This document shows, piece by piece, positions 1-36,063 of a stretch of 36,063 nucleotides of DNA. Source of the stretch: Synechococcus sp. CO36386bin_29 (GTDB taxonomy: Bacteria; Cyanobacteriota; Cyanobacteriia; PCC-6307; Cyanobiaceae); NCBI GenBank assembly GCA_011523835.1, contig WTFZ01000097.1:1-36063 (forward strand), given 5' to 3'. Under the pieces are notes generated by a model. The model ran no database searches. It was not told the origin of the DNA and was given only the letters and a program-made list of their open reading frames with translations. The position numbers and the translations under genes are program-made. The first letter of the stretch is position 1, and every line of letters begins with the position of its first letter.

Positions 1-2
1 AA

Positions 3-422
3 CAGGCGATCCAACAGCATCAGCGCCCTCAGCCGAGGCTTGATGCCCTCAGGTCACTGGTGACGAGTAAGCCAGGGGGACTTCCCTGGAGAGCCGGTGG
101 AACCGACAGCAGCGACGGTCTGCTTCAAGCCATCGACTGCCTCTGCCGAAACAGTGGCTGCGGCGCTGTTTTAGACAAAACAAAACTGCCTCGTGCAGGG
201 GGATGGCCCGATGGTCCGCTCTGGCAACGCTGGTGCCTGAGTGGTGGTGAAGACTTCGAACTGGTGGTCACCCTTCCCGAACCCTGGGCGAAAGCCTGGA
301 TTGACGCTCAACCGTCCTGCCGGCAGGTGGGAGTGATCAGCGATCAAGCCAAAGCGATCGTTTGGAGCGATGACGACACACTGGTGGTCGCGGAGGGGTT
401 CGCCCATTACGCAACGACCTAG
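3..422 (+). CDS. thiL: Thiamine-monophosphate kinase, C-terminal part (partial)
   Basis: This is the last 139 residues of ThiL, which phosphorylates thiamine monophosphate to the cofactor thiamine diphosphate in the cytoplasm. The frame is open to the left edge, so the gene starts outside the window; full-length ThiL is roughly 320-330 residues. What can be seen is the GTDSSDGL segment, matching the conserved SDGL metal/nucleotide motif, and LSGGEDFELV, the family's SGGEDYEL signature. The N-terminal substrate and ATP-binding half is not visible. An in-frame GTG/ATG-like codon at 60 lies inside the conserved body and is not a real start. The gene converges with gap2, with a terminator hairpin between them. 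The assignment is secure from the two motifs. Confidence 0.88.
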   Translation, partial: QAIQQHQRPQPRLDALRSLVTSKPGGLPWRAGGTDSSDGLLQAIDCLCRNSGCGAVLDKTKLPRAGGWPDGPLWQRWCLSGGEDFELVVTLPEPWAKAWIDAQPSCRQVGVISDQAKAIVWSDDDTLVVAEGFAHYATT

Positions 423-426
423 GCCA

Positions 427-455
427 TAAAAAAATCCCCCTTTAGAGGGGGGATC
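427..455 (-). terminator. Rho-independent terminator of gap2
   Basis: An inverted repeat (ATCCCCC, short loop, GGGGGGAT) is followed on the minus strand by a run of seven T. It sits about 30 nt past the gap2 stop and directly after the thiL stop. The T-run favours the gap2 transcript; the A-rich side gives little help to thiL, though the hairpin could serve both. Confidence 0.8.
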
Positions 456-485
456 GAAAGGCTCAGATCAGTGCGCTCTCCTGGA

Positions 486-1511
486 TCACTTCCAGTTGCG
501 GGCAACCACTTCAGCGAGATCCACCACGCGCTGGCTGTAGCCCCACTCGTTGTCGTACCAGGCAAGGATCTTCACCGCCTTGTCACCCATCGCGTAGGTG
601 AGGTCGGCATCAAAGATGGTGGATTCGTTGGTGCCGGCGTAGTCGGTGGACACCAGGGGCAGATCGCTGTACTTGATGATCCCCTTCATGCCGTTCTCGG
701 AAGCCGACTTGATGGCGGCCTTGATGTCGTCGACGCTGGCGGCGCGGGAGGGGCCGAAGGTGAGGTCAACAGCGGAGACGTTCGGGGTGGGAACGCGCAT
801 GGCGAAACCGGTGAGCTTGCCCTTCACCTCGGGGTAAACCAGAGCCACGGCCTTGGCAGCACCGGTGGTAGTGGGAACCATGTTGAGGGCAGCAGCACGG
901 GCACGACGCAGATCCCTGTGGCTGTTGTCGAGGATGCGCTGGTCACCGGTGTAGCTGTGGATGGTGGTCATCAGACCCCAATCCAAGCCGAAGCTCTGAT
1001 CGAGAACCTTCACGATTGGAGCCAGGCAGTTGGTGGTGCAGCTGGCATTGGAAAGGATCTTCCAATCTTCGTGGCGGTACTGGTCATCGTTCACACCCAC
1101 CACGAAAGTGCCCACACCGTCACCCTTGCCAGGCGCCGTGAGGATCACCTTGCTGGCACCAGCTTCGAGGTGCATGCTGGCTTTCTCATCAGTGTTGAAC
1201 ACACCGGTGGATTCGATCACCAGGTCCACACCCCAATCCTTCCAGGGGCAGTTGAGGGGATTGCGATCGGCGAAGAATTTGATCTCCTTGCCGTTGACGA
1301 TCATCGTGTCGTCGGTGGTTTCGATCTGAACGCTGCGATCGATGTGACCGAGGATCGAGTCGTAGGTGAGAAGGTGAGCGCTGGTTTTGGGATCGGATGT
1401 GGAGTTCATCCCCACGATCTCGAGTCCGGTATCGGCTCCGCGGCTGAGCCAACCCCGCATCACATTGCGACCAATTCGGCCGAATCCATTGATCGCAACG
1501 CGCAGGGTCAT
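486..1511 (-). CDS. gap2: Glyceraldehyde-3-phosphate dehydrogenase, Calvin-cycle type (Gap2)
   Basis: A 341-residue cytoplasmic GAPDH of the plastid/cyanobacterial GapA/B-Gap2 class, which reduces 1,3-bisphosphoglycerate with NADPH or NADH in the Calvin cycle. The N-terminal Rossmann motif is INGFGRIGR (7-15). The catalytic Cys158 lies in SNASCTTNC and the base His185 in [10 protein letters not shown], followed by [17 protein letters not shown]. The NSTSDPKT segment (36-43) replaces the NAD-only acidic residue pattern and resembles dual-specificity Gap2; overall wording is very close to Synechocystis Gap2 as I remember it. Length is normal and the ATG start fits the Rossmann strand. The gene is monocistronic: divergent from murC across 162 nt, with its own terminator. 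A TATGAT box lies about 39 nt upstream of the start. Confidence 0.96.
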
Positions 1512-1549
1512 AACAAAAGCGGGTGATCCGCGACAGGGTTTGGCCGCCG

Positions 1550-1555
1550 ATCATA
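1550..1555 (-). promoter_or_regulatory. Possible -10 element of gap2
   Basis: TATGAT, preceded by CTG, reads toward gap2 about 39 nt before its ATG. No convincing -35 hexamer is found 16-18 nt upstream. This is a position-based guess only. Confidence 0.3.
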
Positions 1556-1636
1556 CAGAAATCGCGGGATTTACCTTGTTACTCAGGGTTTTTTGATCAC
1601 CATCACCCCAGAGCAACAAAGTTCCTGAACTGCTGG

Positions 1637-1653
1637 TCAGCTCGAAAAGCTGA
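1637..1653. repeat. Small inverted repeat upstream of murC
   Basis: TCAGCT and AGCTGA flank a 5-nt spacer, giving a perfect 6-bp dyad about 20 nt before the murC start and next to an AATTAT box. It could be a leader hairpin or operator; short dyads of this size also arise by chance. Confidence 0.25.
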
Positions 1654-1673
1654 ATTATCGTTCGGGTTCCTGC

Positions 1674-3134
1674 TTGCGGTCATTGGTCTGCACGCTTGAC
1701 GTTCAATCGCCTGTGCACTTCATCGGTGCGGGAGGCATTGGTATGTCTGCACTGGCGCGGATTCTGCTCAGCCGAGGCCATCGCGTCAGCGGTTCGGACC
1801 GTCGGCTGTCTCCCGCCATGGAGAGCCTCAAAACCGCGGGGATGGTGGCCTTTGATTCTCAAGCTGCCGCCAACTTCAAGGCTTTGGATCGTCTGGATCG
1901 CTCCTCACCCATTGTGGTGATCAGCAGTGCCATTCCCGATCACAATCCTGAGTTGATTGCCGCTAGAGAGCGGCAACTCGAGGTGTGGCATCGCTCGGAT
2001 TTACTCGCAGCACTGATCGACCAGCAACCATCGATCGCCATCGCAGGAAGCCACGGCAAAACCACCACCAGCACCGTGGTGACCACGCTTCTTCATGGTG
2101 CCGGCGAAGATCCCACAGCTGTGATTGGTGGCATCGTTCCCTGCTACGACAGCAACGGCCATGCCGGCCAAGGTCGCCTCCTCGTGGCTGAAGCCGACGA
2201 ATCCGACGGCTCGCTCGTGAAATTCAGAGCCTCTTTGGGTGTGATCACCAATCTCGAACTCGATCACACCGACCATTACCGCGATCTTGACGACCTGATC
2301 ACAACCCTTCAACGCTTCGGAGACGGCTGCAAACGCCTGCTTGCCAATCAGGACGATCCCATCCTCAGCGAGCACTTCCAGGCCGATGCCTGGTGGTCTG
2401 TGCAGCGCAGCGAGAACGTGGATTTTGCAGGCTTGCCAGTGGCTTTGGAGGGCGATCGCACAATCGCCGATCTCTATGAACAAGGGAACTTTGTGGGGCA
2501 GATCACCCTGCCTATGCCCGGGCTTCACAACCTGAGCAACACCATCGGTGCCCTCGCCGCCTGCCGCATGGAGGGTGTGCCGCTCGAACGCTTGATCAGC
2601 CACCTATCGGAGCTCAAAACCCCAGGGCGGCGGTTCGATTACCGAGGAGACTGGGAGGGCCGGCAGATCGTTGACGACTACGCCCATCATCCGAGCGAAG
2701 TAGCAGCAACGCTGAACATGGCCAACTTGATGGTCTCCAGCGGTCGCAGCCCTCTGCCTCGATCACCCCAGCGGTTGGTCGCTGTATTCCAACCCCATCG
2801 CTACAGCCGTACCCAGGAATTCCAAAACCAATTCGCCCAGGCACTGCTCTCCGCTGAACTGGTGCTGCTGGCTCCGATTTTCTCCGCCGGTGAATCTGAA
2901 ATGCCAGGGGTGAACAGTGAAGCGCTGGCAAGCGTCATGCAGGAACTGTCTACGCAGCAATCCGTTCTGGTGGCATCAACGATGGATGAGCTCGTCAGCC
3001 TCGTGAAGGAACACAGCCTCCCCGACGATCTGATACTGGCCATGGGTGCTGGTGACGTGAACAGCCTCTGGTCGCGGTTGTCGCAGTCTTCCAACGAGGG
3101 TCAGGCGTCATGTCCACCGGCACTGGCAGCCTGA
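1674..3134 (+). CDS. murC: UDP-N-acetylmuramate--L-alanine ligase
   Basis: MurC, the cytoplasmic ATP-dependent ligase that adds L-alanine to UDP-MurNAc, the first peptide step of peptidoglycan synthesis. The N-terminal nucleotide-sugar domain shows [14 protein letters not shown] (15-28) and GSD at 40-42; the central Mur ligase ATPase domain carries GSHGKTTT (P-loop, 125-132), EADESDGS and ELDHTDHY; the C-terminal domain has DDYAHHP and FQPHRYSRT, all MurC hallmarks. At 486 residues it is of normal size. The start used is a TTG; a second in-frame TTG lies three codons later, and neither has a strong Shine-Dalgarno sequence, so the first few residues are uncertain. It overlaps murB by 25 nt, implying translational coupling. 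Confidence 0.95.
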
Positions 3135-4042
3135 CGGCTTTGCAGGATTGCGGTGTCCTGCAACAGAAGGTGCCGCTCGCCGAGTTCACCACCTGGCGCG
3201 TCGGAGGTCCGGCGCAATGGCTAGCTGAACCAACCACCACCGAGCAGATCCCAGAGCTGCTGCAGTGGGCCAGGGAGAGAGGTCTCCCCGTTCACATCAT
3301 CGGAGCCGGCTCGAATCTGCTCATCGCCGACAGCGGCTTGCCCGGACTCACCCTCTGCCTGCGACGGTTGCAGGGCAGTGCTTTGAATCCAGACACGGGC
3401 CGCGTTCATGCCGCCGCTGGAGAGCCGCTGCCCACCCTGGCTAGGCGTGCTGCCAAAGCTGGCTTGCAAGGGTTGGAGTGGGCTGTGGGGATCCCCGGCA
3501 CGGTGGGCGGTGCCGCCGTAATGAATGCCGGGGCGCAGGGAGGCTGCACGGCTGAACAGCTGATCAGTGTTGATGTGATCCAATTCAGCGACCCAAAACC
3601 CACCCTCACCAACCTCAGTCGGGACGAGCTGGCGTTCAGCTACCGCCACAGTGCACTGCAAACCAACCTGCACCTGGTGGTGGCCGCCGAATTTCAGCTC
3701 GACCCCGGTCATGACCCGGCCGAACTGCAACGCCGCACCAGTGGCAACCTCAACCATCGCACCTCCACCCAGCCCTACAAACTGCCCAGCTGCGGCAGCG
3801 TCTTCCGCAACCCCGAACCGGAGAAAGCCGGGCGGCTGATCGAAGCCCTGGGGCTCAAAGGACGGGCCATCGGTGGTGCCCAAGTGTCTGAGCTGCACGC
3901 CAATTTCATCGTGAACACGGGTGATGCCTCAGCGGACGACATCCGCACCCTGATCAGCCTGGTGCAAGGCGAAGTGATGGAGGCCAAAGGCATTGCGTTG
4001 CATCCAGAAGTGAAACGACTGGGCTTCGAGACGCCCGATTAA
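3110..4042 (+). CDS. murB: UDP-N-acetylenolpyruvoylglucosamine reductase
   Basis: MurB, the FAD-dependent cytoplasmic enzyme that reduces UDP-GlcNAc-enolpyruvate with NADPH to UDP-MurNAc, the substrate of MurC. The 310-residue protein has the FAD-binding segments TTWRVGGPA (27-35), [10 protein letters not shown] (65-74) and [16 protein letters not shown] (127-142), and the catalytic serine in SCGSVFRNP (Ser230). The C-terminal [16 protein letters not shown] and the LHPEVK segment with the acidic catalytic residue complete it, as in the shorter type II MurB group. The ATG lies inside the 3' end of murC (25-nt overlap) with an upstream GAGG, so murC and murB are co-translated. ebfC follows after 24 nt. 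Confidence 0.95.
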
Positions 4043-4066
4043 CGTTCCAGTTCCTTCAGCAGTTCC

Positions 4067-4408
4067 ATGGCCGGTTTCGGACTTCCCAATTTCGGACAGC
4101 TCACCGAAGCCTTCCGCAAGGCCCAGCAGATCCAGCAGGACGCCCAGAAGCTGCAGGAAGAACTTGATGCCATGGAAATCGAGGGCAGCAGTGAGGATGG
4201 TCGGGCCAGCATCTGGCTCTCCGGCAATCAACAACCCCTGCGCGTGAAGCTAGATCCGAGTTTGCTGAGCGAGGGCCAGGACACCGCTGAAGCGGCCGTT
4301 CTCGCTGCTCTGCAATCTGCCTACGAGCGCTCAACCGCCACCATGAAAGAGCGCATGCAAGATCTCACCGGAGGCCTGGATCTCAACCTCCCCGGGATGG
4401 GCGGCTGA
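4067..4408 (+). CDS. YbaB/EbfC family nucleoid-associated protein
   Basis: A 113-residue member of the YbaB/EbfC family, small dimeric proteins that bind DNA without strong sequence preference and coat the nucleoid. The sequence begins with a glycine- and phenylalanine-rich segment, then a long helix rich in Gln, Glu and Ala (about residues 14-45), then the beta-hairpin region [20 protein letters not shown] and a C-terminal helix containing [18 protein letters not shown], which is the usual layout. It sits 24 nt after murB and is probably in the same transcript. Its 3' end overlaps the end of rsgA on the other strand by 26 bp. In many bacteria ybaB lies beside dnaX-recR; here it follows murB instead. 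Confidence 0.88.
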
Positions 4409-5291
4409 TCCCCAGGAGTTCCTCCACCGCTCCGCGATAGAAGCCATAGCGCTCCCAGTCGCGACTGACTCCACAGCCCGGTTCATCGCGATGGAGACAA
4501 TCGCGGAAGCGACAGGGATGCACGGTGAGCTGGTCCCGGAGTTCCGGAAACAGCACTTCAAGATTGCGAGCATCCCCAGGCAGGTCCGGTCGGTTGAAGC
4601 CAGGCGTATCCGCCACACGGGCACCTGGGCTGAAGGGGTGCAGTTCCACATGCCGCGTCGTGTGCCGGCCCCTCTGCAGCCGTCCCGACACAGCACCAAC
4701 CCGCAGGGCCAGGCCGGGCAGCAAGGCATTGATCAACGAACTTTTGCCCACCCCTGAAGGCCCGCAGACCACGGTGATGGCCTGAGACGCGAGCAGAGCG
4801 CGCAACGGGTCCAAACCGTCACCTGTCTGGACAGATACCAGCACGGGGGCGTAGCCCCAGCCCTCCAGACGCTGCTTCAAAGCCTGCTGCTGCTCAGGCG
4901 CCAGAAGGTCGCTCTTGGTGAGCACCAGCTGCACATGCAGACCGGTCTGTTCCGCTGTGAGCAGAAAGCGACTGGCCTGATCGGCATCGAACGCAGGCTG
5001 CTCCGCAGCCAAAGCAACGAGCACACAGGAGGCATTGGCGACGGGAGGCCGCACCAGGAAACTGCTGCGGGGTTCCACTGCGGACACGACCGCACGGGCC
5101 TGGATGGGATCGATCGCCTCCACCGTGACCCGATCCCCCACATGCACAGCAGCGCCGCGATGGTTGAGCCTGGTGCGACGGGTGCAGAGAAGACGGGACG
5201 GCGTTCCGGGCGATGGGGCATCCAGTTCCACCTCCAGGTAGTTGGCCTGCAGCGCCACCACCATGCCGCGATGGGGTGCCGCCTCACTCAC
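4383..5291 (-). CDS. rsgA: Small-subunit ribosome biogenesis GTPase RsgA
   Basis: RsgA (YjeQ), a circularly permuted GTPase that checks late 30S subunit maturation. In order: an OB-fold domain (about 8-75), then the permuted G domain with G4 as TKSD (125-128), the P-loop GPSGVGKSS (177-185), the RGRHTTRH switch I loop (207-214) and DTPGF (228-232), and a C-terminal zinc module with Cys260, Cys265, His267 and Cys273. G4 is TKSD instead of the usual NKxD, a tolerated variant. Length (302) is normal. The start ATG lies inside the end of the TusA-like gene (8-nt overlap), so the two are translationally coupled; the 3' end overlaps ebfC head-to-head. Confidence 0.94.
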
Positions 5292-5526
5292 CGCTGCAGA
5301 TCACCAACAGGCGAACCCGATCAGGCCCCAGGCGATCCACCGTGACCCCATGGCCATCCCGGCGCAGACCTGGCACCACCATCTCTTCAGGCTCTCCAGG
5401 ATCGAGATCCACCTGCAGACACTGCCCTGAGGCAAGGGATTCCAGGGCAAGCCGGCAACGGATGAAGTTGAGCGGACAGGGCGTCCCGCACAGATCCAGC
5501 ACCCGATCAGGCTGGAGGGCTGCCAT
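5284..5526 (-). CDS. TusA/SirA-like small sulfurtransferase-family protein
   Basis: An 80-residue protein of the TusA/SirA/YedF fold (two-layer alpha/beta). The N-terminal DLCGTPCPLNFIRCRLALE (11-29) matches the family's strand-cysteine-helix signature, with Cys17 at the position of the active-site cysteine that carries persulfide sulfur in TusA. The motif is CPLN rather than the classic CPxP; extra cysteines occur at 13 and 25. The rest, with LQVDLDPGEPEEMVVPGLRRDGHGV, fits the second half of the fold. It lies 2 nt downstream of dnaJ and overlaps rsgA by 8 nt, in a grpE-dnaJ-tusA-like-rsgA cluster. Whether it transfers sulfur is unknown. Confidence 0.82.
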   Translation of the reverse strand: MAALQPDRVLDLCGTPCPLNFIRCRLALESLASGQCLQVDLDPGEPEEMVVPGLRRDGHGVTVDRLGPDRVRLLVICSGE

Positions 5527-5528
5527 GG

Positions 5529-6659
5529 TCAGCGCTGCCCGAAGAGCCGCGCAAACAGTCCGCTCTTGTGATGGTGGTGCTGTTCCCCTCTGGCGGAGTG
5601 GTGTCCAGCGAGCTCCTCGAGCAGACCGCGCTCTTCGTCGTTCAAGCGGGTAGGAAGTTTCACGGTGACGGCAACCCGCTGATTGCCCCGTGCGACAGGG
5701 TTACCCAATTTGGGAATGCCCTTGTTCTCCAGTGTGAGCACGGCATTGGGCTGCGTGCCAGCAGGAATCTCCAGACTGGTGGGGCCATCCACCGTCTCCA
5801 CCTCAATCGTGTCACCAAGGATCGCCTGCAGGTAACTCACCTTCACCTCAGACAGCACGGTGAGGCCGTCGCGCCGCAGCGTGGGATGGGACTTGACGGT
5901 GAGGAAGACGTACAGATCCCCGGAAGGACCACCACGAAGGCCGGCGTTGCCCTCACCGGCAACACGCAGACGCGTGCCCGTGTCCACACCCGCAGGAATA
6001 TTGATCCGCAGCTTTTTACGAACCTGCACCACACCCTGGCCACCACAGGCGTTGCAAGGATCAGCAATGACCTGACCGCTGCCATTGCAGGTGGGGCATT
6101 CCGCTACCTGAGTGAAGCTGCCAAAGGGGGTACGCGTGGCCCGGCGGACCTGGCCGACGCCTCCGCAGGTGGAACAGGTGGTGGGACCACTGCCGCTCTT
6201 GGCCCCACTACCGCCGCAGGTGCTGCAGGTTTCCAGGTGTGGAACACGAATCTCCCGTTCCTGGCCGAACACTGCCTGCTCAAAATCGATCGTGAGGTCG
6301 TAGCGGAGATCATCCCCTTGCTGGGGGCCGCGGCGACGCTGCTGACGACCTCCTCCTGCCGCGCCACCGAAGCCGCTGAAGAAGGTTTCAAACAGGTCGG
6401 CGAAGCCGCCCATGTCACCCATGTCGGGCGAGCCGGCGGCGCCACCGAGTCCCGCCTCGCCGAACTGGTCATACCGCCCACGGGTTTGTGGATCGCTAAG
6501 AACCTCATAGGCACGACCGATCTCCTTGAAACGGTCTTCAGCCCCAGGCTCCTTATTGATGTCCGGGTGGTACTGGCGGGCCAGACGGCGGTAGGCACGC
6601 TTGAGAGTGTCAGCGTCGGCATCTCTGCTGACACCGAGAAGCTCGTAATAATCGGCCAT
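5529..6659 (-). CDS. dnaJ: Chaperone protein DnaJ (class A)
   Basis: A full-length 376-residue class A J-protein that stimulates DnaK ATPase and delivers substrates. The J domain covers about 1-70 with the HPD triad at 31-33. A Gly/Phe-rich linker (about 70-115) includes [10 protein letters not shown]. Four CxxCxGxG zinc repeats follow: [24 protein letters not shown] and CNACGGQG (about 145-210), then the C-terminal substrate-binding domain and a short His-rich stretch near the end ([13 protein letters not shown]). It follows grpE by 50 nt. No dnaK is in the window and no CIRCE operator is seen upstream of grpE. Cyanobacteria carry several J-proteins, so this could be one of a set (DnaJ1/2/3 naming). 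Confidence 0.95.
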
Positions 6660-6709
6660 CAGCTGGAAATCCCGAAGGTCACAGTAAAGGGGGGCGTCTG
6701 ATCATCGGC

Positions 6710-7432
6710 TCAACCGTTGCCATCGCCTGAACCGCTTTCCTCAGCGGGGGCTTCAGCCTGTGGTGCTTCGGCAGGCTCGGAGGACGCGCCACCCTGCGGA
6801 CCTGGGCCCATCGATACCTTCACCATGGCGTGACGCAGCACCTTGCCGTTGAGGTGGTAGCCGCGCTGCAACTCTTCAATCACCACATCCTCGGGATGTT
6901 CATCACTGGGCTCTCTGAGAACCGCTTCATGAAGCGTTGGATCGAATTCCTGACCCACAACGCGCATTGGGGCGACACCAAGCTGCTTGAGCACGTCGAC
7001 AAGCTGCTTGTAGAGGCCCTGGTAACTGCGGTGCAGAGCCTGTGCCTCCTCCCCCTGAGGATCGAGCTGCTGGCGGGCACGCTCGAAGTTGTCGACAACG
7101 GGAAGAATCTCACTCAGCGTGCTGCAGGTGAGCTGGATCTTCAGATCATCCTGATCCCGGCTCTGGCGCTTGCGGAAGTTGTCGAAGTCGGCTGCGATGC
7201 GCATGTACTGCCCCCGCAACACATCGTGCTCGTCGCGCAGGGTGGAGTGCTCCCGCTCCAGCTGCTCCAGTCGAGCCTCGTTGTCGGCGGTCTGAGGGGA
7301 TGCTTCAGCCGCGGTGCCTGGATCAGGAGCCGCAGTGGTCTCGACCGGATCACTGGACGTCTCGACAGGCTGCTGCCCATCGGAGACAGCCTGGGCCGGA
7401 TCCTGCTCAGGGGTGGAGGCGTCGCCACTCAT
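6710..7432 (-). CDS. grpE: Nucleotide exchange factor GrpE
   Basis: GrpE, the DnaK nucleotide-exchange factor that removes ADP from DnaK; a cytoplasmic dimer and heat sensor. The acidic low-complexity N-terminus (about 60 residues rich in Glu, Asp, Pro, Thr) leads into a long coiled coil ([20 protein letters not shown]), then [18 protein letters not shown], the family core, and the C-terminal beta domain with [15 protein letters not shown] and [17 protein letters not shown] chose the ATG at 7432 (240 residues, MSGDAST...); an open frame continues 19 codons upstream to 7489 but encodes nothing family-like. It is divergent from pilB and starts the grpE-dnaJ unit. Confidence 0.93.
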
Positions 7433-7527
7433 GCTGACCGGTTGCGAATTCACGTCTAGACATGTTGATAGGTGAGGTAGGCCTCCCACAAGCGGCGGAA
7501 GCCCGCACCTTTTGAATCTGATGTGCT

Positions 7528-9213
7528 GTGAGTGACGAACGCCGCCGACTGGAACTGGAACTGCTGCTGAAACGGACGATCCCAGGAACCCTCAGCAGCG
7601 CCGACGAACCTGATCTGCTGAGCGACCTCGCGGCGATGGGACTGGATCCGACGCGCCACAGCGACCTCAAAGCCACCCTGAGCAGCCTTCTCGAACCATC
7701 TCCGGCAAAGGCTGAACAGGAGCAAAAGCAAAGACAACAGCAAAAGCACGCTCAAGCTCCTCAGGAAGCACCAAAGAGCATTGCCGACACCGCCAGCTCC
7801 TATCTCGCGGAATTCAGCGTCGACGGAGTGCTGGAGGAGGACCCCGATGAAGCTGCGCTGCAGTCGTCCTCGATCGTGGATCTGGAAGCCGGACTGAACG
7901 ACGCCGATCGTTCACCGGTGATCAGCCTCGTGGACCGGATCCTGATGCAGGCGCTGCAGCTGGGAGCCAGTGATATTCACGTGGAACCCCAACAAGCTGG
8001 CTTGCAGCTGCGGTTCCGCCAGGACGGCGTCCTCCAGACCAGCATCGAGCCTCTGCCAAGCCGCTTGGTGCCGGCTGTGACCTCCCGCTTCAAGATCATG
8101 GCGGACCTGGACATCGCCGAACGGCGCATGGCCCAGGACGGGCGGATCCGACGGAGGTTCCAGAACCGCACCGTGGACTTCCGAGTGAATTGCCTGCCCA
8201 GCCGATTCGGAGAAAAAATCGTATTGCGCCTGCTGGACAGCTCCGCCACCCAGCTCGGCCTTGACAAGCTGATCACGAGTGAATCGACACTGGACCTTGT
8301 CAGAACCCTGGGATCCAAACCCTTCGGGATGATCCTGGTGACAGGGCCCACCGGATCAGGCAAATCCACCACGCTCTATTCCTTGCTGGCGGAACGCAAC
8401 GACCCCGGCATCAACATCTCCACGGTGGAGGATCCGATCGAATACACCCTCCCAGGCATCACCCAGTGCCAGGTGAACCGGGAGAAGGGCTTCGACTTCA
8501 GTCAGGCGCTGCGGGCCTTCATGCGCCAGGACCCGGATGTGCTGCTCGTGGGCGAAACCCGCGATCTGGAAACGGCTAAAACCGCCATCGAAGCAGCACT
8601 CACCGGTCATCTCGTGCTCACCACCTTGCATTGCAATGACGCACCCAGCGCCATCGCCCGACTGGATGAGATGGGCGTGGAACCCTTCATGGTAAGCGCA
8701 TCGCTGATCGGCATCGTCTCCCAGCGCCTGCTGCGGCGTGTCTGCCCCGACTGCCGCATTCCGTATCACCCAAAAGCTGAGGAACTCGGTCGGTTCGGCT
8801 TGATGACCAGCAACGAAGAGGGCGTGACATTCTTCAAGGCCAATCACCAAGAGGGGCATCAAGACGCTTGTCCCACCTGCCAGGGCAGTGGCTACAAGGG
8901 CCGAGTGGGTGTTTATGAAGTCTTGCGGATGAATGAATTGATGGCCGCTGCGGTGGCCAGGGGAGCCACAACCGACAGGGTGCGCCAACTGGCTCTGGAA
9001 TCAGGGATGAAAACGCTGCTGGGGTACAGCCTGGATCTGGTTCGCGAAGGCCGAACCACCCTGGAGGAAGTCGGCCGCATGGTGCTCACTGATGCAGGCC
9101 TGGAGTCCGAACGGCGGGCGCGAGCCCTGAGCACCCTCACCTGCAGTGGATGTGGTGGCGGACTCCAGGAAGGTTGGCTGGAATGTCCTTACTGCCTTAC
9201 CCCCCGCCATTGA
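7528..9213 (+). CDS. pilB: Type IV pilus extension ATPase PilB (GspE/T2SE family)
   Basis: The 561-residue hexameric motor ATPase that drives pilin assembly at the inner membrane. A degenerate N-terminal domain with a Gln/Lys/Ala-rich linker (about 55-85) precedes the GspE N2 and catalytic domains: [11 protein letters not shown] (near 145-155), Walker [11 protein letters not shown] (near 272-281), the Asp box, [12 protein letters not shown] (Walker B) and [12 protein letters not shown] (His box). The usual tetracysteine zinc element is present (CPDC near 408, CPTC near 452). An additional Cys539-x2-Cys542...Cys553-x2-Cys556 tail forms a zinc-ribbon-like end. The start is GTG. pilT follows 10 nt later and pilC after it, an operon order known from other cyanobacteria. 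Confidence 0.93.
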
Positions 9214-9223
9214 GAGCTGCGTC

Positions 9224-10297
9224 ATGGAACTGATGATTGAGGACCTGATGCAGGAGCTGGTGAAGGCCGGCGGGAGCGACCTGCACATTGCCAGTGGTCA
9301 GCCCCCCTACGGACGCTTCAGCGGTGAGCTGCGTCCCATGCGTGACGAGCCCCTGATGGAGGAGAACTGCAACCGGCTGATCTTCTCCATGCTCAACAAC
9401 AGCCAGCGGAAAACGCTCGAACAGACCTGGGAGCTCGACTGCGCCTACGGACTCAAAGGGGTGGCCCGCTTCCGCGTCAATGTGTACCGCCAGAAAGGCA
9501 GCTACGCCGCCTGTCTGCGAGCTCTCGGCAGCAAGATCCCCAGCATCGAGCTGCTGAATCTGCCCCCCGTAGTGGTGGAAACCAGCAAACGACCCCGGGG
9601 ACTGGTGCTCGTGACCGGCCCGACTGGATCAGGCAAAACAACCACCCTGGCGGCCCTGCTGGATCACATCAACCACAGCCGTGCTGAGCACATCCTCACG
9701 ATCGAAGATCCGATCGAGTTTGTGTACAAGAGTGATCAGAGCCTCGTGCATCAACGCCAGCTCAATGAAGACACCCGCAGTTTCGCCAACGCGCTGCGGG
9801 CGGCCCTGAGGGAAGACCCCGACGTGATCCTGGTGGGAGAAATGCGTGATCTGGAAACCATCCAGCTGGCGATCAGCGCTGCGGAAACTGGGCACCTGGT
9901 GTTCGGCACCCTTCACACCAGCTCAGCCGCCCAGACTGTCGACCGCATGGTGGATGTGTTCCCCCCCGCTCAGCAAACCCAGATCCGCGTGCAGCTCTCG
10001 GGGAGCCTGGTGGCTGTGTTCTCCCAGACCCTGTGCCGCCGCAGCAACCCGGCGCCTGGACAATTCGGTCGGGTGATGGCGCAAGAAATCATGATCAACA
10101 CCCCGGCCATCGCCAATCTCATCCGCGAAGGAAAAACCGCCCAGCTGTATTCACAGATTCAGACCGGTGGCGAACTGGGCATGCAGACCCTGGAGAAAGC
10201 GCTGGCGGATCTGGTGAGTGACGGAGACATCACCCTGCAGGAGGCCCGAGCCAAAGCCAGCAAACCGTCCGAACTCGATCGGCTCACAGCAGGCTGA
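9224..10297 (+). CDS. pilT: Type IV pilus retraction ATPase PilT
   Basis: PilT, the hexameric ATPase that depolymerises the pilus for twitching and DNA uptake. The 357-residue protein has the N-terminal PAS-like domain with GGSDLHIASGQPPYGR, Walker [13 protein letters not shown], the Asp-box IEDPIEFVYK, HQRQLNEDTRSFANALRAALREDPD, Walker B VILVGEMRD, and the His-box TGHLVFGTLHTSSA; the C-terminal part with QEIMINTPAIANLIREGKTAQLYSQIQTG is the PilT-specific region that separates it from PilB. I use the ATG at 9224, ten nt after the pilB stop; a second ATG lies at 9233. An upstream extension of the open frame to 9146 overlaps pilB and is not supported. Confidence 0.94.
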   Translation: MELMIEDLMQELVKAGGSDLHIASGQPPYGRFSGELRPMRDEPLMEENCNRLIFSMLNNSQRKTLEQTWELDCAYGLKGVARFRVNVYRQKGSYAACLRALGSKIPSIELLNLPPVVVETSKRPRGLVLVTGPTGSGKTTTLAALLDHINHSRAEHILTIEDPIEFVYKSDQSLVHQRQLNEDTRSFANALRAALREDPDVILVGEMRDLETIQLAISAAETGHLVFGTLHTSSAAQTVDRMVDVFPPAQQTQIRVQLSGSLVAVFSQTLCRRSNPAPGQFGRVMAQEIMINTPAIANLIREGKTAQLYSQIQTGGELGMQTLEKALADLVSDGDITLQEARAKASKPSELDRLTAG

Positions 10298-10313
10298 GGC
10301 GCTGAGGATTGCG

Positions 10314-11570
10314 ATGGCCAAATTCACCGCCAGCTACACCTCCGCCACTGGTCAGTCGCGCTCGGTCACGATCCGGGCCAGCGATCTTCAGACAGCACGC
10401 AAGCAACTGCGCCGCCGTGGCATCAAGGCAACGGAACTGAAGGCGATGAATGGCGCCACAGGAGGGCGCCTGAAAGAAGCCCAAGCCAGCGGGGGGATCC
10501 TTTCGATCAATCTGGGTGAAATTCTTCAAAAACCCCCCGGAGTGAAAGAGAAGGCGGTCTGGGCCAGCAAGCTTGCCGCACTGGTGGATGCAGGAGTGCC
10601 GATCGTGCGCAGTCTTGATCTGATGGCCACCCAACAGAAGCTGCCAATGTTCAAGAAGGCACTCACCGCGGTGGGGCTGGAAGTGAACCAGGGCACTGCG
10701 ATGGGAACGGCCATGCGCCAGTGGCCGAAGGTGTTTGATCAACTCACGATCGCCATGGTGGAAGCCGGTGAAGCTGGTGGCGTTCTGGATGAATCGCTGA
10801 AGCGCCTGGCCAAACTGCTGGAGGACAACGCCCGATTGCAGAACCAGATCAAGGGAGCCCTTGGCTATCCGGTGGCTGTTCTGGTGATTGCGATCCTGGT
10901 GTTCCTGGGAATGACCATCTTTCTGATCCCAACCTTTGCGGGAATCTTTGAAGACCTTGGGGCTGAACTTCCTCTGTTCACGCAGTTGATGGTGGATCTG
11001 AGCAAGCTGTTGCGTTCGTCAGCCGCCATTCTTTTCGCCGGTGCACTGCTTGTGGGCATCTGGCTGTTCAGCCGTTACTACAGCACGCACAAAGGTCGCA
11101 GAGCCGTTGATCGTCTGATGCTCAAAGTGCCCCTGTTTGGCGACTTGATCATGAAAACCGCAACCGCCCAGTTCTGCCGGATTTTCAGTTCACTCACCCG
11201 CGCTGGCGTACCGATCTTGATGTCGCTTGAGATCTCAAGCGAAACAGCAGGTAACTCCATCATTTCCGACGCCATCCTGGAATCGCGCGCCCTGGTGCAG
11301 GAAGGCGTGCTGCTGAGTACGGCGCTCACCCGCCAGAAAGTGCTGCCGGACATGGCCCTGAGCATGCTCTCAATCGGCGAGGAAACCGGGGAGATGGACC
11401 AGATGCTCAGCAAGGTGGCTGACTTCTATGAAGACGAAGTTGCAGCATCGGTGAAAGCGCTCACGTCAATGCTGGAACCCGCGATGATCGTAGTGGTGGG
11501 CGGCATTGTGGGATCCATTCTGCTGGCGATGTACCTGCCGATGTTCACCGTGTTTGATCAGATTCAATAA
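10314..11570 (+). CDS. pilC: Type IV pilus inner-membrane platform protein PilC (T2SF)
   Basis: A 418-residue polytopic inner-membrane protein that anchors the PilB/PilT motors. It starts with a short soluble segment (about 1-75), then two T2SF cytoplasmic domains: the first around KAVWASKLAALVDAGVPIVRSLDLM, the second around QFCRIFSSLTRAGVPILMSLEISSETAGN. Three hydrophobic segments are visible: LGYPVAVLVIAILVFLGMTI, AAILFAGALLVGIWLF and, at the end, MIVVVGGIVGSILLAMYLPMF. The ATG at 10314 (MAKFTASYTS) is typical of the family; an open frame back to 10218 overlaps pilT and encodes no domain. It lies 16 nt after pilT. No pilA, pilM-Q or pilD gene is in this window. Confidence 0.93.
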   Translation: MAKFTASYTSATGQSRSVTIRASDLQTARKQLRRRGIKATELKAMNGATGGRLKEAQASGGILSINLGEILQKPPGVKEKAVWASKLAALVDAGVPIVRSLDLMATQQKLPMFKKALTAVGLEVNQGTAMGTAMRQWPKVFDQLTIAMVEAGEAGGVLDESLKRLAKLLEDNARLQNQIKGALGYPVAVLVIAILVFLGMTIFLIPTFAGIFEDLGAELPLFTQLMVDLSKLLRSSAAILFAGALLVGIWLFSRYYSTHKGRRAVDRLMLKVPLFGDLIMKTATAQFCRIFSSLTRAGVPILMSLEISSETAGNSIISDAILESRALVQEGVLLSTALTRQKVLPDMALSMLSIGEETGEMDQMLSKVADFYEDEVAASVKALTSMLEPAMIVVVGGIVGSILLAMYLPMFTVFDQIQ

Positions 11571-11591
11571 ACAGAACCAACAATTCCCCCC

Positions 11592-12896
11592 CTATCGATC
11601 AGCTGAATCAACACCTGCAATCGCCATCCCCGCCAGCCAGCCGCCACTCCAGCAGGCCTGGAAATTGAAACCACCGGTCACTCCATCCACATCCAACAAC
11701 TCACCAGCCAGATACAAACCAGGGCAGCGGCGGCTTTCCATCGTGGCCAGATTCACCTCACCGAGATCCACACCGCCTGCCGTTACAAACTCCTCTCCAA
11801 AGGGACCACGCCCCTGGATCGCCAGCCGCTGCGCACAGAGAATCTCCAGTAACTGACGCTCGGCCTTCAGGGGCAGCTCCGCCCAGCGTCGCTCCGCCTC
11901 CACACCAGCCAATGCCAGAAAAACCTGCCATAGGCGGCGCGGCAGGTGATCCAAAGGCTTGGCGGCTGACACGGTGCGCCGGGCCTGCTCACGACGCCAC
12001 TGCTGCAACCGCTGCTCAACCCCGGAGCGGCCCAGCCCAGCACTCCAATCCACTTTCAGATCACCCTTGTAGTGGCTCTGATGCAGAGCCCGGGCCGCAA
12101 ATGCCGAAAGCCGCAGGGTGGCTGGTCCGCTCAATCCACGGTGAGTGATCAGCACCCGGCCAGTCTGGCGAAAGCGTTGATCACCCAGCTTCAGATCCAG
12201 CCCCACATCATCCAGGGCGATGCCGCTGCAGGCGGTGAGCTCCCGGGCCTGCAGCGAGAGGCTGAACAACGACGGCACCGGTAGCACCACCTGATGACCC
12301 AGCGCTGCAGCCAACCGGCGGCCACTCGGGTGACCGCCGGTGGCCAGCATCACGCAGCGGGCTCGCAGGCGCTGCTCCAGGCCGCGGCCCTCCACCAGAA
12401 ACCCACCCTCAGGGTGAGCCGTGATCTGCTGCACCATCGCGCGCATCCGCCATTGCACCCCCGCGGCGGCAGCGGCCTGCTGCAGACAGCGGATCACCGC
12501 TTCGGATCGGTTCTCCTGGGGAAACAGACGACCATCGGGCTCCTCCACCAGAGTGAGACCGCGTTCGTCAAACCAGGCGATCGCATCACCGCAGGCGAAG
12601 CGACTGAACGGACCGCGCAAGGGTTTGCTGCCGCGCGGATAGTGGCTGGCCAACTCGCGCGGATCCCAGCAGGCATGCGTCACATTGCAACGGCCGCCAC
12701 CACTGATGCGCACCTTCTGCAAGGGCTCCGGAGTACCTTCCAGCACCAGCACCTGAGCAAGACCCTGCTCGGCAGCGGTGATCGCTGCCATGGTTCCGGC
12801 AGGACCACCACCAACAACGATCAGATCAAGCAGGCTGGAAGCGCAGGGCGACCCCGTTGTTGCAGTAGCGCTTGCCGGTCGGCCGGGGGCCGTCAT
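11592..12896 (-). CDS. BaiN/HI0933-family NAD(P)/FAD-dependent oxidoreductase
   Basis: A 434-residue flavoprotein of the HI0933/BaiN family; substrate unknown. The dinucleotide-binding motif VVGGGPAGTMAAITAAEQG lies close to the N-terminus, followed by the family signature KVRISGGGRCNVTHA and, near the C-terminus, the second FAD segment CPGLYLAGELLDVDGVTGGFNFQACWSGG. FAD binding is clear; bile-acid chemistry of BaiN should not be assumed. The 3' end is 21 nt from pilC (convergent). The gene overlaps the end of msrB by 71 nt because the FAD motif comes directly after the msrB stop and the only standard in-frame start nearby is ATG at 12896. The open frame continues to 12956. Confidence 0.88.
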   Translation of the reverse strand: MTAPGRPASATATTGSPCASSLLDLIVVGGGPAGTMAAITAAEQGLAQVLVLEGTPEPLQKVRISGGGRCNVTHACWDPRELASHYPRGSKPLRGPFSRFACGDAIAWFDERGLTLVEEPDGRLFPQENRSEAVIRCLQQAAAAAGVQWRMRAMVQQITAHPEGGFLVEGRGLEQRLRARCVMLATGGHPSGRRLAAALGHQVVLPVPSLFSLSLQARELTACSGIALDDVGLDLKLGDQRFRQTGRVLITHRGLSGPATLRLSAFAARALHQSHYKGDLKVDWSAGLGRSGVEQRLQQWRREQARRTVSAAKPLDHLPRRLWQVFLALAGVEAERRWAELPLKAERQLLEILCAQRLAIQGRGPFGEEFVTAGGVDLGEVNLATMESRRCPGLYLAGELLDVDGVTGGFNFQACWSGGWLAGMAIAGVDSADR

Positions 12897-13344
12897 TGAA
12901 CACATGGCCCTGATGTCCGCCGCAGCGGCTGCAGTGGTATTCCGTACGCGGAACAATCAGTTTGAAATCTACTTTCGTCCCGATTGCTCCTGGCAAGGGC
13001 TCAAAGAAACTGGGCCAGCCGGTACCACTGTCGAACTTGGCGCTCGATGAGAACAGCGGCATGTCGCACCCGGCGCAGTGATAGGTGCCGCTTCGCTTCT
13101 CGTTGTTCAACGCACTCGTGAACGGACGTTCAGTGCCTTCCTTGCGCAACACCGAATAGGCCTCCGGTGTGAGGCGCTTCTTCCAGTCCGCATCGGTCAG
13201 ATCCCAGGCCGCATCCGACGCCTTGGAGGCCGCCAACACCCGGTCTGGAGCCCTGAACACGCCAAACAAACTTGCTGCCATCGCCACCATCAGGGATCGG
13301 CGGCTCAGCAACCACTGTTCAACGGTGGGAGTCATTGCTGTCAT
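12826..13344 (-). CDS. msrB: Peptide-methionine (R)-S-oxide reductase with Tat-like signal
   Basis: MsrB reduces methionine-R-sulfoxide in oxidised proteins. The catalytic domain covers about residues 50-172: CAGC and CSRC form the structural zinc site, FDSGTGWPSFFEP is the substrate-binding signature, HCSRCGGHQGHVFNDGPRPTG follows, and the catalytic cysteine is in RYCNNGVALRF. Ahead of it is an N-terminal extension with a twin-arginine pair (SRRSLM, about 14-19), a hydrophobic stretch (MVAMAASLFGVF) and VLAAS, which looks like a Tat signal peptide with an Ala-x-Ala-type site. This suggests export to the periplasm or thylakoid lumen. The gene is divergent from dusA and overlaps the downstream flavoprotein gene. 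Confidence 0.93.
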   Translation of the reverse strand: MTAMTPTVEQWLLSRRSLMVAMAASLFGVFRAPDRVLAASKASDAAWDLTDADWKKRLTPEAYSVLRKEGTERPFTSALNNEKRSGTYHCAGCDMPLFSSSAKFDSGTGWPSFFEPLPGAIGTKVDFKLIVPRTEYHCSRCGGHQGHVFNDGPRPTGKRYCNNGVALRFQPA

Positions 13345-13403
13345 CTCAGCTTGATCAATCTGTTCTAAGCAAACCGAACCCCAAGGACAGGCACCATGGA
13401 GGG

Positions 13404-14408
13404 ATGGATTCCCTCACCGACATCGATCGGGAACCCCCCTGGCGTTTCAGCGTCGCCCCGATGCTGGACTGCACCGACCGGCATTTCCGCCAGTTGATGC
13501 GGCAGATCAGCCGTCGTTCACTGCTCTACAGCGAAATGGTGGTGGCCCAGGCGCTGCACCACAGCAACCGCAGGGAACGACTGCTCGGTTTCGATCCAGA
13601 AGAACATCCGATCGTTCTCCAGGTGGGAGGCGATGACCCCCACCTGCTGGCCGAAGCCACCCGCATGGCCGCGGACTGGGGCTACGACGAGATCAACCTG
13701 AATGTGGGCTGCCCCAGCCCGCGGGTGCAGGCCGGCAATTTCGGTGCCTGTCTGATGGCTGAACCCGAGCGGGTGGCGCAGTGCGTGGAGGCGATGGTAT
13801 CGGCCAGCGATCGGCCCGTCACGGTGAAGCACCGCGTGGGGATCGATGATCTCGACAGCGACGACTTACTCACGGCCTTCGTGGACCGGGTGGCCGAGGC
13901 CGGAGCCTCTCGCTTCAGCGTGCATGCGCGCAAAGCGTGGCTGGAGGGTCTCGACCCCAAACAGAACCGCACGATTCCTCCCTTGCAGCACGACAGGGTG
14001 ATCGCTCTGAAAGAGCGCAGACCGCAGCTCACGATCGAACTGAACGGAGGGCTCGATACACCGGAACAATGCCTTGATGCCCTGCAGCACTGTGACGGAG
14101 CCATGGTGGGTCGTGCGGCCTACGCCCACCCCTTGCGTTGGGCTTCAATCGACACGCTGATCTATGGCGATGCCCCTCAAACCGTGCGGGCATCGGATGT
14201 GCTTCTAGGCCTGATTCCCCACGCCGAACGGCACCTGCAACGCGGAGGAAGGCTCTGGGACATTGGCCGCCATCTTGTGCAACTGGTGGAGGGCGTTCCC
14301 GGGGCCCGTCACTGGCGCCGTGACTTGGGTCAAAAGGCGCAGCGCAGCGGCGCCGATCTCACAGTGCTGGAGGCATCAGCCCGGCAGCTGATTGATGCCG
14401 GGCTTTGA
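13404..14408 (+). CDS. dusA: tRNA-dihydrouridine synthase A
   Basis: DusA, an FMN-dependent enzyme that reduces uridine 20/20a in the D loop of tRNAs. The 334-residue protein opens with RFSVAPMLDCTDRHFRQLMR, the FMN-binding TIM-barrel start, and contains SEMVVAQAL, NVGCPSPRVQAGNFGACLM with the catalytic Cys of the GACLM segment, VKHRVGIDD, the phosphate-binding ELNGGLDTPEQ and GAMVGRAAYAHP. These fit the DusA subfamily rather than DusB or DusC. The ATG at 13404 is used; the open frame extends to 13272 but overlaps msrB and encodes no domain. The 3' end is 18 nt from the convergent RRM gene. Confidence 0.94.
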   Translation: MDSLTDIDREPPWRFSVAPMLDCTDRHFRQLMRQISRRSLLYSEMVVAQALHHSNRRERLLGFDPEEHPIVLQVGGDDPHLLAEATRMAADWGYDEINLNVGCPSPRVQAGNFGACLMAEPERVAQCVEAMVSASDRPVTVKHRVGIDDLDSDDLLTAFVDRVAEAGASRFSVHARKAWLEGLDPKQNRTIPPLQHDRVIALKERRPQLTIELNGGLDTPEQCLDALQHCDGAMVGRAAYAHPLRWASIDTLIYGDAPQTVRASDVLLGLIPHAERHLQRGGRLWDIGRHLVQLVEGVPGARHWRRDLGQKAQRSGADLTVLEASARQLIDAGL

Positions 14409-14426
14409 AAGAGCAGCAAAAGAGAA

Positions 14427-15035
14427 TCAGCCTTCAGCGCCGCCGTAGCCGCCGTAGTCATCTCCGCCGCCGTAACCACCACCGTTGAATCCACCACCCT
14501 CACTGGGGGCAGCTCCACCACGGCGGCGCCGGCTACGGCCGTCATCTCCGCCATAACCACCACCGCCATCGCTGTAGCCGCCACCACCGCCAGAGGCTCC
14601 ACCTCCGTAACTGCGATCTTCCCAACCACGGGCGCCCGAGCGGCGTTCTCCAGCACCACCGCCATAACCACCGCCGCCATCGTTGTAGCCGCCACCGCCG
14701 CCGCGGTAACCGCCACCACCACCGCCGTAGCCGCCACCGCGGTAACCGCCACCACCACCGCCGTAGCCGCCACCGCCACGACGAGGTGCACTGCCGCGGG
14801 GCTCCGCCTTGTTGATGCGCAACGGACGACCCATCAGCTCTACACCCTGGAGGGCTTCAATGGCCGCGGCTTCAGCCGCGTCATCAGCCATTTCCACAAA
14901 GGCAAAACCACGTTTGCGACCGGTGTCGCGCTCCAGAGGGAGGGCACAGTTCGTGACCTCTCCAAAGGCAGCGAACAATTCAATGACGTCTTCCTGCTCA
15001 GCGCGGAAGGGCAAATTGCCTACAAAAATGCTCAC
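14427..15035 (-). CDS. Glycine-rich RRM RNA-binding protein
   Basis: A 202-residue RNA-binding protein of the cyanobacterial Rbp family. One RRM covers about residues 1-80, with RNP2 as IFVGNL (3-8) and RNP1 as RKRGFAFVEM, both aromatic-rich as needed for RNA stacking. The remaining 120 residues are Gly/Tyr/Arg low complexity with GGYGGGGGGYRG-type repeats, interrupted by a charged stretch (RRSGARGWEDRSYGG) and another with RSRRRRGG. Proteins of this build are cold-induced in other cyanobacteria and resemble plant GRPs. The start is GTG with AGGAAC just upstream. The 119-nt upstream region carries three inverted repeats, so regulation at operator or leader level is likely. The glycine tail includes an exact 36-bp tandem duplication. 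Confidence 0.92.
   Translation of the reverse strand: MSIFVGNLPFRAEQEDVIELFAAFGEVTNCALPLERDTGRKRGFAFVEMADDAAEAAAIEALQGVELMGRPLRINKAEPRGSAPRRGGGGYGGGGGGYRGGGYGGGGGGYRGGGGGYNDGGGGYGGGAGERRSGARGWEDRSYGGGASGGGGGYSDGGGGYGGDDGRSRRRRGGAAPSEGGGFNGGGYGGGDDYGGYGGAEG
14702..14773 (-). repeat. Two exact 36-bp tandem repeats inside the RRM gene
   Basis: Two adjacent identical 36-bp units (14702-14737 and 14738-14773) encode a 12-residue Gly/Tyr/Arg unit twice. The copies are identical at the DNA level, which suggests a recent duplication by slippage; the surrounding glycine-coding sequence is similar but not identical. Confidence 0.85.
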
Positions 15036-15060
15036 GTTCCTGATGAACCTGAATGAAAGA

Positions 15061-15090
15061 GACCCATGGGATCAGACAAGCCATCGGGTC
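15061..15090 (-). promoter_or_regulatory. Leader hairpin upstream of the RRM gene
   Basis: GACCCATGG pairs with CCATCGGGTC, giving a 9-bp stem with one bulged base and an 11-nt loop. It lies 26-55 nt upstream of the GTG start, where it would be in the mRNA leader if transcription starts further up. Confidence 0.4.
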
Positions 15091-15098
15091 AATGTCCA

Positions 15099-15115
15099 GT
15101 GAAGGAACGCTTCAC
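15099..15115 (-). promoter_or_regulatory. Second inverted repeat upstream of the RRM gene
   Basis: GTGAAG and CTTCAC flank a 5-nt spacer, a perfect 6-bp dyad 64-80 nt upstream of the RRM start. It could be a second leader hairpin. Confidence 0.35.
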
Positions 15116-15129
15116 CTCCGGCGTGCTCA

Positions 15130-15147
15130 GCGTAGACCCGTCTACGC
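15130..15147. promoter_or_regulatory. Perfect 8-bp dyad containing GTA-N8-TAC (NtcA-like)
   Basis: GCGTAGAC, two bases, GTCTACGC: a perfect palindrome about 95 nt upstream of the RRM start and 7 nt past the argH stop. It includes GTA-N8-TAC, the core consensus of the nitrogen regulator NtcA. No T-run follows it on the minus strand, so it is a poor terminator for argH. I see no TAN3T box at the spacing expected for NtcA activation. Confidence 0.4.
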
Positions 15148-15154
15148 GAAATGT

Positions 15155-16567
15155 TCATCCATTCGCTATGTCCAACCGCTCACTCCAGACTGACAACTGT
15201 TCCTCCACACGATCAAAACCCGTTCCACCTTCACTTCTGCGTGCTGCCACAACCTGGCGAGGAGCCAGTGCCTCATAGAGGTCGGATTCGATCGCTGGAT
15301 GAAAACCCTGCCAGCGATCCAGGCTGAGATCACGCAGCAACAGCCCCTCGCTCAGACACTGTTTCACCACCGAGCCCACGATCTGGTAGGCCTCCCGGAA
15401 CGGCACTTGTCGGGCCACCAGGTAATCGGCCACATCCGTGGCGTTGGAGAAGTCGGAAGCCACCGCCGCTTCCAGACGATCCTCACGAAAGCTGAGGCCC
15501 TCCTCCATCAGGATGGTCATCGCTTCCAGGCATTGGGAACCGGTGGAGACCACATCGAATAGGGCCTCCTTGTCTTCCTGAAAATCCTTGTTGTAAGCCA
15601 GGGGAAGGCCCTTGATCATCGTCAGCAGGCCCTGAAGATGACCAAACACCCGACCGCACTTTCCCCTCACCAATTCGGGAACATCCGGATTTTTCTTCTG
15701 AGGCATCAGGCTGCTGCCAGTCGCGCAGCGATCACTGAGCCGGACAAAGCCGCATTCCTCGGAAGCCCAGAAGATCACCTCCTCTCCGAGGCGGCTGAGA
15801 TGCACCATCACCAGAGAGATTGCCGCGGAGAATTCCACCGCAAAATCCCTGTCGCTCACAGCATCAAGGCTGTTGGCGTACACGCTGTCAAAACCAAGAG
15901 CCGCGGCCGTGCATCGTCGATCAATCGGCACCGGTGTCCCGGCGAGGGCCGCAGCACCCAGCGGTGAGATATTCACGCGCTTGCGCACGTCCTCAAGGCG
16001 CTGACGATCCCGCTCAAGCATCTCCACGTAGGCAAGTAGATGATGAGCCAGGCACACCGGCTGGGCGCGCTGCAGGTGGGTGTACCCGGGAATCAAGGTC
16101 TGACGATGGTTCAGGGCCTGACGCAGAAGAGCCTGTTGCAAAGTCTTCACCTGAGGACTGAGCTCATCGATGCGTCGCCGCAGCCAGAGGCGCAGATCCG
16201 TACCCACCTGGTCATTGCGACTGCGGCCGGTGTGCAATTTCTTGCCGACAGGTCCCAAGAGGGCGATCAACCGGCGCTCCACCGCAAAATGCACATCCTC
16301 ATCTTCGAGCCCCGGTTGGAAACGGCCCTCGGATGCCTCGCCCCGAATCTCCTCCAAGCCCCCGCAGAGTTGATCCGCCTCAGCGTCACTGATCACACCG
16401 CACTGCGCGAGCATCCGGGCATGGGCAATGGATCCGTCGAGATCCTCCTGCAGAAGGGTGATGTCGAAGCCGATGGAGGCATTGAAACGCTCGATCGCCG
16501 GATGCAACCCCTGCTCGAAGCGGTCACTCCAGGTTGCGGAGCCTCCTCCTGTCACTCCGCCAGCCAT
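15155..16567 (-). CDS. argH: Argininosuccinate lyase
   Basis: ArgH, the last enzyme of arginine synthesis, which splits argininosuccinate into arginine and fumarate; a cytoplasmic tetramer. The 470-residue protein has the N-terminal [42 protein letters not shown] (about 112-130), [11 protein letters not shown], and the superfamily signature [12 protein letters not shown] with the catalytic serine. Length is normal and the ATG start is well placed. It lies 32 nt downstream of the phosphatase gene and may be cotranscribed with it. The NtcA-like palindrome 7 nt after the stop more likely belongs to the RRM gene than to argH. Confidence 0.96.
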
Positions 16568-16599
16568 CGCCTCACCTCTACTCAGATCTCCTCAGCTTG

Positions 16600-18012
16600 T
16601 CAGGCCGGAGAACGGGGAACCGAAGGCAGCATCACCTCCTCACGCACTTTCAGCACCACCATCGAAGCATCATCCTCCAACTGACGATCAGCCCCAACGA
16701 AACGATCCAGGCGGTCGAACAACTGATCGAGAATTCCCTGAGAACCAGTGCCAGAACGGCAGGCTGATTCCAGGCTGCGGATCAGCCTTGCTTCGTCAAA
16801 ACGATCCCCGGTGATGCCGGGGGCTTCGGTCACCCCATCGGTGTAATAGAGCAGCACATCTCCGGGTTCCAAAACGGTGGAACCGCAGCCGTAATCCGCC
16901 TCAGGCTGAAGGCCGATCAACAAGCCGGGCGCATCCAGACGTGTGATGGTGCGTTGCTGAGCGCGCCAGATCAGAGGCGGATTGTGCGCGGCATTGGCAA
17001 AACGCAACCGACGGGTCCTCGGATCGAAATCCGAATAAAAGAGGGTGACGAAGCGATGGGACTGGGACAGATCCTCAAGAGCCAGCTGATTGAGATCGTG
17101 CAAAATCCGATCCGGCGGTAATCCGCTCAGGACCTCGGCTCGCAACATGCCGCGAAGCATGGTCATCAGAAGCCCCGCAGGCACGCCCTTGCCCATCACG
17201 TCCCCCATCACCAGAGCCCAGCGACCCCGTTCACGGCGACGTCCAATCAGCTCCGGGCGGGTTGGGATGAAGTCGTAGTAATCACCTCCCACCTGAAACG
17301 CCGGTCGACAGCGGGCCGCGAGCTCAACCCCTTCGATCACCGGACAATGGTCCGGCAGGAGCTGCGCCTGAATCTCCGCGCCGATGCTGAGCTGACGATC
17401 CACGCGCTCATGACGCCTGGCCTCCTGCAGCATCTGGTCATTTTCGATCGCAACACCGGTGAGGTCAGCAACCAATTGCACCTGCCGACGATGCACATCG
17501 CTCCAGACCAGAGATCCTGTGGGCTGAAACACGTACAGACGACCCCGCTGGCGCCCTCTGGCCACCACGGAGGTGGCAAACATCCCAGCAGAACCGAGCT
17601 GGCCCTGAACCAGCCGATCCAGTGCGAGCACAAGAGTGTCATCGGAGCCGAACCCCGCAGACCGACCAGGCTCGTGCTGACTCAATGCCTGAAGCAGTGA
17701 ATCCGAACGCCCGCACGGCAGCATCTGAATCTGATCCGTCCAGAGGCGGCCATCCCCCTGAAAAGGCACCAGCAAGGCACCATCAACCCCGACCAGGCGG
17801 GCTGACACCACGGGAACCAGTTCGAGAAAACGATTGAGGTTGGTAAAACTGCGAAGAGCGAATCCGAGAGAGACCAACAGCTCCTGACTGGAGCGTTGCT
17901 CACGCACAAGGCTGTCAAGAAGCTGACGCAATGATGCCGTCGCCGTCAGGGGCTGCTGACTGGCACTACGGGCAGGAGAGACCGGATGTCGCCGTGGTGG
18001 CTTGCTGCTCAC
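16600..18012 (-). CDS. GAF / PP2C SpoIIE-type protein serine phosphatase (RsbU-like)
   Basis: About 470 residues. The N-terminal half (about 30-220) resembles a GAF sensor domain, ending in QVQLVADLTGVAIENDQMLQEARRHERV, a short coiled linker. The C-terminal half is a PP2C/SpoIIE phosphatase with QAQLLPDHCP, GGDYYDF (metal aspartate), MGDVMGKGVPAGLLMTMLRGM, RFANAAHNPPL, YYTDGVTEA and the final LEDDASMVVLKV aspartate pair, so all metal-binding residues are kept. Such enzymes dephosphorylate anti-sigma antagonists in partner-switching systems. No anti-sigma kinase or STAS antagonist lies nearby, so the target is unknown. I prefer GTG at 18012; an in-frame TTG at 18045 would add 11 residues. Confidence 0.85.
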   Translation of the reverse strand: MSSKPPRRHPVSPARSASQQPLTATASLRQLLDSLVREQRSSQELLVSLGFALRSFTNLNRFLELVPVVSARLVGVDGALLVPFQGDGRLWTDQIQMLPCGRSDSLLQALSQHEPGRSAGFGSDDTLVLALDRLVQGQLGSAGMFATSVVARGRQRGRLYVFQPTGSLVWSDVHRRQVQLVADLTGVAIENDQMLQEARRHERVDRQLSIGAEIQAQLLPDHCPVIEGVELAARCRPAFQVGGDYYDFIPTRPELIGRRRERGRWALVMGDVMGKGVPAGLLMTMLRGMLRAEVLSGLPPDRILHDLNQLALEDLSQSHRFVTLFYSDFDPRTRRLRFANAAHNPPLIWRAQQRTITRLDAPGLLIGLQPEADYGCGSTVLEPGDVLLYYTDGVTEAPGITGDRFDEARLIRSLESACRSGTGSQGILDQLFDRLDRFVGADRQLEDDASMVVLKVREEVMLPSVPRSPA

Positions 18013-18086
18013 GGCACCACCATGGCAGGACCCGCAACGTAGCAAGGTTTACCGCTGGCAACTGAAGCCCGAAACCAAGGGAAGAT

Positions 18087-19544
18087 TCAGCGGCCGGCGA
18101 GCAGCGCCTCAACAAATTCAAAACTGTTGAACGGCCGCAGATCACGGATTCCCTCCCCGGCTCCAATGAAACGAATCGGAAGTCCGGCTTCTGAAGCAAC
18201 AGCAAGCGCTACTCCCCCGCGGGCAGTGCCATCAAGTTTGGTGATCACCACCCCGGTCAAGCCAGCTGCGCGGGCGAAGGCCATCGCTTGTTTCAAACCG
18301 TTCTGACCCTGGCTGGCATCGAGCACAAGCAAGGATTCGACTGTTGCATCTGGAGCCAAGCGATCCACAACCCGGCGAATCTTGTTCAGCTCTTCCATCA
18401 GGTTGTGTTTGGTCTGCAAGCGACCAGCCGTGTCGACCAGCACAAGATCAGTGCCTTTCGAACGGGCCGCGCCAATGGCATCAAACACCACGGCTGCTGG
18501 ATCTGCATTCGCTGAAGGGTTGGCCACCACCGGCACATCGCTGCGATCACCCCAGACCTGCACCTGCTGAACGGCAGCGGCCCGGAACGTGTCTGCTGCG
18601 GCAATCATGGCGGAATAGCCGCTGCGCACCGCCAAATTGGCCAACTTTCCAAGGGTTGTGGTTTTTCCCACGCCATTCACACCGACCATGAGCCAGACAT
18701 TCAGCTGACCGCGCTGAGGCGCCAGAAGATCCACGCCGCTGGACTTGATCGGAGCCTCTAAGAGATCTCGAAGCTGCTCCTTCAGAAATTGGATCCCTTC
18801 GCTCGGATCCACAACCTCCTCGTTCATGCGCTGGCGCAATGCATCCAAAACTTGATCGGTGGCCTTCACGCCCGCATCCGCGCGGAGCAGCAGCGACTCC
18901 AGATCATCGAGCACTTCTGGAGTGAGGGGGTCATCACCGAGGTTCTGAAGAAGCCCGGTAACGAAGCCTTGACGGGTTTTTTCCAGACCCTGCCGTAAAC
19001 GACCGAGCCAATCGATCTCCTCCAAGGTGACTTGCCCGGCGTCACGGCCTTGGGCAGCCAACACCTCTGCAGACCAGGTGAAGGTGTCATCGAACTCGCC
19101 AAGACTGGGCTCTTCCTGCTCGCGATCCGCTTCAACGGTTGCATCAGCGATCGGCTGACTGACGACCTCCGGCTCCTGTTCGAGCTGCTGCTGCCGTTCC
19201 TGACGTTGCGCCGCGGCCTGCTCCAGCAGGGACAACCCAGCGACGGGTGCTGGCTTTGCTTCCACTGGCTCTAGCTCCGCTGGCTCTGGCTCTGGCGCGG
19301 ATTCGGATTGGGAGTCGCTGACAGTTTCAGGGCTTGATTCAGGAACCGGTTCAACGGCGATCGCATCAGCCTGTTCCTTCTGAGCTTTCAAACGGGCATA
19401 AGCCTGCCGTGCCCACTCCAGAGGATCGTCCTCAGCATTCGCGGGCGTTTCCTCCTGTGATTCCTGCGCTGACGCGTCGGTGGAATCCTCTGAGGATTGG
19501 ATTGGAGCAGTTTCAGACTGCCGATTGAACCAGTCGTAGACCAT
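18087..19544 (-). CDS. ftsY: Signal recognition particle receptor FtsY
   Basis: FtsY, the SRP receptor GTPase that docks SRP-ribosome complexes at the membrane. A long acidic Glu/Ser/Pro-rich A domain (about 1-175, with Gln-rich helices near 110-125) precedes the N domain (four-helix bundle, about 180-260) and the G domain: GVNGVGKTTTLGKLA (G1), AADTFRAAAVQQ (G2/insertion box), DTAGR (G3), TKLDGTARGG (G4) and the closing GIRDLRPFNSFEFVEALL. At 485 residues it is within the range of FtsY proteins with an A domain. It is 5 nt downstream of nusB and probably in a nusB-ftsY transcript. Confidence 0.95.
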   Translation of the reverse strand: MVYDWFNRQSETAPIQSSEDSTDASAQESQEETPANAEDDPLEWARQAYARLKAQKEQADAIAVEPVPESSPETVSDSQSESAPEPEPAELEPVEAKPAPVAGLSLLEQAAAQRQERQQQLEQEPEVVSQPIADATVEADREQEEPSLGEFDDTFTWSAEVLAAQGRDAGQVTLEEIDWLGRLRQGLEKTRQGFVTGLLQNLGDDPLTPEVLDDLESLLLRADAGVKATDQVLDALRQRMNEEVVDPSEGIQFLKEQLRDLLEAPIKSSGVDLLAPQRGQLNVWLMVGVNGVGKTTTLGKLANLAVRSGYSAMIAAADTFRAAAVQQVQVWGDRSDVPVVANPSANADPAAVVFDAIGAARSKGTDLVLVDTAGRLQTKHNLMEELNKIRRVVDRLAPDATVESLLVLDASQGQNGLKQAMAFARAAGLTGVVITKLDGTARGGVALAVASEAGLPIRFIGAGEGIRDLRPFNSFEFVEALLAGR

Positions 19545-19549
19545 GAGGG

Positions 19550-20182
19550 TCAGGACACTGCCTGGGATGAAGCATTCTGCAGGCGGCGCAGCACCCCATT
19601 GATCATGCGACGACCCTGTTCATCGCTGTAGCGGTTGGCAAGCTCAACAGCTTCATTGCAGGCAACGGACGGAGGCGTCTTCAAGCTCTGAAGATCAACA
19701 ACTGCAAGACGAAGAATGTCCCGATCAATGCGGGGAAGACGGGTCAGACGCCAACCTTCCATCACCCCGTCAAGCTGTTCGTCAAGAGAGGCACGGGAGT
19801 CGAGGACCAATTGAATCCTGCGCAATGCTTCCTTCTGCACCATCTCCTGATCAGCCAGGGCCAGCAATCTGGGCAGCTCAAGACTGGCTGAAAGACCGTT
19901 CAGCACTTGCTCCGCACTGGACAGGGATTCACGCAGATGATCCCGAACCGGCATGACTGGGGCCGTTGAACCCTCCTTCAGCTCACTGTCCAGCAAAGAC
20001 TGCTGGGCTTTCTCGAGATCGGCAGCACACCGATCAAGAACCTCTCGCCAGTGCTGCATCAAGCTATCGAGAGCCTTCTGTAGAAGAGCCTCGAGTGAAT
20101 GCACGGAAAGAGATTGATCCCTCTCGGCGCACTGACTGAGCACGAGCAGGGCAAGCTCACGGGAGAGGGAACGGGTCTGCAT
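19550..20182 (-). CDS. nusB: Transcription antitermination protein NusB
   Basis: NusB, an all-helical RNA-binding protein that with NusE (S10) supports antitermination, mainly on rRNA operons. The N-terminal RELALLVLSQCAERD and the C-terminal core DEQLDGVMEGWRLTRLPRIDRDILRLAVVDLQ, CNEAVELANRYSDEQGRRMINGVLRRL are clear NusB signatures. At 210 residues it is longer than the roughly 140-residue enterobacterial protein: the extra length is a helical insertion in the middle (about residues 45-115), as is usual in cyanobacteria to my knowledge. It sits 18 nt downstream of the DUF502 gene and 5 nt before ftsY. Confidence 0.93.
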   Translation of the reverse strand: MQTRSLSRELALLVLSQCAERDQSLSVHSLEALLQKALDSLMQHWREVLDRCAADLEKAQQSLLDSELKEGSTAPVMPVRDHLRESLSSAEQVLNGLSASLELPRLLALADQEMVQKEALRRIQLVLDSRASLDEQLDGVMEGWRLTRLPRIDRDILRLAVVDLQSLKTPPSVACNEAVELANRYSDEQGRRMINGVLRRLQNASSQAVS

Positions 20183-20200
20183 GGAGCGTTGACGAACGAC

Positions 20201-20962
20201 TCAGGAAGAGGAGGGTGCCACAGAAGCTCTGAGCTGAGCTATCAGACTTGAAAAGCTGCGGCTGGCAGGTGCTTCCCTGGCATCAGGATTCACGATTCCA
20301 GCCGAAATGATCGTTTTGAACGCATCTTCAACGGAAAGATCTAGATCTCTCACCGAGGATTCAGGGACAAGGGTGTACCAACCGGTGGTGGGATTGGGTG
20401 CTGTGGGAATAAACACACTCAATAAACGCTCTTCCAGTTCCGACTGAAGGGAGGGTCCAACTTCTCCGGTGACAAAACCCACGCTGTAAAGACCCTGCCT
20501 TGGGTATTCCACGAGAACAACTCGGCGGAAGCGTTGGGAGTTGTCGCGCAGGAAGGTTTCAAGCAACTGCTTGAGAGTCTTGTAGACCGACCCTGCCAGC
20601 GGAATGCGCTGGAGGGTTCCCTCACCGAACTCCAGCAACCATCGCCCAACAATGTTTCTGGCCATCAGCCCGATCAGCAGGATTCCAAGCAGTGGAACCG
20701 TGAGCCCGAGGGCCAGATTGATCAGATCCTGCAGAAGCGGATTGAGCGTGATGAACGGATTGAACTGCTTCGGGATCGACGTGAGGAATGCCAGCACGAA
20801 GCGGCTGACAATGGTGGCAAGCCAGATCGTGGTGGCCAGGGGAATCACCACGAGCAGACCTGCAATCAGGTCATTCTTGAGATCCTGCTGAAGCCTGGCG
20901 CCAAGTGGCAGATCAGGTCTTGGATTGGACTGGACCAAGGAACGCCCGGGGCCTGCGGCCAA
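20201..20962 (-). CDS. DUF502 family membrane protein
   Basis: A 253-residue protein of DUF502, a family widespread in cyanobacteria and plants (related to plant COV proteins) with no settled biochemical function. After a short N-terminus comes LQQDLKNDLIAGLLVVIPLATTIWLATIVSRFVLAFLTSI with a first membrane segment, and a second one at LINLALGLTVPLLGILLIGLMA; the remaining 150 residues are soluble and include RIPLAGSVYKTLKQLLETF and PNPTTGWYTLVPESSVRDLDLSVEDAFKTIISAGI, both typical of the family. The start used is TTG at 20962; another TTG at 20938 (MVQSNPRPDLP) is equally possible. It is upstream of nusB in the same direction. Confidence 0.88.
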   Translation of the reverse strand: MAAGPGRSLVQSNPRPDLPLGARLQQDLKNDLIAGLLVVIPLATTIWLATIVSRFVLAFLTSIPKQFNPFITLNPLLQDLINLALGLTVPLLGILLIGLMARNIVGRWLLEFGEGTLQRIPLAGSVYKTLKQLLETFLRDNSQRFRRVVLVEYPRQGLYSVGFVTGEVGPSLQSELEERLLSVFIPTAPNPTTGWYTLVPESSVRDLDLSVEDAFKTIISAGIVNPDAREAPASRSFSSLIAQLRASVAPSSS

Positions 20963-20987
20963 CGTGTTCCACCAACTTAACCAGCAA

Positions 20988-21647
20988 TCAGATGACAGCG
21001 GCTAGCGCCAGCAATGCCAAAGCAACGGCAAGCACCATTGCACTGAGGGTGCCTCCGAAACGGCGCTGATTCACGGCCAGGTTGCGCTGACGTTCTGCCT
21101 GTTGGATCTGCTGATCCATCTGTGACAACTGCTTGTCGATGAACTCCTGCGCCGCCTTGGCCTTGTCCTCATCGGTTGCATCAGCGGGAAGCTGACCGGC
21201 CTGGGCGAGCTGCTCCCCGAGAATCTTCACGTTGTCGGGATTGGCAGACTGCTGCCTGGCCATCTCCAGCTGCCCACGCTTCTGATTCAGGCTCTGGTCA
21301 GCCTCACCGGCAAGGGACTGGTTTCCACTGATTCCGAAGGGGATCACGGCAACCATGGCCAAAGCCAGCAGTGACGCGAGAATGCAGACCACGATCCGGA
21401 TCGGAGGACGCGCTGATCCGGGCTGGTCCAACCGCGATGAGATGAGCATGAGCAGCAGACCGATGAATCCCATCGGCACCTGATTGACCAGTCGTTCGAT
21501 CAATAACTGTTGATAGATCTCATCACTCCAGTCCGCTGCGCTGAGCACCACACCGATCTGCAAGGTGAGGAGCACAACCAGGGTGATTCCGAGCCAGCGA
21601 AGAAGTGGTGCCAACCGAGGTAAAGACTCCTGGTGGGAAGCAGACAC
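20988..21647 (-). CDS. HpsJ-like membrane protein
   Basis: A 219-residue membrane protein whose family I can only suggest. Three hydrophobic segments lie in the N-terminal half (about 16-36, 57-72 and 84-107), followed by a Gln/Ala/Glu-rich coiled-coil region (about 112-190, with LNQKRGQLEMARQQ and KQLSQMDQQIQQAERQRNLAVNQRRFGG) and a last membrane segment at 200-219. This layout, including the RRFGG turn before the final helix, resembles cyanobacterial HpsJ-family proteins linked to polysaccharide secretion in filamentous species. No polysaccharide or exosortase genes are nearby. The start is GTG. It heads the block HpsJ-like, DUF502, nusB, ftsY and is divergent from queG across about 40 nt. 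Confidence 0.65.
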   Translation of the reverse strand: MSASHQESLPRLAPLLRWLGITLVVLLTLQIGVVLSAADWSDEIYQQLLIERLVNQVPMGFIGLLLMLISSRLDQPGSARPPIRIVVCILASLLALAMVAVIPFGISGNQSLAGEADQSLNQKRGQLEMARQQSANPDNVKILGEQLAQAGQLPADATDEDKAKAAQEFIDKQLSQMDQQIQQAERQRNLAVNQRRFGGTLSAMVLAVALALLALAAVI

Positions 21648-21688
21648 GTCACGATGTCAAAAGGTGCCCAACTTTACGGTTAGTTTTC

Positions 21689-22651
21689 GTGGAGAAATCT
21701 GCCGACGATGCACAGCTGAGCCTGGCCCTCAAACAAAGGGCAGAAGCTGAAGGTTTCGACCCCGTCGGCATCGCGACGCTCCCCGGCAGTCCTCGCCTGC
21801 GCCTGCGCACGGAGGCCTTGCAGCGATGGCTGAATGCCGGCCACCAAGCCGACATGGGCTGGATGGCGGCACCCAGACGAAGGTCCGCTGACACCCTTTT
21901 GGAGGGAGCCCGAAGTCTTCTGGCCGTAGGTCTGAATTATCACGTTGCCCATGAACGCCGCCGGGACCGTCTGGCCGTGGCTCGCTACGGCTGGGGCCGG
22001 GATTACCACCGGGTTGTGAACCAGCGTTTGCGCAGGTTGGGTCGCTGGCTCCAGGATCAGAGGCCGAACTGCCGCTGGCGGGCCTGCGTGGATGCCGACC
22101 CCCTGCTCGACAAGGCCTGGGCAGAAGAAGCTGGCTTGGGATGGATCGGAAAACACAGCAACGTGATCCACCCCACGCGGGGGTCGTGGATGGTGATTGG
22201 GCATCTGATCACCAGTGAACCCCTCGTGGCAGATCAACCGGCTGCATCCCGTTGCGGTCGTTGCCGTGCCTGTCTGGACGCCTGCCCGACGCAAGCGATC
22301 ACCGAACCCTTCGTGGTGGACTCCAGACGATGCATCGCTTACCACACGATTGAAAATCGCAATCCTGCGCTGCCGACGCCGATCGCCGACTCCCTGGGTC
22401 CTTGGGTGGCCGGATGCGACATCTGCCAAGACGTCTGCCCCTTCAATCAGGCCGATGTGCCCTCCAGTGATGATCCCGACCTGCAACCAAGATCCTGGCT
22501 GCTGGATCTGACCCCGGAGATCATCGAGACCTGGACGGATGAGGATTGGGCAGAGCGATTGAAAGGATCCGCGCTGAGACGCATCAAACCCTGGATGTGG
22601 CGTCGCAATGCAGAAGCGGCACACCTCAATGGCGGACCTAACGTGGACTGA
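21689..22651 (+). CDS. queG: Epoxyqueuosine reductase QueG
   Basis: QueG, the cobalamin- and Fe-S-dependent enzyme that reduces epoxyqueuosine to queuosine in the tRNA wobble position. The 320-residue protein shows the N-terminal GFDPVGIA, RYGWGRDYHRVV, CVDADPLLDKAWAEEAGLGWIGKHSN, and then two 4Fe-4S clusters: CGRCRACLDACP and CDICQDVCPFN, in the order typical of QueG. I start at GTG 21689 (MEKSADDAQL); the open frame extends to 21605 but overlaps the divergent gene without conserved sequence. The TPR gene follows after 15 nt. The enzyme requires a B12 cofactor. Confidence 0.94.
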   Translation: MEKSADDAQLSLALKQRAEAEGFDPVGIATLPGSPRLRLRTEALQRWLNAGHQADMGWMAAPRRRSADTLLEGARSLLAVGLNYHVAHERRRDRLAVARYGWGRDYHRVVNQRLRRLGRWLQDQRPNCRWRACVDADPLLDKAWAEEAGLGWIGKHSNVIHPTRGSWMVIGHLITSEPLVADQPAASRCGRCRACLDACPTQAITEPFVVDSRRCIAYHTIENRNPALPTPIADSLGPWVAGCDICQDVCPFNQADVPSSDDPDLQPRSWLLDLTPEIIETWTDEDWAERLKGSALRRIKPWMWRRNAEAAHLNGGPNVD

Positions 22652-22666
22652 TCTTTTGGTTCAACG

Positions 22667-23563
22667 ATGGGACCGGCTCGTTCCTGGAAGCTCTGGCAGA
22701 AGTCCCTGATGCTCTCCCTGACCATCGGATTGGTTGGTGCCTCAACAACGGCCCCTGCCAGGGCCTTGGTCCCCTACGTGTACACACCCAGCACCGAAGA
22801 ACTGGAAGGTGCAGGCGTTGGCATCGGCCGCACAGCGGCACAGCTGCTGAGACTTGGTCAGCCGGAAGAAGCCTCCCGCTTGGCAGCTCTGGCTGTTCGG
22901 CTGCAACCGAACGACGAACGGTTGTGGTCTGTGCTGGCAGAAGCCCAGCTCCGCAGTGACCAACTCAAAGCTGCAGCGGGATCCCTGGCCAAGGCCAAAT
23001 CACTGAATCCAAGTAAGGCAGGGCTCTGGTTCGCGGAAGCGTCGCTGGCCCTCAGAGACGATCGCCCTGATGACGCCGTTTCATTGCTTGATGAAGGCCT
23101 TCGGCTTGATCCGAAGAACGCAGGGGCCTATTTCGATCTGGGGAATGCCCGGGTGATGCAGGACGACCTGCGCCAGGCCTTGCGTGCATTTGAACAAGCC
23201 ACAGCCATCAAGCCAAGTTTTTGGGAGGCTCTCAACAATCAGGGACTGGTGCTCTTCGAAATGGGCAACACGAACGAAGCGATCAAACGCTGGCGTTCCG
23301 TCCTCAAGATCAAACGCAATGCTGAACCGATGCTGGCGCTGGCCGCGGCCCTCAACAAGCTGAAACCCGGAGACTCCGAATCCGTCGACCTGGCTCGCAA
23401 AGCCCTTGCGGAAGATCCCAATTATGTTCTGCCAGGTCATCAAGAAAACCAACTTTGGGGCCTGAAACTCCGACAAGCCACTGAGGCCTTGCTCTCAGAA
23501 GGAGCTTTAAAAGCCTCCGTGGAACGAGCTGAAGCCAATGCCGATCCCAAGACCGCGGAATGA
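22667..23563 (+). CDS. Secreted or membrane-anchored TPR protein
   Basis: A 298-residue tetratricopeptide-repeat protein of unknown job. The first 35 residues have a basic start, a hydrophobic core (SLMLSLTIGLVGAST) and an Ala-x-Ala-type end (APARALV), which looks like a Sec signal peptide. At least four TPR-like units follow from about residue 55 to 215, for example TAAQLLRLGQPEEASRLAAL, GLWFAEASLALRDDRPDDAV, GAYFDLGNARVMQDDLRQAL and EALNNQGLVLFEMGNTNEAI. TPR arrays bind partner proteins, so a periplasmic or lumenal scaffold role is likely. It is 15 nt after queG and 88 nt before the topoisomerase ATG. I cannot name the partner. Confidence 0.82.
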   Translation: MGPARSWKLWQKSLMLSLTIGLVGASTTAPARALVPYVYTPSTEELEGAGVGIGRTAAQLLRLGQPEEASRLAALAVRLQPNDERLWSVLAEAQLRSDQLKAAAGSLAKAKSLNPSKAGLWFAEASLALRDDRPDDAVSLLDEGLRLDPKNAGAYFDLGNARVMQDDLRQALRAFEQATAIKPSFWEALNNQGLVLFEMGNTNEAIKRWRSVLKIKRNAEPMLALAAALNKLKPGDSESVDLARKALAEDPNYVLPGHQENQLWGLKLRQATEALLSEGALKASVERAEANADPKTAE

Positions 23564-23651
23564 ACTGGCGCACGTTCAGCAGGATTTGGACTGGTCAAGC
23601 GAAAGAAGATCTGTAGGCTGAGCCCCTTCTGGCTTCTTGATTCCAAACCGG

Positions 23652-26117
23652 ATGGCCGAGGAGCGCGTCCAACCGATCGCCCTGCATCAGGAGATGCAGC
23701 GCTCCTACCTCGAGTACGCCATGAGCGTGATCGTGGGTAGGGCCCTGCCTGATGTTCGCGATGGACTCAAACCAGTTCAACGCCGCATCCTTTACGCGAT
23801 GCATGAACTGGGCCTCACACCAGACCGCCCTTATCGCAAATGTGCGCGGGTTGTCGGTGATGTTCTGGGCAAATACCACCCCCACGGCGATCAGGCGGTC
23901 TACGACGCCCTCGTTCGTCTGGTGCAGACCTTCTCCAGCCGTCATCCCCTGCTCGATGGCCATGGCAACTTCGGCTCGGTCGACGACGATCCACCGGCCG
24001 CCATGCGTTACACGGAGACCCGTCTGGCTCCGATTGCCCATGAAGGGCTCCTGGATGAGATCGGCAACGACACCGTCGACTTCGCCAACAACTTCGATGG
24101 GTCCCAGCAGGAACCCACGGTTCTGCCTGCGCAGCTGCCGTTTCTTCTCCTGAACGGATGTTCTGGCATCGCTGTTGGTATGGCCACCAGCATTCCCCCC
24201 CACAATCTGGGAGAGGTGGTGGATGGACTGATCGCCCTGGTCCGAAAGCCGGATCTCAGTGATGACAAGTTGCTCAACCTCATTCCAGGACCAGATTTCC
24301 CCACCGGTGGTGAAGTTCTTTTGGGGAGCGGAGTCCGGGACACCTACCTGCGCGGAAGAGGAAGCATTCCGATGCGCGGTGTTGCCCACGTGGAAGAGGT
24401 GCAACTCGGAAAGGGTCGTCACAAACGCAACGCGGTGATCGTGACCGAACTTCCTTACCAGCTCAGCAAAGCCGGCTGGATCGAGAAGCTCGCCGAACAG
24501 GTCAATGACGGCAAGATCGGCGGAATCGCCGACATCCGAGACGAAAGTGATCGCGAAGGCATGCGCGTCGTGGTGGAGCTTCGCCGGGATGCTGATCCGG
24601 ACGCAGTTCTGAAGGATCTCCAGCGACGGACATCTCTGCAGAGCAATTTCGGCGCCATCATGCTGGCCCTCGTCGATGGCCAGCCCCAGCAGCTGTCCCT
24701 ACGCAAGCTTCTGCAGACGTTCCTCGACTACCGGGAACTGACCCTGATTCGCCGCACAACCCATGCACTGCGCAAAGCGGAAGACCGCCTCGAGGTGGTG
24801 GAAGGTCTGATCACCGCACTGCAATCCCTGCAGCGAGTGATCAGCATGATCCAGGAAGCACAGGATGCCGCGTCAGCGAGAGCCAGCCTGATGGTGCGTC
24901 TCGAACTCAGCGAACGGCAGGCCGACGCCGTGCTGGCCATGCCCCTGCGGCGATTAACCGGTTTAGAGCGAGAAAGCCTCCGGCAGGAGGCGGAGGAGCT
25001 GCGGGCTGAACGCCAACGTTTGAGGCTGCTGCTGGACAACCGCGATCAGCTGCTGGATGCCCTCGTTCAGGAACTGCGTCAGCTCAAGAAACGTTTTGCT
25101 ACTCCTCGCCGCACACGCCTGGTGGAAGGGGGAGATCACCTCCTGGCAGAACGGGCTGCCAGTCAGCGCCCCAATGCTGAACTGCAGCGCCGCCAGGCTC
25201 TCGAGGCCCTTCCTCCCGATTCGCGCATCCTGATCCAAGACGACGGTCAAGTGAAAGTGATCAGTCCTCAATTGATGGGTCGACTGCACCTCAATGAGCC
25301 AACGGCACTGGGTGATGAGCCTTCTCCGGCCCGAATCATCTTGCCGATCAAACCCGTGGCCAAACTGCTGGCTGTGACCGCCAGCGGAAGGGTTGCACTG
25401 ATTCGCTGGGAATTCGCAGGGCAGCAACCCGGCAGCCTGGAGCGATTCTTGCCCACGGCTCTGCAAGGAGATCCGGTTGTGTCGGTCTTGCAGCTGCCCG
25501 AAGCGAAGGCTGACAGCAACAAGGCAGCGGTCTCATCTCTTGGACTTCTCAGCAGCGACGGCCGTTTCAAACGGCTGCCAATGCAGGAACTCCTGGACCT
25601 CTCCGGACGAGCAGCCAGTGTGGTGAAGCTCAAGGAGGGCGTTGAACTCAAAACCGCAGTGATCTGCCAGGAGGGAGGAACCCTGTCTCTGATCAGTGAT
25701 CTCGGTCGCGTCCTGCGTCTCCCGGTCAGCGAAGCCAACCTCCCCTTGATGGGCAAGCTGGCTCAAGGCCCAGTCACCATGCGCCTGCTGCCTGAAGAAA
25801 CCCTGGTTGCAGCAGTCGCCACAAATCCCGATCAGCAGGATCCGCTGCTGCTGTTCAGCCGTCAAGGAAGAATCAAATCCCTGTCTCTCGACAGTTTGCG
25901 TCTATGCCAACGGGGAGATCTGGGTGTGATTGGGTGGCAATCCGAACAGGATGGAAGCGAACGGGAGGATCGACTCTGTGCGGCTTGCATTGGCTCCGGA
26001 CTGATCGGCATCGTCACTTCATCCGGCCGTCATGGCCGTCTGATCACGCACGAGCCAATTGATCTGCCGCTCAAATCCGGTGAAACGCTCGAACGGATTG
26101 TTCCGCTTCTGAGCTGA
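23652..26117 (+). CDS. DNA gyrase / topoisomerase IV subunit A
   Basis: An 821-residue type IIA topoisomerase A subunit. The N-terminal breakage-reunion domain has [44 protein letters not shown], and the catalytic tyrosine in [11 protein letters not shown] coiled-coil arm (about 340-480) and a C-terminal beta-pinwheel of about six GR/GK blades follow ([54 protein letters not shown]). No canonical GyrA box (QRRGGKG) is seen in blade 1; QRGDLG in a late blade is at best degenerate. So gyrA versus parC cannot be decided and I give no symbol. The position matching E. coli GyrA Ser83 is Gln (HGDQAVYD). ATG 23652 is used; TTG at 23637 is an alternative. It ends 2 nt from purF. Confidence 0.93.
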
Positions 26118-26119
26118 TT

Positions 26120-27625
26120 TCAACGCAGATTGGCAGCCACACCGGCAGGTTCGAGCATCAGCTTGCTGGAGCGCATCGACTCATCCATCGGCACGGGGTA
26201 ATCACCATCGAAACAAGCGGTACAGAAGTGTGTGGAATCAGCTCCAGCCGCCTCCACCATCCCTTCCTTGCTGAGATAGGCCAGTGAATCGACCTTGAGA
26301 TGGGCCTCAATTTCCTCCAGGGTGTAGCGAGCAGCGATCAATTGATCCTGGGTGTCGGTATCGATGCCGTAAAAGCAGGGATGGGTCACCGGTGGTGAGC
26401 TGATGCGCATGTGCACTTCAGTGGCTCCGGCGTCGCGAAGGGCCTGAACGAGCTTGCGACTGGTCGTGCCACGCACGATCGAATCATCAATCACCACGAC
26501 CCGCTTGCCCTTGAGCACATCGGGAAGCGGATTGAGTTTCACGCGAATACCGGCTTCGCGCATCGCTTGGGTGGGTTGAATGAAGGTACGACCGACGTAA
26601 CGGTTCTTGATCAGACCATCGGCATAGGGCAGTCCTGTGGCCTGGGAGTAACCGATCGCAGCGGGGATGCCGGAATCTGGAACGCCGATCACCAGATCAG
26701 CCTCCACCGCCGATTCCTTGGCAAGGATCTGACCGATGCGCTGGCGATAGCTGTACAGCGATTCACCGAAGAACCGACTGTCCGGCCTGGCGAAATAAAT
26801 CATCTCGAACACGCACATGCGCGTGGTGGGCTCGATCCAGCTCTCCCTTTGCGGGGTGGGGTCCCCGGGCAGGAAGGTGACGAGCTCACCGGGCTGAACT
26901 TCATCAACGAAGGCAGCCCCGATGATGTCGAGCCCACAGGTTTCACTGCTGAGCACCCACTGACCACTGGAATCCTCACCGAGAACACCGAACACCAAGG
27001 GCCGGATGCCGTATCCGTCGCGCAGGCCGTAAAGCGCTCCCGGAGTGCCGATCACCAAACTGAAGGCCCCCTGGCAAAGCGACACTGCAGAGGTGATCGC
27101 AGCCTTCCAGTCGAGCCCACGATCCACAGCCTGTTGAACAGCAAAGGCAATCAACTCGGAATCCGTGGTGGACGTGAATTCCACCTGTCCGTCATCAATG
27201 CGTTCGCGCAACTCGGCGGCATTGACCAGATTGCCGTTGTGAGCCAGCGCAAAGGGACCGAGGCGCGTCATCAGAACGACTGGCTGGGCATTGCAGACCC
27301 TGCTGCTGCCAGTTGTGGAATAACGGTTGTGGCCAACGGCGAGATCGCCAGGCATCCGGGCGAGGACGTCTTGATCGAACACCTGACTGACCAGGCCCAT
27401 GTCTTTGTGAAGACGGACCTTGCCCTGGTTAAACACAGCGATGCCCGCGGACTCCTGGCCGCGATGCTGCAGGGCATACAGGCCGAAATAAGCCAGGTTG
27501 GCCACCGGTTGTTCGGAAGCCTGAACGGCAAACACGCCGCAGGCTTCCTCCATCCGATCGGGACGCTCCGCCTCAAGCTGATGCACGGTCCGCCTCGACT
27601 TCGGATTTCCTTCAGAATTCTGCAT
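26120..27625 (-). CDS. purF: Amidophosphoribosyltransferase
   Basis: PurF makes phosphoribosylamine from PRPP and glutamine, the first committed step of purine synthesis. Met1 to Ala28 form a propeptide before the N-terminal nucleophile Cys in CGVFAV. The glutaminase half has GHNRYSTTG and LAHNGNLVNA; the PRTase half has VVVIDDSIVRGTTSRKLVQ, the PRPP-binding motif. Cysteines in MCVFEMIYFARPDS, HPCFYGID and FCTACFDGDYP match the four 4Fe-4S ligands of the Bacillus-type enzyme. The ATG at 27625 overlaps the purL stop as TGATG, which decides the start; an open frame to 27667 lies inside purL. It is the last gene of the dnaN-purL unit. Confidence 0.95.
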   Translation of the reverse strand: MQNSEGNPKSRRTVHQLEAERPDRMEEACGVFAVQASEQPVANLAYFGLYALQHRGQESAGIAVFNQGKVRLHKDMGLVSQVFDQDVLARMPGDLAVGHNRYSTTGSSRVCNAQPVVLMTRLGPFALAHNGNLVNAAELRERIDDGQVEFTSTTDSELIAFAVQQAVDRGLDWKAAITSAVSLCQGAFSLVIGTPGALYGLRDGYGIRPLVFGVLGEDSSGQWVLSSETCGLDIIGAAFVDEVQPGELVTFLPGDPTPQRESWIEPTTRMCVFEMIYFARPDSRFFGESLYSYRQRIGQILAKESAVEADLVIGVPDSGIPAAIGYSQATGLPYADGLIKNRYVGRTFIQPTQAMREAGIRVKLNPLPDVLKGKRVVVIDDSIVRGTTSRKLVQALRDAGATEVHMRISSPPVTHPCFYGIDTDTQDQLIAARYTLEEIEAHLKVDSLAYLSKEGMVEAAGADSTHFCTACFDGDYPVPMDESMRSSKLMLEPAGVAANLR

Positions 27626-29958
27626 CACGCAGTTCCCAGCCGACGGGGAAGAGCCTGTTGAAAACACTCCGTCAGTGTTTTCACCGGCAGATCCAGCACC
27701 GGTTGCGAACCCAGAGAAAGCCGGAAGTGTTCGTGATCCGCCACAACTCCAAGGGTGGTCACCGGTACAGCAGCATGGTCATCAGAAGCCAGAAGCGACG
27801 TCCAGGCATCCAGGCATTCCGCCCGCACCGACACGACGATGCGCGCTCCGCCCTCAGCAAAAAGACTGCGCTCAGGACGAACGCCATCGCCAGGTAACGC
27901 CCCATCGACACCCAGACCCGAAGCGATCGAACATTCAGCTAAAGCAACAGCAAGCCCTCCCTCGCTGCTGTCGTGGGCGGAGGCCAGCAGTCCTTGATCC
28001 CAGGCCTGCCGCACAAGAGCCTGAACGCGCAACTCCAGGTCGAGATCAACCCGCGGAGGTCTGCCGGTCAGCAGTCCATGAATCACCCCCTGATAGCTGC
28101 TGCCGGCCAACCCGACCCGATCATCCTGGCTTTCGTCGGTGGAGACCCCAAGGAGCACAACGGCATCGCCCGCTTGACGCCAGGCCAAACCACCCACACG
28201 GCCAAGGTCCTCAACCAGCCCCACCATGCCCACCACAGGGGTGGGATGAATCGGTTGCAGGCTGCCGTCGTCAGCGCGGGTTTCGTTGTATAGCGACACA
28301 TTTCCCCCGGTCACGGGAGTACCTAACACCTGACAGCCTTGGGATAATCCTCGGCAGGCCATGGCCAACTGCCAATAGCCCTTGGGCGTTTCCGGAGACG
28401 GAAAATTGAGGTTGTCGGTGACAGCCACTGGGACCGCCCCAACGCAACTGAGATTGCGGGCAGCCTCCGCCACCGCGGCCATCGCCCCCCGTTCGGGATC
28501 CAGAGCCACCCAACGATTGGGACAATCGACCGTGGCCGCCACCCCTCGATTCGACCCCCGAAGCGATTCAGCCCCTTGCTGAGGCCGAAGCCGCACCACT
28601 GCAGCATCCGCGCCACCGGCGGGCACCACAGTGTTGGCGAGCACCTGCTGGTCGTATTGGCGATAGACCCAGCGTTTACTGGCGATGGTGGGGTCATCCA
28701 GCAGAGCGAGCAGATCCGACCTCCAGTCGTGATCGCTGGGACTCTGAGGGAGATCCGTCTCCATCCAGCGCCAATGCCGCTGGATGTCTTCCGGAGGCTC
28801 TGAGATCAAGGTGTGCTGATTGATCGGAGTGTCTTCCGCCAGGGCCCGGGCAGGGACCTCAGCGGCCACCGATCCGTGCTGAAGCACGCGCACGACGGGT
28901 TCCTCAAGCACCTGCCCCACAACGGCTGCCTGCAGGCCCCAGCGCCGGAAACGCTGCATCAACGCCTCCTCACGACCGGCCTGCACCACGAACAGCATCC
29001 GCTCTTGCGATTCAGACAGCAGGAACTCGTAAGCCGTCATGCCCTGCTCGCGGGCTGGAACCCGATCGAGATCCAGCTCCACTCCCACATTCCCCTTGGC
29101 CGCCATCTCCGAGCAGCTACAAGTGAGGCCGGCGGCGCCCATGTCCTGAGCCGCCACCACATCCCCACTCTGAAAAGCGTCGAGGCAAGCCTCGATCAAT
29201 CCCTTTTCCAGAAAGGGATCGCCCACCTGGACTGCAGGGCGATCATCAAGGGAATCCGCGCTGAGTTCAGCACTGGCGAAGCTGGCACCGCCCATCCCGT
29301 CGCGACCTGTGGTGCTGCCCACATACACCACGGGGTTGCCCACACCGGAGGCACCCGATTTCACGATGTCATCGGTCTCCATCAGGCCCAGAGCCATTGC
29401 ATTCACCAGGGGATTGCCGCGATAAGCAGGGTCGAAGGCAACCTCCCCGCCCACGGTCGGCACACCGACGCAATTGCCGTAATGGGAGATCCCCGCCACG
29501 ACTCCCTCCACCAGTCCACGGGTGGCGGATTCATCGAGAGGACCGAAGCGCAGAGCATTCAGCAACGCAATCGGACGGGCTCCCATGGTGAAGATGTCCC
29601 GGAGGATCCCTCCAACCCCTGTGGCGGCTCCTTGAAAAGGCTCCACCGCCGAAGGATGGTTGTGACTTTCAATCTTGAAAGCCAGGCGATGACCTTCGCC
29701 GAGATCCACCACACCGGCGTTCTCTCCCGGACCGACCAGGATGCGAGGGCCTTCTGTGGGAAAACCGCGCAGAAGAGGCCGGGAATTGCGATAACAGCAA
29801 TGTTCGGACCACATCACGCCGAACATTCCCAGTTCCGCCCTGTTGGGATCACGCCCGAGGCGACGCTGAATCTCGACGTAATCCTTCTGCGTCAGCCCTT
29901 CCTGGCGCAGTGCAGAGGCCACATCAAAGGATCCATCCGCTGAAGGGGACTGAGTCAC
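27625..29958 (-). CDS. purL: Phosphoribosylformylglycinamidine synthase, subunit PurL
   Basis: PurL converts FGAR to FGAM with ATP and ammonia in purine synthesis. At about 777 residues it is the small form that needs separate PurQ and PurS subunits, neither of which is in the window. Visible are [94 protein letters not shown], and the second half with [10 protein letters not shown] and [16 protein letters not shown], all AIR-synthase-fold landmarks. I use GTG 29958 (MTQSPSADG); ATG at 30012, directly after the PRC-barrel stop (TGAATG), would add 18 non-conserved residues and cannot be excluded. It couples to purF through TGATG. Confidence 0.94.
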
Positions 29959-30012
29959 AGCCAACCGTTCATCTCTCCCCAGTGTTGCCGACGGCCTGCA
30001 GGCCCCCCTCAT

Positions 30013-30783
30013 TCAAATCCAGGGGTCGTCCTCAGGTTCAGCACGAGATCGGTCCCGACGCGGCTCACCGTGATCAGACCAATTCTCGTCATCCCAGGCT
30101 TCGCGTTGATCGACGGAGGATGAACGTGCATCAGACCAGTGATCATCGAGCTCCTCACGGCGATAAGGCTCTTCCCAGGGCGGTTCCTCCAGCCAGCCTT
30201 CCAGTCGCTCTCCAGCACGATCACCGAACAGCTGCAGCTGTTCACGCCAGTGACGGGAGCGCCTCACCAAATCCTGACGGACACTGGCGCGTGCCTGCGG
30301 AAGATCATCGAGATCCCGAAGGGCCGTGGAAACCCGTCCCGGTTGCTGATCGACGATGCGGTCGGGGCTGAGACGCCAACGACTGCTGCCGGGAAGCCTT
30401 GGATCGCTGCGGGAGACGAGGTAGTAGAGGATCTGACCGGATGTGGGAACAAACGCGAGATCGGCAACCTGACCGAGCCGCTGGCCATCCCGATCGAGGA
30501 GATCTGCATCCAACAGCGTGGGCAGTCGATCCAAGGTCAGCTGATCGGTCTCCGCTGGACGTCCTTTCACGAACACCTGTTGGTCATCCACGCCGCGGCA
30601 TTGATCCAACCTCCAGACATCCCGACTGTTGCGCAGAGCGGAAGGACGGCTGACCCAACCGAGAAGGCGATGCACTGGAGGGTGCATCCAGGCCATCACA
30701 CCTGGTCCATGGTCGAGGCCCTGATCACAACGCACACGATGGCGCAGCAGATCACTGAGCAGAAACGGATCGGGCAGGGGCAA
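30013..30783 (-). CDS. PRC-barrel domain protein of unknown function
   Basis: A 256-residue protein lying between dnaN (3 nt upstream) and purL. A PRC-barrel fold is visible at about residues 88-155: LLDADLLDRDGQRLGQVADLAFVPTSGQILYYLVSRSDPR, ending in WRLSPDRIVD. A related half-repeat (LGWVSRPSALRNSRDVWRLDQCRG...QQVFVKGR, about 41-75) may be a first PRC unit. The last 60 residues are low complexity, rich in Trp, Glu, Asp and Arg (EEPPWEEPYRREELDDHW, DPWI end), probably disordered. PRC-barrels occur in RimM and photosystem-related proteins and mediate protein contacts. I recall the same position in Prochlorococcus genomes, so it is probably conserved, but its function is unknown. Confidence 0.78.
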   Translation of the reverse strand: MPLPDPFLLSDLLRHRVRCDQGLDHGPGVMAWMHPPVHRLLGWVSRPSALRNSRDVWRLDQCRGVDDQQVFVKGRPAETDQLTLDRLPTLLDADLLDRDGQRLGQVADLAFVPTSGQILYYLVSRSDPRLPGSSRWRLSPDRIVDQQPGRVSTALRDLDDLPQARASVRQDLVRRSRHWREQLQLFGDRAGERLEGWLEEPPWEEPYRREELDDHWSDARSSSVDQREAWDDENWSDHGEPRRDRSRAEPEDDPWI

Positions 30784-30786
30784 GGC

Positions 30787-31956
30787 TCAGGAGCGAATCT
30801 GCACGGGCATCACGAGATAGGTGAGGCCGGAACCATCCTCTGCGGGAGAAAGAATGGCTGGGGTGGTCGGTGCATTGCAAGACAAAACGATACGTTCACC
30901 ATCCATGGCTTTGAGGCCATCAAGGACATAGCGCACATTGAAGGCAATCTGGACCTCTTCTCCTTCGATCTGAGCGGGCAAGGACTCAGATCCACTGCCC
31001 ACATCCTGAGCGTCGGCCGAGATCTGAATCAACCCCTTGGAGGGATCACTGCTGATCCTCACGACATTGTTGTGTTGATCCGCAAGCACAGCGATCCGCT
31101 CGAGGGACGCCACAAAGGCCCGACGATCCATGCCGATGGTGCGACTAAAAGTCTCGGGAATCAGCTGTCGGTAGTTGGGATAGGTCCCCTCAAGGGTTCG
31201 ACTGGTGACCATCTGATCAGCGGCCAGCACCACCACCTGGCCACGCTCGAAGAAAAGACTGACAGGATCGCTGCCTTTCCAGCCGGCCATCAAGCGCTCC
31301 ACTTCACGCAGCGAACGAGCAGGAAGGGTGACGGCCAGGGCTGCGCTCTCATCAGTTTCAGCACCCTCGGCACCAGCGATGGCGTCCTGCAGGGCATCGT
31401 CAACGCTCAGCACAGCCAAACGGTGACCATCGGTGGACGCAGCCTCGAGGCGGGTTTGATCGAAACGCAGATGCACCCCGGTGAGCAGCTGCTTGGCTTC
31501 GTCTGAACTGCTTGCAAACAGGGTGCTGCGTAAGGCCCGAACCAGAGCAGCGGGGTCAAGCTTGACCGCTGTGCCGTTTTCCACCAGCGGTAGATCAGGA
31601 AAATCATCAGCCGGCATGCCACGCATCTGATAGCTGCCGCTGAGACTGGTGAGTTCCACCTGATCGCCGGAGTCAGCGGTGGCCAGAGTGATCGGGGAAT
31701 CGCTGGAAAGGCGAGAGACGATCTCGCCGAAGAGGCGGGCAGGAAGCGTGACCGCTCCGCTGGTCTCCACGGATGCCGGCAGAGAGGTCTGAATTCCAAG
31801 GCTGAGGTCAAACCCCGTCAGGCTGAGGCGATCCGTCCCGGCATCGGCGGTGAGCAGCACGTTGGCTAGCACCGGATGAGTCGGACGGGATGCGACGGCC
31901 CGGCTGACCAGCTGAAGTGCGGTATTGAGTTCCGTTTGGGAACAGACCAGTTTCAT
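30787..31956 (-). CDS. dnaN: DNA polymerase III sliding clamp (beta subunit)
   Basis: DnaN, the ring-shaped processivity clamp of the replicative polymerase. The 389-residue protein shows the three repeated clamp domains: residues 1-120 starting MKLVCSQTELNTALQLVSRAVASRPTHPVLANVLL, the middle domain with LLTGVHLRFDQTRLEAASTDGHRLAV, and the last domain with FNVRYVLDGLKAMDGERIVLSCN, ending in GLTYLVMPVQIRS, which matches the conserved YLVMPVRL-like clamp end. The ATG start is well placed. It is the first gene of a compact leftward unit (dnaN, PRC-barrel, purL, purF). The region upstream is the origin candidate. Confidence 0.97.
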   Translation of the reverse strand: MKLVCSQTELNTALQLVSRAVASRPTHPVLANVLLTADAGTDRLSLTGFDLSLGIQTSLPASVETSGAVTLPARLFGEIVSRLSSDSPITLATADSGDQVELTSLSGSYQMRGMPADDFPDLPLVENGTAVKLDPAALVRALRSTLFASSSDEAKQLLTGVHLRFDQTRLEAASTDGHRLAVLSVDDALQDAIAGAEGAETDESAALAVTLPARSLREVERLMAGWKGSDPVSLFFERGQVVVLAADQMVTSRTLEGTYPNYRQLIPETFSRTIGMDRRAFVASLERIAVLADQHNNVVRISSDPSKGLIQISADAQDVGSGSESLPAQIEGEEVQIAFNVRYVLDGLKAMDGERIVLSCNAPTTPAILSPAEDGSGLTYLVMPVQIRS

Positions 31957-32040
31957 CGCGTTGCTAACCGCAGCTGAAGAAGAAGAGATCCCAAGCTTTC
32001 ACAGGCAAGCCGGAAGCGCAATGGCACGGAGTGAAAGTGG

Positions 32041-32098
32041 CTCAATTCTCTTCTACTGATTCAGAAAAGGATTAAGAGAAGAACTACTAAACAGCCGT
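32041..32098. other. A+T-rich stretch, possible DNA-unwinding element
   Basis: This segment is clearly richer in A+T than the surrounding GC-rich sequence and sits between dnaN and the DnaA-box-like motifs. It contains an inverted repeat TTCTCTT (32046-32052) / AAGAGAA (32074-32080) and an ACTGATTCA (32055-32063) that recurs at the first DnaA-like box. Confidence 0.35.
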
Positions 32099-32116
32099 AG
32101 AAGGGGATGGGGAAAG

Positions 32117-32125
32117 CGTGGAAAC
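32117..32125 (-). promoter_or_regulatory. DnaA-box-like motif GTTTCCACG
   Basis: GTTTCCACG on the minus strand differs at two positions from the cyanobacterial consensus TTTTCCACA. It lies between the A+T-rich stretch and the two plus-strand boxes. Confidence 0.35.
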
Positions 32126-32200
32126 CCCTGCAATGCCGTTCTCAGCACTGCTTTTCAATCCGCACAGGGTTGGGGAAATTGTTCGGGGTTCTGAGGAACG

Positions 32201-32220
32201 GTTGCTGTTTTCCACTGATT
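32201..32220 (+). repeat. 20-bp direct repeat, copy 1, with DnaA-like box
   Basis: GTTGCTGTTTTCCACTGATT occurs identically here and 64 bp downstream. It contains TTTTCCACT (32208-32216), one mismatch from TTTTCCACA. ACTGATTCA at its end recurs in the A+T-rich stretch. Confidence 0.6.
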
Positions 32221-32264
32221 CAACAGGCTGAGGAAATCCGATCACCGGTGAGATGGTCAGGTTC

Positions 32265-32284
32265 GTTGCTGTTTTCCACTGATT
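32265..32284 (+). repeat. 20-bp direct repeat, copy 2, with DnaA-like box
   Basis: Exact second copy with TTTTCCACT at 32272-32280. The centre-to-centre distance of 64 bp is about six helical turns, which would put both boxes on the same face of the DNA. Confidence 0.6.
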
Positions 32285-32368
32285 GATTCAGGGGGTTGTT
32301 CGGGTTGTCCCCAGGCAGTTCTTCATCCGGTTGTCACCGCTGCCGGGGTTTGACGTGTCATCTGCCCA

Positions 32369-32397
32369 TCAAAAAACCCCCTGTTCAAGGGGGTTTC
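32369..32397 (-). terminator. Rho-independent terminator of thrC
   Basis: AAACCCCC (32374-32381), a 7-nt loop and GGGGGTTT (32389-32396) form an 8-bp stem; on the minus strand it is followed by a run of T. It lies about 30 nt past the thrC stop and shields the origin-like region from thrC transcription. Confidence 0.85.
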
Positions 32398-32424
32398 TTG
32401 AAGACCGATTGTTTTGATGGAGGA

Positions 32425-33531
32425 TCAGAAGCCCATCACACGGGCCACTGTCCCAAGATCGGGATCCAGATCGGTGTGGAAGGCCGCATCGTTGTTCTTG
32501 ATGGCGCAATCGGGATCTTTCAGTCCATTGCCGGTGAGGACGCACACCACCGTGGCTCCAGTTGGCACTTCCTCTTTTCTTTTGAGAAGACCTGCCACTG
32601 AGGCAGCGCTCGCAGGCTCACAGAACACCCCTTCCTGTCCGCCGAGCAGTTTGTAGGCCTCGATGATCTCGGCATCCGTTACGTCGAGGAAGTCACCCTG
32701 GCTGGCCTTGCGGGCGGCAATCGCCTTCTCGCGGTTCACAGGATTGCCGATGCGGATCGCTGTGGCGATCGTGTCGGGGTCCGTCACTGTGGTGTTGTTG
32801 ACCAGTGGAGCGGAGCCACTGGCCTGGAACCCCATCATTCGCGGGAGCTTGCGGCTGCGTCCTGCCTGGTTGTACTCCTGAAAGCCCATCCAATAGGCCG
32901 TGATGTTTCCCGCGTTGCCCATGGGAATGCAGAGCCAGTCCGGTGCTTCACCCAGGGCATCGATCACTTCGAACGCCGCTGTCTTTTGCCCCTGCAAGCG
33001 AAAGGGATTGACGGAGTTCACCAGGGTGACCGGGAACTGATCCGACACCTCGCGGACGATGTCGAGGGCTCGGTCGAAATTTCCGCGGATGGCCAGCACC
33101 TCTGCGCCGTAGACAAGCGCTTGGGCCAGCTTTCCCTGGGCGACGTAACCGTCTGGGATCAGTACAAAGGCCCGCATGCCGGCTCGGCGTGCATAAGCAG
33201 CGGCGGCCGCCGATGTGTTGCCTGTGCTGGCGCAGATCACGGCTTCGCAATGGGCTTCCTTGGCTTTGCTGATCGCCATGGTCATGCCCCGATCCTTGAA
33301 GGATCCCGTGGGATTCAGGCCGTCATATTTGACGTACACCTTCACATCACGGCCGATGCGTTCAGCAACGGATGGAACGGGGATTAGAGGAGTGGCTCCT
33401 TCGCGGAGGGTTACCACTGGAGTCGATGCTGTCACCGGCAACCACGGCCTGTAGGCCTCGATCAACCCCGGCCAGTCCTGGTGGACTGGTGCCGGGGAGA
33501 AACGGCGGCGAAGGGCGTTGATCACTGACAC
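32425..33531 (-). CDS. thrC: Threonine synthase
   Basis: ThrC, a PLP enzyme converting O-phosphohomoserine to threonine in the cytoplasm. The 368-residue protein has GATPLIPVPS (45-54), KYDGLNPTGSFKDRGM with the PLP-binding Lys79, ASTGNTSAAAAAYARRAGM (asparagine loop), the phosphate-binding IPMGNAGNITAYW, and VFCEPASAASVAGLL plus VLTGNGLKDP at the C-terminus, matching the shorter fold-type II threonine synthases of cyanobacteria and Gram-positives. The start is GTG; a second GTG two codons later is possible. The gene points at the origin-like region and ends with a strong terminator. It is preceded by the DUF1400 gene, 53 nt away. Confidence 0.95.
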   Translation of the reverse strand: MSVINALRRRFSPAPVHQDWPGLIEAYRPWLPVTASTPVVTLREGATPLIPVPSVAERIGRDVKVYVKYDGLNPTGSFKDRGMTMAISKAKEAHCEAVICASTGNTSAAAAAYARRAGMRAFVLIPDGYVAQGKLAQALVYGAEVLAIRGNFDRALDIVREVSDQFPVTLVNSVNPFRLQGQKTAAFEVIDALGEAPDWLCIPMGNAGNITAYWMGFQEYNQAGRSRKLPRMMGFQASGSAPLVNNTTVTDPDTIATAIRIGNPVNREKAIAARKASQGDFLDVTDAEIIEAYKLLGGQEGVFCEPASAASVAGLLKRKEEVPTGATVVCVLTGNGLKDPDCAIKNNDAAFHTDLDPDLGTVARVMGF

Positions 33532-33584
33532 CTGTGAAGGGCAATCGTCCAGAGGAATCTATGTGGCGATCCTTGCCTTCGGGT

Positions 33585-34169
33585 TCACGACCCGCTGTTC
33601 TTCAGGCCATCGAGAGGCGAGTCAGAGAAGAATTTCACCAGTCCAGCGATGGATTCGGCCTTTTCGACGACGGCCATGAGGGCTGGAAGATTGATCTCCA
33701 TCACCTCTGCGGGGTAAGCCTCCAGAAATTTGATCATGTTGAGACCACCTTCACCGATCTGAAGACCATTGATCACTCCGGCTCGAAGGGCTGGAACACT
33801 GACCGATGGCTGCGGAACCTTGAGGGGATAGATGATCTTGGCAACCCGTCGCAGAATCACATCGCCGATCTTGGTGGACATCAGACGACTGGTGAGCACC
33901 AGCGGAAGATCCAGTTCCTGATTCAGCAGTTTGGCGACGTTCTCCGGATCCTGATTTCCGAGACGCAGAAGATCGGAGAGCAGGCCCCGGGCTTTGCCGG
34001 TTTCAGCCAGATAGGCGAGATCGGCAACGCTGATGGATCGAATGAAGGCACCACTCACCAGGGCGACATCTTCAGCCGCACGTAGCGGTTGAAAACAGTT
34101 GAGCAGTGTGAGCGCCAGGGCTGAGCCCGTAGCCAGTGCGTGGTGACGCAGACGTGAACGTGCGGGCAT
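33585..34169 (-). CDS. Secreted stand-alone DUF1400 protein
   Basis: A 194-residue protein matching, by eye, the cyanobacterial DUF1400 family. The first 32 residues form a likely Sec signal peptide: basic start (MPARSRLRHH), hydrophobic ATGSALALTLLNCF and an Ala end (PLRAAEDV). DUF1400 features follow: VSGAFIRSISVADLAYLAETGKARGLLSDLLRLG, VAKLLNQELDLPLVLTSRLMSTKIGDVILRRVAKIIYP, and SVPALRAGVINGLQIGEGGLNMIKFLEAYPAEVMEINLPA. Although Pfam describes the family as alpha/beta-hydrolase related, no GxSxG nucleophile motif exists here, so hydrolase activity is not supported. It sits 23 nt downstream of the ABC1 kinase gene. Function unknown. Confidence 0.78.
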   Translation of the reverse strand: MPARSRLRHHALATGSALALTLLNCFQPLRAAEDVALVSGAFIRSISVADLAYLAETGKARGLLSDLLRLGNQDPENVAKLLNQELDLPLVLTSRLMSTKIGDVILRRVAKIIYPLKVPQPSVSVPALRAGVINGLQIGEGGLNMIKFLEAYPAEVMEINLPALMAVVEKAESIAGLVKFFSDSPLDGLKNSGS

Positions 34170-34192
34170 GACGGAATCTCAGCGAGTGGAAT

Positions 34193-36058
34193 TTAGGGGG
34201 AGACACCAGCGGCCGCCTTCACCAGACGGACAACTCCTCGTTCGGCTAAACCTTGGGCCAGCTCCACACCCATGCGTCTTGCATCCGGTTCACGGATCAG
34301 ACGCGGCAGGCGACTGAACACCAGATCAGGGCTGAACCCAGGCAGTTGCTGCAGAACAGAGATCAGTTGCCTGATCGGTTCAAGGTCGAGGTAGTTGCTT
34401 TGGTCGAAGCTGTCGCTTGCCTCCAGAAGCACGGGCGGCTGTAGAGGACGTGGCAGGCGCCGTCCGATCCGTTGCAGGGTCATCCAGCTCAGGGCATCGA
34501 GGCGATCCGCGACGGCATCCACCAGTTGACGGCGCAGCATGCCGCCATTGGCTGAGAAGAGGAAATCGAGAACCTGATCAAGAAGTGCCTCGAGATCGAG
34601 TTGATCCTGGCTGGCGGCACTGGCGACCAGATTTTCCAGACGGGTCCAGCGGAAGATGTCGCCGTCAAACAGCATTTCCCGAAGACTCATCCGCAGTTGA
34701 GGATCTGGATCCTCCATCAGTCGTCTTGCGAAATAGGGGTAGGCCGCACCAAGAATCTTGAAATCGGAATCCACACTGAGGGCGATGCCCTCGAGGGTGA
34801 CCAGGGATCGGATGATCAGTGCGTAATAGGGAGGAACCCTGAAGGGGAATTTGTACATCACCCCGGACAGGTCGTCGGTGACCGCTTTGAAGTCCATCCG
34901 GCTGACACCGGCCTCCAGCGCCTGGCTGAACACGGTTTCAAATGCGGGAACGATCGGCTCGAGATTCACATCCTCTGCAAGGAATCCGAGGCTGACGAAA
35001 TCCTTGGAGAGTTTCCCGAAATTGCGGTTCACAAGGTGGACGACAGCCTGAATCAGTCCGGTCCTTGACTCTCGGGTTACCTCACTCATCATCCCGAAGT
35101 CGAGATAGCAGAGCCGGCCGTCTTCAAGGGCCAGCAGATTGCCGGGATGGGGATCGGCATGAAAGAAACCGTGTTCCAGCAATTGCTGAAGGCTGCAGCT
35201 CACGCCCACCTCCACCATGTCATCGGGGTCGATGCCCAGTTGGCGTACCGCTTCGAGATTGGTGAGCTTCACCCCATCGATCCATTCCATCGTGAGCACC
35301 CGACGGCTGGTGGCTTCCCGAAAGATGAGGGGAACAGCGATTCGTGGGTTATGGCTGTGCAGTTCGCTGAATCGTTCGGCATTGCTGGCCTCATTCAGAT
35401 AGTCCATCTCCTCGAAAACCCGCCGCCCCAGTTCATCGATGAGGGCGACGAGATCACTGCGGATCAAGCCGATGTTGGAGTTCAGCCAGGCGGCGATGTT
35501 GCGCACGATGTAGAGATCAAGAGTGATCTGCTCCCGCAGGCCCGGTCGCTGCACCTTCACGGCCACGCGCTGGCCGTTCTTCAGCACTCCGCGATGAACC
35601 TGTCCGAGCGACGCTGCGGAAATCGGTTCCCGTTCCAGGGATTCATAAATGTCATCCACAGGCGCACCAAGGTCCTCTTCGATGCAAGCCATCGCCAGGT
35701 CGCTGTCGAAACCCGGCAGTTGATCCTGCAGCTGGGCGAGTTCCTCCAGCAGCACCGGGGGAACGATGTCCGGACGGGTGGACAACGCCTGACCTGCCTT
35801 GATAAACGCCGGGCCAAGGTCCACCAACAGGTTTGCGAATTCCCTGGCTCTCGCCCGCGCTCGTTTCTGATCGCTCAGCAGCCCGAGCACTTTGTCGGTG
35901 CCTACGCCCAGCAGGAACAGGCCGATGGGCACCAGGGTCTGCCAGAGACGCCTCAGCAGCCGTTGCGGGTGACCGGCGTAAATCCTTGTGATCGCTGCAG
36001 GGTCATAGGTGAGAAGACCCGAGGCTTCGATGAAATCTCCAAGTTCCTGTGGGGCCAC
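34193..36058 (-). CDS. ABC1/AarF (UbiB) family protein kinase-like protein, 5' end at window edge
   Basis: At least 621 residues of an ABC1-family atypical kinase, linked in cyanobacteria and plastids to prenyl-quinone and lipid homeostasis. Visible: a membrane-like segment (LVPIGLFLLGVGT, about 42-54), the family KxGQ motif as AFIKAGQALSTRPDIVPP, the Ala-rich-loop position SAASLGQVHRG, VAVKVQRPG with the ATP-site lysine, EEMDYLNEASNAERF (ExD), HADPHPGNLLAL (catalytic) and YLDFGMM (metal-binding DFG). The SAAS loop is one change from the usual AAAS. The GTG at 36058 gives MAPQELGDF; the frame has no stop in the remaining 5 bases, so the true start may lie outside the window. Confidence 0.92.
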   Translation of the reverse strand: MAPQELGDFIEASGLLTYDPAAITRIYAGHPQRLLRRLWQTLVPIGLFLLGVGTDKVLGLLSDQKRARARAREFANLLVDLGPAFIKAGQALSTRPDIVPPVLLEELAQLQDQLPGFDSDLAMACIEEDLGAPVDDIYESLEREPISAASLGQVHRGVLKNGQRVAVKVQRPGLREQITLDLYIVRNIAAWLNSNIGLIRSDLVALIDELGRRVFEEMDYLNEASNAERFSELHSHNPRIAVPLIFREATSRRVLTMEWIDGVKLTNLEAVRQLGIDPDDMVEVGVSCSLQQLLEHGFFHADPHPGNLLALEDGRLCYLDFGMMSEVTRESRTGLIQAVVHLVNRNFGKLSKDFVSLGFLAEDVNLEPIVPAFETVFSQALEAGVSRMDFKAVTDDLSGVMYKFPFRVPPYYALIIRSLVTLEGIALSVDSDFKILGAAYPYFARRLMEDPDPQLRMSLREMLFDGDIFRWTRLENLVASAASQDQLDLEALLDQVLDFLFSANGGMLRRQLVDAVADRLDALSWMTLQRIGRRLPRPLQPPVLLEASDSFDQSNYLDLEPIRQLISVLQQLPGFSPDLVFSRLPRLIREPDARRMGVELAQGLAERGVVRLVKAAAGVSP

Positions 36059-36063
36059 GGGCC

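Follow-up and report, generated by a model that had tools for sequence, protein, structure and literature searches.

Does the gap between dnaN and thrC in Synechococcus sp. CO36386bin_29 mark the place at which copying of its chromosome starts? Marine picocyanobacteria rank with the most abundant photosynthetic cells, and read-depth estimates of their growth rate rely on a known origin. The stretch of DNA analysed here (the window, 36,063 nt) is a whole contig of a MAG of 2.14 Mb in 206 contigs that is 85% complete. A first-pass annotation had proposed an origin at this point, on the grounds of a long gene-free stretch directly upstream of dnaN, an A+T-rich segment, several DnaA-box-like motifs, and a thrC gene that points at the gap and is closed by a strong terminator. 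All of these features are borne out. The gap is the longest gene-free stretch of the window on a rough ORF map, it abuts dnaN, its GC content is 0.51 as against 0.60 for the window, its A+T-rich segment lies at about 32045–32100 (60–64% AT), and a motif scan recovered every one of the named motifs in its place. This gap is almost certainly the start site of chromosome copying, and the locus is laid out as follows:

31957–32424, no strand: dnaN–thrC intergenic region, almost certainly oriC (468 bp)
30787–31956, minus strand: dnaN (sliding clamp), transcription leading away from oriC
32425–33531, minus strand: thrC, transcription heading towards oriC
32368–32401, minus strand: predicted intrinsic terminator closing thrC, hairpin of −26.7 kcal/mol (z −3.9) with a T-tail when read in the direction of thrC

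A scan of the gap against Rfam gave no match near the gathering score, and the candidate RNA element there was rejected.

Because the MAG is too fragmented for a chromosome profile of its own, strand skew was profiled on Synechococcus WH7803, the closest complete genome found (2.37 Mb), whose dnaN is 94% identical and whose gap is homologous; its public record begins inside that gap, at the tandem boxes described below. Forty-one stretches, 20 kb long in forty cases and 7 kb in one, sampled 34% of the WH7803 chromosome. Mean GC skew was +0.027 for the stretches up to 1.2 Mb and −0.031 for those beyond it, up to 2.37 Mb, and AT skew fell into the identical two blocks with signs opposite to those of GC skew. 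In the best two-break fit, the origin falls between the last sample and the first and the terminus lies at about 1.2 Mb, almost diametrically opposite; none of 100 shuffles fitted as well. The strand-skew switch that characterizes an oriC is thus found at this locus in WH7803, and the GC-skew check that the first-pass annotation had proposed for its reading, once run on that genome, put the best origin split in the homologous gap rather than far from it. Within the window itself, the cumulative AT-skew maximum lies at 32133, beside the tandem boxes, but the cumulative GC-skew minimum lies at 30274, about 1.8 kb from the core, which counts against the origin reading; the window's own skew is only consistent with an origin, as the window is too short to place one alone and gene direction also shapes local skew.

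Adjacency to dnaN is standard for cyanobacterial origins (PMC4674748). Here it is found in a conserved gene order: among 80 picocyanobacterial loci fetched for comparison with the window, the arrangement thrC–gap–dnaN is kept in 77, with a gap of less than 1 kb and mostly of 370–530 bp, and outside these 77 thrC was unplaced or farther off. WH7803 is probably present twice among the relatives (G001 and G089), with only one of the two in the set of 16 genomes used below. When the gaps are aligned, about seven boxes on both strands occupy roughly constant places. Those of the window outside the conserved core are:

32305–32313, plus strand: DnaA-box-like TTGTCCCCA (weak), where relatives often read CTGGGGAAA at the aligned place
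32272–32280, plus strand: DnaA-box-like TTTTCCACT, inside copy 2 of a 20-nt repeat
32229–32237, minus strand: DnaA-box-like ATTTCCTCA, the aligned place in relatives being most often TTTTCCCCA
32208–32216, plus strand: DnaA-box-like TTTTCCACT, inside copy 1 of the 20-nt repeat
32171–32179, minus strand: DnaA-box-like ATTTCCCCA, from the motif scan and the alignment with relatives

The sites TTGTCCCCA at 32305 (plus strand) and ATTTCCTCA at 32229 (minus strand) are additions to those annotated earlier. A cluster of DnaA boxes beyond chance, as expected of an oriC, is present both in the window and across the relatives. TTTCC[AC]C occurs five times in the gap, for which first-order Markov versions of the gap predict 0.42, and nine times in the remaining 35.6 kb of the window (Poisson P ~2e-7); in the 77 gaps, TTTTCCCCA was observed 70 times vs 1.7 expected and TTTTCC[N]C 227 times vs 21 expected. 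The motif scan found no box in the window that matches TTTTCCACA exactly. The earlier reading of the boxes therefore stands only in part: the motifs are real and clustered, but core conservation shows the key boxes to be the tandem GTTTCCACG/CTTTCCCCA pair rather than the TTTTCCACT pair, and where boxes of the S. elongatus type had been cited, those of picocyanobacteria follow TTTTCC[C/A]C rather than TTTTCCACA. Both TTTTCCACT boxes are enclosed by an exact 20-nt direct repeat, GTTGCTGTTTTCCACTGATT, at 32201–32220 and 32265–32284 (64 bp apart); the WH7803 counterparts of its two copies differ from each other.

Conservation in the gap is highest in a core on the minus strand at 32063–32125, rather than at the TTTTCCACT boxes; in this core, two tandem DnaA boxes are followed by a 4-bp spacer, by triplets that align with DnaA-trios and by the least stable 30 bp. 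In the window this core reads GTTTCCACG CTTTCCCCA TCCC CTT CTA CGG CTG, then TTTAGTAGTTCTTCTCTTAATCC, and it is made up of:

32117–32125, minus strand: tandem DnaA box 1, GTTTCCACG, part of a tandem pattern unique in the genome
32108–32116, minus strand: tandem DnaA box 2, CTTTCCCCA (contains TTTCCCCA), abutting box 1 without a gap
32104–32107, minus strand: GC-rich spacer TCCC, 4 bp, the average spacer length in PMC8287927
32092–32103, minus strand: proximal triplets CTT CTA CGG CTG, which align with DnaA-trios that read CTA-CTA-CTA in other cyanobacteria
32064–32090, minus strand: distal run of NTN triplets, nine in all, which read 3'-NAN-5' on the opposite strand
32063–32092, no strand: predicted DNA unwinding element, the least stable 30 bp of the gap

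One of the closest known systems is the basal unwinding system (BUS) of B. subtilis, in which tandem DnaA boxes, a short spacer and DnaA-trios (consensus 3'-GAT-5') serve strand opening; SeDnaA likewise requires both boxes and trios to open strands in vitro (PMC8287927). The window resembles it in having two tandem boxes, a short GC-rich spacer and a triplet array adjoining the least stable DNA of the gap. A BUS has its tandem boxes no more than 3 bp apart; in the window they abut directly, each with two mismatches to TTTTCCACA. The triplets, of the form C[T/G][A/G], align with the 3'-GAT-5' trios and lie at a single fixed offset in 75 of the 76 genomes in which the array was located. The easily melted A+T-rich element that should adjoin the boxes of an oriC is found at 32063–32092, and in 75 of the 77 genomes the least stable 30 bp likewise fall just past the tandem boxes, for which chance would give about 16%. 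The window departs from the BUS in two respects. First, triplets 2–4 of picocyanobacteria carry C for the central A of 3'-GAT-5' in over half of the genomes. Second, under the strict published rule (at least three A-centred trios, with a spacer of no more than 16 nt from a box), which 35 of the 77 gaps satisfy, the nine A-centred trios of the window start 17 nt past box 2, one base beyond the limit. Judged by sequence, either the C-centred triplets or the distal A-centred run may be what DnaA grips.

The strongest aligned block, towards dnaN, reads box–box–GCCC–CTA-C[G/T]A-C[G/T]A-C[G/T]G–T-rich, and the comparison defines a candidate opening core of 60 bp. Twelve of 16 genomes contain the tandem pattern TTTCCMC-N2-TTTCCMC exactly once, always at the dnaN-gap locus (taken as the first 100 bases of single-contig records, or as adjoining the dnaN gap), and none of the 16 holds a second copy; the reversed control pattern gave one occurrence in all 16 genomes. 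From these alignments, the core and the boxes are clearly under constraint. A clear core, as TTTTCCACATTTTCCACAGCCCCTACTACTACT, lies upstream of dnaN at seven loci of other cyanobacteria as well (for example, TTTTCCACATTTTCCACAGCCCCTACTACTACTG), and since the same core is seen there, that of the window is, judged by its sequence, the ortholog of a widespread cyanobacterial origin core. The position, anatomy and conservation of the origin can all be read directly from these comparisons.

Skew, box clustering, synteny, the conserved core and the least stable DNA adjacent to it all support the origin reading first proposed, and the whole is very probably best explained by a single chromosomal origin with a DnaA box array, opening at the core and two-way forks. 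By analogy with the work in S. elongatus and B. subtilis, from which DnaA binding, duplex opening and bidirectional firing would carry over, DnaA would load on the array of about seven degenerate TTTTCC[C/A]C-type boxes and, from the tandem pair at 32108–32125, would spread over the 4-bp spacer to the DnaA-trios in the adjacent A+T-rich strand. The duplex would be opened at about 32063–32092, and helicase loading would be followed by two forks, one proceeding via dnaN and the other via thrC. In S. elongatus PCC 7942, oriC similarly lies near dnaN at the skew shift point and is bound by DnaA (PMC7198777), although its boxes are of the TTTTCCACA type, whereas picocyanobacteria have mostly TTTTCC[C/A]C boxes and few that match TTTTCCACA exactly; the likeness in the core (tandem boxes, spacer and trios) is drawn from other cyanobacterial loci. 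The oriC of the circular chromosome of Cyanothece ATCC 51142 also adjoins dnaN and has DnaA boxes and an AT-rich stretch (PMC4674748), but with three perfect TTTTCCACA boxes there in place of the approximately seven degenerate ones of the window.

The gap could instead be a regulatory region of dnaN only, with boxes for DnaA-dependent control of that gene and the true origin elsewhere. The boxes would fit such a role, as would a second conserved element immediately upstream of dnaN:

31997–32021, minus strand: conserved 25-nt element TTGCRCWTC-N8-CTGTGAAA, a few tens of bases from dnaN on its upstream side

However, regulation of dnaN would not account for the switch of whole-chromosome skew at the gap in WH7803, for a tandem-box pattern that lacks a second copy in 16 genomes, or for an order of boxes, spacer, trios and unstable DNA that is the order of an unwinding core, and we regard this explanation as highly improbable. 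Another very unlikely explanation is that the gap is an ancestral oriC, still marked by skew, in a lineage that now replicates independently of DnaA or from multiple origins, as known for Synechocystis 6803 and Nostoc 7120 (PMC7198777); the degenerate boxes and the failure to find dnaA in the MAG would suit it, but irregular skew accompanies multi-origin replication (PMC7198777) whereas that of WH7803 is strong and regular, the core and boxes are clearly constrained, and dnaA is kept by all near-complete relatives, with the DnaA recognition motif GGKDHTTV intact in those read. As dnaA is present in all 33 relatives with a completeness of 90% or more, its absence from the 85% complete MAG is best read as incomplete assembly; in WH7803 it lies at 0.70 Mb, away from oriC.

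Within the single-origin reading, the boxes and trios have drifted in picocyanobacteria. In other cyanobacteria, represented by 29 dnaN loci, the 800 bp before dnaN contain several TTTTCCACA boxes at 14 loci, a single box at one and none at the rest. TTTTCCCCA and TTTTCCACA number 70 vs 10 in the 77 picocyanobacterial gaps and 3 vs 93 in the other cyanobacteria (Fisher P ~5e-34, a value that ignores relatedness). The first triplet is CTA in 68 of 76 picocyanobacterial genomes; at the second, third and fourth triplets, 41, 43 and 47 of the 76, respectively, have G instead of the middle T, which gives C instead of A on the strand that DnaA reads. CTACTACTA is kept in low-GC Prochlorococcus and in other cyanobacteria, and CTACGACGA is found in high-GC Synechococcus/Cyanobium. 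Genomic GC correlates with CCCC boxes (Spearman 0.54) and inversely with T-centred triplets (−0.40); the drift of boxes and trios thus tracks genomic GC, and mutational bias is therefore a sufficient explanation. A more tentative proposal, which we consider rather less probable than not, is that the origin code has changed together with its reader, such that picocyanobacterial DnaA would prefer TTTTCC[C/A]C and accept C-centred trios (3'-GCT-5') for the central adenine. If true, the change would test naturally which contacts with bases are needed to open an origin. An altered recognition motif was looked for as the cause of the drift and set aside, GGKDHTTV being the same in all sequences compared (18 picocyanobacterial, 13 other); close to it, DnaA does show group-specific changes, such as E to A after SSRRR.

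The location of this origin is ordinary, and depositors already start complete genomes at the dnaN gap; what is modestly new is the alteration of the boxes and of the trios, together with a second element before dnaN that occurs once per genome. The literature searched, whose coverage was incomplete and left out most subscription papers, yielded no description of TTTTCCCCA as a DnaA box, of the box and trio drift or of the 25-nt element. The natural series of boxes and trios from CTACTACTA to CTACGACGA puts to the test the claimed need of DnaA-trios for a central adenine, and searches for TTTTCCACA boxes only will under-detect picocyanobacterial origins. TTTTCCACW alone proved misleading as an origin marker, with 17 scattered sites in the MAG and, in WH7803, no site in the 140 kb that precede the origin or the 45 kb that follow it.

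Of 16 picocyanobacteria, 14 carry the 25-nt element, each in a single copy. The right half of the element looks like a DnaA box that is reversed and has diverged, with CTGTGGAAG in other relatives; promoter or operator of dnaN and diverged box are candidate, unproven roles. Far from oriC, an inverted pair of perfect TTTTCCACA boxes is found in the MAG (G000:C29:10734 and 10778) and in WH7803 (1819368 and 1819412), with a spacing of 44 bp in both, and could possibly be a DnaA regulatory or titration site. A second perfect TTTTCCACA pair lies at G000:C126:2683 and 2977 in the MAG (294 bp) and at 177534 and 177827 in WH7803 (293 bp), where TTTTTCACAGC stands before the box at 177534 and forms a tandem pair with it. 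Finally, one relative has three additional matches, all of them weak, to the DnaA AAA+ family (G097:C1:357614, 1244135 and 1262941), which are open frames of about 275 aa with equal scores and resemble a multi-copy mobile-element ATPase.
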